Origin: Phyllobacterium myrsinacearum
GTDB taxonomy: Bacteria > Pseudomonadota > Alphaproteobacteria > Rhizobiales > Rhizobiaceae
Length of the DNA: 64,000 nt
Direction: 5' to 3'
NCBI RefSeq assembly: GCF_002980555.1
Contig: NZ_PVBT01000002.1
Span: 744,001 to 808,000, forward strand
Shown: positions 1 to 64,000 of the stretch, one piece after another
How positions within the stretch are numbered: the first letter of the stretch is position 1
Layout: the number at the start of each line of letters is the position of its first letter
Notes under the pieces: model-generated
Database searches by the model: none
What the model was told of the DNA's origin: nothing
What the model saw: the letters and a program-made list of their open reading frames with translations, nothing else
Position numbers and translations under genes: made by a program

Positions 1-515
1 GCCTTTTCGATACCGTGCAGAAGGCCGTGCTTTTCCGGCGGCGGGGGCTCTGTGGCTTTTCCCGTTTTGAAATGAAGTGTGCCGTGGGTTAAGTCCGCGG
101 AGGTTGCACCATCGACCTTGATCTTGTCGCCTTCGTGCAGGTTGATGATCTTGATGGGGCTGGCAAGCTTGATGTCGAGATTGCCAGGCTGATATTCGAA
201 CGTACCTGTGCCTTCTGAAGACTCAAAATCGATGATCGTTGGATTTGCAAGTTTAACGCCGAGCGCCGGCGCGCTGAGTGAGAGCGTACAGTCTTTTCCT
301 ATTCCATAGGTGATGTGTCCAAGCGCTTCTATGTCAAGTCCAGCCGGGTTCACCGTCAGATGGGCGCCATTGAAAAGGTCGATTCTGGCAATGTTGAGTG
401 CGCCGAGGTCGATTGATTTGCTGTCCAGAACAACGTTGTCGCCAACGATGATATAGTAGCCATCGCCTAGATCCCGTAGTTCGGGGGGCGGGCCTTTGTC
501 GGGTGCTGTGGCCAT
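1..515 (-). CDS. Hypothetical protein, 3' end outside window
   Basis: An open frame on the minus strand starts at an ATG (513-515) preceded by an AGGAAA-like ribosome site and stays open to the window edge, giving at least 171 residues. The visible part begins MATAPDKGPPPEL and is rich in short beta-prone stretches with Asp, Gly, Leu and Ile, in a repetitive layout such as 'INLHEGDKIKVDGA'. No signal peptide or membrane segment is seen. I do not recognise the family. The pattern would suit a beta-solenoid or surface-associated protein, but that is only an impression. It lies 38 bp downstream of the AraC-type regulator gene and on the same strand, so the two may be cotranscribed. Confidence 0.6.
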   Translation of the reverse strand, partial: MATAPDKGPPPELRDLGDGYYIIVGDNVVLDSKSIDLGALNIARIDLFNGAHLTVNPAGLDIEALGHITYGIGKDCTLSLSAPALGVKLANPTIIDFESSEGTGTFEYQPGNLDIKLASPIKIINLHEGDKIKVDGATSADLTHGTLHFKTGKATEPPPPEKHGLLHGIEK

Positions 516-553
516 ATTGCTGTTTCCTTCTGAAAATGAATTGGTGATAAAAA

Positions 554-1531
554 TCAAAGGGTTGTGGCTCTTTGCGCTCCTGTGCGCAGATGAGCGCGTA
601 TATCGATGGATGGTTTTTGCCCGTAAATGTCGCGATAGGTGGCGGCAAAGCGCGCTGGATTTGAAAACTGCAGGCTGCTTGCAAGATCAGTAACGGTTCT
701 GGCCCTGCCCGCGATGATGAGGTCATGCGCTTCTGCGATCCGGTAATGCGACAGAATTTGGGTTGGGGTTGCATCGCGGAAATGCCGGAATATCCGCTGC
801 AGTGTTCGCGTGCTGCACCCCGCAGCACCGGCGATGTGATCGACGGTGATGGATGCGTAGAGATTGCTGCGGATGAATTCCTCGGCACGGCGTAGCTGTT
901 TCGGGCACGGTTGGCGCGCGGAACGGTCGCCAAGGCAGAGATTGTGGGGCGCTGATGCGTAGAGTTGAGCGATCAGCAACTGCTCGTAGCTGTTGGCCAA
1001 AGGTGATCCCTCCCCTTCCCTTTTTCTGAGAAGCAGGAAATTGATCGTGCGGTACAGACTGGATACGGCGTGCCTGCGGAAATCGGCGACCGTCGCAAAC
1101 CGGGGCTCATGAAAGCAAAATTGTCCGGACCACAGACCGAAGTGATTGCGCAGCACGGAGAGTGGAATCTGGAATGCGAGCCAGCGGCACCCCTTGCTTA
1201 GTTTGAGCAAGGTGGCAGGGCCGTTGATGACAGCTCCGGCCCCGCCGTCCGGGATGATCGATGCGAGGTGCAATCTGGTGTTGTGGCGTTCGATGACACC
1301 ATCGAGCACAAAGATGTAAACGACGTGGTCTGCCTTACCGTCCAAAACGATGTCCATCGGATGGGACGTCGAACCCTTCAGGACCTGGGTCTCATTGAGA
1401 CGGTAGATCTCGTTGAGAGACAGATGTGGAAAAATGGCGGCCCGTTCGCCAGTGCGTATTGGCGCTGCGGGCGGTGGTAGCGGAGGACTAGACATGCGGT
1501 CAGGATTGCTATCGCGAATGGTATCGAACAT
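554..1531 (-). CDS. AraC-family transcriptional regulator
   Basis: A 325-residue protein with the usual AraC layout. The N-terminal two thirds resemble the AraC_binding_2 sensing domain, and the last ~100 residues form the double helix-turn-helix (from about residue 215, 'RRAEEFIRSNLYASITVDHIA', then 'GCSTRTLQRIFRHF' and 'NPARFAATYRDIYGQKPS'). It is a cytoplasmic DNA-binding activator; the effector cannot be told from sequence. Its start faces the symporter gene on the other strand across ~310 bp, so control of that transporter or of the downstream unknown gene is plausible but unproven. Confidence 0.85.
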   Translation of the reverse strand: MFDTIRDSNPDRMSSPPLPPPAAPIRTGERAAIFPHLSLNEIYRLNETQVLKGSTSHPMDIVLDGKADHVVYIFVLDGVIERHNTRLHLASIIPDGGAGAVINGPATLLKLSKGCRWLAFQIPLSVLRNHFGLWSGQFCFHEPRFATVADFRRHAVSSLYRTINFLLLRKREGEGSPLANSYEQLLIAQLYASAPHNLCLGDRSARQPCPKQLRRAEEFIRSNLYASITVDHIAGAAGCSTRTLQRIFRHFRDATPTQILSHYRIAEAHDLIIAGRARTVTDLASSLQFSNPARFAATYRDIYGQKPSIDIRAHLRTGAQRATTL

Positions 1532-1842
1532 TGCTTCAATCCTTGCAAAAAGAGTGGTGATTGAAATCAGTGCGCCGGAAAATACAATTTTAAATAGAAT
1601 ATATTTTACTAGTAATTTTAGGTTGTATTGTTAGCCAGAGATCGCTGCCGCGTAAATGCAACTTTAGTACAAGGGAATTGTTTGCCTGGAATCGCGCTGT
1701 TTCTGGAAAGAAACAGTTGAAGAACAGGTGAATTCAGGAATTGATCGTTCTGCGGGCTCTTCGATTGATGGTAGGTTGGCCACATTTGCAGGAGTCGCCG
1801 AGGCGGCTCAATCCCGTGTGTTCCCTGAGCGAGATTGTTGAC
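1532..1842. other. Divergent intergenic region
   Basis: This holds the promoters of the AraC-type gene (leftward) and the symporter gene (rightward). It has an AT-rich core at about 1570-1630. In-frame TTG codons upstream, from 1741, could extend the symporter by up to 34 residues, but that extension is Arg/Pro-rich and unlike the family. No further gene is seen. Confidence 0.5.
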
Positions 1843-3210
1843 ATGAGCAAGCCATCTTCTGGCCCCGTACCGGCCAGCCCAAAACCCCTTTACCGTTCAT
1901 TTGGTTTTCAGGTTATCGTCGCGATGATCATCGGGCTTTTGCTCGGCCTCATCGCCCGCAACCTTGGCCCGGATGCGGCGGGCAATCCGAACTGGCTGAG
2001 CGTGACGCTGCAGACCGTGGGTTCGATCTTTGTGCAGCTGTTGCGGGCACTGGTGCCAGCACTGATTTTTACCGCAATCGTGGCAAGCATCAGCAATCTG
2101 CGCGCCCTGAACAATGCAGCTGCTCTTGTCTGGCAAACGCTGCTGTGGTTCGCCATAACGGCGCTAGTCTCTGTCGTGATCGGCATTGGGCTCGGACTTG
2201 TCATTCAGCCCGGAATCAATTCCAGTGTGCTCGCCTCCGCCGCTTCCGTTCCATCGTCGACGGGCTCATGGCTCGATTTCCTGAAAGGGCTCGTTCCCTC
2301 GAACATGCTGGGCTTGCAGGCGTCGACCAAAATCACCGGTGGTTCAGCCAGCACCGCTTTGTCTTTCAACGTGCTGCAGATTGTCATCATTTCCATCGTG
2401 GTTGGCATTGCGGCGCTGCGCGTCGGATCCGTGGCCGAGCCGTTCCTGGATTTCAATCGCGCGCTCCTGGCCGTTGTGCGGAAGATTCTCTGGTGGGTGA
2501 TCCGCTTGACGCCAATCGGAACGATCGGGCTCCTTGGCACTGCGGTGGCACAGTATGGCTGGGAAACGCTGGCACAATTGGGCTGGTTTTCCGCCGCCGT
2601 CTATATCGGTCTTGGATTGGTGCTCTTTGTGGTCTATCCGATCGTACTTCTGGCCAACGGCCTCAATCCGGCCCGGTTTTTCGCGGGAGCCTGGCCAGCG
2701 ATCCAGCTTGGCTTTGTTTCCCGTTCGTCCATTGGAACCCTGCCAGTCACCGAAGCCGTGACGGAAGGCAATCTCGGAGTGCCGCGGGAATATGCGGCCT
2801 TTGCCGTCCCGCTGGGTGCGACCACGAAGATGGACGGCTGCGCCGCGATCTATCCGGCCATCGCCGCAATCTTCGTCGCGCAGTTCTACAATGTGCCTCT
2901 GGGTGTTCAGGAATATCTTCTGATTGCCTTTGTGTCGGTCATCGGTTCCGCGGCGACGGCTGGGCTGACCGGCGCGATTGTCATGCTGACATTGACGCTT
3001 TCCACGCTGGGCCTGCCATTGCAGGGTGTCGGGCTTTTGCTGGCGGTCGATCCGATTTTGGATATGGGCCGCACGGCGGTGAATGTTGCGGGGCAGGCGC
3101 TGATTCCAACCATCGTTGCCAAGCGGCAGGGAATTCTGGATCAGGACCGCTATGACAGCACGACAACGATTGACGTGATCGACCCGGCTGCTGTGGCTTC
3201 GGCTGCCTGA
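1843..3210 (+). CDS. Dicarboxylate/amino acid:cation symporter (DAACS family)
   Basis: A 455-residue inner-membrane symporter of the GltP/DctA/SstT type that moves a dicarboxylate or amino acid with Na+ or H+. Eight or more hydrophobic segments are seen, starting with 'FQVIVAMIIGLLLGLIA'. The re-entrant serine loop appears as 'SRSSIGTLPVTEAV', and the conserved transmembrane motif as 'GATTKMDGCAAIYPAIAA', a variant of the family's GATxNMDG. The ATG at 1843 is chosen because family members begin shortly before the first helix; a TTG at 1741 in the same frame is the alternative. A strong terminator follows the gene. The substrate cannot be fixed from sequence; the divergent AraC gene is a possible regulator. 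Confidence 0.88.
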   Translation: MSKPSSGPVPASPKPLYRSFGFQVIVAMIIGLLLGLIARNLGPDAAGNPNWLSVTLQTVGSIFVQLLRALVPALIFTAIVASISNLRALNNAAALVWQTLLWFAITALVSVVIGIGLGLVIQPGINSSVLASAASVPSSTGSWLDFLKGLVPSNMLGLQASTKITGGSASTALSFNVLQIVIISIVVGIAALRVGSVAEPFLDFNRALLAVVRKILWWVIRLTPIGTIGLLGTAVAQYGWETLAQLGWFSAAVYIGLGLVLFVVYPIVLLANGLNPARFFAGAWPAIQLGFVSRSSIGTLPVTEAVTEGNLGVPREYAAFAVPLGATTKMDGCAAIYPAIAAIFVAQFYNVPLGVQEYLLIAFVSVIGSAATAGLTGAIVMLTLTLSTLGLPLQGVGLLLAVDPILDMGRTAVNVAGQALIPTIVAKRQGILDQDRYDSTTTIDVIDPAAVASAA

Positions 3211-3230
3211 GAACATCTGTTGTTGATAAA

Positions 3231-3260
3231 GCGCGGCAGCGCTGCCGCGCTTTCTTTTTT
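3231..3260 (+). terminator. Rho-independent terminator of the symporter gene
   Basis: A perfect self-complementary run GCGCGGCAGC/GCTGCCGCGC (3231-3250) is followed directly by TTTCTTTTTT. It starts 20 bp after the symporter stop codon. Confidence 0.9.
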
Positions 3261-3262
3261 GC

Positions 3263-3278
3263 GTTGACAGCTGTCAAC
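3263..3278. promoter_or_regulatory. 16-bp perfect palindrome, copy 1 (possible operator)
   Basis: GTTGACAGCTGTCAAC is a perfect dyad. An identical copy lies 105 bp downstream (3368-3383), and both precede the L,D-transpeptidase gene. Two identical dyads ten helical turns apart suggest a cooperatively bound dimeric repressor. The binding protein is unknown. Confidence 0.5.
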
Positions 3279-3367
3279 TGCCTGCCGATTCGGAGGTCCG
3301 TGCTTGGGCGGCGCATGGCTGTAGATGCGCCCTCGGCAATGCAGGCTGTAAGGTGATTCTGGAATCA

Positions 3368-3383
3368 GTTGACAGCTGTCAAC
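3368..3383. promoter_or_regulatory. 16-bp perfect palindrome, copy 2 (possible operator)
   Basis: Second identical copy of GTTGACAGCTGTCAAC, about 120 bp upstream of the L,D-transpeptidase start. The centre-to-centre distance from copy 1 is 105 bp, close to an integral number of DNA turns. Confidence 0.5.
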
Positions 3384-3502
3384 CCATCGAATCCGCCCGT
3401 AGGCCCCCTTATGGTTAAAATACCTCGCGGCGGGTTCACTCTTTGTAAACCACACTTCCATAGAGTTTTACGCAATTGCCACAGTTGTAAGCGAGTACCA
3501 AG

Positions 3503-4240
3503 TTGTCCAAGCGTAATCAGGCAGTCGACCATAGTCTGCACACCCCCGCCATCTCCCGGCGTCATCTCCTGCTGGGCGCAGGCTCCCTCGCTGTTCTCGG
3601 CGTGTCCGGATGCTCGCAGACATTCGAGCTTCCCGATATGAGCGTTGACACCATGTCGACCGGCAGCATCCGCCCGCAGATCAGCGTGGATAAATCTGTC
3701 ACGGTTCCCGACGTCATGTACGCGGCGGTGCAGGAAGGCCCCTATTCGCTCCCGGCGATCCCCTATCAGAAAGTTCCTGCCCAGTTCCGTCGACAGATCG
3801 TCGTTGATCCCACCGGCGAGCAGCCGGGAACAATCGTCGTTCGGTTGCAGGAGCGTTTCCTCTATCTGGTGCAGCCGGGCGGTGATGCTATCCGCTACGG
3901 TGTCGGTATCGGCAAGGCGGGCTTCCTGTGGAGCGGCCGTGCCAACATCCAGTACAAGAAGGAATGGCCGCGCTGGACGCCGCCGCGCGAAATGATCCAG
4001 CGCAAGCCCGAATTGGTGAAATTCGAAAACGGCATGGAGCCTGGACCGCAGAACCCGCTGGGAGCACGCGCGCTTTACATCTACAAGGATGGTGTCGATA
4101 CTGGCTATCGCATCCATGGCTCGCCGGAGTGGTGGTCGATCGGGCAGTCCATGTCATCCGGCTGCGTGCGTCTCATCAATCAGGATATTATCGATCTCTA
4201 CAGTCGCGTCCCTGGCAAAGCCACGGTTGTGGTGGGGTAG
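3503..4240 (+). CDS. L,D-transpeptidase (YkuD domain), Tat-type lipoprotein-like signal
   Basis: A 245-residue exported enzyme of the L,D-transpeptidase family, which cross-links peptidoglycan or anchors proteins to it. The N-terminus has a twin-arginine motif 'SRRHLLLGAGSLAVLG' ending in a lipobox-like 'VSGC'. The YkuD active site is clear: 'YRIHGSPEWWSIG' followed by 'SSGCVRL', giving the catalytic His and Cys. The start is a TTG at 3503: an in-frame TAA sits at 3488-3490 and no ATG lies between it and the Tat motif. Two identical palindromes upstream suggest specific regulation. A terminator follows. Family assignment is firm; the exact cell-wall role is not. Confidence 0.88.
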   Translation: MSKRNQAVDHSLHTPAISRRHLLLGAGSLAVLGVSGCSQTFELPDMSVDTMSTGSIRPQISVDKSVTVPDVMYAAVQEGPYSLPAIPYQKVPAQFRRQIVVDPTGEQPGTIVVRLQERFLYLVQPGGDAIRYGVGIGKAGFLWSGRANIQYKKEWPRWTPPREMIQRKPELVKFENGMEPGPQNPLGARALYIYKDGVDTGYRIHGSPEWWSIGQSMSSGCVRLINQDIIDLYSRVPGKATVVVG

Positions 4241-4274
4241 GGGAAACCCCGTACGGATCATTGCAGAACAGAAT

Positions 4275-4310
4275 AACGGGCTGGGACCCATCGTCTCCGG
4301 CCCGTTTTTC
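4275..4310 (+). terminator. Rho-independent terminator after the L,D-transpeptidase gene
   Basis: AACGGGC (4275-4281) pairs with GCCCGTT (4300-4306), and the right arm runs into a T-tract. It lies 35 bp after the stop codon and could also serve the convergent recombinase gene. Confidence 0.75.
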
Positions 4311-4376
4311 TATCAGGCACGGCTGTGCGCATTCGATCTGCGCCATCGCGATAGCTTTATCCCGCCTGTCTGGAGT

Positions 4377-5276
4377 TCAAGCCCGGATAAGCCCGAGCCT
4401 GCGGGCTCTGTCCATGAGGTTTTTGACCGATGAGGCAGCCCAACGGGCGGCACCGCGCGGCGTCCGTTCGTGCATGGCCTCAAGCTGGCCGGCGATCTCG
4501 CGCAGGGTCAAATCCGGATTGGCATTGGCAATGCCGGTTATCAGCATCATGAGCCGGTCCTCCGGGGTCCGGCGAGGGGAGGGGGCTATCAGCTGCGCAT
4601 CCGCAAGCCCCTCATTGACCAGCAATCGCACCGAACGGCGCAGGCGGTCGGCGTTCCAGATTTGCCCGGTCTGGTGGCGCAGGCTGCGGGCCACCTCGTC
4701 CCAGGGGTGCTCGGGACGCATACGCTGCACGATGGGCAGCCAGGAGGACATCGCGGCTGTCAGATCCGCCAGGTGGCCGCGCCTGCGGGCCTCGGAGAGC
4801 TTTGCCAACGCCTCGGGGTTCTTTTCGCGCAGGCCAGGATTGCCCGGAAGCTTGCCCCGCGCGCGGGCGGCATTGATCCCCGCCTTGGTGCGTTCGGAAA
4901 TCAGGGCGCGCTCCAGCTGAGCCACGGCGCCGAGAACCTGCAGGGAGAACATGCCTTGGGGTGTGGAGGTGTCGATGGGATCATGCAGCGAGCGGAAATG
5001 CGCACCCTTTTCCTCCAACTGCTCGATGACAGTCAGGAGATGGCTGACGGACCGCGCGAGCCGGTCGAGGCGGACAACCACCAGGACATCACCACTCCTG
5101 ATCTCACGCAGGAGGCGGGCCAGGACGGGGCGGGCGCGCGACGCACCCGAACCGTGTTCCTCGAAAATGGTGCCGCAGCCTGCAGCCTTGAGTTCCAGAA
5201 GCTGGGCATCGTTGGCCTGATCTTCAGTCGAGACGCGGGCGTAGCCAATCAAGGCGGGTTTGGATGATACAGTCAT
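4377..5276 (-). CDS. Serine recombinase (resolvase/invertase family)
   Basis: A 299-residue small-serine-recombinase-type enzyme that cuts and rejoins DNA through a 5'-phosphoserine. The catalytic domain (residues 1-~140) shows 'IGYARVSTEDQ' with the nucleophilic Ser, 'VVRLDRLARS' and 'GAVAQLERALISERT'. The C-terminal ~150 residues are longer than in Tn3 TnpR, which is typical of the ~300-residue plasmid and transposon resolvases. The ATG at 5276 is preferred, since the frame could start nine codons earlier but homologous proteins begin near the beta-strand 'PALIGYARVS'. The DNA just upstream is AT-rich and followed by transposase debris, so this gene probably came in with a mobile element. 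Confidence 0.85.
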   Translation of the reverse strand: MTVSSKPALIGYARVSTEDQANDAQLLELKAAGCGTIFEEHGSGASRARPVLARLLREIRSGDVLVVVRLDRLARSVSHLLTVIEQLEEKGAHFRSLHDPIDTSTPQGMFSLQVLGAVAQLERALISERTKAGINAARARGKLPGNPGLREKNPEALAKLSEARRRGHLADLTAAMSSWLPIVQRMRPEHPWDEVARSLRHQTGQIWNADRLRRSVRLLVNEGLADAQLIAPSPRRTPEDRLMMLITGIANANPDLTLREIAGQLEAMHERTPRGAARWAASSVKNLMDRARRLGLIRA

Positions 5277-5640
5277 GTTTGTGAATGTAGCCCAAATTTG
5301 CAAAAAATACAGAGAAGCAAGTTATAACAAAAGAACAGTTATATACGCCGACAAAGAGGAAAACACCGGCGAATACGCGGGCGCCAGGACAGAGCCAAGA
5401 GGGCAGGGGACTCCAGAAAACCCAGTAAAAGCAATGCTCTAACGTCGAGCAAATGCAAGAAATGGGCATATATGGGGCCGATGGACGACCGCGGAACGCA
5501 TTGTGTCTACGGGAGACGGAAATCGGAGCGCGCAAAGCTCGTCCAGCTGAATTAAGGCAGATTTATAGTCCATGATGCAGAAGCTAATGGATATATAAAT
5601 ACCTAATAGTGATAAAAATGTAATAAAAACAATAATACTC
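5277..5640. other. AT-rich region upstream of the recombinase, possible res-type site
   Basis: No convincing gene. The stretch near 5310-5350 is AT-rich and carries GTTATAAC (5321-5328) and a second GTTATA at 5338. Recombination sites of resolvase genes usually lie here, but I cannot identify the standard subsite spacing. Confidence 0.3.
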
Positions 5641-5641
5641 A

Positions 5642-5800
5642 CTGCCGACGATCGTGATCTGCGACGAAGAAGAAGCTGCCGTCCTGTATGCCGGACTATT
5701 ATCCGCCCCGTTTATCACAGTCGATGATACAGGCGCTAAACATCCGCGGCGCGATGGTATCATCCATATTTCACGTGAATTTGGAGGCGGGGGGGCGGTC
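5642..5800 (+). pseudogene. Transposase fragment (DDTG-type)
   Basis: The frame through 5642-5800 reads 'LPTIVICDEEEAAVLYAG' and then 'FITVDDTGAKHPRRDG'. This matches the catalytic-core stretch 'xIxVDDTGARHxGxNG' that I know from a common bacterial transposase group. The match ends after about 50 residues, and no start or remaining domains are present on either side. It is therefore an insertion-sequence remnant. Its orientation is opposite to the serine recombinase. The IS family cannot be named with certainty. Confidence 0.5.
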
Positions 5801-5982
5801 GACCAAGATGGTTTACGGATCTGCTATGAGGGCCCTGTGATAGCCTCGATTGCACCTTCCCGTCAGTGTGCGATCAACGATGGTATCTTGTGTGCTTGCG
5901 CCACCTTACACTGGTCGAGCGCGGCGACTGTATTGTGCAAATGACTGGTCCAACGGCGCGATCAGCCCTTGATGTCCGTCGT

Positions 5983-6013
5983 ATTCTGGGCCGACTGTCA
6001 ATCGGCCCAGAAT
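5983..6013. repeat. Perfect 12-bp-stem hairpin
   Basis: ATTCTGGGCCGA (5983-5994) pairs perfectly with TCGGCCCAGAAT (6002-6013) around a 7-nt loop. It lies 73 bp beyond the 3' end of the IclR-type gene. No T-tract follows on either strand, so a classical terminator is unlikely. It could be a Rho-independent-like stop without a tail, or an end of the decayed mobile element. Confidence 0.5.
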
Positions 6014-6085
6014 GTGGGCTCGGACGCAGTTCAGTGCGTTTCCACACTCGATAACTTTGCAGTGGCTCTGAGATCGGATTTAACT

Positions 6086-6925
6086 TTACGATGACCCCGA
6101 TACGGATTTCAGGAAATGGAGGGGGTAACCCATCGCTTGCGATATTTCTTGCGCGGCATGCGATGCGGCAATCGCAGTTTGTTGCAATGGAAGCGTCGAG
6201 CGCTTGATTGCCAGGAAAGGGATAGTCAGCACTGCAAGCGTCTCGCCATGCAGGCCAAATACGGGATAGGAAATATTGGTAATTCCGGGGACCATTAATG
6301 AGGGCCGTAGATCATGGCCAACGCGGGAGACTTCGGCTACATGCTTGCGAACATTCTCGATATCTTCCTCGGTATGCATGCGGCTTTCTATTATGGCCAA
6401 CAGCCGCTCGAGTCTTTGGGGTTCAAGACCGGCGAGCAACACCAGCCCAGAACTTGTCTCGTGTGCTGGAAAGCGGGCACCCAATGCGACCGAATACGAC
6501 ATGTTCAGTGGCGAATTGATCTGCGATACCACCAAAAGCTCAGCGTCCCACAATACCCCCAGATGGCAACTCTGGTTGACTTCACTTGCCAGTCGTCGCA
6601 TTGGCCCCACCGAGGCTTCCGATAGACTGCGCACGGAAGGCATTGTGTGGACAAGCGAGAAAAGCTTCATCGAAAGTGAGAAGCGGTTGCCATTGTCTTC
6701 GCTTACGAGATACCCGCGAGCTACCAGCAATTGGATGATACGGTAGACCTCTTGTATGGATTTCCCAATCCCGGCTGCGATCTCGCTCTTGGTTTGCGGC
6801 GCTTGTGCCTGCGCCATGTATTCGATGACATCAATCGTCTTTGTGCCGGCCGGTACGCTGTAGGTGACACTCGGTGACAGGTCGGCACTATCGTCTCTGA
6901 TGCGTGATTGGCGTGGTTTCTTCAT
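6086..6925 (-). CDS. IclR-family transcriptional regulator
   Basis: A 279-residue regulator: N-terminal winged HTH ('TIDVIEYMAQAQAPQTKSEIA' to 'VARGYLVSEDNGNRFSLS') followed by the IclR effector-binding domain ('MRRLASEVNQSCHLGVLWDAELLVV' onward). The ATG at 6925 is chosen because a GAGAAG ribosome site precedes it and the frame's upstream extension has no homology feel. It is the last gene of a leftward operon with a CoA-transferase, an enoyl-CoA hydratase and an MFS carrier, and most likely senses their substrate or a product of it. The effector is not known. Confidence 0.88.
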   Translation of the reverse strand: MKKPRQSRIRDDSADLSPSVTYSVPAGTKTIDVIEYMAQAQAPQTKSEIAAGIGKSIQEVYRIIQLLVARGYLVSEDNGNRFSLSMKLFSLVHTMPSVRSLSEASVGPMRRLASEVNQSCHLGVLWDAELLVVSQINSPLNMSYSVALGARFPAHETSSGLVLLAGLEPQRLERLLAIIESRMHTEEDIENVRKHVAEVSRVGHDLRPSLMVPGITNISYPVFGLHGETLAVLTIPFLAIKRSTLPLQQTAIAASHAAQEISQAMGYPLHFLKSVSGSS

Positions 6926-6983
6926 GGACTTCTCAATTGAATACAGGCGTGGGTAGATCGCCATTTCTCGGTGGTATTCGATG

Positions 6984-8276
6984 TTATCCCACTGGGTGCT
7001 CCTCTCCAAGAGCCTTGGTCCAGACTGCGGACGGTACTTCCTTGCGTACAAAGATAAAGACACAAAGCGCGCCGCTTACCGCAATGGCGCCCGCCAGCAA
7101 GAAGGCGCTTTGGTAGACCCCAGTCCATTGGATCAGGATTCCGGTAATGGTGGGCGCGGCAATTCCCGCAAGATTTGCCACCAGGTGAACAAACCCGCTA
7201 ACGCTGCCCACGTGACGTTTTTCCACAACACTCAATATCGTCGTCCAATAAGCGGAGGCTGTGAGATACATGAAGAACACAGCGACTGTCATCGCTGTCA
7301 CAGCGGGTACGACGCTGGTTACCATGCCGGCAACGGCTACTGCGACGGCGGCGATGGATAGACTGACAACAAGCACGATCTTGCGTGAAAAAACGAGATT
7401 ACCCGTCTTGCGGAAAATGAAATCCGATACAAAGCCACCCAGGGCCATACCGACGAACCCAACAGACCACGGAATCATGCTGACGATAGACATCTGCGAC
7501 ACGCTCAGGTGCTGGATGTTGATTAGATAACTGGGGAACCAAGTCAGGAAGAAATACAATAGATATGAGTACCCGAAAAACGCAAAGGCAGTGGCAAGAA
7601 TGGTTGGTTTGCGGAGATAAGAGGTAAGGGCGCCGCGTTCAGTAGCGCTATTCTCTGGCTCCTGGTCCGAAGTGATATCATGGAGCTCCTGGGCCGTGAC
7701 CCGTTTGTGCTGAAACGGTTGGTCTTTCGACATGATCATCCACGCCACGACCCAGATCAAGCCGAGCATCATTATGGCAATAAAGGACGCACGCCAACCA
7801 AAGTGCAGGGCGACGAGACCGACGATGGGGCCCGCAATGGCACCACCCAAAGCGGTTCCCGCATTGGCGAGGCCAGAAGCGCGCCCCTGTTCGCGGCGCG
7901 GAAACCAATTGCTGATGGTTTTGTTGATCGTTGTGTTGAATGGTCCTTCAGCCATTCCGAACAGCACGCGCAGCACCAGAAGACTGCCGAAGCTGAAGGC
8001 GAGCGCAGTTGCCCCGCAAAATAAAGACCAGAGCAGCATGGCAATAGCCATCACCCTACGCGGGCCGAAACGATCAGCTGCATAACCGCCGATGAAGCAA
8101 AAGAGCGAATATCCGATGAAGAAACTGCTGAAGAGGATGCCCAGTTGCGCCGGATCAAGGGCAAGTTCCTTTGATACGAGCGGTGCGGCTATGGAAAGCG
8201 CTGCACGATCAATATAATTAATGATACCAGCGACGAAAATAAGGGCAATTAATTGCCAGCGAACCGTTTTTAACAC
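6984..8276 (-). CDS. MFS transporter, anion:cation symporter type
   Basis: A 430-residue, 12-helix inner-membrane carrier of the major facilitator superfamily. The loop 2-3 signature is 'YAADRFGPRRVMAIAM', and 'NWFPRREQGRASGLANAGTA' is typical of the ACS subfamily (organic acid/H+ symport). It starts with GTG at 8276, six bases after a GGAGGA site. It sits between the CoA-transferase and IclR genes, so it probably imports the acid that the operon activates to a CoA thioester. The substrate is inferred only as a carboxylate. Confidence 0.88.
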   Translation of the reverse strand: MLKTVRWQLIALIFVAGIINYIDRAALSIAAPLVSKELALDPAQLGILFSSFFIGYSLFCFIGGYAADRFGPRRVMAIAMLLWSLFCGATALAFSFGSLLVLRVLFGMAEGPFNTTINKTISNWFPRREQGRASGLANAGTALGGAIAGPIVGLVALHFGWRASFIAIMMLGLIWVVAWMIMSKDQPFQHKRVTAQELHDITSDQEPENSATERGALTSYLRKPTILATAFAFFGYSYLLYFFLTWFPSYLINIQHLSVSQMSIVSMIPWSVGFVGMALGGFVSDFIFRKTGNLVFSRKIVLVVSLSIAAVAVAVAGMVTSVVPAVTAMTVAVFFMYLTASAYWTTILSVVEKRHVGSVSGFVHLVANLAGIAAPTITGILIQWTGVYQSAFLLAGAIAVSGALCVFIFVRKEVPSAVWTKALGEEHPVG

Positions 8277-8323
8277 GATGCTCCTCCATTGGTTTTTTAT
8301 TTTTGTGGATTGCTAGGCAGTAC

Positions 8324-9526
8324 TCATGATGATTGGGCAACAGTCCCTGAATCGATGAGGGCATTGACGGTGTCTTCGCTGAATCCGTATTCGGCCAGGA
8401 TTTCCCGGCTGTGCTGTCCGACAAGGGGAGCTGGACGGGTAATTTCAGCCGGGGTTGCGCTGAACGAAACCGCCGGTGCGACGACTTTGACCCGGCCGGC
8501 GATCGGGTGGTCGTAGTAACTGATCGCGCCGAGATGCTGCACCTGCGGGTCCTGTTCCGCCTGCAGATGAGTCTTTACTTCGCCGCACCAGATGTCGACC
8601 GCGAGTAGAGCGTTCATCAGTTCTTCCGTGTTCCAGGTGGCCGTGCGCTCGGCAAGCCTTGCCCAGATTTCGTCGCGCTTCTCGAACAGGTCTTTGGGAT
8701 TGTCGTAACGGAGTAAACTGTCATCGCCAAGCACACCGACCAAGCGGCTGTAGGGGCTCATGGCCACTGTGACCCACCCGTCTTTCGTCGGGTAGACGCC
8801 AAATGGGGCATCCATGCCAGGATGGCCGATGCCGGAGTTTGGGCGCTCAAAGTCAGTCTCGAAATTCATCGCCATCAGCATTTCCTGACCTTGATGAGCC
8901 AGCATGCCTGCCAACAGATTGACTTTGATATGCTGACCCACTCCGGAGCGTTCGCGCCAATACAAGGCCGCGAGTGCGCCATAGACAATGTTCATAGCTC
9001 CCACTTGATCCGAGAAGCCCGCGCCCACCGGCACGGGCGGGCCGTCACCGCGCCCGGTCGCTGCGGCCAGGCCGGTTAGGCCCTGAATGAGCATGTCTTG
9101 CCCCGGACGCTTGAGATAGGGCCCACTATCGCCGTAGCCCGATCCAGAGCAATAGATGATACGGGGATTGATACGTTTCAAATCCTCGTAACCGAACCCC
9201 AGGCGGTCTAGTACACCAGGTCTGAAGTTCTCAACGACGATGTCGGCTTTTTCGACCAGTTTATAAATGACTTCGCGTGCCTGCGTGGCTTTCAGGTCAA
9301 GCGCAAGCGACCGCTTGTTGCGATTCCAGGCCAGAAAGTTGGGACTCTCAGTGCCACCGAGCCAACGGTTATTAAATGTTAGGGTGCGGAAAAGATCACC
9401 TTGACCCGGACGTTCAACCTTAATGACGGTCGCCCCCAGATCGGCCAGCAATTGGGTCGCAAACGGTCCCTGAAGCAGGTGGCTTAGATCCAGGACGGTC
9501 ACGTCTTCCAGCGCTTTGGAATTCAT
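8324..9526 (-). CDS. CaiB/BaiF family (class III) CoA-transferase
   Basis: A 400-residue enzyme that moves CoA between carboxylic acids through an aspartyl intermediate. Family marks include 'VLDLSHLLQGPFATQLLADLGA', 'VIKVERPGQGD', 'WNRNKRSLALDLK' and 'RPGQDMLIQGLTGLA', where the Asp is the expected catalytic residue. A GGAGGAAA ribosome site precedes the ATG. Neighbours are an enoyl-CoA hydratase gene upstream and an MFS carrier gene downstream, which places it as the activation step of a short CoA-thioester pathway. The acid is unknown; carnitine-like or dicarboxylic acids are possible. Confidence 0.9.
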   Translation of the reverse strand: MNSKALEDVTVLDLSHLLQGPFATQLLADLGATVIKVERPGQGDLFRTLTFNNRWLGGTESPNFLAWNRNKRSLALDLKATQAREVIYKLVEKADIVVENFRPGVLDRLGFGYEDLKRINPRIIYCSGSGYGDSGPYLKRPGQDMLIQGLTGLAAATGRGDGPPVPVGAGFSDQVGAMNIVYGALAALYWRERSGVGQHIKVNLLAGMLAHQGQEMLMAMNFETDFERPNSGIGHPGMDAPFGVYPTKDGWVTVAMSPYSRLVGVLGDDSLLRYDNPKDLFEKRDEIWARLAERTATWNTEELMNALLAVDIWCGEVKTHLQAEQDPQVQHLGAISYYDHPIAGRVKVVAPAVSFSATPAEITRPAPLVGQHSREILAEYGFSEDTVNALIDSGTVAQSS

Positions 9527-9546
9527 TGTGTGTTTCCTCCAGTATT

Positions 9547-10752
9547 TTAAATGAAAGTTGTACGCGCACGGTTACGGCTAACCTGCCAGGCTTGCCTTAT
9601 CTGCGTGAGCGTTTCAGAGGGGGTATTGCCTGCGACAAGCGTACTGCGAACGAGATCGGACGCTTTGGTCTGGAAAGCGATGTAACCGTCGTATCGAGGC
9701 CGCACGAGTGCCGTCTCGATGGTCGTCAATGTTGCAGCGTAGAAGTCGCCCCATTGCTCATTGACGTCGCGGTCTGTCCAGGCGGCCCGTGCCGACGGTT
9801 GTCCCAAGTTTGCCGTGAAGAAACGCGTTTGGACCATGTCCGACATCAGCCAGCGCAGATGATCGATCAACTGCGGACTGGCATCAGTACGCGAACTTAT
9901 TGCAATGCCAGTACCGCCGAGCACGCTGCCATGACGGGTCCCCGATCCCGTAGGCGCATCGGTAAAAGCGACCCGCTTTTGGCCAGATTTGGCTTGGGCG
10001 TAATTGACGTAGCCGAATACCAGCGGCACCAGGGCGATCTGTTCGCCCTGGGCCATGGATTCGAGTAGGTCGATGGGGTTGAGCTTGTGCGTCAGGTGCG
10101 GTGCGCGCGCCGAGAGCCGCGCCATGATGTCAAGCGCCTCGATAGCCACGTCATCCGAAAACAGCAGCTCGTCGGGTCGGGGTTCCTCACCCAGTGCGAC
10201 GCAAATGGATAGGAAGGAGAGAAAGGCATGCGGTCCTGCAATCGACAGAGCCACCGGAATTCGTTCAGCATGAAGCAGCACATCGTACCAATCCTTTGGT
10301 GGTGATTCCAACAGATCAGGGCGATAGGCTGAGACTTGGGCGGCCACGTCAATCGGCAATGCCCAATGCTTGTCTGCCCATTGGTAACTGTCGAGGGAAC
10401 CACCAACACAACCTGTCCGCCATGCGGCGATTTCGACGTCGGTGAAATATTTTTCCAGGGGGGAGAGGCAATCAGTGGCAACAGCTTCGCCAATGTGGGG
10501 ATGGTCCAACACAATGAGATCGTAGCGGGCTGCAAGGTCGGCAATCGGATGTTCTTCGAAACCTTCAAGCCTCTGGGCTTGCCACTCGATCAATCTGTGG
10601 CCATGCGCCGATTCAAATGCCCGTGCCGCCGCCGCCAATGGCTCGTAACCGCGAGGATGTTGCCAGGTCAACGCCGTATAATCGGCACGCTGGGCAGATT
10701 TGATGTCGTCGGTATCTTTCGAGTGACCGCTCGATGAGTGTTGCATGGTCAT
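9547..10752 (-). CDS. Solute-binding-protein-like (SBP type 1) without signal peptide
   Basis: A 401-residue protein with the fold signatures of sugar-type ABC solute-binding proteins ('YEPLAAAARAFESAHGHRLIEW', 'RYDLIVLDHPHIGEAV', 'HWALPIDVAAQVSAYRPDLL', 'GSVLGGTGIAISSRTDASP'). The N-terminus (MTMQHSSSGHSKDTDD) is polar and has no signal peptide or lipobox. No ABC permease or ATPase is nearby. Its ATG follows the hydratase stop by only a few bases, so it is translated with the pathway enzymes. A cytoplasmic ligand-binding or enzyme-like role is likely; the function is unknown. Confidence 0.75.
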   Translation of the reverse strand: MTMQHSSSGHSKDTDDIKSAQRADYTALTWQHPRGYEPLAAAARAFESAHGHRLIEWQAQRLEGFEEHPIADLAARYDLIVLDHPHIGEAVATDCLSPLEKYFTDVEIAAWRTGCVGGSLDSYQWADKHWALPIDVAAQVSAYRPDLLESPPKDWYDVLLHAERIPVALSIAGPHAFLSFLSICVALGEEPRPDELLFSDDVAIEALDIMARLSARAPHLTHKLNPIDLLESMAQGEQIALVPLVFGYVNYAQAKSGQKRVAFTDAPTGSGTRHGSVLGGTGIAISSRTDASPQLIDHLRWLMSDMVQTRFFTANLGQPSARAAWTDRDVNEQWGDFYAATLTTIETALVRPRYDGYIAFQTKASDLVRSTLVAGNTPSETLTQIRQAWQVSRNRARTTFI

Positions 10753-10755
10753 CGT

Positions 10756-11541
10756 TCAACGGCCTTTAAATAGCGGTGTACGTTTTTCGAGAAATGCGTC
10801 GATGCCTTCCTGCCCGTCCTCGCTTGCGTAAAGGCGGAACAGGACTTCCTGCTCCAGGCTTTGGGCCGTTGACTGCGCTGCGTCGATACCCTGGCGCATC
10901 AATCGCTTCATTTGTGCTTGCGCCAAGGGTGCAATCGAGAGCAGTGCGCGTGAATGCAATTCAATAGCTTCGTCGAACGCTTCGTCCGTGCAAAGCACGC
11001 TGGCAAGACCAAGCTGGTATGCGCGCTCGCCATATAAATACCGGCCCGCCAGCATGACATCGGAGGCCGCGTGTTTTCCAATCGAGCGCAATAGGCGCTG
11101 TGTTCCGCCGCCACCGGGACTCAAGCCGAGACGGCCCTCCGGTAATCCCATTCGCGCGCTGTGGGCACAGATTAGAATGTCGCAGCACAAGGCAATTTCG
11201 AACCCACCGCCGAGTGCATACCCTTGCACCGCGGCAATGGTGGGCTTGGGAAAGGTTTCCAGTTTGTCGAATACGCTCCGCGAACGAAGTTGATAAGCAG
11301 TGAATTTCTCATGCTTGCCGCCTTGGTACTCAGCAATGTCGGCACCAGCAATAAACGCTCTTCCACCGGTCCCCACGAGCACCAAACCGCGCACCTGCGG
11401 ATCGAGCGCCAATTGATCGAGATGGTGGTCAAGCTCCTCCACCATAGGGGTTGATAGGGCATTGAGTTTTTCCGGGCGGTTAAAACGCAAGCGCACGATG
11501 CCGTCGAGCACGGTCTCACGAATTACAAGGTTTTCGCTCAT
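10756..11541 (-). CDS. Enoyl-CoA hydratase/isomerase family protein
   Basis: A 261-residue crotonase-fold enzyme. The oxyanion-hole segment is 'GRAFIAGADIAEY', and both catalytic-type glutamates are present: one in 'ALGGGFEIALCCD' and one in 'LPEGRLGLSPGGGGTQRL'. It would hydrate or isomerise an enoyl-CoA. It is the first gene of the leftward operon that continues with the solute-binding-like, CoA-transferase, MFS and IclR genes. The ATG at 11541 is used; an adjacent in-frame TTG precedes it. A TTTCATA/TATGAAA dyad lies ~55-85 bp upstream. Confidence 0.9.
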   Translation of the reverse strand: MSENLVIRETVLDGIVRLRFNRPEKLNALSTPMVEELDHHLDQLALDPQVRGLVLVGTGGRAFIAGADIAEYQGGKHEKFTAYQLRSRSVFDKLETFPKPTIAAVQGYALGGGFEIALCCDILICAHSARMGLPEGRLGLSPGGGGTQRLLRSIGKHAASDVMLAGRYLYGERAYQLGLASVLCTDEAFDEAIELHSRALLSIAPLAQAQMKRLMRQGIDAAQSTAQSLEQEVLFRLYASEDGQEGIDAFLEKRTPLFKGR

Positions 11542-11999
11542 CAATTTTGTCCTGAGAAGGGAAGGGCAGTGGTCAATCGAGGTATTCGAGTAGTTTCATA
11601 TGTGATACTAGATTGCGAGTATGAAAAATACAACGGTGTTTTGCAACAAGGAATCTCGATGGATGGGTCACATTCGGTATTGAACCGGATTGAAGACGGA
11701 GGATTAGCCGGGGGCCACTGGCGCTTGAAGTGGGTGGAGACCAAAGCCGGGTACCAACGCGTCCGATGCTGATACCTGGTCGCAATGTGATATCACGAGC
11801 GGCTGATCCTCTGCGTCCGGAGGCATATGCCAGCGGAGGAAACTTTCGTTGCTGTGAAGATGGCGCGCGTTTGTGGGGTGGAGTGGTGGCACTCGGACCG
11901 GGTCGACGGAAATAGGGTATCCGCCTCTGCCATTCGCGAGGTCTTCGCTTTGGCGCGCTTGAATTGCAGACGACGGCACATGCCGGCGAGGAAGTGCCA
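11542..11999. other. Upstream region of the CoA-thioester operon, no gene seen
   Basis: Apart from the TTTCATA dyad near the operon start, I see no supported gene. Open frames here are short, overlap one another and lack ribosome sites or family features. Confidence 0.4.
11594..11626. promoter_or_regulatory. TTTCATA/TATGAAA dyad, possible operator
   Basis: TTTCATA (11594-11600) and its exact complement TATGAAA (11620-11626) are separated by 19 bp, upstream of the first gene of the IclR-linked operon. The position suits an operator, but the half-sites are short and the link to the IclR protein is only a guess. Confidence 0.3.
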
Positions 12000-12170
12000 T
12001 CAGCCTGTGTGACTGAGATTCTTGATGGCTGGCTTGTCGACCGCACCGATCATGGTGTTCAGCCTGAGATCGATCAGGTATTGATACGCCCCCTTGCCGG
12101 CACAGGTATCCTCATCAACAGCGATCACACCAAACATCTGGCCATGAGCCAAATAGATGGATAGCCGCAT
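12000..12170 (-). CDS. Possible small protein, 56 aa
   Basis: A short frame beginning MRLSIYLAHGQMFGVIAVDE starts just 17 bp after the stop of the XRE regulator on the same strand. It has mixed hydrophobic and charged residues with strand-helix-like periodicity and ends KNLSHTG. No clear ribosome site was found and no family is recognised. It could be a real downstream partner of the regulator or a chance frame. Confidence 0.3.
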   Translation of the reverse strand: MRLSIYLAHGQMFGVIAVDEDTCAGKGAYQYLIDLRLNTMIGAVDKPAIKNLSHTG

Positions 12171-12186
12171 TCCCGGCACAATGAGA

Positions 12187-12555
12187 TTAACCCAACATCT
12201 CCAGCCGGCGCGCGAGGTGTTGTACGCACTGCTGTGCTGTGGATGCCGCCGCTGTTGCCGATTGCAGCCTCTGCAATAGGATGGTGCGGTCATCCCCAAC
12301 ACTTTCATTCGGCCCCGAGCCCATGCCGGTCAAAAGCCAGACCGGAGTGACCGCTAAAATTCCCGCCATCATTGCAAGACGGTTCGAACGTGGAGCAGCC
12401 CGATCGCGTTCCCAGGATTTCCACGTTGACGTTGCAACGCCCAATTGGCTAGCCGCTTGCTCGGATGATATTTGCATATATTCCCGAGCAAGCGAGATAC
12501 GTCCACCCAGTGTGTCATCGTGAGTGAAGTCATTGCCCGAAGTTTGGTGAAACAT
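12187..12555 (-). CDS. XRE-family helix-turn-helix regulator
   Basis: A 122-residue protein. Residues ~18-75 form a Cro/C1-type HTH: 'ISLAREYMQISSEQAASQLGVATSTWKSWERDR', followed by 'NRLAMMAGILAVTPVWLLTGMG'. This layout, with 'VWLLTG' after the HTH, is common in prophage-like and housekeeping Cro/C1 proteins. The C-terminal ~40 residues are Ala/Gln-rich and probably helical. A strong AGGAGG site precedes the ATG. It lies between the CoA-thioester operon and the betaine importer; its target is unknown. Confidence 0.8.
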   Translation of the reverse strand: MFHQTSGNDFTHDDTLGGRISLAREYMQISSEQAASQLGVATSTWKSWERDRAAPRSNRLAMMAGILAVTPVWLLTGMGSGPNESVGDDRTILLQRLQSATAAASTAQQCVQHLARRLEMLG

Positions 12556-12683
12556 TAGTGCCTCCTGGTTTTTGAGGAATGCCCTTTTCCTAACGAGATT
12601 GTGCTGGCTGCCGGTAAGAAGCGTCCAGCACGAACCAAGTCATTGGGGATTGCCACGCCTTTGGCTCAATCTGTGGCAGATGT

Positions 12684-13556
12684 TTAATTCGATCCTTCGA
12701 GCCAAGCTTTCACTTGCTCTGGATGATCGGTGATGTATTTGTCGACAGCCGCGTCATAAGACGTTTCCTGGGCTTCAAACATTGCAGCTTCCAAGTCGTT
12801 GATGGGTAGGTTTATGCGCGACAGGAACCCAGCCACTTTTGGATCTTCTTCCTTTAGTCCCTTACGGCCGATGACATCGACATGTTCCGCCTCGCCCAGT
12901 GATCCTTTGGTGTCTTTAAGATAACGCAGGTTGTACTTGCCAAACATCCAATGGGGACTCCACGACGTGGCAACGAACCACTTTTGTGATCGCGTCGCTC
13001 TTTCAACCGATGTCAGCATTCCTGCTTCGCTGGAGATCTGTAATTTGTAGTCCAAGTCATAGTCTTTAACGGCTTGTTCGGACAATCGGGTAAGACCAGC
13101 GCCAGGATCTATCCCTTGAATGGTGCCGCCAAGTTTTTTCACTACGTCGGGTTTCTTAAGATCCTCGATGGTGCTTATTGCATCTGCGGGAATATAGGTT
13201 GGCACGATCCATCCAAGCTTGGCGCCCTTATATACTGTTCCCAGGGTCTCGACCTTGTCTTTCACCCGCGCATAATAATCCGCATGAGTTTGAGGCAGCC
13301 AGGCCATCATCATTGCGTCCAGATCACCGCGAGCAACGCCTTGATAAAGTGGGGCGACGTCAGTCTGTACCAGATCGACCTTGCGGCCAAGCTTATCCTC
13401 TATAAGTTTGGCTGCGAGTTTTGTGACAAACTCGGCATCGGACCAGGCGGCCCAGCCAAGCTTGACAGGCTTGGCCTTCTCGTCCGCGAAAGCTGCCGTC
13501 GAAAGCGAAGCTGCGAGGATGGCAGTCAGTCCTATTGATGCTATTTTCCGGAACAT
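12684..13556 (-). CDS. proX: Glycine betaine/proline-type ABC transporter, substrate-binding protein
   Basis: A 290-residue periplasmic protein of the OpuAC/ProX family, with a signal peptide ending near 'STAAFADEKAK'. Family features are 'VKLGWAAWSDAEFVTKLAAKL', 'DLVQTDVAPLYQGVARGDLDAM' and 'WLPQTHADYYARV'; the aromatic residues Trp and Tyr in such proteins cage quaternary ammonium groups. It is the last gene of a leftward proV-proW-proX operon and has a good AAGGAG site. The ligand is probably a betaine or a related quaternary amine. Symbol assigned by family and context. Confidence 0.87.
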   Translation of the reverse strand: MFRKIASIGLTAILAASLSTAAFADEKAKPVKLGWAAWSDAEFVTKLAAKLIEDKLGRKVDLVQTDVAPLYQGVARGDLDAMMMAWLPQTHADYYARVKDKVETLGTVYKGAKLGWIVPTYIPADAISTIEDLKKPDVVKKLGGTIQGIDPGAGLTRLSEQAVKDYDLDYKLQISSEAGMLTSVERATRSQKWFVATSWSPHWMFGKYNLRYLKDTKGSLGEAEHVDVIGRKGLKEEDPKVAGFLSRINLPINDLEAAMFEAQETSYDAAVDKYITDHPEQVKAWLEGSN

Positions 13557-13598
13557 GGGTTCTCCTTATCGTTTCAATGAATATGGCCAGGAGCGGCT

Positions 13599-14510
13599 CT
13601 ATTTTTGATTTTGCGCAAGGGGCTCAAGGGATGATCGCATGCCCTTACGGGTCCGCTTGCTGGATGCTCGGAAACCAAACAGCTTGGGGCGCTTCTTGCC
13701 AAAACTCTGGGTTATGCGATCCAGGATGACAGCTAGGATAACGACGGCCAATCCGCCTTCAAATCCGGTGCCGATGTCCAGTCTCTGGATACCGGTTAAT
13801 ACGGTATTACCCAGACCGCCGGCGCCGATCATGGACGCAATCACAACCATTGAAAGTGAGAGCATGATTGTCTGATTGATACCCGCCATTATCGAGGGCA
13901 TGGCATTAGGAACCTGTACCTTGGACAATAACTGCATCCGCGTACAGCCAAACGCCAGGCCAGCTTCGACAAATTCACTGTGAACCTGTCGAATACCAAG
14001 ATTGGTAAGCCGTACGACTGGGGGCATGGAAAAGATGACCGTGGCAATTGTGCCTGGTACTGCTCCAAGCCCAAAGAACATCGCCGCGGGGATGAGATAC
14101 ACAAAGGCTGGCATCGTTTGCATCAGATCGAGCCCGGGGCGCACCGCTGAAGCCATGGTGTCGCTTCTTGCCATGGCTATACCGGTGGGAATTCCGATAA
14201 GAATGGCAATCAAGGTGGCTGCAATCACCAGTGCTAACGTTTCTATCATACTTGGCCAAAGCCCCATGTGGCCAACGAGCCAGAGGGAAAGCACAGTGAA
14301 GACCGCGAAGCTTAAACCAACGCGCCACAGTGCAAGGACGGCAAGCAACACAATTCCGGCCGGCTGCGGGATGAAAAGTAACCCACTCCCAATGCCATCG
14401 GTGACAATGCCGATAATCAGCGCAATCGTGTCGAGAGCGGGAGTAAAATGGTCCAGGATAAAATTGACGGTGGTATCGGCATACCCGCCGACGCTAAAGT
14501 CGAAATACAT
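13599..14510 (-). CDS. proW: Glycine betaine/proline-type ABC transporter, permease
   Basis: A ~303-residue inner-membrane permease of the ProW/OpuAB type. Several hydrophobic helices surround the BPD_transp_1 core, with the ATPase-docking loop 'EAGLAFGCTRMQLLSKVQVPNAMPSIMAGI'. The N-terminal segment 'DFSVGGYADTTVNFILDHF' resembles the ProW pre-domain. I use the ATG at 14510; a TTG at 14522, directly after the proV stop, is an equal candidate because no clear ribosome site decides. It works with the flanking ProV and ProX. Confidence 0.87.
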   Translation of the reverse strand: MYFDFSVGGYADTTVNFILDHFTPALDTIALIIGIVTDGIGSGLLFIPQPAGIVLLAVLALWRVGLSFAVFTVLSLWLVGHMGLWPSMIETLALVIAATLIAILIGIPTGIAMARSDTMASAVRPGLDLMQTMPAFVYLIPAAMFFGLGAVPGTIATVIFSMPPVVRLTNLGIRQVHSEFVEAGLAFGCTRMQLLSKVQVPNAMPSIMAGINQTIMLSLSMVVIASMIGAGGLGNTVLTGIQRLDIGTGFEGGLAVVILAVILDRITQSFGKKRPKLFGFRASSKRTRKGMRSSLEPLAQNQK

Positions 14511-14524
14511 GAGAATATCCAATT

Positions 14525-15757
14525 TTAATGCGCGCGATCAAGCACTTCGAGAAGGGAGGACTTGCTGATCGATCCGATATATCTCTTCTGTTCATCGACC
14601 ACAGGAGCAGGCCAACGGCTGTCAGCTATCCGGCCCATCACATCAGACAGCGGTTCGTCGGCAAGGATCGGCTCGATACTCTGCAGGAATGCGCCACGAT
14701 AAGGATCAGCGTCATCGGCATTCACCTTCTCGAGCAAAGATTCGAGACTGATCATGCCCAAATACTCTTTTCCACTACCTAAAATGATTGCGACGTCATG
14801 ATCGTCCTGTTGCATGCGACCGAGCGCTACGGGCGCTGCCACTCCTTGTCTGTCAAAAACTGCGATCTGGTTGTTGCGAACGACATTGCGCGCCTTGAAT
14901 ACGTGCGCAATATCCACATTGCGAAAGAATGAGCGAACGTATTCGTTGGCAGGTTTGAGGATAATTTCGTCAGGGGTACCAACTTGGATGATCCGGCCAT
15001 TTTGCATGATACAAACCCGATCACCGATACGCATCGCTTCGTCCAGATCGTGGCTCACGAAAACTATAGTTCGGCTGTGTTCAGCCTGAAGACGCATAAG
15101 TTCATCTTGCATTTCGGTCCGGATCAGCGGATCCAACGCCGAGAAAGCTTCATCCATCAAAAGGATGGTCGGTTCACTCGCTAGCGCCCTTGCCAAGCCT
15201 ACACGTTGTTTCATGCCGCCCGATAACTCGTCGGGACTGCTTGTGGCGTAGGCTTCCAGCCCAACCGCCTTAAGCGCAGCCAGAGCTTTGGTGTGGCGCT
15301 CGCTTTCATCAACTCCGGCCACCTCCAGTCCAAAGGCAGTGTTGTTGATAACATTGCGATTTGGCAGCAAAGCGAATGATTGGAAAACCATACTCATATC
15401 GCGTCGACGCAATTCAATGAGCTCGCGATTAGACATTTTGGTGATGTCGGTGCCATTGATCTCTATGCTGCCAGCAGACGGCTCGATCAGGCGATTGAGA
15501 AGGCGAAGCAGCGTAGATTTTCCTGAACCCGACAAACCCATGATGACGAATATTTCACCCTCACGAATTTCGAGACTGGCATCATTGACACCGATCGTAC
15601 TGCCCGTTTCGGCATATATGTCTGCCTTCTCCTTGCCTGATCGCGAAAGGGCGAGTGCCTTATCGGGCTTGTTGCCAAAGACTTTGAAGACATTCTCGAT
15701 GCGAATTTTGACTTTTGCCGAGAGGTTTTTATCGTCGATTCCAGTATCTGATATCAT
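14525..15757 (-). CDS. proV: Glycine betaine/proline-type ABC transporter, ATP-binding protein with CBS domains
   Basis: A 410-residue ATPase. Walker A 'GLSGSGKSTLLRLLNRL', signature 'LSGGMKQRVGLARAL' and Walker B 'ILLMDEAFSALDP' are intact. The N-terminal extension with 'SGKEKADIYAETGSTIGVNDASLEI' is characteristic of ProV/OpuAA. The C-terminal ~120 residues form a CBS pair ('DEPLSDVMGRIADSRWPAPVVDEQKRYIGSI'), which in OpuA-type systems senses ionic strength. The ATG at 15757 is used, though a TTG two codons earlier is possible. First gene of the operon. Confidence 0.9.
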   Translation of the reverse strand: MISDTGIDDKNLSAKVKIRIENVFKVFGNKPDKALALSRSGKEKADIYAETGSTIGVNDASLEIREGEIFVIMGLSGSGKSTLLRLLNRLIEPSAGSIEINGTDITKMSNRELIELRRRDMSMVFQSFALLPNRNVINNTAFGLEVAGVDESERHTKALAALKAVGLEAYATSSPDELSGGMKQRVGLARALASEPTILLMDEAFSALDPLIRTEMQDELMRLQAEHSRTIVFVSHDLDEAMRIGDRVCIMQNGRIIQVGTPDEIILKPANEYVRSFFRNVDIAHVFKARNVVRNNQIAVFDRQGVAAPVALGRMQQDDHDVAIILGSGKEYLGMISLESLLEKVNADDADPYRGAFLQSIEPILADEPLSDVMGRIADSRWPAPVVDEQKRYIGSISKSSLLEVLDRAH

Positions 15758-16510
15758 GGGCAATATTCAACGTGCGACTGCAGTTGGAAATCTCCTTCAT
15801 TTGAACCGCGAAGCGATTTGATCGAAATCTGGATGTGTTTGTCGCACAATCAGATTTTAAGCGGTTCAAAGTTGCAAATTTAAGGAATAAATCAAGCATC
15901 AGATGCGGGATTTAACGTGAACGCCCAACGGAGCCGGACTCGGCCACGTGCAATCCGCATGGCCTGATATTCTAAAAGCGACATTACCATGCTGCTCTAT
16001 AAAAGTCCACCCGTCTGTGTCCTATTGTGCAATGCTGCTTCGATAGCTGCACCTCGCGTTAAATGAAAGCTGGCTTGATAGTTCACTGCCATAGCGATAT
16101 GTGCGCCTCGAATTGCGGCCTCAGCAACGTCCGCAACTCTCTCGAGAAATCCCACATCCTCACCAACGACGTCGAGACGGCGGGCCGACGTTACTGCTTC
16201 GTTCTTGCTGGAGCAGTCGCGGCAGAATATTCGCCATACTGAAGCGACGTTCACAGCGCTAACACACTATATCAATTACGGAATTGAGTTTAACGAGCAA
16301 ATTTCGGCTTTCCGGCAAGCTGCGCAAGATGCTGCGCCAGTCCCATGCGCTGACCGGCAGGCGCGCAATCGCAGTGATGATTTTCAATTAGAACTTGTCT
16401 GTCCAAGAGGCGCTGGAGACCTTCGCTCCCTCATACCTTGGAAGGATACCAACGATTGGGATGTGTCGTATCTATGAGTTGACGTGATCACTTATGGAGG
16501 AGTGCGTAAC
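15758..16510. other. Long intergenic region with possible gene remnant
   Basis: It carries the proV promoter side and the upstream region of the aldolase gene. A minus-strand open frame at 15997-16254 has sensible protein-like composition ('NEAVTSARRLDVVGEDVGF', 'ERVADVAEAAIRGAHIAMAV') and ends at a TAA. It lacks a ribosome site and any family I can name, so it may be the end of a decayed gene. Confidence 0.3.
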
Positions 16511-17311
16511 ATGACTATTACCGCCGGGTTTGCAGCAAGTGTCAGAGCGCCAGGGCCCGTCTTCGGGACGTGGATGGGGACGCCGCATCCGATTATCGCC
16601 GAAACGATCTCACAAACCGGGTTGGATTTTGTGATTGCAGATGGCGAGCATGGGGCCGTATCTCCCCATGCTCTTTTGGAGATATTGCCGGCCGCCGATC
16701 GATACTCCATGCCCATTGTTTATCGTGTTGCCTATAACAGACCGGAATACATCAGAGCCGCCTTCGATAGCGGTGTTGCAGGTGTGCTGGTCCCGATGGT
16801 CAATAGCGCTGAGCAGGCGGCAGCGGCGGTGGCAGCAGCAAAATATCCACCTCATGGCTCTCGCGGCATGGGTGCCTGGCGAGCCTCCAACTACTACCAG
16901 GACGGTGCAAACTACATAGTGCGCGCGGATGACGAGACGGTCGTGATATTGCAGGTTGAGACAGTAGAAGCTGTTCGCAACGTGAATGCGATTGCTGCAG
17001 TGCCTGGCATCGATGTTCTTTATCTGGGGCCTGGTGATCTGGCCCTTTCGCAAGGTGTCGAACCTGGGCTTCTGCATCCGTCATTGCTCGAGTCCTACAA
17101 GACTGTGGTCTCCGCAGCCCGTCAGAATGGGATCAAAACCGGCATAGATGTTGCGTCAATTGAGTTCATGAAAGAGTATGCAAGCATAGGTATTGAGCTC
17201 TTTTCTTTCAGGTCGGATCATTTCTACATCCTAGATGGCGGGCGCAGGGCCGCATCGCAAATGCGCGATTGTTTTCAGGAGAGTGTCGACAGCCGCTCGA
17301 TACAAATATGA
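16511..17311 (+). CDS. HpcH/HpaI aldolase family protein
   Basis: A 266-residue class II, metal-dependent aldolase of the 2,4-dihydroxyhept-2-enedioate type, which cleaves 2-keto-4-hydroxy acids to pyruvate plus an aldehyde. Seen features: 'GTWMGTPHPIIAETISQTGLDFVIADGEHG', the metal-ligand Glu in 'ILQVETVEAV' and the metal-ligand Asp in 'LGPGDLALSQG'. The ATG at 16511 follows a GGAGGAG site; an upstream GTG in frame is less likely. It is followed by an aminotransferase gene, which suggests that an amino-group removal feeds the aldol cleavage. Confidence 0.87.
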   Translation: MTITAGFAASVRAPGPVFGTWMGTPHPIIAETISQTGLDFVIADGEHGAVSPHALLEILPAADRYSMPIVYRVAYNRPEYIRAAFDSGVAGVLVPMVNSAEQAAAAVAAAKYPPHGSRGMGAWRASNYYQDGANYIVRADDETVVILQVETVEAVRNVNAIAAVPGIDVLYLGPGDLALSQGVEPGLLHPSLLESYKTVVSAARQNGIKTGIDVASIEFMKEYASIGIELFSFRSDHFYILDGGRRAASQMRDCFQESVDSRSIQI

Positions 17312-17762
17312 TAAATGGACCGTGTAACACTGCAATCGAGTAGGTTTCCTGAAGTTTGGTTGTTGTTTCTATTGAGATGATCGGGTTGCCAGCCAGTCCG
17401 CAGCCTCCACATCTAAAGCGTAAGACCAATGTATCGGGCGGACAGTATTCGTAGAATGCCAATACACCCAATGGTCTCTTGCGAGACGAGACGATTTTCC
17501 ATTCTCAACGTCCTTGCAATGGGTTGGAAGGGCTGAAGGGTGGTGTGATTTTAAGCGTTTCCTCGATCTGGGGAGACTGAGGGTTGCTGCTGCAATCTGA
17601 TCGTGGGTTGCCGCATGCAATACGCAATGAATCTCATCCTCTGGTGGGATGGAAGATCTCTTTCGAAACGCCGTAACTTCACCCAAGAAAGCCCGGGATG
17701 CGTGCCAATGCAATACCGGACCTGCAGTATCTTTCATCGTAACAGAGCATTCCGGAGGTATC
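17312..17762. other. Intergenic region between aldolase and aminotransferase
   Basis: About 450 bp with no supported gene. Only short frames without ribosome sites occur. A strong GGAGG site at its right end belongs to the aminotransferase. Confidence 0.4.
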
Positions 17763-18929
17763 ATGGGAATTATTGACAGTTTGCGACACGAAGCTCTTTG
17801 TGTCCCCATGAGTGGAATCGATGCGGTGATCAATCACGGGCGAAGCAAGCCGGGCTTGATCGCTCTATGGGCGGGTGAAAGTGAATTGGTTACGCCCGCG
17901 TTCATTCGAGATGCCGCGACGACTGCAGTGGAAGCAGGCGAGACATTCTACACGTGGCAAACGGGTATTCCAGCCCTGCGAGAGGCACTGGCGAGATATC
18001 ATACGCGGCATTTCGGACGCGAATTTCATGCAAACGAATTCACCGTTACAAACGGCGGAATGCACGCCATTCTGCTTGCCTTGCAAGCGACCGCAGGGGC
18101 AGGGGACGAGATAATCTATCTCACGCCAGGATGGCCCAATCTCGTAGGCGCCGCTGCGGTTGCAGGAGCCGTTCCTGTTCCCGTCCCGTTGCGGATTAGT
18201 GAGAAGGAGTGGGTATGTGACGTCACGGCAATCGAAACGGCTATCACACCCCGCACCAAAGCGATCTTCATCAACACGCCTTCAAATCCGACGGGCTGGG
18301 TTGCAACGCGCGAGGAACTCCGAGCCATCATTGAGCTTTCTCGCCGTTTCGGGCTTTGGATCATAGCCGATGAGATCTATTCCCGCTTTGCGTATGGAAT
18401 GCTTCGTGCACCTTCGTTTGCGGACGTCATGGAGCAGGAAGATCGTATCATATTCGTAAACACGTTCTCGAAGAACTGGGCTATGACCGGATGGCGTATT
18501 GGTTGGCTGAACACCCATCCCAGTCTTTCACAAAAGTTTGCCACTCTGGTTCAGTATTCGACCTCGGGCGTGCCACAGTTCCTGCAGCGCGGGGCAATTG
18601 CGGCACTTGATCATGGCGACGATTATGTCAACGCTCAAGTCACCCGCGCCTTGGCGGGACGCGACTTGTTGGTGGACATTCTCAAGAAGACAGGTCGTAT
18701 TGATTTCGCTGTGCCAAAGGGTGCCTTTTACCTGTTGTTCTCGATCGCCGGATTGGATGACTCCGCGCAAGCCGCCATTGAGTTAATTGACAGGGCGAAG
18801 GTCGGCGTTGCTCCGGGTAGTGCGTTCGGCGACGCGGGAAATGGTTTCCTTCGAATCTGCTTCTTACGCGATATCGAACAACTCAAGGCTGCAGCGGACA
18901 AAATAGACGAATGGGTACGGTCCCGTTAG
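17763..18929 (+). CDS. PLP-dependent aminotransferase, class I/II
   Basis: A 388-residue fold-type I aminotransferase. The PLP-binding Lys is in 'VNTFSKNWAMTGWRIGWL'; other marks are 'NTPSNPTGWVATREEL', the Asp of 'IIADEIYSRFAYG', and the C-terminal Arg of 'NGFLRICFLRD' for carboxylate binding. The ATG at 17763 follows GGAGG at ideal spacing; longer readings of the frame lack a ribosome site. It would convert an amino acid to its keto acid, and the preceding aldolase gene is a natural partner. Confidence 0.9.
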   Translation: MGIIDSLRHEALCVPMSGIDAVINHGRSKPGLIALWAGESELVTPAFIRDAATTAVEAGETFYTWQTGIPALREALARYHTRHFGREFHANEFTVTNGGMHAILLALQATAGAGDEIIYLTPGWPNLVGAAAVAGAVPVPVPLRISEKEWVCDVTAIETAITPRTKAIFINTPSNPTGWVATREELRAIIELSRRFGLWIIADEIYSRFAYGMLRAPSFADVMEQEDRIIFVNTFSKNWAMTGWRIGWLNTHPSLSQKFATLVQYSTSGVPQFLQRGAIAALDHGDDYVNAQVTRALAGRDLLVDILKKTGRIDFAVPKGAFYLLFSIAGLDDSAQAAIELIDRAKVGVAPGSAFGDAGNGFLRICFLRDIEQLKAAADKIDEWVRSR

Positions 18930-19094
18930 CACGCCGACTGACCATTAGGATCCAGCCGGTCCGGAACCCCTATTCAGTGCGCGTGCGCTACCTTGAATAC
19001 CGGGAACTGCACAACTGCACGCGTCATCTTGGCGGTATCCCAAGCACCACGAAAGTATCTTGCAACTTACTGATTAACTCGAAGAGGCGATGTG

Positions 19095-19796
19095 ATGTTG
19101 AACGAATCCGTAAATGCGGAACAAAAGCTCGTCGTTGGGATGGTTTTGTTCCCTGGACTGACTTTGCTTGATTTGATCGGTCCGCTGACCGTGTTGGCGT
19201 ATCATTCGACGATATATCTCGTATCGTCCAGCCTGAAACCGGTCACCAGTGACCAAGGGGCGCAATTGGTTCCGAATTGTGACTACGACGGATGTCCTGT
19301 GAACCTGGATATTTTGTTTATTCCCGGCGGCGACGGTGTCGTTGATGCTATGGTAGATCCTGCATTGCTGAGTTTCGTGAAAACCAGAGGGCAAAATGCC
19401 GGATATGTCACTTCCGTATGTACCGGCGCATTAATTCTAGCCGCAGCTGGTTTGCTAGAGGGGTTTGACGCAACCACGCACTGGGCCTGGCACGACGTCC
19501 TGAAAACATTCGGCGCGAACCCAGTGGCAAAGCGTGTCGTAATTGACCGCAATCGCGTAACCGGGGGAGGCGTCACAGCGGGCATTGATTTCGGCCTTTC
19601 TTTGCTCGCTCATCTGCGCGGCGAGTTGGCTGCTCAAACACGGCAGCTGATGATCGAATATGATCCAAATCCACCTTTTGAAAGTGGGTCGCCCGAAAAG
19701 GCAGAACCAAAGGTGATCGAGTTGGCTGAAAAATTGCTCAATGCCGCCGCTGAACGTCAGATTGTAATTCAGCGCCAAAACAGGGCCCGCCCATGA
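19095..19796 (+). CDS. DJ-1/PfpI family protein
   Basis: A 233-residue protein of the DJ-1/PfpI superfamily. The nucleophile elbow is 'VTSVCTGALILAAAGLLEG' with the reactive Cys, followed by 'ATTHWAWHDVL', and 'RVVIDRNRVTGGGVTAGIDFGL' matches the family end. This arrangement is closest to isonitrile-hydratase-like and AraC-associated stand-alone members, but the reaction cannot be assigned. A GAAGAGG site precedes the ATG at 19095. It follows the aldolase and aminotransferase genes on the same strand. Confidence 0.82.
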   Translation: MLNESVNAEQKLVVGMVLFPGLTLLDLIGPLTVLAYHSTIYLVSSSLKPVTSDQGAQLVPNCDYDGCPVNLDILFIPGGDGVVDAMVDPALLSFVKTRGQNAGYVTSVCTGALILAAAGLLEGFDATTHWAWHDVLKTFGANPVAKRVVIDRNRVTGGGVTAGIDFGLSLLAHLRGELAAQTRQLMIEYDPNPPFESGSPEKAEPKVIELAEKLLNAAAERQIVIQRQNRARP

Positions 19797-19954
19797 TTGG
19801 GTCATTACCCCTATTTCCATAGGCAAATCTAGCCACTGTTGAACCAACATTCCCAGCTGAGCGGTGGCAGAAAGCGTGCGAAGCGTGTTGCTGAAAACAT
19901 TCACTCCTGTGATGCCGCGTATAGCGGCACTCTCGGCGCAATATCCGACGTGGA

Positions 19955-20794
19955 TTAACGAGTTTGACCGGTGAGAGCTTCGAGCCGTTTGACGTATAGA
20001 CTGAACAATTCCCACTGTGTGGCTATACCCAGTTTTGCATAAAGATTCTTTCGATGCGTCTTAACGGTGGTGACAGAGATGTTCAGTGTGAGGCTGATTG
20101 AAAGCGAGGAATGCCCTTTGATCAAGAGCTGCGCGATCTGGAATTCTCGTGGCGACAGCATTCCAAATTCGGCGAAAGCCGAAGGGACGTCGTTTCCTTT
20201 GTCGACAGTTCGGGATTTTTCCCAATGTCGCCGGAATGCGGAGCTGACAAACGGTCTTACTGATTTTATGAGCTCAATCTCCTTTGGCGAATAGCCGCTA
20301 GGTGTCCGCCTGCGCGTTAGTGTGATCAATCCCCCTAAACGGTTTGTCAATTCGAGCCCGACACACAGTTCCTCGTAACCGGCTGGCATGCCATGCGTGA
20401 GATAGCCGGCTTCCTCGCTCGCATCAGCTGAAACCCTGTGGTGTGAAAGATCGATCTTGCCGGCCGTCAAGCGGGCGATGTCGCGTACGCGGTGGACCCC
20501 GGGGAGTCTGCCTGTCTGGAAGAGACGAAACGTGGGACTGATTGCATAGCTGTCTTTGACGTAGTTCTCCCAGCCCTCCCGATATCGCAAATCCGGGTGG
20601 CTATCGAACAAGAGCGATGGTGCGTTTCTTGTTGAAAAAAGGATCGTCCTGCTTTCATCGAAGCTGATCAGTGTTCCCAATGACTGTGTAAGACTTTGCA
20701 GTAGTCCCGGCGAGTCGATCATATCGACGACCTCCGCGCAGGAGGCCGCCCAGGCTCCTGGGAGTTTGCCGATATTTGAGTCTGAGAACTTCAT
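19955..20794 (-). CDS. LuxR-family transcriptional regulator
   Basis: A 279-residue regulator. The C-terminal LuxR HTH is clear: 'LSPREFQIAQLLIKGHSSLSISLTLNISVTTVKTHRKNLYAKLGI'. The N-terminal ~190 residues look like a GAF- or autoinducer-type sensing domain. The ATG at 20794 has an AGGGCAAG site; an upstream extension of the frame is unlikely. It is transcribed away from the aldehyde dehydrogenase gene, with ~270 bp between them containing a TCCTCC/GGAGGA hairpin (20939-20954). It is the only regulator inside the 16.5-27.9 kb catabolic block and its likely controller. Confidence 0.85.
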   Translation of the reverse strand: MKFSDSNIGKLPGAWAASCAEVVDMIDSPGLLQSLTQSLGTLISFDESRTILFSTRNAPSLLFDSHPDLRYREGWENYVKDSYAISPTFRLFQTGRLPGVHRVRDIARLTAGKIDLSHHRVSADASEEAGYLTHGMPAGYEELCVGLELTNRLGGLITLTRRRTPSGYSPKEIELIKSVRPFVSSAFRRHWEKSRTVDKGNDVPSAFAEFGMLSPREFQIAQLLIKGHSSLSISLTLNISVTTVKTHRKNLYAKLGIATQWELFSLYVKRLEALTGQTR

Positions 20795-21061
20795 CGTCTT
20801 GCCCTCGCGCTTGCTGATGGCGTATCCGACGATCCAGCGAACGCAAATCCCCAATTATGAGAAGGTCGTGCGAATATTCGCGCCATACCGCACATTCCCG
20901 ATCTTCCACTTACTACGCGGGATCATCGAAAGGGATACTCCTCCCCAAGGAGGATAGCCGACTGCACTTGGCTGATCAAGTATTGACATGATGAGAGTGG
21001 TCACCAGTTGGTCGTGGGCTCTTTCAGCGGTTATCGTCTCCAAGATTGAGGAAAGCACTCA

Positions 21062-22558
21062 ATGCCTAACGCGATCACGGGCTCGCCATATGAGTTGTCT
21101 AGAACTGAGCTATTCCCGGGCAATTACATCGCCGGACAATGGGAAGATCAAGAGGAAGGTAGACTTATCTGTCGCAATCCTTCCAACAACGAGATTCTAG
21201 GGGAATTACCGAACAGCGGTAGGGATGCCGCGCGACGAGCCATTGCAGCGGCGGCCGCTTGCCAAAAAGAATGGACGCGCACGAGCCAATGGGAACGGGC
21301 AGACCTTTGTGAAAAGCTCGGCAATGCCATCAAGGCAAGACAAGATGAACTTGCGAGACTCTTGTCTCTCGAGCAAGGCAAACCCCTGGCGGAAGCCCAC
21401 GCGGAAGTCGGTCTGGCCAGTCACGGCTTTCACATGGCCGCTCAACAAGTCAGATATATGACGGGAGAGGTACTCCACGGTACAGCCAAAGGTCGACAGG
21501 TGATTTCACATCGCCATCCGAGAGGGGTATATGCCGTCATCACCCCATGGAATTTTCCTGTCAACATCCCGGTCGAATACATCGCCCCGGGTATCGCTAC
21601 AGGCAACGCGATTGTTTGGGTCCCAGCGCCATCAACCTCTCTGGTAGCCGTGGCACTCATGCGCGTCCTGCATGATGCGGGCATTCCACAAGGCCTTGTC
21701 AATCTCGTGGTGGGCGAGGGTGCAATCGTCGGGGACGAGATTGTCTCCAACACTGGAACTCATGCTATCGGTTTCACCGGTTCGACAAAGACAGGCCAGA
21801 TCATTGCGCAGCGCGGTGCGGGAAAGCCGATGATTCTCGAGCTTGGCGGGAACGGACCACTCATTGTTCGGAAAGATGCAGATCTTGAAAAGGCCGCGGC
21901 GGCAGCTGCAGTTGGAGCTTTTACGAATTGCGGACAAATATGCTCTGCAACAGGGCGTGTCCTTGCTGACCGGCATATCGCTTTTGAACTTGCCGAACGA
22001 ATAGCCGCGCTGGCAGAGGCTCAAGTCCTGGGTAACCCTCTGGCGCAAGGTACAACCATGGGGCCGCTCAACAACAATGCGGTCGCCCGCAAAGTTCGTG
22101 AGCACGTCGAAGAGGCAATTGCCGCCAAAGCGCGATGCCTGACAGGAGGTCGGCCCCTTCCGCAACTCGGTAGCGACCTTTTTTATGCTCCAACCGTTCT
22201 AGGCGATGTGACGCCGAGCATGCGCGTAGCTCATGAAGAGACGTTCGGGCCGGTAGTTCCGGTTGTTCCCCTCGACGGTGATGATGAACTTCTTCGTGTC
22301 GCCAAGGAAGGAGGATACGGCTTGTCGATCGGTATATTCTCGAAAGACATTGAGTTGGCTTTGGCAATGTCGGGCGAACTGTCGGCGGGAATTACAAACA
22401 TCAATGAGTCAACATTTTACTGGGAGACCCATATGCCGTTCGGGGGAAGCTCAGGCAGCGTTAGTGGAACTGGCCGGATTGGCGGGCGATCCGCGATCGA
22501 AGCCATGACAGAAGTACGTACCCTGTCCATCCCGGTCACGAGCTATTGCAAACCTTGA
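21062..22558 (+). CDS. NAD(P)-dependent aldehyde dehydrogenase
   Basis: A 498-residue aldehyde dehydrogenase. The catalytic Cys is in 'NCGQICSATGRV', the general-base Glu in 'ILELGGNGPLIV', and the cofactor site in 'VITPWNFPVNIP' and 'GFTGSTKTGQII'. It is close to the succinate/glutarate semialdehyde and alpha-ketoglutaric-semialdehyde groups. A GAGGAAAG site lies upstream of the ATG. It precedes the MlrC-type gene by ~95 bp, and the aldehyde may come from the aldolase encoded upstream; that link is inference. Confidence 0.9.
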   Translation: MPNAITGSPYELSRTELFPGNYIAGQWEDQEEGRLICRNPSNNEILGELPNSGRDAARRAIAAAAACQKEWTRTSQWERADLCEKLGNAIKARQDELARLLSLEQGKPLAEAHAEVGLASHGFHMAAQQVRYMTGEVLHGTAKGRQVISHRHPRGVYAVITPWNFPVNIPVEYIAPGIATGNAIVWVPAPSTSLVAVALMRVLHDAGIPQGLVNLVVGEGAIVGDEIVSNTGTHAIGFTGSTKTGQIIAQRGAGKPMILELGGNGPLIVRKDADLEKAAAAAAVGAFTNCGQICSATGRVLADRHIAFELAERIAALAEAQVLGNPLAQGTTMGPLNNNAVARKVREHVEEAIAAKARCLTGGRPLPQLGSDLFYAPTVLGDVTPSMRVAHEETFGPVVPVVPLDGDDELLRVAKEGGYGLSIGIFSKDIELALAMSGELSAGITNINESTFYWETHMPFGGSSGSVSGTGRIGGRSAIEAMTEVRTLSIPVTSYCKP

Positions 22559-22652
22559 TAGGGTGGAGTGGCGGGTTTCTGAAGCGGACAGACCATGTTG
22601 GATCGTTAGCTGCCAACAAAGCCAACCTGATGCCTAATTGAGATGAAACGTC

Positions 22653-24155
22653 ATGAGAAAACGCGTATTGATAGCCGGCTTTCAACATGAAACGAATACG
22701 TTTGCGCCCACAAAGGCAAACTATTCCAGCTTCGAACGCGGTGAGATGTACCCGGCGATGGCGCGGGGCCAAGATATTCTGAAATTCAGGGACGTCAACA
22801 TACCGATTGGTGGTTTCATCCGCGCAATGGAGGCCAGGAATATTGAACTGGTTCCTGTAGTTTGGGCAGGCGCGAGCCCTTCCGCCCACGTTACTGAGGA
22901 AGCGTTCGAGCGAATAGCTTGTGAAATCGTCCTGGCCGCTTCTGCGAACGAGATAGATGGTGTCTATCTTGATCTTCATGGAGCGATGATTGCCGAACAT
23001 TGTAATGACGGCGAAGGCGAGCTTTTAAAGAGAGTTCGAGAGGTCATTGGCCGCAGCGTTCCACTGGTCGCCAGTCTGGATCTGCATGCAAATGTCACAC
23101 ATTCGATGTTTGCGAGCGCCGATGCACTCGTGGCTTACCGGACGTATCCTCATGTCGACATGTCTTCAACGGGTGAGAGAGCCGCAACGTTGCTGACCCA
23201 GCTCTTGGAAACAAAACAGCCCTTTCATTCTTACTATCGACGCCTGCCGTTTCTTATTCCAATCAATGCTCAAGCGACTTCTGTTGAGCCCGCAAACGGC
23301 ATATACCGATGGCTCGCGCAAGCCGAATTGGGGAGCTCAACAGTACTATCCTTTGCGCCAGGCTTCCCCGCGTCCGACTTTCCGGAATGTGGCGGAGCTG
23401 TCTGGGGTGTCGGGGTAGACGCCGACGAAATTCGCGCAAAGGTTGATGGTCTCTTTGAGAGCGTCATTTCACGTGAGGCTGAATGGAGAGTGGATTTTTT
23501 AAGGCCGGTCGATGCGGTCGAGGAGGCTAAACGCCTGGCCACTACTGCAAGCAAGCCCATTATCATTGCCGACACGCAGGACAACCCGGGTGCTGGCGGC
23601 AACTCCGATACAATGGGGCTCGTGCGCGCGCTGCTGCAACTGCGAGCCACTGACGCTGCGGTTGGTCTGATTGTCGATCAGGCGGCCGCTCAGGCTGCGC
23701 ACCAAGCCGGTGAAGGGGCTGTCATCGAAATCGCTCTCGGGGGAAAGTCTGGAATCATCGGAGATGGGCCGTTGAGGGCAGAATATCGCGTGGAGCAGCT
23801 AAGCAACGGGATTTGCCGTTTCGATGGCCCTATGCTGACTGGGATGATCGCAGATGTGGGCCCCAGCGCTCGCTTATCCATTGGCGGAGTGGAGATCGCT
23901 GTTTCAAGTTTCAAGACACAGATGATCGATAGAAACCTTTTCAGAATGGTCGGGATCGAACCAGAAGCCAAGAAGGTTTTGGCTGTAAAGAGCTCGGTTC
24001 ATTTTCGAGCCGATTTCGAGCCGATTTCGGGAGCCATACTCGTCGCCAAATCTCCCGGCCCAGTGGCAGCAGATCCGCAAGATCTTCCATGGAAACATCT
24101 CAGCCAGGGATTGCGGCTTTCGCCGCTCGGACCGGCCTTTGTGACAAAGCAATAA
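22653..24155 (+). CDS. M81 family (MlrC-like) metallopeptidase
   Basis: A 500-residue member of the MlrC/M81 family, named after microcystinase C, though most members lie in uptake and catabolic loci and their substrates are unknown. Marks include 'IAGFQHETNTFAPTKA', 'DGVYLDLHGAMIAE', 'SLDLHANVTHSMF' and 'YRTYPHVDMSSTGERAA', with His and Asp residues that are likely metal ligands. It lies between the aldehyde dehydrogenase and an amino-acid-type ABC importer, so it may hydrolyse the imported amide- or peptide-like compound. Confidence 0.87.
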   Translation: MRKRVLIAGFQHETNTFAPTKANYSSFERGEMYPAMARGQDILKFRDVNIPIGGFIRAMEARNIELVPVVWAGASPSAHVTEEAFERIACEIVLAASANEIDGVYLDLHGAMIAEHCNDGEGELLKRVREVIGRSVPLVASLDLHANVTHSMFASADALVAYRTYPHVDMSSTGERAATLLTQLLETKQPFHSYYRRLPFLIPINAQATSVEPANGIYRWLAQAELGSSTVLSFAPGFPASDFPECGGAVWGVGVDADEIRAKVDGLFESVISREAEWRVDFLRPVDAVEEAKRLATTASKPIIIADTQDNPGAGGNSDTMGLVRALLQLRATDAAVGLIVDQAAAQAAHQAGEGAVIEIALGGKSGIIGDGPLRAEYRVEQLSNGICRFDGPMLTGMIADVGPSARLSIGGVEIAVSSFKTQMIDRNLFRMVGIEPEAKKVLAVKSSVHFRADFEPISGAILVAKSPGPVAADPQDLPWKHLSQGLRLSPLGPAFVTKQ

Positions 24156-24721
24156 CTCAAAATAGGCGCGATTCACCTGATGTGCCGAACTTGGCTATCG
24201 GTGTGACGCGCATCTGAGCACCCTGCATTTTGTGATGCGATGAGCCCCAGTCTCCCTGAACCGTCTAAACCACGTGCGGTCTGCGGAGCAGTTAGTGCCA
24301 GCAGATTGCCGGGCTCTTCATTGTGTATCCAGCGAAATGACCAGACGTTTGGCAGGCATCACGGCAAATAGCCGGAGCAAGCATATGCCTGTCGTGCAAA
24401 TGGACCTGTCAGCATTTCGTCCCCGATCTTGCCGCATCTGCAACCGCTTTGCGCTGCAAAGTTATTAGGTCGTGCACAGGCCGCAATCCATTGTGCGGAC
24501 ATCTCACCCTCCTCCTCCGGGAGGAGGGTGGCGACAATGTTTTGTTGGTAAATAAATCCAGAAATACAGGGGAAAAACGGCGCCGGATACACCGGCCCTC
24601 ACGGGTGATGATCAAGAACGCAATGGATCTGTAGCCAGGTGATGTTCACGGGATCAGCTCATGCTGCGCTCCTGCGGTCGGAAAACACACGTGACGTCAA
24701 GCCGTGACATAGGAACGAATA
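24156..24721. other. Intergenic region before the amino-acid ABC operon
   Basis: About 570 bp with no supported gene. It contains a strong GC-rich hairpin at 24505-24530 and, just before the ABC ATPase gene, an AGGA ribosome site. A separate promoter for the transporter operon is likely here. Confidence 0.4.
24505..24530. repeat. Perfect 11-bp-stem hairpin upstream of the ABC operon
   Basis: CACCCTCCTCC (24505-24515) pairs exactly with GGAGGAGGGTG (24520-24530) around a 4-nt loop. There is no T-tract, so it is not a standard terminator. The arm GGAGGAGGG resembles a ribosome site that could be masked, but no start codon follows closely. Confidence 0.5.
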
Positions 24722-25516
24722 ATGTCCGAAACTGCCAGATCAATTTCGCTTTCCGTAACGGGTAAATCTTCAGCAATTGAAGTTGAAGATCTGCATAAGT
24801 CATTCGGCTCCCTGGAGGTCCTCAAAGGAGTGTCTTTATCCGCTTGTCAGGGCGATGTCGTAGCAATCATCGGCGGATCCGGGTCAGGTAAGTCCACGAT
24901 GTTGAGGTGTATCAATTTCCTCGAAATCCCGACGCGGGGAAAGATCACGATTGCGGGGGATGAAATCCTCCTGCGGCCCGACGGAACGCCGGCCAAGCGT
25001 AAGCAGGTTGAACGAGCCCGGCAACAACTTGGCATGGTCTTTCAGAGTTTCAATCTCTGGACTCACATGACCGTGATGGAGAACTTGACCGAGGTCCCGA
25101 TAAGAGTTTTGGGAATACCGAAAATGGTGGCGATCGCACGGGCAGAAAAATTGCTTGCCCGTGTAGGGCTTGCTCAAAAGGCGCACGTCTATCCATCGTT
25201 CATGTCAGGCGGCCAGCAGCAACGCGCGGCGATCGCGCGTGCGCTAGCGATTGAGCCGCGGGCGATGTTATTCGATGAACCGACTTCTGCCCTCGATCCA
25301 GAGCTGGTCGGTGAAGTTTTGAGCGTTATTCGCGATCTCGCGGCCGAGGGCAGAACAATGATCCTGGTCACCCACGAAATGAAGTTTGCGCGGGAAGTTG
25401 CCAGCCATGTCATCTATTTGCACAACGGCCTCATTGAGGAAGAGGGGCCGCCTGAGCAGCTATTCGGGGAGCCGAAATCGGAGCGGCTCAAGCAATTTCT
25501 GAAGAATACGCGTTAG
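24722..25516 (+). CDS. Amino acid ABC transporter, ATP-binding protein
   Basis: A 264-residue ATPase of the HisP/GlnQ/OccP group. Walker A 'GGSGSGKSTMLRCINFLE', signature 'MSGGQQQRAAIARAL', Walker B 'AMLFDEPTSALDP' and H-loop 'LVTHEMKFA' are intact. The insert 'LLRPDGTPAKRKQVERARQQLGMVF' is of the size seen in HisP/OccP-type proteins, which hints at a basic-amino-acid or opine substrate. It is the first of four tightly linked genes of a polar amino-acid importer. Confidence 0.92.
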   Translation: MSETARSISLSVTGKSSAIEVEDLHKSFGSLEVLKGVSLSACQGDVVAIIGGSGSGKSTMLRCINFLEIPTRGKITIAGDEILLRPDGTPAKRKQVERARQQLGMVFQSFNLWTHMTVMENLTEVPIRVLGIPKMVAIARAEKLLARVGLAQKAHVYPSFMSGGQQQRAAIARALAIEPRAMLFDEPTSALDPELVGEVLSVIRDLAAEGRTMILVTHEMKFAREVASHVIYLHNGLIEEEGPPEQLFGEPKSERLKQFLKNTR

Positions 25517-25548
25517 AACAAAGATAAACAGGGGAGGATGAGCTAATC

Positions 25549-26313
25549 ATGTCACGTACAATACTCTTGGCATTTGCGGTCATATTGGGCGCGAATGTAT
25601 CAGCGAGCGCTGAAACGGTAAAAGTTGGCGTTGCTGCAATGGCTGTGCAGCCCTTCTATGTTCCGGATGCATCCGGAAAATTCTCGGGCTGGGAAATCGA
25701 CGTCATGAGTGCGATTTGCGAGGACCAGAAACTGGATTGCCAGGTGGTGCCGCTCGCGTGGGATGGATTAATTCCTGCTTTGACGTCGGGGCAGATTGAC
25801 ATGATCATGTCTTCGATGTCGATCACAGACGCTCGCAAGCAGATCATTGATTTTTCTGACAAATACTACACGACACCTGGCACGATCGTTGGACCAAAGA
25901 ACGTGCAGGAAGGCGTTGCGCCGAACGATCTGAAAGGCAAGGTTATTGGGATTGTCGTTGCCAATATCCATCAGAAATATGCGCAAAAGCACTTCACAGA
26001 TTCCGAGATCAAGACATACAAGTCTACCGACGAAGTCCGGCAGGATCTTGTGGCCGGAAGAATCGATGCGACTCTGGACGACCGCTTCGGACTGGAGGAC
26101 TGGGTGTCGAGTGATGCAGGATCATGCTGCGAGATAAAGGGCAATGTGAAATACGACCCGGCGATTTACGGGCCTGGTATTGGCGCCGGAATCCGGAAGG
26201 ATGATGCCGGCCTCAAGAACAAGATCAATACCGGGATCAAGGATATTCGCGCCAATGGCAAATATGACGAGATCACCAGGAGGTATTTCAAAACCTCGAT
26301 CTATGGCGATTGA
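25549..26313 (+). CDS. Amino acid ABC transporter, substrate-binding protein
   Basis: A 254-residue periplasmic protein of the SBP_bac_3 family. The signal peptide is 'TILLAFAVILGANVSASA'. Domain marks are 'GWEIDVMSAICEDQKLDCQVVPLAWDGLIPAL', 'DMIMSSMSITDARKQIIDFSDKYY' and 'GRIDATLDDRFG'; the Arg of 'DARK' and the late Asp are the usual ligand contacts. The Cys pair near 'DAGSCCEIKG' is of the lysine/arginine/ornithine-binding type. A GGGGAGGATG site precedes the ATG. It overlaps closely with the permease gene. Confidence 0.9.
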   Translation: MSRTILLAFAVILGANVSASAETVKVGVAAMAVQPFYVPDASGKFSGWEIDVMSAICEDQKLDCQVVPLAWDGLIPALTSGQIDMIMSSMSITDARKQIIDFSDKYYTTPGTIVGPKNVQEGVAPNDLKGKVIGIVVANIHQKYAQKHFTDSEIKTYKSTDEVRQDLVAGRIDATLDDRFGLEDWVSSDAGSCCEIKGNVKYDPAIYGPGIGAGIRKDDAGLKNKINTGIKDIRANGKYDEITRRYFKTSIYGD

Positions 26314-26315
26314 AC

Positions 26316-27071
26316 ATGATCGAGAATATCGCTGCCTATCTGGACCACGTTGTCTCACAAGGTATTTTATCACTTTCCCCTCCCGGTTGGGGCGGGGCTC
26401 TCTTGGTTGGTCTGCTGCATACAATAACGATCGTATCCGGCGCCTATATCATCGCGATTGTACTCGGGATACTGGGCGCAACGGGCAAGATTTATGGCGG
26501 ACCGTTAATACGAGACTGGTTGTCAGTGTACACGACCCTCATCCGCGCTGTTCCGGAGTTGGTATTAATCCTTATTCTGTTCTACGCGGTTCCGAAGATC
26601 ATCAACGATTTACTCGTCGCTTCCGGTTTGGCCCGCATTGGATTCTCACCCACAGTCGTCGGCATGCTTGTGCTGGGGGTGGTCATTGGGGCCTATATGA
26701 CCGAGATTTTTCGTGGGGCAATAATCGCGGTGTCGCGGGGGCAAACCGAAGCAGCCTTGGCCTTTGGAATGTCGACATACCATAGAGCCGTTCGTATCAC
26801 GCTTCCACAGATGTTGGCCAATGCCCTGCCAGGGATGGCCAATCTTTGGCTCAGCGCGACGAAGGATACGGCGCTCCTGGCTGTGATCGGCTTTAACGAG
26901 TTGACACTGGTCACGAAACAGGCCGCCGGATCAACGAGGGCCTTCTTCACGTTCTTCATCGCATCTGGCTGTCTTTATCTTCTCGTTTCAGTGCTCTCTA
27001 CCCAGCTTTTTGCCTGGGCAGAACGGCGAGCCAGGCGAGGCGCGCCGGAAATACGCCGAGGCAAAGTATGA
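26316..27071 (+). CDS. Amino acid ABC transporter, permease 1
   Basis: A 251-residue HisQ/HisM-type permease. The first helix is 'LLVGLLHTITIVSGAYIIAIVLG', and the ATPase-docking loop 'EAALAFGMSTYHRAVRITLPQMLANALPGM' is clear. The ATG at 26316 is two bases after the stop of the binding-protein gene. It forms a heterodimer with permease 2, whose start codon overlaps this stop (ATGA). Confidence 0.9.
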   Translation: MIENIAAYLDHVVSQGILSLSPPGWGGALLVGLLHTITIVSGAYIIAIVLGILGATGKIYGGPLIRDWLSVYTTLIRAVPELVLILILFYAVPKIINDLLVASGLARIGFSPTVVGMLVLGVVIGAYMTEIFRGAIIAVSRGQTEAALAFGMSTYHRAVRITLPQMLANALPGMANLWLSATKDTALLAVIGFNELTLVTKQAAGSTRAFFTFFIASGCLYLLVSVLSTQLFAWAERRARRGAPEIRRGKV

Positions 27072-27856
27072 CCGTTCCGAGATTTGTTCACCTGCATCGT
27101 TCTGCGATGATGCTCTTGGCGCTATGGCTGATATACTGGTGCGCTACCCGCTTGAAATGGGATTGGCTGCCACTCTATTGGCACAACGGTTTGATACAGG
27201 CCGGGCTGCGCAACACGGTGTTGATATTCGCCATTAGCTGGACGGCCGGCCTCTTACTCGGTACTCTCCTTGGCCTCGCACAGGCAATTGGACCAATATA
27301 CGCGGCTGCACCATCCAGGGTGTACTGTACAATCATGCGTGGCACGCCGCTGCTGCTACAGTTGTGGTTGATCTATTTCGGACTGGGGTCATTGTTTCCG
27401 CAAATTCCCTGGATCCGGAATTCCGGCGCTTGGGTTTATCTGCGTGAGGGCTGGCCGTTTGCAGTGCTTTCACTTTCATTGTGTTTCGCGGCCTATGAAG
27501 GAGAAGTGTTGCGGGGAGCGCTTCGGAGTGTTCCAAAGGGCCAGCTTGAAGCTGCAAAGGCGTTTGGCATGTCTCCGTCCATGCAGTTGCGGCGTGTCTG
27601 GCTACCCCAAGCTTTTCACTTGGCTTTGCCGACACTGGGCGGGGACGCGATACTTCTCTTGAAAAGTACGCCATTGGTCGCAACTGTGGCTGTTAAGGAT
27701 CTCTTCTTCGTAAGCGACCAGGTGCGCCAGGACACCTTCATTGTTTACGAGCCTTTGATCGCGTTGGCTGTGATGTATGTGTTTTTTGCCGGCATCGTCG
27801 CTTTGTGTTTCCGCTGGCTGGAACGGCGTGTTCCAAACCGGAGTCTGGGCGGCTAG
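27068..27856 (+). CDS. Amino acid ABC transporter, permease 2
   Basis: A 262-residue HisQ/HisM-type permease with the docking loop 'EAAKAFGMSPSMQLRRVWLPQAFHLALPTL' and the typical 'MRGTPLLLQLWLIYFGLGSLFP' segment. Its ATG overlaps the preceding stop by 4 bp, so the two permeases are translationally coupled. Last gene of the importer operon; the sequence after it is degenerate. Confidence 0.9.
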   Translation: MTVPRFVHLHRSAMMLLALWLIYWCATRLKWDWLPLYWHNGLIQAGLRNTVLIFAISWTAGLLLGTLLGLAQAIGPIYAAAPSRVYCTIMRGTPLLLQLWLIYFGLGSLFPQIPWIRNSGAWVYLREGWPFAVLSLSLCFAAYEGEVLRGALRSVPKGQLEAAKAFGMSPSMQLRRVWLPQAFHLALPTLGGDAILLLKSTPLVATVAVKDLFFVSDQVRQDTFIVYEPLIALAVMYVFFAGIVALCFRWLERRVPNRSLGG

Positions 27857-28027
27857 AGATACAGTCCTGATTGCCTGAAGACACTTCATATGCAGCTTCC
27901 TGCAACGTCATGGGGGGCATCTCGGAAGTGCACTCCGGCATTTGCCTTGCACCATAGTATGTCGTGCCTATAGCGGGCGCGCAGTGTGAGCAAAGTGGCT
28001 CGGTTTGTCTGAACCGCTCGGCGCGTT

Positions 28028-28807
28028 TTGCTAAGTGGATTACCGTACCGATCATGCTGCTGCCTTCATCGGTGCGAGTGCGTTGAGGTACGCTACTACG
28101 ACAGTTGCATGGCAATCCTGAGAGAGGTGGAGTCTGCTGAGGGAAACGTCGCTCACCAAACGGGAATGGTCCGCGGAGCAATTCGTATCGGAACAACATC
28201 TTCACTGGCGCGGCACTTCATCATCCCGGCGCTTCCCCGGTTCAGGGAACGCTACCCGAACATTAAAATCGACTTGCATCTCAGCGATACCGTTGTCGAT
28301 CTGGTTCAGGAAGGGATTGACTGTGTCCTCAGGGCTGGAGAGCCGAAACCCTCAAGCCTTAGGGTGCGTCGTGTCGGTTTATTCCAGTGGTACATCTGTG
28401 CCTCTCCGGATTACCTCGAACCGCATGGTAATCCTGCTAGCCTCGCAGAGCTTCGAGAGCATGTGGTTGTCGGATACGCGAGCAGCCGAACAACCCGCTC
28501 GATGAACTGGACATTTCAGGAGGATCAGGAACAAACCTCGATCTCCATGAAGGAAGGATTGATGGTGAACGACACCGATGCCTACATAGCCGCAGGTGTT
28601 GCCGGGCTGGGATTGATCCGCGCTGCCAGTTATGTGGTGCGCACCCCGCTAACTGAGGGTCGCCTAGTCAGAGTTTTAGCTGGGCTTGAGACTCCAAGAG
28701 AGCCGCTCTCGATCTTATACCCGCGTAGCCGTCATCTTTCGCCCGCTGTTCGAGCCTTCAAGGACTGGTGCGTGGAAGTGATCGGAAAGCAGGCCACTCA
28801 ATTGTAG
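28028..28807 (+). pseudogene. LysR-type regulator lacking its DNA-binding domain
   Basis: The open frame (259 codons) encodes a complete LysR substrate-binding domain, from 'GMVRGAIRIGTTSSLARHFIIPALPRF' through 'VVDLVQEGIDCVLRAGEP' to 'VRAFKDWCVEVIG'. It also has the end of the linker helix ('VRYYDSCMAILREVESAE'). The N-terminal winged HTH is missing: the bases before 28090 give only fragments such as 'LNRSARF' in shifting frames. LysR proteins need this domain to bind DNA, so the gene is most likely dead. The remnant would be co-directional with the importer operon. Confidence 0.75.
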
Positions 28808-29125
28808 ACCAGCTGCAATATCTTTATAATCGGCAAAATTCATAGGAACCTGGGTTGCACACCGAGGGCACTTTTGAGTTTCCTCCATGTTCCATCGGAC
28901 AAACGGGAATTCCCCAGAAATTCCAGATTCGCCGGTTGCCCTCAGAGCGCTATAGCTATGATCCGAAGGGCCGGTGATGCAGCCTATTAGGGGCGGGGCG
29001 TGCTGGATCATCATGTGGAAACCCATCGTCATGATGTTAGGCTTGCCGTCGTGGCTGGTCGTGACTGGCACAATCGGGCCGGGCCCGAGTAGACGATAAG
29101 TCTGCGAGGCTGATAATTCCTTCAT
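28715..29125 (-). pseudogene. Truncated flavin reductase-like gene
   Basis: From the ATG at 29125 the frame reads 'MKELSASQTYRLLGPGPIVPVTTSHDGKPNIMTMGFHMM', a good match to the N-terminus of DIM6/NTAB flavin-reductase-like proteins. After about 65 residues ('SALRATGE') the family similarity stops, and the rest ('SGISGEFPFVRWNMEETQKCPRCATQ') is unrelated. The usual FMN-binding second half is absent. The frame overlaps the LysR remnant tail to tail, so a deletion probably joined two broken genes. Confidence 0.65.
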
Positions 29126-29198
29126 GGTGGCCTTCCTTGAATGCCGCCTTCCCAACAATATCGGGAAGGCGGACGTTGTGTTCTGCGCGGATAGGCGC

Positions 29199-29948
29199 TT
29201 ACCATCCCTGGCCGACCGGCAGAACAAAGAGTTCCGCAACGTTGACGTGAGCTGGCGCCTGAAGCGCGAACAGGATGGTCTCGGCGATATCAGTCCCCTG
29301 CAGAAAGGTCATTTGCTTGGCAAGATCATCCATCTGCTGGCGGTAACCTGTGTCCGTGATCTGGTCATAAAGCTCCGTGGCAACCGCGCCGGGCTGGATA
29401 CAGGTGACGCGGATGTTGTGCTTCTCCCCAACTTCCATGCGCAGGCCATCGGAGAAAGCAGTCACGGCGTGCTTTGTTGCACAATAAACCGACAGCCCCT
29501 TGAAGACCTTGCGGCCGGCGATCGAAGATGTGTTGAAGATGTGACCGGAATGCTGCTTGATCATCTGCGGCAGCACCGCCGCTGTGGTGTTGAGCAAGCC
29601 CTTCACGTTCACGTCGACCATCCGATGCCATTCTCCGGTCCTGAGCTGGTCAACGTCGGAAAGAGGCATAAGACCGGCATTGTTGAAGAGAATGTCGATC
29701 GAGCCGTAGGCATCGACCAGTTTCTTGACGCCGGTTTCAACAGAGGCTGGATCGACCACATCCATTGCAATCACCAGAGCTTTACCGCCCTTTTCCGTGA
29801 TTTCAGTCTTTAAAGCCTCCAGCCGATCGGTGCGACGGGCGGCGATGCCGACGTTTACGCCTGCGGCAGCCAGTTTCAGGGCAGTCGCTGCGCCGATGCC
29901 GCTTGACGCGCCGGTGATCAGCGCGACGTTTCCATTGATGTTCATCAT
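29199..29948 (-). CDS. Short-chain dehydrogenase/reductase
   Basis: A 249-residue classical SDR. The NAD(P) site is '[22 protein letters not shown]' with 'AARRTDRL' (basic residues favour NADP), the structural motif is 'LFNNAGLMP', and the catalytic set is Ser in '[11 protein letters not shown]' with 'YCATK'. It resembles the broad-range serine/3-hydroxy-acid dehydrogenase (YdfG-like) group. Two adjacent ATGs occur at 29948 and 29945 after an AAGGAGACAC site. The AraC gene lies just beyond its start side and on the same strand. Confidence 0.9.
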
Positions 29949-30094
29949 GACGTGTCTCCTTGTTGCTTGCGAACCGGAAAGGTGTTCGCCTTCGACAAGG
30001 AGAAATCTAGGAAACCGCGGCTTTTCCCTCTCCCGGTGTCATGCGAAGGCTGTCGGGATTTTGCTTGTTTCTGCCTTCGGACAGGCTCGGGGGT

Positions 30095-31063
30095 TCAGCC
30101 GCGGCGGTAATCGCTCGGCGAGAGGCCGGTCTCGCGGCGGAAGATCTGCGCGAAATGACTGGGGCTGGAATAGCCGACGGCCAATCCGATCTCGATGATG
30201 CTGATGTCGGTTTCCTGCAGCAGTTGCTGCGCCTTGGCTACTCTCTGCCGGATGAAGTAGAGCGATGGAGAGAGGCCCGTTGCCTTCTTGAACAGCCGGC
30301 TGAAATGGAACTGACTCATGCCCACCGCATGAGCCAGGCTGTTGAGATCAAATGGCTGGTCAAGCCGGGTTGCCATGAAGGCAACCGCCCGGCGTAGTCT
30401 TGCGCCAGGCAGTGCGTTTTGGGCGCGCACCCCGGAAACTGCAACCACATAATGGCGGACGAGATGCACGGCCAGGCTTAGCGCCAGCCCCTCGACAAAC
30501 AGTGTGCTACCGCTGCTTTCCCGGACCAGTTCGCCATGCAGCAGGCTCAGGATTTTCGACATCGCCGTGTCACGGCCACCGGAGACATCCTTCAAGGCGA
30601 CGTTGCCGCCTGCCTTGTCCAGCATCGCGCGCACCACCTTTTCGAATAGTGGGACAGAGACATAGAGATGCATGACCTGAAATGGCTGATCGCCGTCTGC
30701 GTGCCATCGCATCTCATAGGGTGCGGGCGACCGCGTCAGGAAGAAATCGCCGACGCTAACGCGGCTTGCCTCCCATTCTCCGCCCAGATCCCGTTCTTCG
30801 ACGGTGGCGCCGCCTGACATAACCCACACGATCATCGGCTCCGCGACGGCGGGAACCAAGAAAGGGTGCTGAACACGATTACGGGAGAATATCTGCACGA
30901 AGACGTCTTTCCACGCCGGTCCGTCGCCGCTGATCAACGTGGTGCCGCTGATGTAGCTTTCAAGCCCGACTGGAGAGGTCCGCTCCGGGATCGGCGCCGG
31001 AGTGGACGGATCGTTCAAAACCAATATCGTCTCCCCTGCGCCGCCAATTTCGGCTCCCTTCAT
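30095..31063 (-). CDS. AraC-family regulator with cupin-type sensing domain
   Basis: A 322-residue regulator. The N-terminal half matches the Cupin_6/AraC-binding type ('VVEERDLGGEWEASRVSVGDFFLTRSPAPYEMRWH' region). The C-terminal HTH pair is 'FDLNSLAHAVGMSQFHFSRLFKKATGLSPSLYFIRQRVAKAQQLL' followed by 'ISIIEIGLAVGYSSPSHFAQIFRRETGLSPSDYRRG'. Such proteins often regulate a neighbouring oxidoreductase gene, and the SDR gene lies directly downstream on the same strand. Confidence 0.9.
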   Translation of the reverse strand: MKGAEIGGAGETILVLNDPSTPAPIPERTSPVGLESYISGTTLISGDGPAWKDVFVQIFSRNRVQHPFLVPAVAEPMIVWVMSGGATVEERDLGGEWEASRVSVGDFFLTRSPAPYEMRWHADGDQPFQVMHLYVSVPLFEKVVRAMLDKAGGNVALKDVSGGRDTAMSKILSLLHGELVRESSGSTLFVEGLALSLAVHLVRHYVVAVSGVRAQNALPGARLRRAVAFMATRLDQPFDLNSLAHAVGMSQFHFSRLFKKATGLSPSLYFIRQRVAKAQQLLQETDISIIEIGLAVGYSSPSHFAQIFRRETGLSPSDYRRG

Positions 31064-31609
31064 AGCGATGTGGCACTGACAACATTGCTATCATTCAGCG
31101 CTACAGACAACAGAGTACCCGCGCTTCACTGAACTGTTAAACGCCGTATGGGATATTACCCCGTCAAAATTGAGCAATAACACTCCAGACGTTATCCGGG
31201 AGTACTGCGCCGCAGGAAAACTTATATTGAAGGGATATCTTTATTATGCTTCCAAGAAGGTGCCAAAGGTAATCCAAAGAACTGAACTATCACAATCCTT
31301 GAAAATCATTTTAGCCAGAAATATGCGGGAAGGCGATAGGGCAAATCTGTTCGCGCTCGCAGTAGAAGTTGGCTTGTGAAATCGATATTTGTATTCTGTT
31401 CAAAAGCATAATGGAAACTGGTGCCGGCTGAATAAGAAGTCATTCGGTAGGTCGATGAAATCCGTTTGGTGATTTTGCTACAGCTGCTATCAAATCGCAA
31501 AATCCGGCGGTGAACAATCCTGCTCAATATGCCGGTTTCAGTTGAAATCTGTCATCGACTGCCGCTGATTTTGATGGTCTGAATGCGCGATAGTGGACTT
31601 TTATCTCTA

Positions 31610-31625
31610 TTCGACAATTGTCGAA
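31610..31625. promoter_or_regulatory. 16-bp perfect palindrome
   Basis: TTCGACAATTGTCGAA is a perfect dyad in AT-rich intergenic DNA between the kinase gene 3' end and the AraC gene. It looks like a repressor operator, but the nearest start codon it could serve (AraC, 31063) is about 550 bp away. Confidence 0.4.
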
Positions 31626-31654
31626 AATTAGCTATTAGCGGTCTTTACAAACGA

Positions 31655-31696
31655 AGACTTGCGAGTCTTTCACAGCATGAATAACCAATCATTTTT
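31655..31696 (+). repeat. 42-bp diverged direct repeat, copy A
   Basis: This 42-bp stretch matches 42870-42911 at 34 of 42 positions, and all eight differences are transitions. The same orientation and the position at both ends of the kinase/NRPS segment suggest island borders or remnants of a repeated element. Confidence 0.45.
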
Positions 31697-31793
31697 GGCT
31701 ACCGGCGATGTTGTTCAAAGGTCCGCAAAAGGGTCAAGCTTGCGCAGCCGCTCCGGAAGACTAAGCGACGTTGAAAACGCGCAGGGTCAGTTC

Positions 31794-33140
31794 TCAGTGA
31801 AAATCAACGCGCGCTTCGCGCCATCTCACTGCAAAACTGCTGCCGGCTCCAGGCGACGATACAACTTCAACGTAACCCCCATGGCTGGTGACAATATCGT
31901 TGACCATACTGAGGCCCAGGCCTGCGCCAGTTCCATGAGGATTGATACGGTAAAACGGTTCGAAGATTCGTACTTGCATGTCATCCGCAATGCCAGGGCC
32001 CTGATCCGTTACGAGAATGCTACCATCCGCCTCGATGCCGACAGAAATCTCTCCTGTTTTACCACCGTATTGAATTGCGTTACGGATCAGATTGGCGAGG
32101 GCGCGTTCTAACGCATCGGGTTCACCAAGTACAAAGGCGCATTTTGCCCTAGACTCGAAGGACATTTCATAACCTTCAGCGATTGCCAAAGGGGCGAAAT
32201 CGGCCACTATTTTCGACACGATGCTATTGAGTTCCACTCTGGTTTTGCGAGGCGGCTTCTGCCGATATTTCTCGATATCGAGAAGCTGATTGGTAATGGC
32301 TGTGAGCCGCTTTATGCCGGTCTGCAGATGAGACTTATCCTGACTAGGTGCCAAGGTGTCTATACGCAGCTGAAGGATTGCAATCGGTGTGCGCAGTTCG
32401 TGTGCCGCATTGACGAAGAACCGCTCTGTCGTTTCGAATCCGCTATCCAATCGCCGCAGGGCCATGTTGATGCCATTGAGGACGCGAAGTACTTCGTTAG
32501 GCATGGCGCGATCATCAACGACGCCGCCCCGCGCTTCGAAATCGATCTTATCCAAGCGATCAGTGAGGTCATTGAAAGAGCGAAGCGCCCATCGGGTAAC
32601 CAAAGGAACGCCTAAAACTGTGATCGTGGCTAGAATGATCGACGGCACGCCTATCGCAATATTGCCGAGCAACAGAATCAGGCTATATTGCGACATGGAC
32701 ATCCCACCCGTGAAAATGGCCGCTTCTCCAGCTATGGTCTCCATTCTTTGGAGCCGTACAACGTTTGTAGGATCATCGACGTATCCATGAAGTTCGGCGT
32801 TGCGAAACGTCCGCAAAAACGATATATTTCCAGCGACCTTTTCGGGAATATCACCGTGGGTGATTAGGTCACCTTTGGGTAGTTCAACGACGAACCATAG
32901 GCTTGGCCACTTCTCAATCATGCCCGACAATTGGCGCGAGGGAACGATTATTGCCTTTCCATCGACACCTACCTTGATCGATTCTGCTATCGCATCCGAA
33001 AGCCAAATGGAAGGGATGGCGCTATCAGGTCTGGCCCCGGACGCAGCATAGAAAACAAGCACAAGCGATGCTGCTATGGCGCAGAGTTGCAGTAAAATGA
33101 AACCAATCGTGAAGCGCCAGCGAAGTGAATAAACATTCAT
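31794..33140 (-). CDS. Two-component sensor histidine kinase
   Basis: A 448-residue membrane kinase. It has an N-terminal transmembrane helix ('FTIGFILLQLCAIAASLVLVFYAA'), a periplasmic loop of ~120 residues, and a second helix around 'LILLLGNIAIGVPSIILATITVLG'. A HAMP-like region follows, then the HisKA H-box 'NAAHELRTPIAILQLRID' and HATPase boxes 'NLIRNAIQYG', 'VTDQGPGIADD' and 'GTGAGLGLSMVNDIV'. The gene starts one base after the response-regulator stop, so they form one operon. Input signal unknown. Confidence 0.92.
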   Translation of the reverse strand: MNVYSLRWRFTIGFILLQLCAIAASLVLVFYAASGARPDSAIPSIWLSDAIAESIKVGVDGKAIIVPSRQLSGMIEKWPSLWFVVELPKGDLITHGDIPEKVAGNISFLRTFRNAELHGYVDDPTNVVRLQRMETIAGEAAIFTGGMSMSQYSLILLLGNIAIGVPSIILATITVLGVPLVTRWALRSFNDLTDRLDKIDFEARGGVVDDRAMPNEVLRVLNGINMALRRLDSGFETTERFFVNAAHELRTPIAILQLRIDTLAPSQDKSHLQTGIKRLTAITNQLLDIEKYRQKPPRKTRVELNSIVSKIVADFAPLAIAEGYEMSFESRAKCAFVLGEPDALERALANLIRNAIQYGGKTGEISVGIEADGSILVTDQGPGIADDMQVRIFEPFYRINPHGTGAGLGLSMVNDIVTSHGGYVEVVSSPGAGSSFAVRWREARVDFH

Positions 33141-33141
33141 C

Positions 33142-33816
33142 TCAGTCTAGCTCGTGAAGAAAGTAACCGATGCCGCGCACATTTTTGATGACAAGATTAG
33201 CGTGAGCATCAGCAAGCTTGCGGCGCAGTCGGGACAAGTTCACCTCCAGCGAATTAGACTGGATTTCGTCGTTGAACGAGTAGACTCGTTCTTCCAGCAA
33301 CGATCTCAAGACGGTACGCCCCCGGTTTCTCAAAAAAGTCTCGAAAATCAGGAGCTCGCGTCTGGCGAGAAGAAGTCTGATTCCCTTTACATGCACGTCT
33401 CGCGACGTATGATCGTAAGTGACGTTTCCGATTACGAGAATTGGAGACGCCTTATCTGCAGCGCGTCTTAGTACTGCGCTCATCCTGGCGACCAATTCAT
33501 CTATCTCAAATGGTTTGGGCAGGTAGTCATCAGCCCCATCATTCAATCCTGAAATTCTATCGTTGGCCGAACCAAGTGCAGAAACGATGATCGAGCGGAC
33601 GGACTTCCCCGAGCGGCGCATCTCCGCGAGCAGAGCGCTGCCATCCCCATCCGGCAATTGCCGGTCGATGAGAACAATATCGTAATCTGCCATGGCGATT
33701 GCCTCGCGGGCCGTTGCGAGATCAGCAACGGAATCAAGCACAACACCATGCTGCGATAGGGCCGTACGCAACGCGTCAGCCATTTCCAGATCATCTTCGA
33801 TGAGCAAGAGTTTCAT
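33142..33816 (-). CDS. OmpR-family response regulator (RR1)
   Basis: A 224-residue regulator. The receiver domain is 'MKLLLIEDDLEMADALRTAL' with phospho-acceptor Asp in 'IVLIDRQLPDGDG', switch Ser in 'IIVSALG' and the Lys in 'DDYLPKPF'. The winged-helix output domain ends 'LEVNLSRLRRKL' and 'VKNVRGIGYFL'. The ATG at 33816 is used; a GTG four codons upstream is less likely. It is cotranscribed with the kinase gene. A GTAAT-N6-GTAAT direct repeat lies ~52-67 bp upstream, suiting autoregulation. It is a paralog of the regulator at 35418. Confidence 0.92.
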   Translation of the reverse strand: MKLLLIEDDLEMADALRTALSQHGVVLDSVADLATAREAIAMADYDIVLIDRQLPDGDGSALLAEMRRSGKSVRSIIVSALGSANDRISGLNDGADDYLPKPFEIDELVARMSAVLRRAADKASPILVIGNVTYDHTSRDVHVKGIRLLLARRELLIFETFLRNRGRTVLRSLLEERVYSFNDEIQSNSLEVNLSRLRRKLADAHANLVIKNVRGIGYFLHELD

Positions 33817-34296
33817 TAGCGGTCCCACTCTGATGAGGCTTTTAATTACAGATAGGCTTCAACGCGAATTACATTAGTATTACGCTGATAATTTCGTGTT
33901 CATCAATAATGCAGCAATAATATGGAAAGTAAAACCTTTCCAATCATTGCCGCCACGCAAATAAGCTCCACCCAATTCCCCTTTGCCAACTCGAGCCTGT
34001 ACCTCACTGATAAGCCACGATATGACCGGTCGCTTGAGGATTAGGGGGAGCATATTTGAACCTTCAGCCGGGTAGATTTTGGCCAGCGCGCGTTTTGTTT
34101 GTGTGCCAACCCACAAAGCCGCCACGTCGTCGCCATGTCACCCGATATCTTTGCATTTTCGTAATTTGCGCATCAGGTAAAAAGCCGTTTTTCTTCTCCG
34201 GCGACCCTTATCGCAGCGCCATAGGCACCCCACGGGCGCGGCACAAACAACATTTTGTCCCTTGGATGGAAGGCTCACTTGTCGATCGCACTCGAC
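33817..34296. other. Intergenic region upstream of the two-component operon
   Basis: It contains the direct-repeat motif at 33868-33883 and a small TGGAAAG/CTTTCCA hairpin (33923-33942). No gene is supported: a minus-strand frame at 33880-34125 overlaps the motif region and has no ribosome site. Confidence 0.45.
33868..33883 (-). promoter_or_regulatory. GTAAT-N6-GTAAT direct repeat (site 1, upstream of RR1)
   Basis: Read on the minus strand, towards RR1, the sequence is GTAATACTAATGTAAT: two GTAAT units with an 11-bp period. OmpR/PhoB-family regulators bind tandem repeats of this kind. A third ATTAC (33845-33849 region) sits two turns further towards the gene. The following bases TGAAGCCTATC also resemble the sequence after sites 2 and 3. 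Confidence 0.5.
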
Positions 34297-34596
34297 TTAC
34301 CATTCTTCATAATACCGGCGTCTTGGCTGCTTGTCTTTTGAGGCTTCGGAGATCGCATATGCGCCTATTGCCCCTGCAGCCACGCCCACGGCGACTGCAC
34401 TCGCTGCCTGATCCGACTTTCGCCGATTTTCTGCATACACATTGCGAGTACAACGCTCATGCCGCCAGCTTCCCGGACGTAAGCCAGTGTTATCACAGGT
34501 TATGTAAGCGCTATTCATGGAGTCTTGGGATGATTGGCAACCTGATAACAAGGCAGCGGCGACGAGCATGATTGCTGGTAATGTCTTTGTTTGCAT
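34297..34596 (-). CDS. Small lipoprotein with glycine-zipper segment
   Basis: A 99-residue protein. The signal peptide 'TLPAIMLVAAALLSGC' ends in a lipobox (LSGC), so it should be lipid-anchored. A glycine-zipper-like hydrophobic stretch lies at about residues 66-84 ('ASAVAVGVAAGAIGAYAISEA'), followed by a basic and aromatic tail 'KQPRRRYYEEW'. Four Cys occur in the mature part or anchor. No family is recognised. Its upstream region shares an inverted 55-bp promoter-like arm with the response regulator gene at 35418, so both may be co-regulated. Confidence 0.75.
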   Translation of the reverse strand: MQTKTLPAIMLVAAALLSGCQSSQDSMNSAYITCDNTGLRPGSWRHERCTRNVYAENRRKSDQAASAVAVGVAAGAIGAYAISEASKDKQPRRRYYEEW

Positions 34597-34812
34597 GGGT
34601 CAGTCCTAAAATGACTTGGCTTTTTCTTTGATGAAACGTGCTCCCACCTAGCCAGTATTTCGTGCGTTATGGCAGGCAGACACGCCGACCTACACACCAG
34701 ATTGATGGTTTTGTGGTAGCAGGACTTGGTGATGCGCGTTGCGTCGATCTCACGACGCTTCACTGGGGTGATTTGAAACAAGATCAGCGAGATTCAATCG
34801 TTTTCAAGAAAC

Positions 34813-34867
34813 GGCCTCTCCTGTTTCGCCGGTAAGGATGAGGCTTCTGAATTACGGCAATGTTACA
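34813..34867. repeat. Left arm of 55-bp inverted repeat
   Basis: About 90% identical to the reverse complement of 35182-35236; the inner 37 bp differ at one base only. The arm carries direct-repeat site 2. The two arms may be duplicated promoters or the terminal repeats of a small (~424 bp) non-coding element; no target duplication is obvious. Confidence 0.7.
34850..34866 (-). promoter_or_regulatory. GTAAC-N6-GTAAT direct repeat (site 2, upstream of the lipoprotein gene)
   Basis: Read on the minus strand: GTAACATTGCCGTAATT, two GTAA units with an 11-bp period, about 250 bp upstream of the lipoprotein start and oriented towards it. It is identical to site 3. Confidence 0.5.
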
Positions 34868-35181
34868 TCACAAGATTTTTAGCGGAACCACGAAGGCCAG
34901 GGACGGAATTGCCAACCTATCCGGTGATAGGGGGTGCAGGAAGGCAGCAAGATCGCATCGAAACCGACAGGACACACTTCAAATATTCCCGCTGTTCACC
35001 ATCTTGCGGCCCAAATCTATCAGTTTCCAGCAGCTAGGTTTCAAACCGTCATTGCAAGCCATTTCAGACGGCAATGATATCTAGAAGCAAATCGCACGCA
35101 TGAAGATCGCCCAAGCGGGCCGCAAAGCTACCAGCGAGTCTTCCCCCAGATAAATGCCATGTCTTGTATGGTGTTTACCAT

Positions 35182-35236
35182 TGTAACATTGCCGTAATTC
35201 TGAAGCCTCATCCTTACCTGCAAAGCAGGAGAGACC
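35182..35236. repeat. Right arm of 55-bp inverted repeat
   Basis: Reverse-complement partner of 34813-34867, with one mismatch in the inner 37 bp and about four in the outer 18 bp. It contains site 3 and ends about 180 bp upstream of the response regulator start. Confidence 0.7.
35183..35199 (+). promoter_or_regulatory. GTAAC-N6-GTAAT direct repeat (site 3, upstream of RR2)
   Basis: GTAACATTGCCGTAATT on the plus strand, about 220 bp upstream of the orphan response regulator and oriented towards it. The following CTGAAGCCTCATCC matches the sequence after site 1 (TGAAGCCTATC) apart from small gaps, so a shared promoter architecture is likely. Confidence 0.5.
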
Positions 35237-35417
35237 TTGTACCAATAAAACTTTATGATCCTATTGGATCGCAAATAGAGTCCATCTCGGACGGGCAAAT
35301 AAACCACCCGCCCGATTTAGTGTCCCTAACCTTGACTGCAATCATCCACCACTATGGCATCCTCATCGAGTGGAACAATGGAAATATCGAAGACAGAGCG
35401 AACAGATTGGGAGTCCG

Positions 35418-36092
35418 ATGCGAATACTTCTTGTCGAGGATGAAGAGGCTATGGCGCTGGCTTTGATGAAGATGTTTGCACAACAAGGCTGCATCATGGA
35501 TCACGTTACCACGATTGCGATGGGTGAAGAGGCACTTCGATCCAACGTTCATGACGTAGTTCTATTAGACCGCAATCTCCCCGATGGAGATGGGGTTACA
35601 CTTCTTCGATCTATGCGCAACATTGGCGTCACCACCCCGGTGATCGTACTCAGTGCCTTCAATGGGCCTCTCGATCGAATTACTGGCCTTGATTATGGCG
35701 CGGATGATTACATCGGTAAGCCGTTCCTTTCAGAGGAATTGATGGCGCGGATTCGTGCCGCAATACGACGATCAAACTTTTATTCATCGAACGTCATATC
35801 TGCGGGAAATGTCAAATTAGACCTCGGCAATCTTGACGTAATCATTGATGGTCGTGTCATGCCATTTCCACGACGTGAAACATTGGTACTGAAAAGCCTG
35901 CTTGCGCGGGCCGGAAAGACGGTCCTGCGTCAAACGATCGAGGAAGCTGTCTATGGATATGGTGACGAGATTCAATCGAACTCACTCGATAGTCACGTAT
36001 CGCGGCTTCGAAAACGGCTCATGGCTTCAAAAGCCAATATACAAATTCATGGAATACGTGGAATAGGGTATTTGTTAAAGGAAGCTACTTGA
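35418..36092 (+). CDS. OmpR-family response regulator, orphan (RR2)
   Basis: A 224-residue regulator paralogous to RR1. The receiver is 'MRILLVEDEEAMALALMKMF' with phospho-acceptor Asp in 'VVLLDRNLPDGDG', 'VIVLSAF' and Lys in 'DDYIGKPF'. The output domain ends 'SLDSHVSRLRKRL' and 'IHGIRGIGYLL', strikingly like RR1 ('EIQSNSL' and 'RGIGYFL' are shared). The ATG at 35418 is used; the longer frame upstream is not protein-like. No kinase gene adjoins it, so it may be phosphorylated by the kinase at 31794. It lies 219 bp from the 3' end of the NRPS transcript. Confidence 0.92.
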   Translation: MRILLVEDEEAMALALMKMFAQQGCIMDHVTTIAMGEEALRSNVHDVVLLDRNLPDGDGVTLLRSMRNIGVTTPVIVLSAFNGPLDRITGLDYGADDYIGKPFLSEELMARIRAAIRRSNFYSSNVISAGNVKLDLGNLDVIIDGRVMPFPRRETLVLKSLLARAGKTVLRQTIEEAVYGYGDEIQSNSLDSHVSRLRKRLMASKANIQIHGIRGIGYLLKEAT

Positions 36093-36310
36093 GCTTTTTA
36101 ACATGCACTCATTGAGGGAATATTGACGCCTCTTCATGTCCTATAGTGCATCGCAGCCAGATTTTTGCCTGGCGAAACATGAGCGCATTCCCGGAATCTC
36201 GGCTGGCGACAAGAATGAGCGTCCATAAGATTAGAACGGGAAATGCGTCAATATCGACGACAATGATCGGCTCGCCTCAAATTTCAAAGCGCCCCCCTTT
36301 TGATACATGA

Positions 36311-36646
36311 CTAAGGATTACCCGCTTTACGGTTGCCCCAGTAGTGATCGGATATATTCTGCCCGTTTTGGAGAATGTGGGTCGCTAATTGCGGATTGCC
36401 TCCCTCGTAAGTCTCAGTATCCCCACCGCATAGCAGCACGAACAGACGCTGGTGTGCTACGGCAGCAAAATAGTCCCTCGGCGGTGGTTCCTGCTGCCAT
36501 TCTGTCGATTTCAACTCCGCTGCGGCCTGTGCGGTGGCATCATCGATGGCTTTGTAGATCGTAACCAACATGGCTTGTTGGACTCGATCCTGTATTTCGA
36601 GGTATTGTCTCTCAGCCGGCGTAAGAACGGGGCAGCTGTCTTTCAT
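36311..36646 (-). CDS. Hypothetical protein downstream of the NRPS gene, 111 aa
   Basis: A small, mostly helical, soluble protein ('LTPAERQYLEIQDRVQQAMLVTIYKAIDDATAQAAAELKSTEW') with a mixed C-terminal half. There is no signal peptide or membrane segment. An AGGA site precedes the ATG at 36646. It is the third same-strand gene after the NRPS and the 76-residue gene, with 119 bp before it; motif site 4 lies ~143 bp upstream and points at it, so it may have its own promoter. I do not recognise the family. Confidence 0.6.
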   Translation of the reverse strand: MKDSCPVLTPAERQYLEIQDRVQQAMLVTIYKAIDDATAQAAAELKSTEWQQEPPPRDYFAAVAHQRLFVLLCGGDTETYEGGNPQLATHILQNGQNISDHYWGNRKAGNP

Positions 36647-36765
36647 CAATGAAATTCCTAGACAGGTTCTTGGTTTTGAGCCGTATCAACATGTATTGGC
36701 GCCGCCGTTGAAGCCGAAAAAGCAACTGTCGATATCAACAGCTTTGGCACAAGGTCGAGAATGTT

Positions 36766-36996
36766 TCAGTCATCAAGATAGGAACACAAAATTACGGCGA
36801 TGTTACGCACCTGAAATAAGCCGTCTACCATCAACGTTGCAGCCGCTCTTGCAATGAAAGTGTTCGCAGGCAGCGGCGTAATTTCTGCATAACGGTCTGG
36901 GATCACAGTTTTCTCGCAGATACGTTCATGCCAACTCATAGCCGTTGCCTCCGTATCCCAATTCCATTCTGAAGTATCAGTAGTATCAGTGGTCAT
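36766..36996 (-). CDS. Hypothetical protein coupled to the NRPS gene, 76 aa
   Basis: The ATG lies 7 bp after the NRPS stop codon and is preceded by GGGAG, so it is almost certainly translated with the NRPS. The protein is acidic and Thr/Trp-rich at its start ('MTTDTTDTSEWNWDTEA') with a hydrophobic C-terminal half ending 'RNIAVILCSYLDD'. Its size is like an MbtH protein, but the MbtH signature (Asn-x-Glu-x-Gln-x-Ser-x-Trp) is absent. It could be a substrate, immunity or accessory protein; the function is unknown. Confidence 0.6.
   Translation of the reverse strand: MTTDTTDTSEWNWDTEATAMSWHERICEKTVIPDRYAEITPLPANTFIARAAATLMVDGLFQVRNIAVILCSYLDD
36790..36806 (-). promoter_or_regulatory. GTAAC-N6-GTAAT direct repeat (site 4)
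   Basis: Read on the minus strand: GTAACATCGCCGTAATT, one base different from sites 2 and 3. It lies inside the 3' part of the 76-residue gene and ~143 bp upstream of the 111-residue gene, oriented towards the latter. Nine bases later comes TATCTT, a possible -10 box. Confidence 0.45.
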
Positions 36997-37003
36997 ATAC
37001 TCC

Positions 37004-40000
37004 CTAGAAGCTAGCGGTTATTGCGTCTGATATCAATTTTCCAACGATAGTCAGGTGTGGTGAGGTCATCATTGTATAGTGATTGCCGGGAACGACAATG
37101 TATTGGAATTGCTGATCTGGTACGGCTCGTTTCCAAATTTCCAATAGATCTCTGCCCTGTGGCTCCGCATTGGATGGTTGATCTTCGGCAGCAAAAAGAT
37201 GGATTGGAATGGGTAAGGAATGCAATCTATAGTTCATTGTCGCATGCAGATGCGCCGCCATGCGATTTGTATATTTCTTGACTTCACTGTTCGAATACTC
37301 TTGAAAAATTGAAACGCCAGATTCACGGAACTTGTGAAAAAGCTCTTCGTAGCCCAAACTTTTAGCCAATTTCTCCAAACCAGAAAAATCGCCATCATCG
37401 TCGGTTGAGACAGATATCATTCTCACAAAATCAATTAGATAATCAGTTTCAGAGTTTGCCCCAAATGTCTCTTCATACATCTTCCTTTCAGGAACATATG
37501 TGTCAAGGAGGCCCAAAAACTCAACGTTCTGTCCTTGTCCAATAAGTTGCTTGGCTACTTCATAGGCCAACATGCCACCGAAGGACCAGCCGGCAAGACG
37601 GTAAGCACCAGAAGGTTGGACCATACGAATAATACGAACCAGACGCGTTGCAAGACTTTCCATTGTTTGTAATTGGGGCTTATCGAGTGGAATACCTGGC
37701 AATCCATAAATAGGAATGTCGCGGTCAATATGCGCTGCCAACACGGGAAAATATAAATCCAGTCCCATAAACTCGTGAAGCAGGAACAACGGTCGCTTCG
37801 TCCCAGTTGTCCTTACGGGGATGGCCTCTGGCATGGTGGATTTGTTGAGTTTCAATGACATGGATTCTGTAAGCAGCTCTATCGTGGGGTTCTTGAACAA
37901 CTGAGTTATAGTGATTGAGATGCCCGCCCGTTTAAGAAGCCCTACCAGTTTGACGGCCAGCAATGAATGCCCGCCGAGTTCGAAGAAGTTGTCGCTTCGT
38001 CCCACCCGTTCGACCTGTAGCAGTTCAGCCCAGATGTTGGCCAGCACCGTCTCGATCTCGCCGACGGGCGGCTCATAGGCCCGTATCGCATAAGCATTGC
38101 CATCCGGCATTGGCAGTGCCTTGCGATCCAGTTTGCCATTGGGTGTCAGCGGCAGGGCATCCAGACAGACGTAGGCAGCCGGGATCATGTAGTCAGGCAG
38201 CAGCGCGGCGAGATACGTCCGCAGTGCCTCGGCCATTGCCGGCCTGGCGTGTAGCACTTCGCCGCTCCCGGCATCTCCACCCGGCACCCGGGCCGGTGTG
38301 TAATAAGCCACAAGCCGTTTGGCACCGACTGCATCATCCTGCGCCACCACGACCGTGTCACGCACGGCGGCATGTTCTCCGAGCTTTGCCTCTATCTCGC
38401 CAAGCTCGATGCGGAAGCCGCGAATCTTCACCTGGAAGTCATTGCGACCCAGGAATTCAATATTGCCATCGGGCAGGTACCGGGCAAGGTCTCCCGTGCG
38501 GTACATGCGTGCTCCGGCCACAGCTGAGAACGGATCGGGCAGGAACCGCTCCGCAGTCAGTTCTTCCCGGTTCAGATAGCCGCGCGCAACGCCTGCGCCC
38601 CCGATATGAAGCTCGCCAACAGACCCCGTCGGCACAAGCTCTCCATGATCATCAAGCAGGTAGACCTTTAGATCTGGAATGCGGCGACCAATTGGACTGG
38701 CTCCCCGCTTGTCGGCGTCGGCTGGCACCAGTGGCCGGTATGTAACATGAACTGTCGTCTCGGTGATGCCGTACATGTTGATAAGTTGGGTCTGCTGATT
38801 CTGCCGGCGTTGATACCATGGCTTGAGTATCGCTACTTCGAGTGCTTCGCCGCCGAAGATCACATGACGCAGTCGGTGCGACTGTGCCTCTTCTCCTTGA
38901 ACGGCAATCAATTGCCTGAAAGCGCTAGGTGTTTGGTTAAGGATGGTGACGCTTTCATCACACAGCAACTGGTAAAACTCGGTGGGGGATATGCTCGTCA
39001 ATTGCGGAACAATGATCAGACGGCCACCATGGGCCAAGGCACCCCACATCTCCCAGACCGAAAAATCAAATGCAAACGAATGGTATAGTGCCCACACATC
39101 GTCATGGTTGAAGCTAAACCAAGGGCTTGTGGCGCTGAACAGGCGATGCACATTCCTGTGTTCGACCATGACGCCTTTTGGGATGCCGGTAGAGCCCGAT
39201 GTATAAATGATATAGGCAAGGTTCTCCGGACTAAGGTTAGCAATGCGCTGATTGATGGCATTATTCTGGGCCCACTTGCAGGCGTCAATCGTCAGATCGA
39301 TCAGCGGAATGGCCGTCTTTTGAACCGAACCGCTGTGGGTGCTGTCCGTCGTGCAATCATCTCCCGCTATCTGTCCTTTACAAGCGGCGGCTAACATATC
39401 CCGCACACCGGCATCCACCGCACCATGTGTGAGCACCGCAACCGGCATACTATCCTTGAGCATGAAGGCCAGCCGCTCCCGTGGATAAGCTGGATCAAGC
39501 GGCACATAGGCCCCGCCTGCCTTCAGGATCGCAAGAAGCCCGACCATCATGTCGAAGGAACGTTCCACGCAGAGCGCAACCCGGCTGTCAGGCACAACGC
39601 CAAGCTCTATCAAGTGATGCGCCAACCGGTTGGCGCGTCCATTGAGCTCTTCATAGGTCAGTGTCTCGCCCTGATGAACGAGGGCAATTGCATTCGGCCG
39701 AACTGCTGCCTGTTCTTCGAATAGTTCATGTATGCAGCGATCCTGAGGATATGCCCCACCCGTCCTGTTAAAGGTTTCGAGCAGCAAAGTACGTTCTGCA
39801 TCCGGAAGAATGGGAATAGACTTGATCGGAAAGGAAGCGTTATTCAACACGTACTGAAATATAACAGCCAATCTATCCCGCAAGGCATGCATTTCAGCAT
39901 CATCGAAATAGGCCTTGTTGTAAACAAATTCGATTAGGACATCGCTATCGTCACAAGGTTCCCTGACCCAAAGACTCAAGGGAAGTTGGGAATAACTGTT

Positions 40001-41212
40001 GTGCAGCATGAAATCTCGAGCAACGGCCGACCCGAATCTGGATTGGACTTGAGGCGGCCCGCTAGAAATCTGGACGTCAAAGAGATTTCGATGATCGGCG
40101 AGGGGCCTCGTTGCACGGGTGACCTCGCTGATGGGAAACCGTTGATGGCGATAATCTCGTCTGATAACTCCATTAACTTCTTGTAGCAATTCCACAAAGC
40201 TTTGATTTGTGTTGCTTGAAATACGTACCGGACTAACACCCACAAACATTCCGGCCGTCGCCTTAAATGCAGCTGTAGAACGATTCAGCACCGGCACGCC
40301 AATTGCAATATCGTCCTGTTGACAGGTGCGCGCCAAATAGACGTACAACACACCTAATATTGCTTGAAATGTGCTGACGCCGTTCTCCTTTGCAAAGGTT
40401 GCGAAACGATCATAAAGACTTCTGTTTAAATACAGCTGCTGGCATCCGTTTATGGTGCATGCATGAGAAAGGCGATGACGGTATACAGGCGGAAATAGCG
40501 GGTTGGGAAGAGTTTGATATTTTTCAGTCCAATAGGCCCGCTGACGCTGGAAAGCAGCTCCCTTAGTGTACGTGTGTTCATTCTGAATGAAATCCAGATA
40601 TAAAGGAGCTGTCAAATCTGGCCTGTCACCAGATTCAAGCGCGGTATAGATGGAACCTAGTGAAGGATTGAGCAGCGAAGCAATACCCCAGCCATCGATG
40701 ATTATGTGGTGAAATACACACAGATAATAAAAGCAGTTGGGGCCAATCTTAAGTAGCTCATAGCGGAACAGTTTTTCGCCGTAAAGCGCAAAAGGCCTAT
40801 CCATTTGCTGCTGCATCCATTCGAGAGCTGCAACATGCGGGTGCTCATAATTGGAGAAATCTTGGAAAGGGACTTCGACTTCGAGAGCATCAACGAAAAT
40901 CTGTCCTGGCAAGCCATCCTCGCCCGCGCCCTCGACCAAGATCGTTCGCATACAATCGTGTTTCTGTACCAAAAGATTGACTGCACGCTCGAACCGCTCA
41001 GGATCAACAGTGCCGAGAATCTGGACATACCCCCCGTAATTGTAGAGCGGCACATCGTTGTGAACCATCTGATCAAACCAGATTTCACGTTGGGGTGATG
41101 TCAGCGGGATAATTAGCCCAGTTAGTTCTGTGTTGGAAGCGAATTTGCCAATCGCTGATGCAGCCGATGAATCGATCTCGCGATTGCTATTCCGATAGCT
41201 TCGATGTTCCAT
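37004..41212 (-). CDS. Single-module non-ribosomal peptide synthetase (C-A-T-TE), predicted threonine-activating
   Basis: A 1402-residue NRPS. Condensation domain ~33-470 has an intact active site 'HHIIIDG' (168-174). Adenylation domain ~495-1030 carries 'YTSGSTGIPKG', 'MYGITETT', 'YRTGDLARY' and 'NGKLDRK'. The specificity residues read by alignment to PheA are D716, F717, W720, N759, I785, G787, M813, V821, H822 and K1027, that is DFWNIGMVHK, the classic threonine code. The carrier domain has 'LGGHSLL' (S1083). The thioesterase ~1140-1402 shows 'GWSFGG' (S1210), D1237 and H1378. A GGAGAG site precedes the ATG. The C domain comes first, so an external acyl or aryl donor is needed; none is encoded here, nor is a phosphopantetheinyl transferase. 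Confidence 0.93.
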   Translation of the reverse strand: MEHRSYRNSNREIDSSAASAIGKFASNTELTGLIIPLTSPQREIWFDQMVHNDVPLYNYGGYVQILGTVDPERFERAVNLLVQKHDCMRTILVEGAGEDGLPGQIFVDALEVEVPFQDFSNYEHPHVAALEWMQQQMDRPFALYGEKLFRYELLKIGPNCFYYLCVFHHIIIDGWGIASLLNPSLGSIYTALESGDRPDLTAPLYLDFIQNEHTYTKGAAFQRQRAYWTEKYQTLPNPLFPPVYRHRLSHACTINGCQQLYLNRSLYDRFATFAKENGVSTFQAILGVLYVYLARTCQQDDIAIGVPVLNRSTAAFKATAGMFVGVSPVRISSNTNQSFVELLQEVNGVIRRDYRHQRFPISEVTRATRPLADHRNLFDVQISSGPPQVQSRFGSAVARDFMLHNSYSQLPLSLWVREPCDDSDVLIEFVYNKAYFDDAEMHALRDRLAVIFQYVLNNASFPIKSIPILPDAERTLLLETFNRTGGAYPQDRCIHELFEEQAAVRPNAIALVHQGETLTYEELNGRANRLAHHLIELGVVPDSRVALCVERSFDMMVGLLAILKAGGAYVPLDPAYPRERLAFMLKDSMPVAVLTHGAVDAGVRDMLAAACKGQIAGDDCTTDSTHSGSVQKTAIPLIDLTIDACKWAQNNAINQRIANLSPENLAYIIYTSGSTGIPKGVMVEHRNVHRLFSATSPWFSFNHDDVWALYHSFAFDFSVWEMWGALAHGGRLIIVPQLTSISPTEFYQLLCDESVTILNQTPSAFRQLIAVQGEEAQSHRLRHVIFGGEALEVAILKPWYQRRQNQQTQLINMYGITETTVHVTYRPLVPADADKRGASPIGRRIPDLKVYLLDDHGELVPTGSVGELHIGGAGVARGYLNREELTAERFLPDPFSAVAGARMYRTGDLARYLPDGNIEFLGRNDFQVKIRGFRIELGEIEAKLGEHAAVRDTVVVAQDDAVGAKRLVAYYTPARVPGGDAGSGEVLHARPAMAEALRTYLAALLPDYMIPAAYVCLDALPLTPNGKLDRKALPMPDGNAYAIRAYEPPVGEIETVLANIWAELLQVERVGRSDNFFELGGHSLLAVKLVGLLKRAGISITITQLFKNPTIELLTESMSLKLNKSTMPEAIPVRTTGTKRPLFLLHEFMGLDLYFPVLAAHIDRDIPIYGLPGIPLDKPQLQTMESLATRLVRIIRMVQPSGAYRLAGWSFGGMLAYEVAKQLIGQGQNVEFLGLLDTYVPERKMYEETFGANSETDYLIDFVRMISVSTDDDGDFSGLEKLAKSLGYEELFHKFRESGVSIFQEYSNSEVKKYTNRMAAHLHATMNYRLHSLPIPIHLFAAEDQPSNAEPQGRDLLEIWKRAVPDQQFQYIVVPGNHYTMMTSPHLTIVGKLISDAITASF

Positions 41213-41604
41213 TAGGGTATCTCTCCGAAATCCAGATCCGGTCTCTAATCTTTACGCAAATGTTGATCTGACACGTGTACTGGCTTGATTTGCTAAGAGG
41301 AGATAGGCGTGCATTATTGCACCTACCTTCGTTCTCCTAGTACATGATGTTCAGTGGGGGATTGCTGCCCAGAGATGATGAGAAGTCAGTGAAACACATA
41401 TGTAGACAACACGTTGAACGGCGTTGTCGACTTAACGGGTGATACTGCCTTCTACTCACTAAGACAAAATCGTATGGCAACAAATTCAATGGCTTATGGC
41501 CAAGAAAATCGGGCGGGATACTCCCAAGAAGCACTACATAGCATTGAGTCGGTAACTCCTCCAGTAAGTCACAAATAACGTGATCTCATAGTGAGGACGC
41601 TAAT
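41213..41604. other. Intergenic region upstream of the NRPS gene
   Basis: About 390 bp with a weak direct-repeat motif at 41250-41266. A minus-strand frame at 41337-41534 (65 codons) lacks a ribosome site and any family feature, so no gene is supported. Confidence 0.45.
41250..41266 (-). promoter_or_regulatory. Weak match to the GTAAC-N6-GTAAT motif (site 5, upstream of NRPS)
   Basis: Read on the minus strand: TCAACATTTGCGTAAAG, matching sites 2/3 at 12 of 17 positions with the same spacing. It lies 38-54 bp upstream of the NRPS start. It may be a low-affinity site or chance. Confidence 0.3.
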
Positions 41605-42006
41605 TCATCTGCAGCGGTAACGTTGGCCATCGCGACCGATAAATGTACACTGATCACGGCGGTTTTTTTCGGCCTCGCTGGCTGCCCCTATTGCTATGGC
41701 TCCAATCGCAAGACCAATGACACCAGCGGCGATCGCGGCATCAGCTTCTTTCTTTTTGCGCTGTTTTTCACGCCATCTCTCTTCACGCCGACGATCGTCA
41801 TACCTGTCTGCGTCTCTAAAGCAGCGCTCGCGATCCCAACCATCATAGTCACGGCAATCTCCCCGATCACCGTCCCATTGAACACGTTGAAAACTCCCCA
41901 ACGGAGCGCGTTCAATTGCACCCGCAGGCGTCACGGTGATAATCAGGTTACCCGCGACGGCAAAACAGATTGAGCGAAAAAATGTTGTAATCAATGAAAT
42001 CTCCAT
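41605..42006 (-). CDS. Secreted hypothetical protein with glycine-zipper segment
   Basis: A 133-residue exported protein. A hydrophobic leader 'ISLITTFFRSICFAVAGNLIITVTPAGA' precedes a highly charged Asp/Arg-rich middle ('RYDDRRREERWREKQRKKKEADA'). A glycine-zipper-like stretch follows ('AAIAAGVIGLAIGAIAIGAA'), with a C-terminal 'CTFIGRDGQRYRCR'. Its zipper resembles the lipoprotein at 34297. The ATG at 42006 is used, with a TTG five codons upstream as alternative. No family is recognised; an envelope-stress or membrane-associated role is a guess. Confidence 0.7.
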   Translation of the reverse strand: MEISLITTFFRSICFAVAGNLIITVTPAGAIERAPLGSFQRVQWDGDRGDCRDYDGWDRERCFRDADRYDDRRREERWREKQRKKKEADAAIAAGVIGLAIGAIAIGAASEAEKNRRDQCTFIGRDGQRYRCR

Positions 42007-42235
42007 TTTGGCTGAGGGCAAAGCTTAAGCATTTACATGCTGCAATATTGCCCCAGAATTTGAGCTCTAAAGCTTGGCAAACTCTTCGTTCGAGGCCATG
42101 AAAGCCATTGGCTATCCAAGTTCGTGAGCACAGACTGCAACCTGTGGCTCAGTGGAACGCCGTCGATTGGATTGTCTGAAACTGTTAGTATCGGACCCTT
42201 AATGCGTCCGTCCTCCGAACAAGGTGGCAGCGCCC

Positions 42236-42610
42236 TCAGTTCTGTATCTTCGCCGCAGCATCCATCGCCGCGTCCAGTTCTGCCTTGGAAAGGAAACCGT
42301 CCTTGTCTGAATCGAGCGGATCGAAGTAAGACAATAGGACGGCGTTGGCTTTCGCCTCCTCTTTGTCGATCTTGCCGTCTTTGTTCACGTCCATTTCCAG
42401 AAAGCCTGACTCGAAATCGGAGCGTTGCTTGTCGACCACGGCAAGAAGATACACGCTCAGCTCGGCACGATCGATAGAACCGTCTTTGTTTGTGTCTATT
42501 CTGTCGAAGGTCTTGTCGACTTTTTCTTTGTCGGCGGGTTTTTCCTGTGCGAGGGCTGGGAATGTGGTAAAGGCCGTCAGGACTACTACGGCAGCGAGTA
42601 TCGTTTTCAT
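42236..42610 (-). CDS. Secreted EF-hand calcium-binding protein
   Basis: A 124-residue protein with a signal peptide ending 'FPALAQEKP'. It has three EF-hand loops: 'DTNKDGSIDRAE', 'DVNKDGKIDKEE' and 'DSDKDGFLSKAE', each with the expected Asp/Asn ligands and a closing acidic residue. It is probably a periplasmic Ca2+-binding protein. It stands alone between the secreted protein and the NmrA-type gene. Confidence 0.87.
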   Translation of the reverse strand: MKTILAAVVVLTAFTTFPALAQEKPADKEKVDKTFDRIDTNKDGSIDRAELSVYLLAVVDKQRSDFESGFLEMDVNKDGKIDKEEAKANAVLLSYFDPLDSDKDGFLSKAELDAAMDAAAKIQN

Positions 42611-43069
42611 GTCATTCTTGCCTTTTTGTTCAGGGTACTAGCGCGAGTTTTTCGGCGAGAGGTCGCCGTTTCGACGCCAAAGCTCCGCCGAGCTCTTCGA
42701 ATTTATATTCATCTTCTTACTCCCGGTGACGTGGTTGTACGCTCTTGCGGTGGGGCGGGAGGCTAGAATCCGGAACAGACATTGCAGCAGCATTGTGAGG
42801 CTGACGCGGTCCCGCTTTTTATTTAAGAAAATTGCAAACCTGCCGATTTAGGGGCTATCCGGTTGCGATAGACTTATGAGCCTTTCGCAGCACGAACAAT
42901 CAATCATTTTCTATCGGCTTCCGATATTATCTGAGCGACCCAAACTTCGGGCCAGATCGATACGGCCATATCAATCTGCATCCGACGAATACGCTTGCTA
43001 CGCGCGATGCTGCCCGGCATCCGACACAGAAGCGGATAGTCTTCGCCTCGTGCCTGGCCCGTCCCGGGC
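42611..43069. other. Intergenic region with 42-bp repeat copy B
   Basis: About 460 bp with no supported gene. It includes the diverged repeat at 42870-42911. Open frames into the NmrA gene region are antisense shadows. Confidence 0.4.
42870..42911 (+). repeat. 42-bp diverged direct repeat, copy B
   Basis: Matches 31655-31696 at 34 of 42 positions in the same orientation, with only transition differences. The weak similarity continues for another ~25 bp with small gaps. Confidence 0.45.
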
Positions 43070-43942
43070 TCAGGCTTTGGCGGCGTTCCGTGCGGCCGCG
43101 AAGACATCGCGTGCGGACGTCGTACCCGCTGCGTGCTCTGTACCCTCGACGCCGAGGTCCATCCATCCTGCATTCACGGCCTCATACATTTCTTCGGCGG
43201 GTCCGGTGCGGCCCTTCGGGATGCCGAACTGCTCGAACGCTTCCGCCCACCCTGCACGCGGGACCGCAAAGGCTTTCACATTGAGATTGAGGACTTCACC
43301 CAATTGCTTCGCGACTTCATCGGCGCTGACCATCGAACCAAGTTCGACAAAGCGCTGCCCTGACCATGCTGGCCCGGTCAAAAGAGTTGCGACCTCCACG
43401 CCGATGTCATTCGTCGCAACCATGGTCGATTTCCGGTTTGTCGGATTGTAGTAGACTGGTAGGGTTCCACCCTGGGCTACCTGCAAGCCGTAGAGGAAGT
43501 TTTCGAAGAATCCGCCTGCGCGCACAAATGTGATTGGCGATATCAGGCCCCGAAAACCTTGCTCCAGAAGCGACAGCGCCGTGATCATCCCGAGCCCGCT
43601 GGTTCTGTCCGCACCCATCGACGAAAGCGCAACCACCCGCGGCGGCGTTGCCTTGGTGAGGGCTTCAACATAGTTCGCAATCACGCCTTTGGCTTCTTTG
43701 TAATCGGGCGAAGGCGTCCAGACGGCCGGCAACATGACAAACGCGCCATCGACCCCTTTGAGCGCCTGCTCGATCGCTGCTGAATCATTCCAATCGCCGT
43801 CAACCAGTTCCACGCCCCGGTTCGCCCAACTTGCCGCCTTCTCGCGATTGCGGACCAGCGCGCGTACTTTCTTGCCTTGTGCCAACAGATGTTGTGCCGT
43901 TGCACCACCGACTTTTCCGGTAATTCCCATTACTAAGAACAT
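43070..43942 (-). CDS. NmrA/NAD(P)H-binding family protein
   Basis: A 290-residue atypical SDR. The NAD(P)-binding start is 'MFLVMGITGKVGGATAQHLLAQGKKVRALVRN', followed by 'LVDGDWNDSAAIEQALKGVDGAFVM'. The family resembles NAD(P)H:quinone oxidoreductase-like and NmrA redox sensors. An AGGAGAAA site precedes the ATG. It follows a DoxX-type gene on the same strand, and both lie divergent to a LysR gene, a common arrangement for redox-stress loci. Confidence 0.87.
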   Translation of the reverse strand: MFLVMGITGKVGGATAQHLLAQGKKVRALVRNREKAASWANRGVELVDGDWNDSAAIEQALKGVDGAFVMLPAVWTPSPDYKEAKGVIANYVEALTKATPPRVVALSSMGADRTSGLGMITALSLLEQGFRGLISPITFVRAGGFFENFLYGLQVAQGGTLPVYYNPTNRKSTMVATNDIGVEVATLLTGPAWSGQRFVELGSMVSADEVAKQLGEVLNLNVKAFAVPRAGWAEAFEQFGIPKGRTGPAEEMYEAVNAGWMDLGVEGTEHAAGTTSARDVFAAARNAAKA

Positions 43943-43987
43943 GCGTTTTCTCCTGATTTTTAGAGGCAGAACAATGCCCCTGTTGGT

Positions 43988-44410
43988 TCAATGGATGAGC
44001 GGCAAAATGGCCCGGACGCGGGGATCGCGCAGATAGAGGCCGCCCCACATCATCGCGCCCAAAAGCAGGGAAATGATTTCCGGCGGCGACCCCAACTCAC
44101 CGATGCGGATATGGGCGCAGATGGCGCCTCCCAGAAAGCCCGTCGCCAGAATCGCGCCGAGGACGGCGGTGGCCGGGATGGCGTAAAGGATAGTGCAGGC
44201 GAATATGATCGGACCCACGAGACGGGTCAGGTCCATCGGGAACCCGGTTTCCTGCAACATGTTCGCGATCTGTGCAGGCGCGAAAAGCTGAATAGCGCCG
44301 TCTGTCGCCAGAGCGATAACGACAATCGCGCTCATTATACGGCCGGCCTGCAGGGCGCGCTGCGCGGTAATCGCTTTAGGCATCTGATGTAGATCCATGG
44401 TTTCGGTCAT
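43988..44410 (-). CDS. DoxX-like membrane protein
   Basis: A 140-residue protein with four hydrophobic helices ('IMSAIVVIALATDGAIQLF', 'LVGPIIFACTILYAIPATAVLGAIL', 'FLGGAICAHIRIGE' and 'IISLLLGAMMWGGLYL'), matching the DoxX_2 group. Such proteins are often near redox enzymes. It is the first gene of the short leftward operon with the NmrA-type gene. Its start faces the LysR gene across a 20-bp palindrome. Confidence 0.82.
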   Translation of the reverse strand: MTETMDLHQMPKAITAQRALQAGRIMSAIVVIALATDGAIQLFAPAQIANMLQETGFPMDLTRLVGPIIFACTILYAIPATAVLGAILATGFLGGAICAHIRIGELGSPPEIISLLLGAMMWGGLYLRDPRVRAILPLIH

Positions 44411-44493
44411 TTGTCATTCTTCAATGGGCGGATCCCATATTCAAAGGTTACTGTGTCTCTTGTGTGTGATAAATTCCGAAGAATGGAACTCAC

Positions 44494-44513
44494 TGTTCTC
44501 TTTAAAGAGAACA
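44494..44513. promoter_or_regulatory. 20-bp perfect palindrome between the LysR and DoxX genes
   Basis: TGTTCTCTTTAAAGAGAACA is a perfect dyad centred between divergent genes, 17 bp upstream of the LysR start codon. That position and symmetry fit an operator; it could be bound by the LysR protein, although the usual T-N11-A core is not obvious, or by another repressor. Confidence 0.6.
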
Positions 44514-44529
44514 ATATCGGGGCACAAAA

Positions 44530-45435
44530 ATGCAGAATCTCGAACCCATCCTCATTTTCATAACGGTGGCGGACATGGGGAGCTTCACCCGCGCAGCCGA
44601 TAGCCTGGGCATCCAAAAGGGGAGAGCCTCAACGGCGGTCCGGAAGCTGGAAGACGAAGTCGGTGTCAGGCTGCTTCACCGGACCACGCGCAGCGTGCAG
44701 TTGACGGAGGACGGACGCGCATTTCATGCCCGTGCCCGCGATCTGCTTGCTGAAGTTGACGATCTTCACTCGATGTTCGCAAGCGATCGTGTGGCACTTC
44801 GCGGGCGTCTGCGCGTCGATCTGCCGACTGAGGTGGCGCGCACAACGATCATGCCGGCCTTGCCTGATTTCATGGCGGCTCATCCCGAGTTGGAGTTGGA
44901 GATATCGAGCACGGATCAGCAAGTCGATCTGGTTCAAGAAGGGTTCGACTGTGTATTGCGCCTTGGACCCATCAGGGACGAGACGCTGATTGCCCGCCCA
45001 CTGGGCCTGTTGCGCATGGTCAACGCTGCCAGTCCCGCCTATCTGGCGCGCTACGGCGTTCCTCGATCGCTAGAAGATCTCCAGCGTCAGGAGCATCGGA
45101 CAATTCACTTTTCGACGATGCTGGGCGCAAAACCCTATGGATGGGAATATCCGGACGGCGACAGCTACGCGACGCTTCAGTTGCCAGGTGCGCTACATGT
45201 CAACAGCGCGCAGACCTACGAAGCCGCTGCCCTCGCCGGGCTTGGCCTGATTCAGGCGCCACTCATAGGGATTGGCCGATACTTGGAGAGTGGAACGCTT
45301 GTGGAGATCATACCCGATTTTCGTCGCCGGGCGCTCGCCGTATCCTTGGTCGTGGCACATCGGAGCAATCTATCGCGCCGGGTCCGCACATTCATGAAAT
45401 GGATCGAAGATGTACTCGCGCCGTATTTAGAATAG
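44530..45435 (+). CDS. LysR-family transcriptional regulator
   Basis: A 301-residue regulator: winged HTH 'FITVADMGSFTRAADSLGIQKGRASTAVRKLEDEVGVRLLHRTTRSVQLTEDG', then the substrate-binding domain ('GRLRVDLPTEVARTTIMPALPDF', 'DLVQEGFDCVLRLGPIRDETLIARPLG'). It lies divergent from the DoxX-NmrA genes and most likely controls them. The effector is unknown. Confidence 0.92.
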   Translation: MQNLEPILIFITVADMGSFTRAADSLGIQKGRASTAVRKLEDEVGVRLLHRTTRSVQLTEDGRAFHARARDLLAEVDDLHSMFASDRVALRGRLRVDLPTEVARTTIMPALPDFMAAHPELELEISSTDQQVDLVQEGFDCVLRLGPIRDETLIARPLGLLRMVNAASPAYLARYGVPRSLEDLQRQEHRTIHFSTMLGAKPYGWEYPDGDSYATLQLPGALHVNSAQTYEAAALAGLGLIQAPLIGIGRYLESGTLVEIIPDFRRRALAVSLVVAHRSNLSRRVRTFMKWIEDVLAPYLE

Positions 45436-45472
45436 CGAACCGAATTGCTTCGTTCGGCCATCGGTAAGCATA

Positions 45473-45856
45473 GTGAAAACAATCAAAATTGCTCAATGCT
45501 CGTTTGCCAATCCTATGTTTCTCGGCAACTGCAACGGCATAGGACAGAACACGGCGAGGGGGCATCACTCAATCAAATACGGCGTGTTCGCCACGTCCGA
45601 GGGTACGATTGCCGTTACTTGGAGGATTCTTCGAGAAAACCAGAAATATCTGCTGCTAACATGGAGCGAAACAGACAACGCGCCTAGCGATCCGACCGAT
45701 GACAAAAAGCAGAGGACCGGGTTCGGCAGCGTTGTCCTGTTTCGGGTAGCACCATCTGCACTCGATGGAACTTCGGTGTTCGCGCGTGAGGATGGACAAC
45801 GCATCTGGGAACTCAAGGCTCCGCTGGATCGCTGCCTCCGTGAGGATGAAGAATAG
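45473..45856 (+). pseudogene. C-terminal fragment of an HWE-type histidine kinase
   Basis: The 127-codon frame encodes what looks like the end of a HWE/HisKA_2 ATPase domain: 'HHSIKYGVFATSEGTIAVTWRI' (normally NAxKYGAL...GxVxVxW), 'LLLTWSETDNAP', 'RTGFGSVVLFRVAPSALDGTS' and 'IWELKAPL'. The sensor, H-box and first part of the ATPase are missing, so the fragment cannot be a working kinase. The ATG at 45473 probably is not a true gene start. A hairpin terminator follows. Confidence 0.7.
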
Positions 45857-45867
45857 GAGCGGAGCAA

Positions 45868-45900
45868 AATCAGCGAGAATACACTCGCTGATTTCTCTCT
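45868..45900. terminator. Hairpin terminator between convergent genes
   Basis: AATCAGCGAG (45868-45877) pairs exactly with CTCGCTGATT (45884-45893), followed by a pyrimidine-rich TCTCTCT. It lies between the kinase remnant and the convergent ferritin-like gene and may act for both. Confidence 0.65.
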
Positions 45901-45912
45901 GATATCAATGTG

Positions 45913-46383
45913 TTATCTGTTGATCGAAGTAACCGCCAGATTGGTCAGCTTGTTGTTTGCTGCCTTTTCCTGATCGAGGATTTCACTGAGAAGAACATGA
46001 GCCTCCTCATTGCCGAGCACCTTTGCCCATTCACGCAGCGAGCCGTAGCGGGCGATTTCATAGTGCTCTACCGCCTGGCAAGCTGCCAGCGCACCCGCTT
46101 CAAGCGCAACACCGGATGCTTCTGACACGATGCCGTCTGTCTCTTTGATGAGCCCTTCCGTTGCATCGCACTTTTCGCCTGCAGGCTTCACCCCTATGGA
46201 TTTGAACACCTTGTCCAGGATTGCTATCTGACCTTTGGTTTCCTCGAGGTGATGATCCAGCGCTTTTTTGAGATCGGCACTTTTCACTGCGGCCGACACC
46301 TTCGGCAACGCCTTCACGATGGCATTCTCAGCGTAATAGACATCCTTGAGCGTATGTTCGAACAGTTCTGCGAGTGTCTTCAC
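45913..46383 (-). CDS. Ferritin-like DUF892 (YciE/YciF) family protein
   Basis: A 156-residue helical protein of the DUF892 group, a ferritin-like four-helix fold often linked to stress. Marks are 'LFEHTLKDVYYAENAIVKALPKV', 'HLEETKGQIAILDKVFKSIG' and 'ACQAVEHYEIARYGSLREWAKVLG', which carry the Glu and His residues typical of the metal site. The start is GTG at 46383 after a GGGAGTATC site. Confidence 0.9.
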   Translation of the reverse strand: MKTLAELFEHTLKDVYYAENAIVKALPKVSAAVKSADLKKALDHHLEETKGQIAILDKVFKSIGVKPAGEKCDATEGLIKETDGIVSEASGVALEAGALAACQAVEHYEIARYGSLREWAKVLGNEEAHVLLSEILDQEKAANNKLTNLAVTSINR

Positions 46384-46653
46384 AATGATACTCCCTTTTG
46401 GTTGAGTACTAACCCAACTCGTGGAACGGTTGATCGTTCCCGAATTGTTGAAGGTAATGGTCGCAGGAGCCAGATTCGAGCCGACGGCCCGAACTTGCGG
46501 TGTTGTCGTTTTTGTCAGAACTTTGTGAATAGGGACCCAGGACGGGAAACCGTGAAACTGATCCCAAACTCGCGACGAGCGTTCTCTCTATTGCTTTCTT
46601 GATAGGGATGCTGTCGGACTAGCTTATCGAGCTACAAGGTTGAGAAAAACGTC

Positions 46654-46857
46654 ATGATCGCAAACTACATTGACGAATTCATTATGTTCTGCGCCGGACT
46701 GTGGATGACCGCTGTCGGCTACGGTTACCTACCCTTTCAAACTTCAAATCAAGGCAACCAAATTACATGGCTTGTAAGGCTAGTAGCCCAATTCAAATGG
46801 ATGGGACCGCTGCTGATAGCTATAGCCGTCATTCTGGCCATCGCCTCACCAGCTTGA
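46654..46857 (+). CDS. Small membrane protein, 67 aa
   Basis: A short protein with two hydrophobic segments ('FIMFCAGLWMTAVGYGYLPF' and 'WMGPLLIAIAVILAIASPA') and a polar middle. An AAGG-type site lies upstream of the ATG. It has no recognisable family. Small proteins of this type are common in these bacteria; it stands alone between the DUF892 gene and the LprI-type gene. Confidence 0.5.
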   Translation: MIANYIDEFIMFCAGLWMTAVGYGYLPFQTSNQGNQITWLVRLVAQFKWMGPLLIAIAVILAIASPA

Positions 46858-47245
46858 CCCCGGTGCCACCGCAAGCGCACTATGATGTGCGGGGGGATAA
46901 TCAGGACGGCGCGGCACCCCGTGCGCTGCCTCCGGTTCTCAGGAATACAGTATTTCGACTGTCGGCTATGCCGATTTAACCGGTTGCGCGATCCCTGCCA
47001 GGGCGTCCAACCGTGCTAAGGTTCTCCCCCGTCCGTCCTTGATAAAGGATCAAGCCATCCGAATGTTTCAGCCTTAGTGTTCCATGGGCTTTGCTTGGTA
47101 TTGTATGGAGTATCCCGCGTAACGTCATCGATCCGGGCACCGCTCAATTTACCAAGAAGTTACAAATAGAGGTTGCCACCGTTCACATAACACGTACAAG
47201 TTGTAAGATTAACTTCAACACTATGACTGTCGGAAAGGATGTTCG
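46858..47245. other. Intergenic region upstream of the LprI-type gene
   Basis: About 390 bp where I see no gene, repeat or clear regulatory site. Confidence 0.4.
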
Positions 47246-47653
47246 ATGAAAGTCTTATTGCTGTCTGCCGCACTTGTATTGGCAACATCCACTTTCGCAT
47301 TTGCGGATCAAAATTGTGCCGACCTGACCACGCAATCGGATATGAACATATGTGCTGGAAAGGCCTATCAAATATCCGATGCCAAGTTGAACAAGTTGTA
47401 TAAGCAAATTCAGACACGCGTTAAGGATGACGCGGGCAAAACGAAACTGCTGGTTGCGACACAGAAAGCGTGGATATCATTCCGCGATGCTGAATGTAAG
47501 TTTTCCAGTTCTGGCGTGGCCGGCGGCTCTGTATATCCGTTCATCTCCAGTAGTTGTCTCGACGGAATGACCCAGACCCGAATTAAAGATCTACAGGGTT
47601 ATTTGAAGTGCCCTGAGGGTGATCTGGACTGCCCGGTTCCCGCCGCAAATTGA
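47246..47653 (+). CDS. Secreted LprI-type (DUF1311) protein
   Basis: A 135-residue protein with a signal peptide ('LLLSAALVLATSTFAFA'). The DUF1311/lysozyme-inhibitor LprI core is 'DMNICAGKAYQISDAKLNKLYKQI', followed by 'LLVATQKAWISFRDAECKFSSSG' with conserved Cys residues. Family members are periplasmic or lipoproteins, some inhibiting lysozyme. The inhibitor function here is not proven. Confidence 0.85.
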   Translation: MKVLLLSAALVLATSTFAFADQNCADLTTQSDMNICAGKAYQISDAKLNKLYKQIQTRVKDDAGKTKLLVATQKAWISFRDAECKFSSSGVAGGSVYPFISSSCLDGMTQTRIKDLQGYLKCPEGDLDCPVPAAN

Positions 47654-47667
47654 GCCAAAGCCAATTT

Positions 47668-47737
47668 GGTAGCGCAGGAGGGATTCGAACCTGCGATGCC
47701 AACTTATAGGAATGACGAGCTACTGGACGGCAGCGCT
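47668..47737 (-). other. Degenerate tRNA-like sequence
   Basis: Read on the minus strand it has a 3' CCA, an acceptor pairing of 6 of 7 bases (AGCGCTG with CTGCGCT) and a T-loop GGTTCGAATCC. The T-stem has two mismatches, and the middle is about four bases short of a normal D- plus anticodon-arm region, so no proper anticodon can be assigned. It is either a decayed tRNA or a tRNA-end fragment left by integration. Confidence 0.35.
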
Positions 47738-47811
47738 AGATCGCCCTATGCAACTGCTCATTACGACTTGCATTGTTGTTTTATCCATTTGCAGGCGCGA
47801 ACCGGACAATT

Positions 47812-48816
47812 TTATACCGACGCTTGGCCCGCTTGAACCACCGTCACGGCGATCATATGGAAGATATCATCTGCAGTGCAGCCGCGGGACAAGTCGTTTG
47901 CCGGTTTGGCCAGGCCCTGCAGGATAGGTCCGATGGCTTCCGCTCCGCCGATGCGCTGAGCAATCTTGTAGCCGATATTGGCGGCGTCGAGATTGGGGAA
48001 AACGAAGACATTGGCTTCGCCATGCAGTGCCGAGTTCGGCGCTTTGGCAACACTCACGGCCTCGACAAAGGCTGTGTCAAATTGCAACTCCCCATCGATG
48101 ACAAGAGCGGGGTCGGCGGCGTGTGCCAGGCGGGTCGCCTCGATCACCTTCGACACACGTTCGTGGGCGGCACTCCCATTGGTGGAGAAGGACAGCATCG
48201 CCACTTTCGCCGCACAACCCGCGAGTGCTTCGTAGGAATAAGCAGACATTCGGGCAATATCGGCGAGAGCTGCCGCATCGGGGTCGACCACCAAGCCGCA
48301 GTCGGCAAAGACGAAAGCGCCCTTCTTCACATGATGCGGTTGGCACAGCATCATCAGGAAGAAGCTGGAGACGAGCCCTATACCTGGAGCGCGCCCGATA
48401 CACTGCAATGCGGCCCGTACCGTATCGGCAGTAGTGGCAACAGCGCCGCCCACCGTGCCGTCGGCTTCGCCGGTGCGCACCATCATCGCAGCAAAGACGA
48501 GCGGTAATCGCACAGCCGCAGCCGCCGTAGTTGCGTCAACACCCTTGGTCCTGCGTAATTGATGATAGGCTGCAGCAAGACGTGATGAGAGCGCCGATGT
48601 CCGGGGATCCTCGATGCGAACCGTTTCGTCCGGTGCTTCCATGGCGGTGAGTGTCTGCTCGATGATTGCGCGTCGGCCAACAAGCGTTACCTCGGCAACG
48701 TTTTCGCGAACCGAGCGTAGGGCCGCCTCGATGACACGCGGATCCTCTCCCTCGGAGAGCACGATGTGGCGAGGCGCTGTTTTGGCGGCAAGCAGGATAC
48801 GCTCAAGCGGTTTCAT
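47812..48816 (-). CDS. pta: Phosphate acetyltransferase
   Basis: A 334-residue enzyme converting acetyl phosphate and CoA to acetyl-CoA and phosphate. Family marks: 'IVLSEGEDPRVIEAALRSV', 'MMVRTGEADGTVGGAVATTADTVRAALQCIG', 'SFSTNGSAAHERVSKV', 'DGELQFDTAFV' and 'ANVFVFPNLDAANIGYKI'. It is the last gene of the taurine operon; its start overlaps the exporter stop (TGATG). In taurine dissimilation it takes up the acetyl phosphate made by Xsc. Confidence 0.92.
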   Translation of the reverse strand: MKPLERILLAAKTAPRHIVLSEGEDPRVIEAALRSVRENVAEVTLVGRRAIIEQTLTAMEAPDETVRIEDPRTSALSSRLAAAYHQLRRTKGVDATTAAAAVRLPLVFAAMMVRTGEADGTVGGAVATTADTVRAALQCIGRAPGIGLVSSFFLMMLCQPHHVKKGAFVFADCGLVVDPDAAALADIARMSAYSYEALAGCAAKVAMLSFSTNGSAAHERVSKVIEATRLAHAADPALVIDGELQFDTAFVEAVSVAKAPNSALHGEANVFVFPNLDAANIGYKIAQRIGGAEAIGPILQGLAKPANDLSRGCTADDIFHMIAVTVVQAGQASV

Positions 48817-49847
48817 CAGGCGTGTCCCAGATAATAGATGCCGGTAAGAATGAAGAGACCGATGAAGATTGTCTCGACGACGATGAGGGCGACCGCGTCG
48901 CCGCCGACATCGAGTACCCGGCGCAACGAAGTCTTCATGCCGACGGCAACGATGCCAGCGAGCAATGCCCAGCGGGACGTCTCCATGCCAATTTTCGACA
49001 CCAGTCCGGGAACAAGACCAAAGGAGTTGACGGCGGCGAGGATCAGGAAAGCTATGACGAAGCCCGGCAGCAGCGGCGGCCGCTTGCCGGTCTCACCAAC
49101 TGACGCGACGTTTCGCGTTGCGAGCGAAAAGACCAACACCACCGGCGCCAGCATGGTGACACGGATCAGCTTGACCAGCGTTGCCGTTTCACCCGCCTCG
49201 GGGGACACGGAAAATCCCGCACCGACCACCTGCGCAACGTCGTGAATGGTGCCGCCAAAAAAGATTCCGGTAGCCCGCGCATCAAGGCCGATGGCGTCTG
49301 CGATCATCGGATAACCAATCATGGCGAGCGTCGAGAGTACCGTTACCGAAAGGACGGTGAAGATGAGGTTGCGCTCGGAGAATTCGTTCTTGGGCAGTAC
49401 GGCCGCGATTGCCATGGCGGCCGATGCTCCGCAGATGGCAACGGAGCCGCTGGTAATCAATGCAAGGCGCCAGCCGCGGCCAAGCAGCTTTGCGGCGGCA
49501 AGACCGAACAGGATCGTTGCAGCAATAGCTGAGACCAAGAGCAGGATTGTACCGCCGCCCAGCCCGACAAGCAGGTCGATACTGATGCGCATACCAAGCA
49601 GGGCGACGCCAATCCGCAACACCTTTTTTGCACTGAAGTCGATACCGGCAACGCAGCGGCCCTCCTCAGACAGGAAGTTGAAGGCGATGCCGAGCAAGAG
49701 TGCCATCAGCATCGCCGGCGCGCCATAGTGATCGGAGAGGAATTGGGCCGCAATCGCCACCGCACCGGTGACGGCCAGGCCGGGCCAATAGGTCTGTGTC
49801 ATCGACGACAAGCCATGGAAGCGTTGGATTGCGGAAGCGGTATTCAT
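48816..49847 (-). CDS. YeiH/UPF0324 family membrane protein, putative sulfate/sulfite exporter
   Basis: A 343-residue protein with about ten hydrophobic helices ('LAVTGAVAIAAQFLSDHYGAPAMLMALLLGIAFNFL', 'LITSGSVAICGASAAMAIAAVLP', 'GGTIHDVAQVVGAGFSVS'). The motifs are typical of the UPF0324 (YeiH) family. Members lying next to xsc, sometimes called TauZ, are proposed to export the sulfite or sulfate set free by sulfonate breakdown; the position between xsc and pta supports this. Translation is coupled to pta. Confidence 0.85.
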   Translation of the reverse strand: MNTASAIQRFHGLSSMTQTYWPGLAVTGAVAIAAQFLSDHYGAPAMLMALLLGIAFNFLSEEGRCVAGIDFSAKKVLRIGVALLGMRISIDLLVGLGGGTILLLVSAIAATILFGLAAAKLLGRGWRLALITSGSVAICGASAAMAIAAVLPKNEFSERNLIFTVLSVTVLSTLAMIGYPMIADAIGLDARATGIFFGGTIHDVAQVVGAGFSVSPEAGETATLVKLIRVTMLAPVVLVFSLATRNVASVGETGKRPPLLPGFVIAFLILAAVNSFGLVPGLVSKIGMETSRWALLAGIVAVGMKTSLRRVLDVGGDAVALIVVETIFIGLFILTGIYYLGHA

Positions 49848-49921
49848 CCGTTGATTTCCGTATTGCTAAGCTTGGGATTTCTGCCGCCCCGGCAGGGCGG
49901 ACCGGCAGTAATGGGGCAAGA

Positions 49922-51697
49922 TTAGGCGCGCTGTTGCGGCCGCATATCGGCAGGATCAATGCCGGCTACCGGCACGGGTTTCTTCATCGCATCACGGCGG
50001 AAGGGCTCGCCCAATTCCTGGTTGAGGATGACTTCAATGAAAGTGGTGGTGCCCTTCGCCTGATCATCGATGGCTTTTAGCAATGCCTCGGTAAGCTTGA
50101 CCGTGGTGTCAACGACGACGCCGTTCAATCCGCAACCCTCTGCAACCTTGGCGTAACTGAGGTTTGGATTGAGCTCGGTGCCGACGAAGTTGTTGGCATA
50201 CCACAGCGTCGTATTGCGCTTTTCCGCGCCCCACTGGTAATTGCGGAAAATCACCATGGTAATCGCCGGCCAACCTTCGCGGCCAATCGCCCCCATTTCG
50301 TTCATTGAGATACCGAAAGCGCCGTCGCCGGCAAAGCCTACAACCGGTACGTCGGGGCAGCCGATCTTGGCACCAACGATTGATGGAAAGCCGTAACCGC
50401 AAGGGCCGAACATACCCGGTGCGAGATATTTCCGGCCTTGTTCGAAGCTTGGATAGGCGTTGCCGATAGCGCAGTTGTTGCCGATGTCAGTGGAGATGAT
50501 CGCTTCCTTGGGCAGGGCAGCCTGGATCGCACGCCAAGCCTGTCGCGGCGACATGCGGTCGGCCTCCCGCTGCCGGGCTGTCGCGTTCCACTCGGTGCCG
50601 TCGTCGTCCTCCTCATGATCCATTGACGACAATTGCTGAAGCCAGGCGGAATGGATCTGGTGGATCGCTGCCTTGCGTTGCTCGCGCCCCGCATTGCCTG
50701 CCGATGGCGTCAGTTGTTCCAGGATCTGGCGGGCAACCTGTCTGGCGTCGCCGCAGATACCGACGGCAACCCTTTTGGTCAGGCCGATGCGATCGGCGTT
50801 GATGTCGACCTGAATGATGGCGGCATTCCTGGGCCAGTAGTCAATGCCATAGCCCGGCAGCGTGGAAAACGGGTTGAGGCGTGTACCCAACGCCAGCACA
50901 ACGTCAGCCTTTGCGATGAGCTCCATCGCCGCCCTGGAACCATTGTAGCCCAGCGGACCGACAGCCAGGCGATGGCTGCCGGGAAAGGCATCGTTGTGCT
51001 GATAACCGCAGCAGACCGGTGCATCCAGTCGCTCGGCGAGTGCCATCGATTCCTGAATCGCATTGCTGATGACCACACCTGCACCGTTGAGGATGACAGG
51101 AAACTTCGCTTCAGAAAGCAACCGCACCGCCTCGGTGATGGCCTGAGGTCCGCCGGCCGGCCGCTCGAAACGGACGAGGGACGGCAGATCGACATCGATG
51201 ACATGCGTCCAGAAGTCACGCGGAATGTTGATTTGCGCCGGAGCGCAGCCGCGCCAGGCTTTCTCGATGACACGGTTCAGTACCTCGGGAATACGAGAGG
51301 GATCGCGCACTTCCTCCTGATAGCAGACCATCTCCTCGAACATTGCCATCTGGTCGACTTCCTGAAAGCCGCCCTGACCGATGGTCTTGTTTGCTGCCTG
51401 TGGTGTGACCATGAGCAGCGGGGTATGATTCCAGTAGGCGGTCTTCATAGCGGTGATGAAGCCGGTAACGCCTGGGCCATTCTGCCCAATAGCCATGGAC
51501 ATCGTACCGGTGGCGCGGCTGAAGCCATCGGCCATCATGCCGGCGTTGGTTTCATGGGCGCAGTCCCAGAACTTGATACCGGCCTTGGGAAACAGGTCCG
51601 ACACTGGCATCATCGCCGAACCAATGATGCCGAAGGCGTGCTCGATGCCGTGCATCTGCAGGACTTTGATGAATGCTTCTTCGGTGGTCATTTTCAT
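49922..51697 (-). CDS. xsc: Sulfoacetaldehyde acetyltransferase
   Basis: A 591-residue thiamine-diphosphate enzyme that turns sulfoacetaldehyde plus phosphate into acetyl phosphate and sulfite. It opens 'EEAFIKVLQMHGIEHAFGIIGSAMMPVSDLFPKAG', has the family's 'GQNGPGVTGFITAMKTAYWNHTPLLMVTPQA', and its ThDP motif is 'GFAGDGAFGISMNEMGAIGREGWPAITMVIFRNYQWGAEKRN'. The high similarity to known Xsc stretches separates it from acetolactate synthase. It follows tauY and precedes the exporter gene. A GAAAGGAA site lies before the ATG. Confidence 0.93.
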   Translation of the reverse strand: MKMTTEEAFIKVLQMHGIEHAFGIIGSAMMPVSDLFPKAGIKFWDCAHETNAGMMADGFSRATGTMSMAIGQNGPGVTGFITAMKTAYWNHTPLLMVTPQAANKTIGQGGFQEVDQMAMFEEMVCYQEEVRDPSRIPEVLNRVIEKAWRGCAPAQINIPRDFWTHVIDVDLPSLVRFERPAGGPQAITEAVRLLSEAKFPVILNGAGVVISNAIQESMALAERLDAPVCCGYQHNDAFPGSHRLAVGPLGYNGSRAAMELIAKADVVLALGTRLNPFSTLPGYGIDYWPRNAAIIQVDINADRIGLTKRVAVGICGDARQVARQILEQLTPSAGNAGREQRKAAIHQIHSAWLQQLSSMDHEEDDDGTEWNATARQREADRMSPRQAWRAIQAALPKEAIISTDIGNNCAIGNAYPSFEQGRKYLAPGMFGPCGYGFPSIVGAKIGCPDVPVVGFAGDGAFGISMNEMGAIGREGWPAITMVIFRNYQWGAEKRNTTLWYANNFVGTELNPNLSYAKVAEGCGLNGVVVDTTVKLTEALLKAIDDQAKGTTTFIEVILNQELGEPFRRDAMKKPVPVAGIDPADMRPQQRA

Positions 51698-51738
51698 TTT
51701 CTAATTCCTTTCAATAGAGCGGATACGGCCTCGAAGGG

Positions 51739-53139
51739 CTAGAGGATTTCGTCTTTGAGGTAATACCAGCGGTACATTCCCCACTGGCCGAGGCGCCGGA
51801 ACGGCGTCAGCATGCCGTGGCTGGGCAGAGGCGAGGTGAAGATCGGCAGGTCGAGCGTACCACCCTTGCCGACCGCCATCTGAGCCATACGGCGACCGGC
51901 CTGGGCCGAATACATGACGCCGTTGCCACCATAACCCATGGCATAGAACAGCTGCTGCTTCGGGTCGGGCTGAAAGATGCGTGGCATCATGTCATGGCTG
52001 ACATCGACCCAACCCCACCAGGAGTAATCGACCTCGATTCCGCGCAGGATTGGAAATTTGCGGTGCAGTCCCTCAACCAGCCGGTCGAAATGCCTGGGGT
52101 TGACCGCGTCGCGCCCCGTGATGGCGCTGCGGCTGCCGATTTGCACGCGGCCATCAGGCAGCATGCGGTAGTAATGGCGCAGCGTGCGGGTATCGGTGAG
52201 CGGAACCAGCGCCCTGAAATTGAGCGCTTCCCGTTCACCTGGCGTCAGCGGGCGGGTGACAATCGAGTTGGACAGGATTGGCATCAGCCGGTGACGGGTC
52301 GATTTATGCATGCCGGACGAGGTATAGCCGGCCGTGGCGATACAGACCGCGCGCGCCCTGACGACGCCGCCCGGCGTGCGCAAGTGGTGGACGCCGCCTT
52401 TAAGCTCGCTGCCGAGCACGGGGCTCGAGGTGTACACTTTCACACCCAGTTTGCGGGCAAGCTTGAGATAGCCGAAGGCAAGCTTGGCTGCATGAATGCC
52501 CATACCGTCAGGCTCGTACATTGCACCTTCCGCTTCAGCGTCACGGACGAAATCGCTGTGCACCTCGTCGCGACCCATCATACGCGCGGGGTAGCCAAAA
52601 ACTGCATTGAGCAGGCGCGTTTCCTTTTCCAGAGCCGGCAGCACCTTAGTGCGATGGGCGATGTAGAGGTGGCCACCGTCCTGCGGGTCGCAATCGATCT
52701 CCGGCTCGCGGATCAGACTGCGGAACAGGTCGAATGCTTCGGCGATTTCGCTGTGCAGTTTTCTGGCGACATCGACGCCCCACCGTTCAATCCATTGCGA
52801 ACGCTTGAGACGGCCGGCGGAAATCTGCGCCTGACCGCCATTGCGGGTCGAGCAACCCCAGGCGACGCCATTGGCCTCGAGTACCGTCGCCCGGACGCCA
52901 TGCTCGCGTGCCAGATGGATCGCACAGGAAAGGCCGGTATAGCCGGACCCGACAATGGCTATATCGACATCGATGTCGTGTAGCACCGGTCCGTCGTCTT
53001 CGGGTTCGGGTCCGGCGGTGGCGATCCAATAGGTCGGCGCGTAATCCTTGCCGTCACCGGGGCTGCAGGCATGCACCGGATCATAGACGGGATCGAACGG
53101 CTTGCGCTTTGCCGCCGGCCGGATAAGTTTCTGTTCCAT
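51739..53139 (-). CDS. tauY: Taurine dehydrogenase, large (FAD) subunit
   Basis: A 466-residue FAD-dependent oxidoreductase of the DadA/GlpD fold. The dinucleotide site is 'DIAIVGSGYTGLSCAIHLAREHG', with 'WGCSTRNGGQAQIS' and a C-terminal 'FYAMGYGGNGVMYSAQAGRRMAQM'. It oxidises the amino group of taurine to give sulfoacetaldehyde and ammonia. The ATG at 53139 follows GGGAGG; the longer frame overlaps tauX and is rejected. Operon position after tauX and before xsc supports the assignment. Confidence 0.85.
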   Translation of the reverse strand: MEQKLIRPAAKRKPFDPVYDPVHACSPGDGKDYAPTYWIATAGPEPEDDGPVLHDIDVDIAIVGSGYTGLSCAIHLAREHGVRATVLEANGVAWGCSTRNGGQAQISAGRLKRSQWIERWGVDVARKLHSEIAEAFDLFRSLIREPEIDCDPQDGGHLYIAHRTKVLPALEKETRLLNAVFGYPARMMGRDEVHSDFVRDAEAEGAMYEPDGMGIHAAKLAFGYLKLARKLGVKVYTSSPVLGSELKGGVHHLRTPGGVVRARAVCIATAGYTSSGMHKSTRHRLMPILSNSIVTRPLTPGEREALNFRALVPLTDTRTLRHYYRMLPDGRVQIGSRSAITGRDAVNPRHFDRLVEGLHRKFPILRGIEVDYSWWGWVDVSHDMMPRIFQPDPKQQLFYAMGYGGNGVMYSAQAGRRMAQMAVGKGGTLDLPIFTSPLPSHGMLTPFRRLGQWGMYRWYYLKDEIL

Positions 53140-53161
53140 TGTGTGGTCCTCCCGAAGCCGC

Positions 53162-53548
53162 TCATGCACCTGCCGCAATGAGCGGACGGCTTTTGCGAAA
53201 GGCCTGTTTGCGCACGATCTTGCCGCTGCTAAGCGTGAACAGGTCGCAACCCTCCGCTTCAACTCGGCTGCCATCGGCATTGGTGCCTGTAAACGTCCAT
53301 TCGGAAACGGCACGGTCGCCTTGGACGAAATGATCATAATGGGCCCAGTGCGCGTCGGGCATGGTCTTCCATACGCTGCTGAAAGCATTGGCGATGGCCT
53401 CGGTGCCCTCGAAGCGAACGCCATGGACCTCGGGACCACCAACCGCATTGAAGATGCAGTTCTTGGCGAAGTAACACATCACGGCGTCAATATCGTGCCG
53501 GTTGAAGGCGTCGAACAGTCTGGCTAAATCGTCGGCGGTTAACGCCAT
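53162..53548 (-). CDS. tauX: Taurine dehydrogenase, small subunit (SnoaL/NTF2-like)
   Basis: A 128-residue protein of the SnoaL-like NTF2 fold ('LARLFDAFNRHDIDAVMCYFAKNCIFNAVGGPEVHG', 'WTFTGTNADGSRVEAEGCDLFTLSSGKIVRKQAF'). The annotated small subunits of taurine dehydrogenase belong to this fold and lie directly before tauY, as here (22 bp spacing). Its exact contribution to catalysis is unclear in the family. Confidence 0.8.
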   Translation of the reverse strand: MALTADDLARLFDAFNRHDIDAVMCYFAKNCIFNAVGGPEVHGVRFEGTEAIANAFSSVWKTMPDAHWAHYDHFVQGDRAVSEWTFTGTNADGSRVEAEGCDLFTLSSGKIVRKQAFRKSRPLIAAGA

Positions 53549-53687
53549 GGCATGGTCCTCATATTTCAGGGGCGAGGCCGGACATGGCTCCGCCGTTGCC
53601 GGGCAAGCCGGCCGGTTGAACGGTCATGGGATGCGGTTACCAGAGCCGCCTATGGCGGCGGCGGCAGTTGGTGATTGGCTGTCGTCA

Positions 53688-54515
53688 TCAGACCTTGCCC
53701 TTCCACGGGATCAGGATCTTCTCGAGGTAACGCAGCAGCAGATCGAAGGCGAAGGCAAAGATGCCGATGACTATGATACCCATGATCACGGTATCGCTGG
53801 CGAGATATTCGGCGGCGTTGAGCACCATGAAGCCAAGCCCCCTATGGGCCGCCACCATCTCAGCGGCGACGAGTGTCGTCCATCCGACGCCAATGCCGAT
53901 GCGCATGCCGGTGAAGATTTCAGGCATGGCGGCCTTGAGGATTACTTGGCTGATGACCTGGGTGCGGGTCGCACCCATTGCATAGGCAGCATGGATTTGC
54001 TCCGTCGACACCGAGCGCACGCCAGCGCGCGCGGCGATTGCCATCGGCGCAAAGATAGCGAGATAGATGAGGAAGACCTTTGGGAACTCGCCAATTCCCA
54101 GCCAAATGATAATCAACGGCAGATAGGCAAGCGGCGGCAAGGGCCGGTAGAACTCGATGATCGGATCGAACAGGCCGCGCATGATGCGGTTGACGCCCAT
54201 CAGAATGCCGACCGGCACCGCGCTAACCAGGGCCAGCAGGAAGGCACCGAGCACCCGGCTCAGGCTTGCCAGGGTATGCTGGGTCAGCGTCGAATTGGAG
54301 ACACCTTCAGTCATGGCCACCATGAACTTGTCCCAGACGGCGAGAGGCGACGGCAAGAACAGCGGTTTGACCCAGCCCATTTCGGTGACGAGGAGCCACA
54401 ATGCGAAGATAAGGAGTGCGGTGATCAGGCTGATGTGACTGCTCATGCCGTCGCCGGGCGCGCCATAGATCTTGCCGGGGCGGACGGGTTTGGCCTTCGA
54501 TACCAAATCAAACAT
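53688..54515 (-). CDS. tauC: Taurine ABC transporter, permease
   Basis: A 275-residue permease of the SsuC/TauC type. Helices such as 'LITALLIFALWLLVTEMG' and 'ALAYLPLIIIWLGIGEFPKVFLIYLAIF' flank the docking loop 'AYAMGATRTQVISQVILKAAMPEIFTGM'. The ATG at 54515 overlaps the tauB stop by a few bases. The longer upstream frame is a shadow of tauB. Confidence 0.9.
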   Translation of the reverse strand: MFDLVSKAKPVRPGKIYGAPGDGMSSHISLITALLIFALWLLVTEMGWVKPLFLPSPLAVWDKFMVAMTEGVSNSTLTQHTLASLSRVLGAFLLALVSAVPVGILMGVNRIMRGLFDPIIEFYRPLPPLAYLPLIIIWLGIGEFPKVFLIYLAIFAPMAIAARAGVRSVSTEQIHAAYAMGATRTQVISQVILKAAMPEIFTGMRIGIGVGWTTLVAAEMVAAHRGLGFMVLNAAEYLASDTVIMGIIVIGIFAFAFDLLLRYLEKILIPWKGKV

Positions 54516-55320
54516 TGAGGAGCTCCGGGTTGTCGGACTGGCGCTCGTCGCCGTAGATGATGCCGAGGATTTGTTCGCGCATGTCGATGAAATCACGACT
54601 GGATTTGATTGCACGGGCGTTGCCCTCCTCAAGGAAACGTCGATTGAAATCGAGTTCGTAGGTGTGGGTGATGCGGCCGGGCCGCGGTGACATGACAATC
54701 AGCCGGGAGCCGAGGAACAATGCCTCCTCCACGCTGTGGGTGATGAAGAAGAACATCTTGCTGGTGAGCTGCCAGACCTTGAGCAGAAGCTCCTGAATGG
54801 TCTCGCGGGTCAATGCGTCGAGTGCCGCCATCGGCTCGTCCATCAGGAGCATGGCCGGATCGCAGGTAAGCGCCCGGGCAATGCCGACACGTTGCTGCAT
54901 GCCACCTGACAGATGGTAGATCATGTGCCGGTGGAACTCCTGCAGGCCAACCAGCGCAAGGTTCTTCGTGGCGATCTCGCGGCGCGTCTGCCTGTTGACA
55001 CCCTGCAGCTTGAGACCGAATTCGGTGTTGTCAATGACGTTGAGCCAAGGCAGCAGAGCGTGTTTCTGGAACACGACACCACGGTCAGCGCTGGGACCGA
55101 TAACCTGTTGTCCGCCGAGCGTAATGTCGCCATCGGTAGGCGCCATGAAACCGGCCATGAGATTGAGCAGTGTGGTCTTGCCGCAGCCTGAAGCGCCGAG
55201 CGCGACGACGAAATCGCCGCTCTTGATCTCCAGGTTCACGCCCTTGAGCGCAATGATCGCCTGATCGGTATAGAGGCCTGGGTAGGTCAGGCTGACATTG
55301 CTGACATTGAAAGTTTTCAT
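54508..55320 (-). CDS. tauB: Taurine ABC transporter, ATP-binding protein
   Basis: A 270-residue ATPase of the nitrate/sulfonate/taurine group. Walker A 'ALGASGCGKTTLLNLMAG', signature 'LSGGMQQRVGIARAL', Walker B 'AMLLMDEPMAALD' and H-loop 'FFITHSVEEALFLG' are present. The ATG at 55320 starts 'MKTFNVSNVSLTYPG'. It overlaps tauC and lies 77 bp after tauA. Confidence 0.92.
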   Translation of the reverse strand: MKTFNVSNVSLTYPGLYTDQAIIALKGVNLEIKSGDFVVALGASGCGKTTLLNLMAGFMAPTDGDITLGGQQVIGPSADRGVVFQKHALLPWLNVIDNTEFGLKLQGVNRQTRREIATKNLALVGLQEFHRHMIYHLSGGMQQRVGIARALTCDPAMLLMDEPMAALDALTRETIQELLLKVWQLTSKMFFFITHSVEEALFLGSRLIVMSPRPGRITHTYELDFNRRFLEEGNARAIKSSRDFIDMREQILGIIYGDERQSDNPELLNV

Positions 55321-55396
55321 CGTGCCGTGCCTTTCGCTGATTTCAGAGGAGGGAAGGCAGCCACCGACTCGCGGACGAGCCGGCAACGCATCTCGA

Positions 55397-56416
55397 TTAC
55401 TTGGATGCCTCCTTGGCATAGTTGCTGTTGACGAAAGGCCTGTAGTCGTCTAGCGCCCTGTCGATCTGCTTCTGCGCGACGAGGAACCTGGCGCTTTCGT
55501 TCAGTGCCTTGGTGGCGCCGCCGCCCAACCAAGTTTCGGAGGCCTGCTCGTCAGCGTTGGGAAACGACAGGAGGTTGAGCGCCTCGACAGCACCGGCACC
55601 GTCGCCGCCGATCAGCTTGACGATATCCCGGACCTGTGGCGAGTCCGCAGTCCAGCTTGCCTTGTTTCTGTTGTAGTCCGTGTAGGACTGGGCCAGCACC
55701 TTGGTGAAGGCAGCCATGAACTTCGGGTTGTCGGCAGCCCATTTCTTGTCCGCGACAAGACCGTCGAATGTCGGCACCGAAGCGGCTCCAATAGCCTCGG
55801 AGTCGGCTATGGTCTTGCCGTTCTTGAGCAGTTCTGTCAGCGCCGGCGGCCAAACATAGGCGGCGTCGATGTCGCCGCGCTGCCAGGCGGCGATGATCTG
55901 CGGCGGCTTCATGTTGAGGATGTTAACCTCGCGCGGATCGACCTTCCACACCTGTTCGAGGCCGACCAGCAGATGGAAGTGCGAGGTCGAAACGAAGGGA
56001 ACGCCAACATTTTTACCCTTAAGATCCTGCGGCTTCTCGATGCCTGAGCCGTTGCGCACAACCAGCGCTTCCGATTTGCCGATATTGTCGAGGATCCAGA
56101 ACAGTTCAAGGTCGACACCACGGGTAGCAGCAGCGGCGGTACCTGTCGAACCAATGACGCCGATCGGCACATTACCGGAGGCAAGTGCGGTCGAGATATC
56201 GCCGCCCGAGCTGAACTGACGCCAGTCAATGGTGTAGCCGGCATCCTTCGCTGCCGCATTGAAACGACCGTCGGCAATCGCCGTGACGAACGGTCCGACG
56301 ATCTGCTGATAGCCGACGACCACGGTCGTCTCGGCATGCGCGAAACTGGTTGCGCATATACCGGCCGTTAACAGTACGGCGCCGGCAAAATGCTTGAAAT
56401 GTTTGAATTCGGTCAT
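55397..56416 (-). CDS. tauA: Taurine ABC transporter, substrate-binding protein
   Basis: A 339-residue periplasmic protein. The signal peptide ends 'ATSFAHAETTVVVGYQ'. Family marks are 'VGPFVTAIADGRFNAAAKDAG', 'SGNVPIGVIGSTGTAAAATRGVDLELFWILDNIGKSEALVV', 'GVPFVSTSHFHLLVGLEQ' and 'AYVWPPALTELLKNGK', strongly like TauA proteins. The ATG at 56416 has a good AGAGGG site. It is the first gene of the leftward taurine operon, divergent from tauR. Confidence 0.92.
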   Translation of the reverse strand: MTEFKHFKHFAGAVLLTAGICATSFAHAETTVVVGYQQIVGPFVTAIADGRFNAAAKDAGYTIDWRQFSSGGDISTALASGNVPIGVIGSTGTAAAATRGVDLELFWILDNIGKSEALVVRNGSGIEKPQDLKGKNVGVPFVSTSHFHLLVGLEQVWKVDPREVNILNMKPPQIIAAWQRGDIDAAYVWPPALTELLKNGKTIADSEAIGAASVPTFDGLVADKKWAADNPKFMAAFTKVLAQSYTDYNRNKASWTADSPQVRDIVKLIGGDGAGAVEALNLLSFPNADEQASETWLGGGATKALNESARFLVAQKQIDRALDDYRPFVNSNYAKEASK

Positions 56417-56572
56417 TGTTACCCTCTTTGTTTTTATTGCTTCCGGTTGGTCCGGAAACCCGCTGGCTTTGGTGCCGGTCTTGGTTCTGGTTGATAGACT
56501 TAAATGAGAGATACCAATTGCCTTATATCCAGATTGGAAGTTGAATGACTCCAGTTTAACTTCCGGGCGGCC
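56417..56572. promoter_or_regulatory. tauA/tauR divergent promoter region
   Basis: The 156-bp gap must hold both promoters and the TauR operator. Candidate half-sites are GACTTAA (56497-56503) and CCAGTTTAA (56551-56559), which partly resemble the CTGGACYTAA repeats described for TauR in Rhodobacter. The match is loose and the exact operator remains uncertain. Confidence 0.35.
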
Positions 56573-58069
56573 ATGGCGCATTCAGCAGTTTCCAAAACGA
56601 TTTTTTTCCTTGACCCCGCCAGCCGGGTGGGCTTGCAGGTGCAAATCCGTGAGACGATTGTGTCCGCTGTACTCGCCGGCCGCATCCAGCCGGGCGCGCA
56701 ACTGCCGTCGACACGCAAACTTGCGGACTATCTCAACATCTCGCGCATCACGGTAACGCTTGCCTATCAGGAGCTCGCATCGCAGGGCTATGTCGAGACG
56801 GCTCGTCGCAGCGCTTATCGCATTTCAAACAATCCACCGATCGGACTGCTGGCGACGGAGGCGATGCCGGCTGTGAACAACGCCATTGACTGGCCGGCCA
56901 AGATCAGGACGAGCTTTGTCGTCGCCAAGCAGATGAGCAAGCCGTTGGACTGGCGGCGCTATCCCTATCCGTTTCTGTATGGCCAAATGGACCCATCCTT
57001 GTTCGACCTCAATGCCTGGCGCGATTGTGCCAGGCGAGCACTTGCCCGCGAAGATTTCGAGCTGATGGCAGGCGACTTTGCTGCCGCCGACGATGTGCAG
57101 CTCGTCAACTATATATGCTCGCGCACCCTACCCAGTCGCGGCATCCGGGCCAATACCGACGAGATCCTCGTCACCGTGGGAGCGCAGAATGCGCTCTGGA
57201 TCGTCACCAGGCTTTTGCTGCGGCAAGGGACACACGCCGTGTGTGAAAGCCCTTGTCACCCTGATATGAGCGCATCGCTTTTGCTGAGCGGGGCACGGGT
57301 GACGGCGATAGGCGTCGACAAAGAGGGGCTGCCGCCGATAAATATCCCAGCGGACGTCGACGCCGTCTTCGTTACCCCCAGCCATCACTCGCCGACGGGA
57401 GCAACGATGCCAATCGAGCGCCGTGCCCGCCTGCTGGAGGCGGCAAACGAACAGGACTTCATCATTATCGAGGATGATTATGAATTCGAAATGAGCTTTC
57501 TCGCACCACCGTCGCCGGCGTTGAAAGCCTTCGACCGCAAAGGCCGTGTATTGTATATCGGCAGCTTCTCCAAGTCGCTCTTCCCCGGGCTGCGGCTAGG
57601 TTACCTGGTAGCCCCAGCACCCTTCATCCGCGAGGCCCGAGCGCTTCGTGCCCTTATGTTACGCCATCCCCCGGGGCACCTACAGCGTACGGCGGCATAT
57701 TTCCTGGCGTTCGGCCACCATGACGCCGCGTTGCATCGCATGCGCGATGAGTATCACAAGCGTCACATCATCATGGCCAAGGCGCTCCAGCGCGAGGGCT
57801 TCACCATAGCGGGATCATCGGCTTTCGGCGGTACCTCGTTCTGGGTGGAGGGACCGGAAGGGCTTGACGCTGATTTGTTGATGGCCGAGCTTCGGCAGGA
57901 CGGTGTGCTGATCGAATCCGGCTCCCCCTTCTTTCCTGACGCCAATGGCCCATGCAGCTTCTTTCGCATGGGCTATTCATCGATCCCGCGTAGTAACATC
58001 GATGAGGGCGTTGCCCGGACCAGGGCGCGGATCGAAACGCTACTTTCCTGGCCTACTCCCAAGAAGTGA
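56573..58069 (+). CDS. tauR: MocR-type GntR/aminotransferase regulator of taurine genes
   Basis: A 498-residue fusion protein. The N-terminal GntR winged HTH is 'IRETIVSAVLAGRIQPGAQLPSTRKLADYLNISRITVTLAYQEL'. The C-terminal part is an aminotransferase-like PLP domain with the Schiff-base Lys in 'YIGSFSKSLFPGLRLGYL'. TauR is the PLP-dependent activator of taurine genes, and the divergent position beside tauA supports the name. Taurine is expected to react with PLP as inducer. Confidence 0.9.
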   Translation: MAHSAVSKTIFFLDPASRVGLQVQIRETIVSAVLAGRIQPGAQLPSTRKLADYLNISRITVTLAYQELASQGYVETARRSAYRISNNPPIGLLATEAMPAVNNAIDWPAKIRTSFVVAKQMSKPLDWRRYPYPFLYGQMDPSLFDLNAWRDCARRALAREDFELMAGDFAAADDVQLVNYICSRTLPSRGIRANTDEILVTVGAQNALWIVTRLLLRQGTHAVCESPCHPDMSASLLLSGARVTAIGVDKEGLPPINIPADVDAVFVTPSHHSPTGATMPIERRARLLEAANEQDFIIIEDDYEFEMSFLAPPSPALKAFDRKGRVLYIGSFSKSLFPGLRLGYLVAPAPFIREARALRALMLRHPPGHLQRTAAYFLAFGHHDAALHRMRDEYHKRHIIMAKALQREGFTIAGSSAFGGTSFWVEGPEGLDADLLMAELRQDGVLIESGSPFFPDANGPCSFFRMGYSSIPRSNIDEGVARTRARIETLLSWPTPKK

Positions 58070-58338
58070 TCCAGGTTGCTCTGCCTTCTCATGCGGCCGG
58101 CCCGGTGGCGTGGCGATGTTCTCAGCAAAAACCGCAGCCGCCCGCCGTTTCTGGATTTCACACATGACCCGGCAACGTCTGCGGCAGATGCCTCGGATTC
58201 GGTGGAGACCCCTGAGGTGACAGGACACTCAGCCCATATGCCTGTTCGAAGTACCAGAAGGCATGCCACCTGCTGCATTAGAGTATTTATTACGCGACAG
58301 GGATTGATCCGTCGCAGGGGTTTGAAAATCCGAACTGT

Positions 58339-59025
58339 CTATTTATTTGCTAAAATACCCTCAGCGATAGTGGTAGCGGCAGCGATATGGGCGCGACAAG
58401 CCGCTGCTGCTGCTTCCGGATTGTTGTTCTCAATGCCTGTAAATATTTCGCGGATTTGCGCAGGGCCAGACACGGTCCGGTTGGCTGTGGAGAGCGTCAT
58501 TACCCGCAAGCGGGAAATCCGACTGTTCAATCGCTCGACTATTTCCCAAGCGATTGTATGGCCGCCAGTATGAAAGATCACTCTGTAGAAATCGGTTGTT
58601 GCGTCCAATATTCCGAGCGGCGAGTTCTGGCGAGACGTCTGATCAAGCTCATCCAGAGCCTTACGGAGTTCAGCCTTAACTTCGTCATTCGCAACACGAG
58701 CACAATCCGCGACGGCTGTCGTTTCAAGAGCCGCTCTGATGTCGTAAATCTGGCGGGCTACATCCCATTCCAGCGGCGCAACAATTGGTCCGTGCTTGGG
58801 GAGCATCTCTACCAGCCCCTCGGCCTCCATGTGTCGAATAACTTCGCGAATGACCGAACGCGATACGCCAAGGTGATCGCAAAGCGTGCGTTCCACTAAG
58901 CGCGTACCGGGTCCGAAGAGCCCGCTGATAATGGCCCTCCGCATTCGTTGCAGCGCAATCTCGCGCAGCGTTATTGGAGGGGTTTCGATGCGCAAAGCGG
59001 CGAGAGTGTCGTCGTTGGTACTCAT
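58339..59025 (-). CDS. GntR-family regulator, FCD domain
   Basis: A 228-residue repressor. The winged HTH is 'ISGLFGPGTRLVERTLCDHLGVSRSVIREVIRHMEAEGLVE'; the FCD ligand domain follows ('YDIRAALETTAVADCARVAND', 'ATTDFYRVIFHTGGH', 'LRVMTLS'), with His/Asp residues that usually bind a metal and an acid ligand. It is divergent from the monooxygenase operon, and a TGGTATACCA operator-like palindrome lies between them, so it is their likely controller. Confidence 0.9.
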   Translation of the reverse strand: MSTNDDTLAALRIETPPITLREIALQRMRRAIISGLFGPGTRLVERTLCDHLGVSRSVIREVIRHMEAEGLVEMLPKHGPIVAPLEWDVARQIYDIRAALETTAVADCARVANDEVKAELRKALDELDQTSRQNSPLGILDATTDFYRVIFHTGGHTIAWEIVERLNSRISRLRVMTLSTANRTVSGPAQIREIFTGIENNNPEAAAAACRAHIAAATTIAEGILANK

Positions 59026-59064
59026 GTCATCCTTCTAACTTCAAAAAATCATTCCAGCAAGTGC

Positions 59065-59099
59065 TTGACATTTTGTATTATGGTATACCAACATATGAC
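59065..59099 (+). promoter_or_regulatory. Promoter and GntR-type operator of the monooxygenase operon
   Basis: A TTGACA -35 box (59065-59070) is followed by the palindrome TGGTATACCA (59081-59090) and a weak -10 (CAACAT, 59089-59094). FCD-type GntR proteins bind GTATAC-centred dyads, so the palindrome fits an operator that blocks this promoter. Confidence 0.6.
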
Positions 59100-59125
59100 C
59101 AGATGAAATTGCTGGGAGGAATTCC

Positions 59126-59728
59126 ATGGTACCGGTGATCCGCAAGACGTTTCTGCAGATCGAGACGACTCTCGTTGAAGGCGGCAAGGAAGCGGCGGCG
59201 CCGCTGAAGCTGATTGCAGCGCTGGCCGTCGTGAAGAACCCCTGGACCGGTCGCGGCTTCGTGGATGATCTGAAGCCGGAGATCCATGCGGTCGCCCCGG
59301 TACTCGGCGAACTGTTAACCAAGATGATCATCGATACCGTCGGTTCCGGCGAAGCTGTCGAAGCTTACGGAAAGTCTGCAGTGGTTGGTCTGGATGGCGA
59401 GATCGAACATGGCTCGGCGCTCATTCACACTCTGCGTTTCGGCAACCACTACCGCACCGCTGTCGGCGCAAAATCCTATCTCGCCTTCTGCAATACCCGC
59501 GGCCCCGCCAATGCGCCGATCATGATCCCGCTGATGGACAAGAACGATGAAGGCCGTCGCTCGCATTACCTGACGATCCAGTGCGCCATTCCGGACGCGC
59601 CGGCCGCTGACGAGATCGTCGTCGCGCTCGGTGCCTCGATCGGTGGCCGTCCGCATCACCGTATCGGTGATCGCTATCAGGACCTGAAGGAGCTTGGCCA
59701 TGATGTTGCAAACCCTGCATCGGTCTAA
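59126..59728 (+). CDS. Amino_acid_synth (PF06684-type) family protein
   Basis: A 200-residue soluble protein that begins 'MVPVIRKTFLQIETTLVEGGKEAAAPLKLIAALAVVKNPWTG', a good match to the 'amino acid synthesis' family. The biochemical role of this family is not settled; members sit in catabolic clusters with flavin monooxygenases. A GGGAGGAATTCC site precedes the ATG. First gene of the rightward operon; the next gene starts inside its 3' end. Confidence 0.85.
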   Translation: MVPVIRKTFLQIETTLVEGGKEAAAPLKLIAALAVVKNPWTGRGFVDDLKPEIHAVAPVLGELLTKMIIDTVGSGEAVEAYGKSAVVGLDGEIEHGSALIHTLRFGNHYRTAVGAKSYLAFCNTRGPANAPIMIPLMDKNDEGRRSHYLTIQCAIPDAPAADEIVVALGASIGGRPHHRIGDRYQDLKELGHDVANPASV

Positions 59729-60503
59729 GACGCCTTCCGGCGCTGCCTATATTGACCAGGGGCAGGGGCGCGAGACACTTGTTCTCATCCATGGGGTGGG
59801 CATGCGTATCGAAGCCTGGGGGCCGCAGATTGCGCGGTTCTCGAAAGATCACCGCGTGATTGCGGTTGATTTACCGGGACACGGTTTTTCCGCACCGCTC
59901 GATGCTTTGCCGGAAATGCCCCATTTCGTCGCCTGGTTTGCAAGACTGATCGATGAACTGGGGCTCGAAGCGGTCAATGTTGCAGGCCATTCGATGGGCG
60001 CCCTGATTGCCGCCGGTTTTGCCGCGACGGAGCCATCGAAGTTGCGTCGGGTCGCCCTGCTGAACGGTGTCTACAAGCGGACGCCGATGGCGCGGCAGGC
60101 GGTAGAAGCCCGCGCCGACCAAATCTTATCCGGTGCCTTCGATCGTGAGGCGCCGCTGGAGAGATGGTTTTCGGCGGACGAGAAGGATGGCGAAGCCTAT
60201 CACCTCGTGCATGAACTGCTGCAACAAGTCGATTCCAGCGGTTACGCTGCGGCCTATCGGGCCTTTGCGACCGGCGATGCCGTGTATTTGGATAGCTGGC
60301 CGACGGTGACAGCGCCTGCAATGTTCCTGACGGGCGATGGCGACAAGAATTCGACGGCTGAGATGGCCGAAGAGATGGCCAAGGCGGCACCCCGAGGCCA
60401 GGCGGTCGTCATCAAAGGTCACCGGCATATGGTCAATCTCACGGCGCCGCAAGAGGTAAGTAAGGCACTGGCCGACTGGCTCACATGGCAGACTGCACAG
60501 TGA
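59700..60503 (+). CDS. Alpha/beta-hydrolase
   Basis: A 267-residue alpha/beta-hydrolase. The oxyanion segment is 'LIHGVGMRIEAWGPQI', the nucleophile elbow 'AGHSMGALIAAGFA' carries the catalytic Ser, and the late catalytic residues are expected in 'FLTGDGDKNSTA' (Asp) and 'GHRHMVNLTAP' (His). The ATG at 59700 lies inside the end of the preceding gene after GGAG. It could open a ring lactone or amide or cleave a C-C bond after oxygenation; which is not known. Confidence 0.88.
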   Translation: MMLQTLHRSKTPSGAAYIDQGQGRETLVLIHGVGMRIEAWGPQIARFSKDHRVIAVDLPGHGFSAPLDALPEMPHFVAWFARLIDELGLEAVNVAGHSMGALIAAGFAATEPSKLRRVALLNGVYKRTPMARQAVEARADQILSGAFDREAPLERWFSADEKDGEAYHLVHELLQQVDSSGYAAAYRAFATGDAVYLDSWPTVTAPAMFLTGDGDKNSTAEMAEEMAKAAPRGQAVVIKGHRHMVNLTAPQEVSKALADWLTWQTAQ

Positions 60504-60515
60504 GGAGGAATGACA

Positions 60516-61436
60516 ATGAATGATCTCAGAGCGCTTCGTGATGCGTTTGGCGCATTCCTGACAGGTGTGACCGTCGTGGCCACGTTCAATGACGAAGGTG
60601 GTCCGATCGGCTTCACCGCCAACAGTTTTACAAGTGTCTCGCTTGATCCGCCGCTGCTCCTGGTCTGCCTGGCAAAGACCTCGCGTAACTATCAGACCCT
60701 GATGACTGCCAAGGGGTTTTCGGTCAACATCCTCTCGGAGGACCAGAAGGATGTGTCCAACACCTTTGCCCGTCCGGTCGAGGACCGTTTTGCCGCGGTC
60801 GACTGGCAGAAGGGTCCGTTCGGTTCGCCTGTTTTCTCCAATGTTGCCGCTTGGTTCGATTGTTCGGCGTACGAGCGCGTTGATGCCGGAGACCATGTCA
60901 TCCTGATCGGCAAGATCGAAGGTTTCGAAAACTCCGGCAAGACAGGCCTGGGTTATGCTCGCGGCGGCTATTTCACCCCGGCGCTCACCGAAAAGAGTCT
61001 TCTCGCAAATGTCGAAGGCAGCCTGTCGGTCGGTGCCGTCGCTGAACGCACCGGCGAGATTCTACTGGTGCGCGATACCAATGGCGGCTGGACATTGCCA
61101 TTTGTCGACAAGGCCGAAAGCGAAGGTATGGAAGCGCTAGAGCCGCAGTTCACTGCCGAGATCGGCCTCTCGATCCAGACGGGCCTGCTCTACTCCATCT
61201 ACGAAGATACCAAAGCCGGACGCCAGAACTTCGTCTATCGCGCAGCGCTGGGCGATGGCACGCCCAAGGTCGGTCAGATGTTTCCGCTTCAGCAACTGCC
61301 TCTCGACAATATCCACGATTCCGCCGTCCGCGAGACGGTCAAGCGCTACGCTCAGGAAAGTACGCTCGGCAATTTCGGGATCTATGTCGGCAACCAGGAA
61401 AAAGGCCGCGTTCACGCTGTGGCCCGGAAAGGGTGA
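60516..61436 (+). CDS. Flavin reductase with Nudix-like C-terminal domain
   Basis: A 306-residue protein. Residues ~1-160 are a DIM6/NTAB flavin reductase ('FGAFLTGVTVVATFNDEGGPIGFTANSFTSVSLDPPLLLVCLAKTS'). The extra ~130 residues look like a degenerate Nudix fold ('GEILLVRDTNGGWTLPF', 'MEALEPQFTAEIGLSIQTGLLYSIYED') without a recognisable Nudix box glutamate set, so hydrolase activity is doubtful. It probably supplies FMNH2 to the next gene's monooxygenase. The ATG at 60516 has the best spacing from GAGGAGG. Confidence 0.85.
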   Translation: MNDLRALRDAFGAFLTGVTVVATFNDEGGPIGFTANSFTSVSLDPPLLLVCLAKTSRNYQTLMTAKGFSVNILSEDQKDVSNTFARPVEDRFAAVDWQKGPFGSPVFSNVAAWFDCSAYERVDAGDHVILIGKIEGFENSGKTGLGYARGGYFTPALTEKSLLANVEGSLSVGAVAERTGEILLVRDTNGGWTLPFVDKAESEGMEALEPQFTAEIGLSIQTGLLYSIYEDTKAGRQNFVYRAALGDGTPKVGQMFPLQQLPLDNIHDSAVRETVKRYAQESTLGNFGIYVGNQEKGRVHAVARKG

Positions 61437-61439
61437 TTT

Positions 61440-62477
61440 ATGAAGTTCTCGCTTTTTGTTCATATGGAACGGCTCAACGCCAGCCAAAATCATGAGGAAC
61501 TCTACGAAGAGTTCATCAAACTGTGTGAGATTGCCGATAAGGGTGGCATGCATGCCATCTGGACCGGCGAACACCACGGCATGGACTTCACCATCGCACC
61601 GAACCCGTTTGTCAATCTCGCTGATCTGGCAAGCCGCTTCAAGAACGTACGCCTTGGTACCGGTACGATTATTGCCCCGTTCTGGCATCCAATCAAGCTT
61701 GCCGGCGAAGCGGCGATGACGGATCTCATCAGCGGCGGCCGTCTTGATCTCGGCATTGCCCGCGGTGCCTATAGTTTTGAATACGAACGCCTGTTGCCAG
61801 GCCTTGATGCCTGGGGTGCCGGTCTGCGCATGCGTGAATTGATCCCGGCTATCAAAGGGATCTGGGCCGGTGACTACGTCCATGACGGGGAGTTCTGGAA
61901 GTTTCCGTCGACGACCTCGGCGCCAAAGCCGATACAACAGCCGCATCCTCCGATTTGGGTGGCAGCACGCGATCCGAACAGCCATGATTTCGCTGTTGCC
62001 AATGGCTGCAACGTGCAATGCACGCCACTCGCCAATGGCGAGGCCGAGATTAGCAGCTTGATGGAACGCTTCAATGCGGCCTGCGACAAGGCGCCGGATG
62101 TGACGCGCCCGAAGATCATGCTGCTGCAGCATACTTACGTTGGGTCCGACGAAGCCGATGTCGCCCAAGCGGCTAAGGAAATCAGCACCTATTACAATTA
62201 CTTCTTCGCCTGGTTCAAAAATGAGCGGCCGATCACTCAGGGCCTGATCCAGACGTTGAACGAAGAGGAACTGGCGGTGAACCCGAACCTGTCACCGGAC
62301 AAGATGGTCACCAACATGCCGATTGGAAGCGCAGCGGCGGTTATCGATCGCCTGAAGATTTACGAGCAGCAGGGTTGGGACGAATATTCGTTCTGGATAG
62401 ACACCGGCATGAGCTTTGAGCGCAAGAAGGCGTCGCTCGAGCGCTTTATCGCCGACGTCATGCCAGCATTCCGGTGA
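61440..62477 (+). CDS. Luciferase-like (LLM) flavin-dependent monooxygenase
   Basis: A 345-residue TIM-barrel flavin enzyme. Marks are 'DKGGMHAIWTGEHHGMDFTIAPNP', 'VRLGTGTIIAPFWHPIKLAGEAAMTDLISGGRLDLGIARGAY' and 'PHPPIWVAARDPNSHDFAV'. It uses reduced FMN from the upstream reductase and O2 to oxygenate, often with ring or C-N bond cleavage. It starts 3 bp after the reductase stop. The substrate is unknown. Confidence 0.9.
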   Translation: MKFSLFVHMERLNASQNHEELYEEFIKLCEIADKGGMHAIWTGEHHGMDFTIAPNPFVNLADLASRFKNVRLGTGTIIAPFWHPIKLAGEAAMTDLISGGRLDLGIARGAYSFEYERLLPGLDAWGAGLRMRELIPAIKGIWAGDYVHDGEFWKFPSTTSAPKPIQQPHPPIWVAARDPNSHDFAVANGCNVQCTPLANGEAEISSLMERFNAACDKAPDVTRPKIMLLQHTYVGSDEADVAQAAKEISTYYNYFFAWFKNERPITQGLIQTLNEEELAVNPNLSPDKMVTNMPIGSAAAVIDRLKIYEQQGWDEYSFWIDTGMSFERKKASLERFIADVMPAFR

Positions 62478-62484
62478 GGCTGAA

Positions 62485-63948
62485 ATGCAAAGCTTCCAAC
62501 AATATATAGATGGCGTTTTTGAAAACGGCTCCGCGCGGTTCGACAGTATCGATCCGGCGACGGCCAAGGTCTGGGCTTCCATGCCGGAAGCGCGCGAAAC
62601 CGATGTCGATCGCGCAGTCAACGCGGCCGAACGGGCATTGTGGAATGGTGCGTGGCCGGCGATGACGGCCACCGCACGCGGAAAACTCCTCTACAAGCTG
62701 GCGGATCTGGTTCAGGCCAATGCGCAGCACCTTGCCGAACTCGAAACCCGCGATACCGGCAAGATCATCCGCGAGACCTCGGCGCAGATCGCTTATGTCG
62801 CCGACTACTATCAGTATTACGCGGGGCTGGCCGACAAGATCGAGGGCTCGACGCTGGCGATCGACAAGGCCGAAATGGATGTCTGGACCCGGCGCGAGCC
62901 GGTCGGTGTCGTGGCTGCCATCGTGCCGTGGAACAGCCAACTTTTTCTCTCGGCCGTCAAGATCGGCCCGGCACTGGCCGCCGGCTGCACGCTGGTGGTC
63001 AAAGCTTCGGAAGATGGCCCGGCGCCGATGCTGGAATTTGCCCGCCTGGTACATGAAGCCGGTTTTCCGAAAGGTGTGCTGAACGTTATCACCGGTTTTG
63101 GCCCTTCGTGCGGCAGCGCGCTCACCCGCCATCCGGGTGTCGCCCACATTGCCTTTACCGGTGGGTCAGTGACGGCGGCGCATGTGGTGCGCAATTCGGC
63201 GGAAAACCTCGCCAGCACCTCGCTCGAACTCGGCGGAAAATCGCCTTTCATCGTGTTTGCCGACGCTGATCTGGAAAGTGCTGCTAATGCACAGGTTGCC
63301 GGCATCTTTGCCGCGACCGGCCAGAGCTGCGTTGCCGGCTCGCGTCTGATCGTCGAGCGCTCGGTGAAGGACAGGTTTGTCGCACTCGTCAAAGCCAAGG
63401 CGGAGGCTATCCGTATCGGCACACCGCTCGACATGGCGACCGAATTCGGCCCGCTCTGCACCAAGCGCCAGCGCGATCATGTCGAGCGGATCGTGTCTGC
63501 CTCCGTTAATGCAGGTGCCACGGTCGTGACCGGCGCCCGGGCAGGCGAGAGCGACGGTTTCTATTACCTGCCGACTATTCTCGATTGCGACGGTATCAAT
63601 TCGCCGTCGGCTGAAACCGAACTTTTTGGCCCGGTGTTGTCTGTCGTGTCCTTTACCAGCGAGGATGAAGCGGTCACATTGGCCAACGATACCCGGTACG
63701 GCCTCGCATCCGGCGTGTTCACCCAGAACCTGACGCGGGCGCATCGCATGGTGAAGCGCATCCGCGCCGGCATTGTCTGGATCAATACCTATCGCGCCGT
63801 TTCGCCGATCGCGCCGTTCGGCGGCTACGGCCAGTCGGGACATGGCCGCGAAGGCGGAATTGCCGCTGCGCTCGATTTCACCCGCACTAAGACAGTCTGG
63901 TTGAGAACAACGGACGATCCGTTTCCTGATCCCTTCGTGATGCGGTGA
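62485..63948 (+). CDS. Aldehyde dehydrogenase
   Basis: A 487-residue NAD(P)-dependent aldehyde dehydrogenase. The catalytic Cys is in 'GQSCVAGSRLIVERS' and the Glu in 'SLELGGKSPFIVF'; 'AIVPWNSQLFLSAVKIGPALAAG' and 'FTGGSVTAAHVV' form the cofactor site. The ATG at 62485 lies 8 bp after the monooxygenase stop; an extended frame overlapping that gene is rejected. It would oxidise the aldehyde left after oxygenolytic cleavage. Confidence 0.92.
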   Translation: MQSFQQYIDGVFENGSARFDSIDPATAKVWASMPEARETDVDRAVNAAERALWNGAWPAMTATARGKLLYKLADLVQANAQHLAELETRDTGKIIRETSAQIAYVADYYQYYAGLADKIEGSTLAIDKAEMDVWTRREPVGVVAAIVPWNSQLFLSAVKIGPALAAGCTLVVKASEDGPAPMLEFARLVHEAGFPKGVLNVITGFGPSCGSALTRHPGVAHIAFTGGSVTAAHVVRNSAENLASTSLELGGKSPFIVFADADLESAANAQVAGIFAATGQSCVAGSRLIVERSVKDRFVALVKAKAEAIRIGTPLDMATEFGPLCTKRQRDHVERIVSASVNAGATVVTGARAGESDGFYYLPTILDCDGINSPSAETELFGPVLSVVSFTSEDEAVTLANDTRYGLASGVFTQNLTRAHRMVKRIRAGIVWINTYRAVSPIAPFGGYGQSGHGREGGIAAALDFTRTKTVWLRTTDDPFPDPFVMR

Positions 63949-63951
63949 ACC

Positions 63952-64000
63952 ATGCTCTACGAGATTAGAACTTATCGGCTGAAGAACGGCGCTATCCCCG
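63952..64000 (+). CDS. NIPSNAP family protein, start only
   Basis: The window ends 16 codons into this frame, which reads 'MLYEIRTYRLKNGAIP', matching the conserved start of NIPSNAP-type (ferredoxin-like alpha/beta barrel) proteins. It begins 3 bp after the aldehyde dehydrogenase stop. NIPSNAP genes often accompany flavin monooxygenase clusters. Call rests on the first residues and context. Confidence 0.55.
   Translation, partial: MLYEIRTYRLKNGAIP

Follow-up and report, generated by a model that had tools for sequence, protein, structure and literature searches.

Does a short direct repeat that recurs upstream of several genes in a 64,000-nt stretch of the Phyllobacterium myrsinacearum genome (the window) mark the targets of the two-component system encoded beside it, and how far would such a regulon reach? 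The first-pass annotation had assigned an OmpR-type motif, GTAAY-N6-GTAAT, to a response regulator-kinase operon (RR1-HK), a lipoprotein gene, an orphan regulator (RR2), a small gene and an NRPS gene. We explain the repeat as the operator of RR1-HK, to which the regulator would bind and thereby switch on its own operon and a few neighbour genes, and we give this reading a probability of roughly 75%.

Direct repeats in the window and in the genome

Sites 1 to 4 are present where they had been claimed, each as an exact match to GTAAY-N6-GTAAT, and the 11-bp period of the tandem direct repeat (about one helical turn between the half-sites) as well as the orientation of each site towards its gene were confirmed. 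Site 1 (33868..33883, minus strand, GTAATACTAATGTAAT) precedes the ATG of RR1 by 51 bp and is the predicted operator/promoter of RR1-HK; its position resembles that in a related locus (L001), where the site is found 43 bp upstream of RR1. Site 2 (34851..34866, minus strand) precedes the ATG of the lipoprotein gene by 254 bp, and site 3 (35183..35198, plus strand) that of RR2 by 219 bp; both read GTAACATTGCCGTAAT. These two sites occupy the two arms of one 55-bp inverted repeat (34813..34867, minus strand, and 35182..35236, plus strand), which is 91% complementary and has its arms 314 bp apart; they are copies of one promoter. A further shared stretch downstream of the sites, previously listed as an additional common feature, is indeed present after sites 2 and 3, but because both result from one duplication it does not count as independent evidence. 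Site 4 (36791..36806, minus strand, GTAACATCGCCGTAAT) sits 144 bp upstream of a gene for a 111-aa protein and within the 3' end of a 76-aa ORF, with TATCTT 10 bp downstream. At a distance of 71 bp from it we observed a one-mismatch site (36878..36893, plus strand) which points away and has no evident gene on its side; the layout of this pair is that of the divergent site pairs in relatives, which are 67-68 bp apart.

Searching the 5.44-Mb genome with the extended pattern GTAAY-N6-GTAAYT, we found four matches, compared to three with a reversed-pattern control. All four are sites 1 to 4, inside 3 kb. The shorter pattern GTAAY-N6-GTAAT gave seven matches (four of them inside the 3 kb) versus four in the control. 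In the window we tried GTAAY-Nn-GTAAYT with every gap between 1 and 16: a gap of 6 yielded four matches and the remaining 15 gaps none. An 18-base pattern with at most two mismatches matched the genome 8 times versus 7 in its control: sites 2 and 3 with no mismatch, site 4 with one and five others with two, site 1 being absent from these matches. Among 20 congeners 39 forward matches stood against 175 in the reversed-pattern control, and in one genome (G414) 4 against 22; as the reversed pattern differs in TA content, this excess of the control was not taken as a depletion of the motif. It is the location of the matches that goes beyond chance, while the genome total is barely above the control. 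Two exact matches elsewhere in the genome were viewed individually: one (C2:361542, L068) is without a convincing target, and the other (C1:1233091, L069) precedes a solute-binding-protein-like ORF by ~180 bp, adjoining a divergent LacI-like ORF, as read from the translations.

We also scanned the window (~128,000 positions) with a matrix built from 18 sites, all from other genomes. Sites 4, 3, 2 and 1 took ranks 1, 2, 3 and 5, a ranking which is not fully independent, as those 18 sites, like most sites in this study, had themselves been retrieved with the pattern of the first-pass annotation. Site 1 left the top 14 once columns for the -10 element joined the matrix; it fits the -10 spacing poorly. 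The inclusion of the NRPS gene in the regulon was based on a fifth site (41250..41266, minus strand), and we consider it very unlikely. Apart from its neighbourhood, this membership can draw on the 7 of 10 core bases kept in site 5. With three core bases wrong, however, the site ranks 399th with the core matrix or 533rd with core plus -10 columns, and the list of exact and one-mismatch sites in the window has no entry in the 400 bp ahead of the gene. We therefore rejected site 5 as background and dropped the NRPS from the regulon. The best plasmid-borne relatives of this NRPS are <60% identical.

The repeat in related genomes

Orthologues of RR1 with 68-81% identity are found in Agrobacterium, Rhizobium, Shinella, Mesorhizobium sp. 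1M-11 and others. In 21 such loci, several of them close kin and one (L079) on the same contig as another (L002), the RR operon has GTAAY-N6-GTAAY upstream; the match is exact in 20 loci and has a single mismatch in the remaining one (L082). An HK orthologue follows RR1 in the loci with long flanks (L001-L007, L009, L086, L087, L089 and L148-L152), and L008 stops at the RR. The motif also occurs in these loci before glycine-zipper, MacAB, CPBP-protease or beta-lactamase-family genes. We counted dyads without a prior pattern in 11 module promoters outside the window, which were picked, along with their lengths, with knowledge of the loci and include three kin glycine-zipper promoters: GTAA-N7-GTAA was the sole 4-mer pair present in 11 of 11, the next reaching 8 of 11. 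Furthermore, of the 18 gap-6 matches in six fully listed RR1 genomes, 15 map to the module or its second copy, whereas of 119 matches with a different gap 2 are found no more than 10 kb from the module.

Glycine-zipper genes could be excluded as the carrier of the motif. Among 30 glycine-zipper loci, all five that adjoin an RR show a site on the sense strand no more than 130 bp upstream (four exact, one with one mismatch), and no site occurs within 150 bp at the 25 loci whose 1.5-kb flanks lack an RR. In one locus (L140) a glycine-zipper gene has a site and its 13 kb yielded no RR1-like RR; RR1 is encoded elsewhere in that genome.

Could the repeat reflect chance or base composition, picked out post hoc? 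The pattern was fitted to these very sites, sites 2 and 3 go back to one duplication, the motif region is AT-richer (49% G+C versus 55% for the window) and, as described above, the genome total hardly exceeds its control. Nevertheless, in view of the 3-kb concentration, the gap control, the pattern-free dyad count and the co-travel with RR1 orthologues we regard this explanation as practically negligible. A chance origin is ruled out on location, gap and co-travel, not on the total number of matches. As the same repeat accompanies RR1-HK in distant relatives, it is very probably the landing site of this mobile pair, and the proposed OmpR/PhoB-type site linking the RR1-HK operon, the lipoprotein gene and RR2 is thus supported by its recurrence with RR1-HK orthologues in other genera.

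Using 23 de-duplicated sites, we further analyzed the bases outside the searched core. C is found at -1 in 19 of them and a pyrimidine at +6 and at +7 in all 23. A occurs at +27 in 17 and at +29 in 14, site 1 deviating; the conserved A at +27 would fit a putative -10 element.

Regulators and candidate target genes

RR1 (33142..33816, minus strand) and RR2 (35418..36092, plus strand) both match PF00072 (Response_reg) and PF00486 (Trans_reg_C) above the gathering scores, which places these receiver-winged helix proteins in the OmpR/PhoB family. HK (31794..33140, minus strand), the partner of RR1, is a histidine kinase with HisKA and HATPase_c domains and the H-box FFVNAAHELRTP. RR2 is 45% identical to RR1, and their recognition regions are near-identical (DEIQSNSLEVNLSRLRRKL versus DEIQSNSLDSHVSRLRKRL). 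RR1 is the likeliest binder of sites 1 to 4, and RR2 is a predicted target and possible second binder. More distant RRs are likewise preceded by the motif (L067, L134, L135, L136) or have it nearby (L153); hence the binder is not necessarily RR1.

This raises the possibility of a two-regulator circuit in which RR1 and RR2, perhaps along with other PmrA-like regulators of this genome, share the sites and RR2, once induced by RR1, competes for or takes over the operators; we give it somewhat less than an even chance. The almost identical recognition regions speak for it, as does a 60% RR2 homologue (G320) whose glycine-zipper-RR operon carries a one-mismatch site, and the motif precedes RR homologues in L134 and L135. 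However, just 2 of 27 RR2-homologue loci (L109-L135) carry the exact motif. Among the 35 RR matches of the own genome, nine paralogue regions were examined and an exact site was found in one only (L067), upstream of RR3, an observation that can be read both ways. In addition, the RR2 search of the RR1-orthologue loci returned RR1 itself and one remote RR (25%, L002), with no second close RR.

Among the predicted targets, the lipoprotein (34297..34596, minus strand) has 99 aa and a glycine/alanine-rich stretch; it resembles the glycine-zipper protein of relatives without matching it at E<=1e-6. The 111-aa protein (36311..36646, minus strand) belongs to a family that is real in related genomes; it has no Pfam and no NCBIfam match, and its AlphaFold2 model (three helices, mean pLDDT 82.9) retrieved nothing from the PDB with Foldseek at E<=0.001. 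The neighbours of its homologues differ between the two records examined. Its suggested membership in the regulon holds as far as the exact site 4 upstream is concerned, but 17 loci with homologues contain no exact motif, and for this reason we consider it a weaker member.

The distances of 254, 219 and 144 bp from sites 2, 3 and 4 to their genes exceed the 43-91 bp in the eight promoters of relatives that were measured. They would suit sites that drive short leader RNAs or decayed genes, so that the lipoprotein, RR2 and 111-aa genes would not be true targets, and the duplicated block ends just past a ribosome-binding-like GGAGAG with no conserved gene behind it. We regard this as rather unlikely: by our judgement there is no other convincing gene of at least 60 aa between the sites and their targets, and the RR1 site and most measured sites of relatives are close to their genes. 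Longer distances are also seen among relatives, with 564 bp to the first annotated gene (L087) and ~420 bp to the RR (L151).

Related systems and proposed mechanism

PmrA/BasR binds tandem repeats with a half-site unlike GTAAY. The CpxR box is GTAAA-N5-GTAAA-like and differs from our motif in its gap and last base; the protein match is also weaker (84.6 bits). PmrA is the best NCBIfam match of both RR1 and RR2 (171.6 and 177.8 bits), far under its equivalog cut-off of 330 bits, and RR1 likewise misses those of TctD (167.9/337) and QseB (162.5/345); PmrA/BasR (PDB 4s04, 8jo2) is among the nearest solved structures of RR1. Among the closest known systems is the pAtC58 pair ATU_RS24760/ATU_RS24765 of Agrobacterium fabrum C58 (RR 76.6%, HK 64.5% identical), which shares the motif both upstream of its operon and upstream of macA. 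There the operon opens with a YMGG-like glycine-zipper protein and MacAB follows, whereas the window has neither at that place and carries the lipoprotein, RR2 and 111-aa genes instead. Our literature search found no study of this pair. UzcRS of Caulobacter crescentus is an alphaproteobacterial two-component system with many envelope targets, for which an 18-bp site, CATTAC-N6-TTAA, is reported to precede transcription starts by 43 or 53 bp (PMC8963506). Compared by motif, its reverse complement TTAA-N6-GTAATG agrees in the GTAAT half and in the similar spacing; it differs in the first half-site (TTAA, not GTAAY), and the targets reported there are many, compared to few and local ones here.

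Returning to RR1-HK and its operator, HK would be an inner-membrane kinase with a periplasmic segment, as its sequence suggests, and may phosphorylate RR1 in response to a signal from the cell envelope. The two GTAAY half-sites, separated by one DNA turn, would then be occupied head-to-tail by a dimer of RR1, which would sit ~10 bp ahead of the -10 element and recruit RNA polymerase in class II fashion. In this way RR1 could activate its own operon and a few genes nearby. In the window these would be the gene for the small lipoprotein, that for orphan RR2 and that for the 111-aa protein; among relatives the targets would be a glycine-zipper lipoprotein, MacAB efflux, a CPBP protease or a beta-lactamase-family protein. 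RR2, with its nearly identical recognition helix, may share the sites and modulate the response.

RR1-HK is best read as a sporadic, often plasmid-borne envelope-type two-component system, which is autoregulated and has a small local regulon. In an order-wide sample RR1 was found at E<=1e-80 in 1 of 397 genomes, the own genome, and no further one. Tentatively, we can picture RR1-HK and its operators as a portable, insulated envelope-defence cassette with its own DNA word, scarce elsewhere in host genomes, which swaps effectors between genera (MacAB, CPBP protease, beta-lactamase-family protein, glycine-zipper lipoproteins and here an orphan second regulator) and captures newcomers by copying a promoter block. 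If this is true, the 55-bp duplication observed here would be such a capture. Our findings take the NRPS out of the proposed regulon. For a two-component system on the model plasmid pAtC58 they provide a candidate operator together with a few predicted targets and a recurrent association with a pump. They would also illustrate how a mobile regulator may bring along its own binding sites and gain targets by promoter duplication.

Copies of the motif in the window and its genome

We inspected the window sequence across 31500-41700 and tabulated its open reading frames. The first-pass annotation had placed GTAAY-N6-GTAAT sites before several genes here, and four exact copies were confirmed: site 1 (33868-33883, minus strand) before the response regulator gene RR1 (33142..33816, minus strand), which pairs with a histidine kinase (HK; 31794..33140, minus strand); site 2 (34851-34866, minus strand) before a 99-aa lipoprotein gene (34297..34596, minus strand); site 3 (35183-35198, plus strand) before the orphan regulator gene RR2 (35418..36092, plus strand); and site 4 (36791-36806, minus strand) before a gene for a 111-aa protein (36311..36646, minus strand). 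Sites 1-4 make up four of the 7 exact matches in the whole genome (5,437,700 bases, 44 contigs), and all 4 when the second half is extended by one base to GTAAYT. Reversed-pattern controls gave 4 matches versus 7 and 3 versus 4, respectively; the motif is judged to exceed chance because the sites cluster within 3 kb, not because of genome totals, which barely exceed the control. Across gaps of 1-16 the window has 4 matches at gap 6 and none at the remaining 15 gaps; the pooled pattern GTAAYN{1,16}GTAAYT has 20 matches in the genome, 13 of them among the matches listed.

Sites 2 and 3 do not count as independent copies: each occupies one arm of a 55-bp inverted repeat (34813-34867 and 35182-35236, 91%). 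Most of the stretch that had been described as shared after sites 1-3 is due to this repeat; site 1 has a TTGAAGCCT of its own, spaced slightly differently. We also scanned the window with a similarity-weighted matrix of 18 sites from other genomes (effective number of sites: core 2.4, core plus -10 columns 8.0), a test that is not wholly independent because those sites came from a search with the first-pass pattern. The core matrix ranked site 4 first, site 3 second, site 2 third and site 1 fifth; with the -10 columns ranks 1 to 3 went to sites 3, 2 and 4, and site 1 fell outside the top 14. A pattern-free count of 4-mer pairs (gaps 0-18) found GTAA-N7-GTAA in 11 of 11 module promoters outside the window and the runners-up in 8, these promoters and their lengths having been picked with knowledge of the loci and including three glycine-zipper promoters that are kin.

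Conservation with the RR1 module

RR1 orthologues were found in 8 of 394 sampled family genomes (E<=1e-85, own genome counted) and, at E<=1e-80, in 1 of 397 genomes of the order sample, that one being the own genome; no match above 53% identity occurs in 20 congeners. Named carriers include Mesorhizobium sp. 1M-11 (81%), Agrobacterium, Rhizobium rhizogenes, Pararhizobium and Brucella pituitosa. Orthologues of 60-80% identity occur in 22 of the best-scoring 5000 plasmid records, and plasmid-borne copies are known from pAtC58 of Agrobacterium fabrum C58, Shinella, Ochrobactrum quorumnocens and Rhizobium sp. CC-CFT758.

The exact motif precedes the regulator operon in all nine of the loci L001-L009, and GTAAY-N6-GTAAY in 20 of 21 loci (L001-L009, L078-L084 and L085-L089, with L079 on the same contig as L002), the remaining one, L082, having one mismatch. 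The distance to the regulator gene ranges from 43 bp to ~1.2 kb, since other genes can precede it in the operon. On pAtC58 a first site is followed in turn by the genes for a YMGG-like glycine-zipper protein, the regulator and the kinase, and a second site by those for MacA and MacB; one more exact site there (188289, minus strand, L139) faces no annotated gene. Exceptions occur at MacA: L006, L009 and L081 carry the site with one mismatch, and an exact one was not found in L152. A divergent site pair fronts the glycine-zipper gene and a CPBP-family gene in L001 (named from our reading of the ORF; in L086 from annotation). Rhizobium sp. CC-CFT758 has a site upstream of a gene annotated as beta-lactamase, and its second module copy with HK and MacAB (L154/L138, plasmid 539000-551000; also L137), whose regulator is a partial match only, has kept the sites upstream of the regulator and before MacA.

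For the gap control we used the six RR1 genomes listed in full, where GTAAYN{1,16}GTAAYT has 137 matches. Fifteen of the 18 at gap 6 fall no more than 10 kb from the RR1 module or from its second copy, versus 2 of the 119 at other gaps. Some RR1 genomes are less clean: G413 has 2 of its 5 gap-6 matches at the module, G410 and G411 each have 2 of 4 there, G414 has 1 of 4 at RR1, and G194 has no gap-6 match with the extra T. The motif might instead travel with the glycine-zipper gene, which is present in 140 of 394 genomes (E<=1e-10). Of 30 such loci fetched, the five adjoining a response regulator all have a sense-strand site within 130 bp upstream, exact in four of them and with a single mismatch in the fifth, while the other 25 have none within 150 bp and a single one-mismatch match at -382. 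This distribution (5/5 versus 0/25) rules out the glycine-zipper gene as the carrier and shows that the motif tracks the regulator, with one counterexample in B. pituitosa, where a site ~82 kb from the RR1 site fronts a second glycine-zipper gene (L140) that has no RR1-like gene nearby.

Anatomy of the sites

Removal of near-copies left 23 of 50 collected sites, including three from the window and six of more distant regulators. Outside the core, the base at -1 is C in 19, positions +6 and +7 are each pyrimidines in all 23, +10 is C in 14, +27 is A in 17, +28 is T in 12 and +29 is A in 14, and a YATA-like hexamer, a putative -10 element, lies 10 bp past the second half-site. Class II activators such as PhoB or PmrA would need such a hexamer at that spacing from their site. 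An inverted second site lies 67-68 bp upstream with 0-1 mismatch in the glycine-zipper promoters of L001, L004, L009, L086, L089 and L140, and at 66-67 bp with 2-4 mismatches in L003, L005, L007, L008, L085 and L088; none was found at those of L002, L006, L149 and L152. The window has a similar layout to these divergent pairs, with a one-mismatch site (36878-36893, plus strand) 71 bp from site 4 and pointing away from it. No gene is evident on its side, and it may be left over from a divergent gene since lost, or serve as an accessory site.

Candidate regulator and targets

RR1 and RR2 are both of the OmpR/PhoB type, 45% identical to each other and nearly identical in the recognition region. 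From sequence comparison RR1 is the favoured candidate binder, because the motif accompanies RR1 orthologues without an adjacent RR2; only 2 of 27 RR2-homologue loci (L134, L135) have it, and an RR2-like operon of G320 has it with one mismatch. Among nine paralogue regions fetched from the own genome (35 response regulator matches) one has the motif, that of the RR3-HK pair (L067, G000:C2:95000-104000; 42% identical to RR1), with an exact site at 4917-4932 (minus strand) ~190 bp upstream. Homologues in G009 and G409 have it as well. As homologues of 41-60% identity thus show it at times, the motif belongs to a regulator subfamily of which RR1 is the most constant partner here. Congeners without RR1 have 0-4 matches each (39 in 20 genomes); one of them, G009, has 3 exact sites in a 12-kb stretch about an RR-HK pair whose regulator is 45% identical to RR1 (L136, G009:C14:61000-80000), perhaps a parallel local regulon. 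In design the RR1-HK system resembles UzcRS or PmrAB. Neither RR1 nor RR2 reaches the PmrA, TctD or QseB equivalog cut-offs, and a literature search found no paper on the pAtC58 pair. The UzcR site as given in a review (PMC8963506) has the spacing and one half-site in common with our motif and differs in the other half-site.

The regulon proposed at first sight holds in part. RR1-HK is a firm target, with its site 51 bp before the start. The lipoprotein, RR2 and 111-aa genes are predicted targets, their sites lying 254, 219 and 144 bp from the starts versus 43-91 bp in the 8 promoters measured in relatives. The 111-aa protein belongs to a genuine family (13 of 297 genomes, own included; 14-row alignment), and its homologue loci have the exact motif in 0 of 17 and a one-mismatch match in two. 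The non-ribosomal peptide synthetase (NRPS; domain order C-A-PCP-TE), which had been included through site 5, is outside the regulon: site 5 ranks only 399 and 533 in the matrix scans, and the gene has no credible site. A 76-aa ORF (36766-36996, minus strand) starts right after the NRPS stop, contains site 4 in its 3' end, has no Pfam or NCBIfam match and is possibly cotranscribed with the NRPS. Upstream of the NRPS, a 138-aa protein (41605-42021, minus strand) has a glycine-zipper-like stretch; a search ahead of its gene gave no site at 0-1 mismatch. Taken together, the motif is a real, conserved putative operator of an accessory two-component system.
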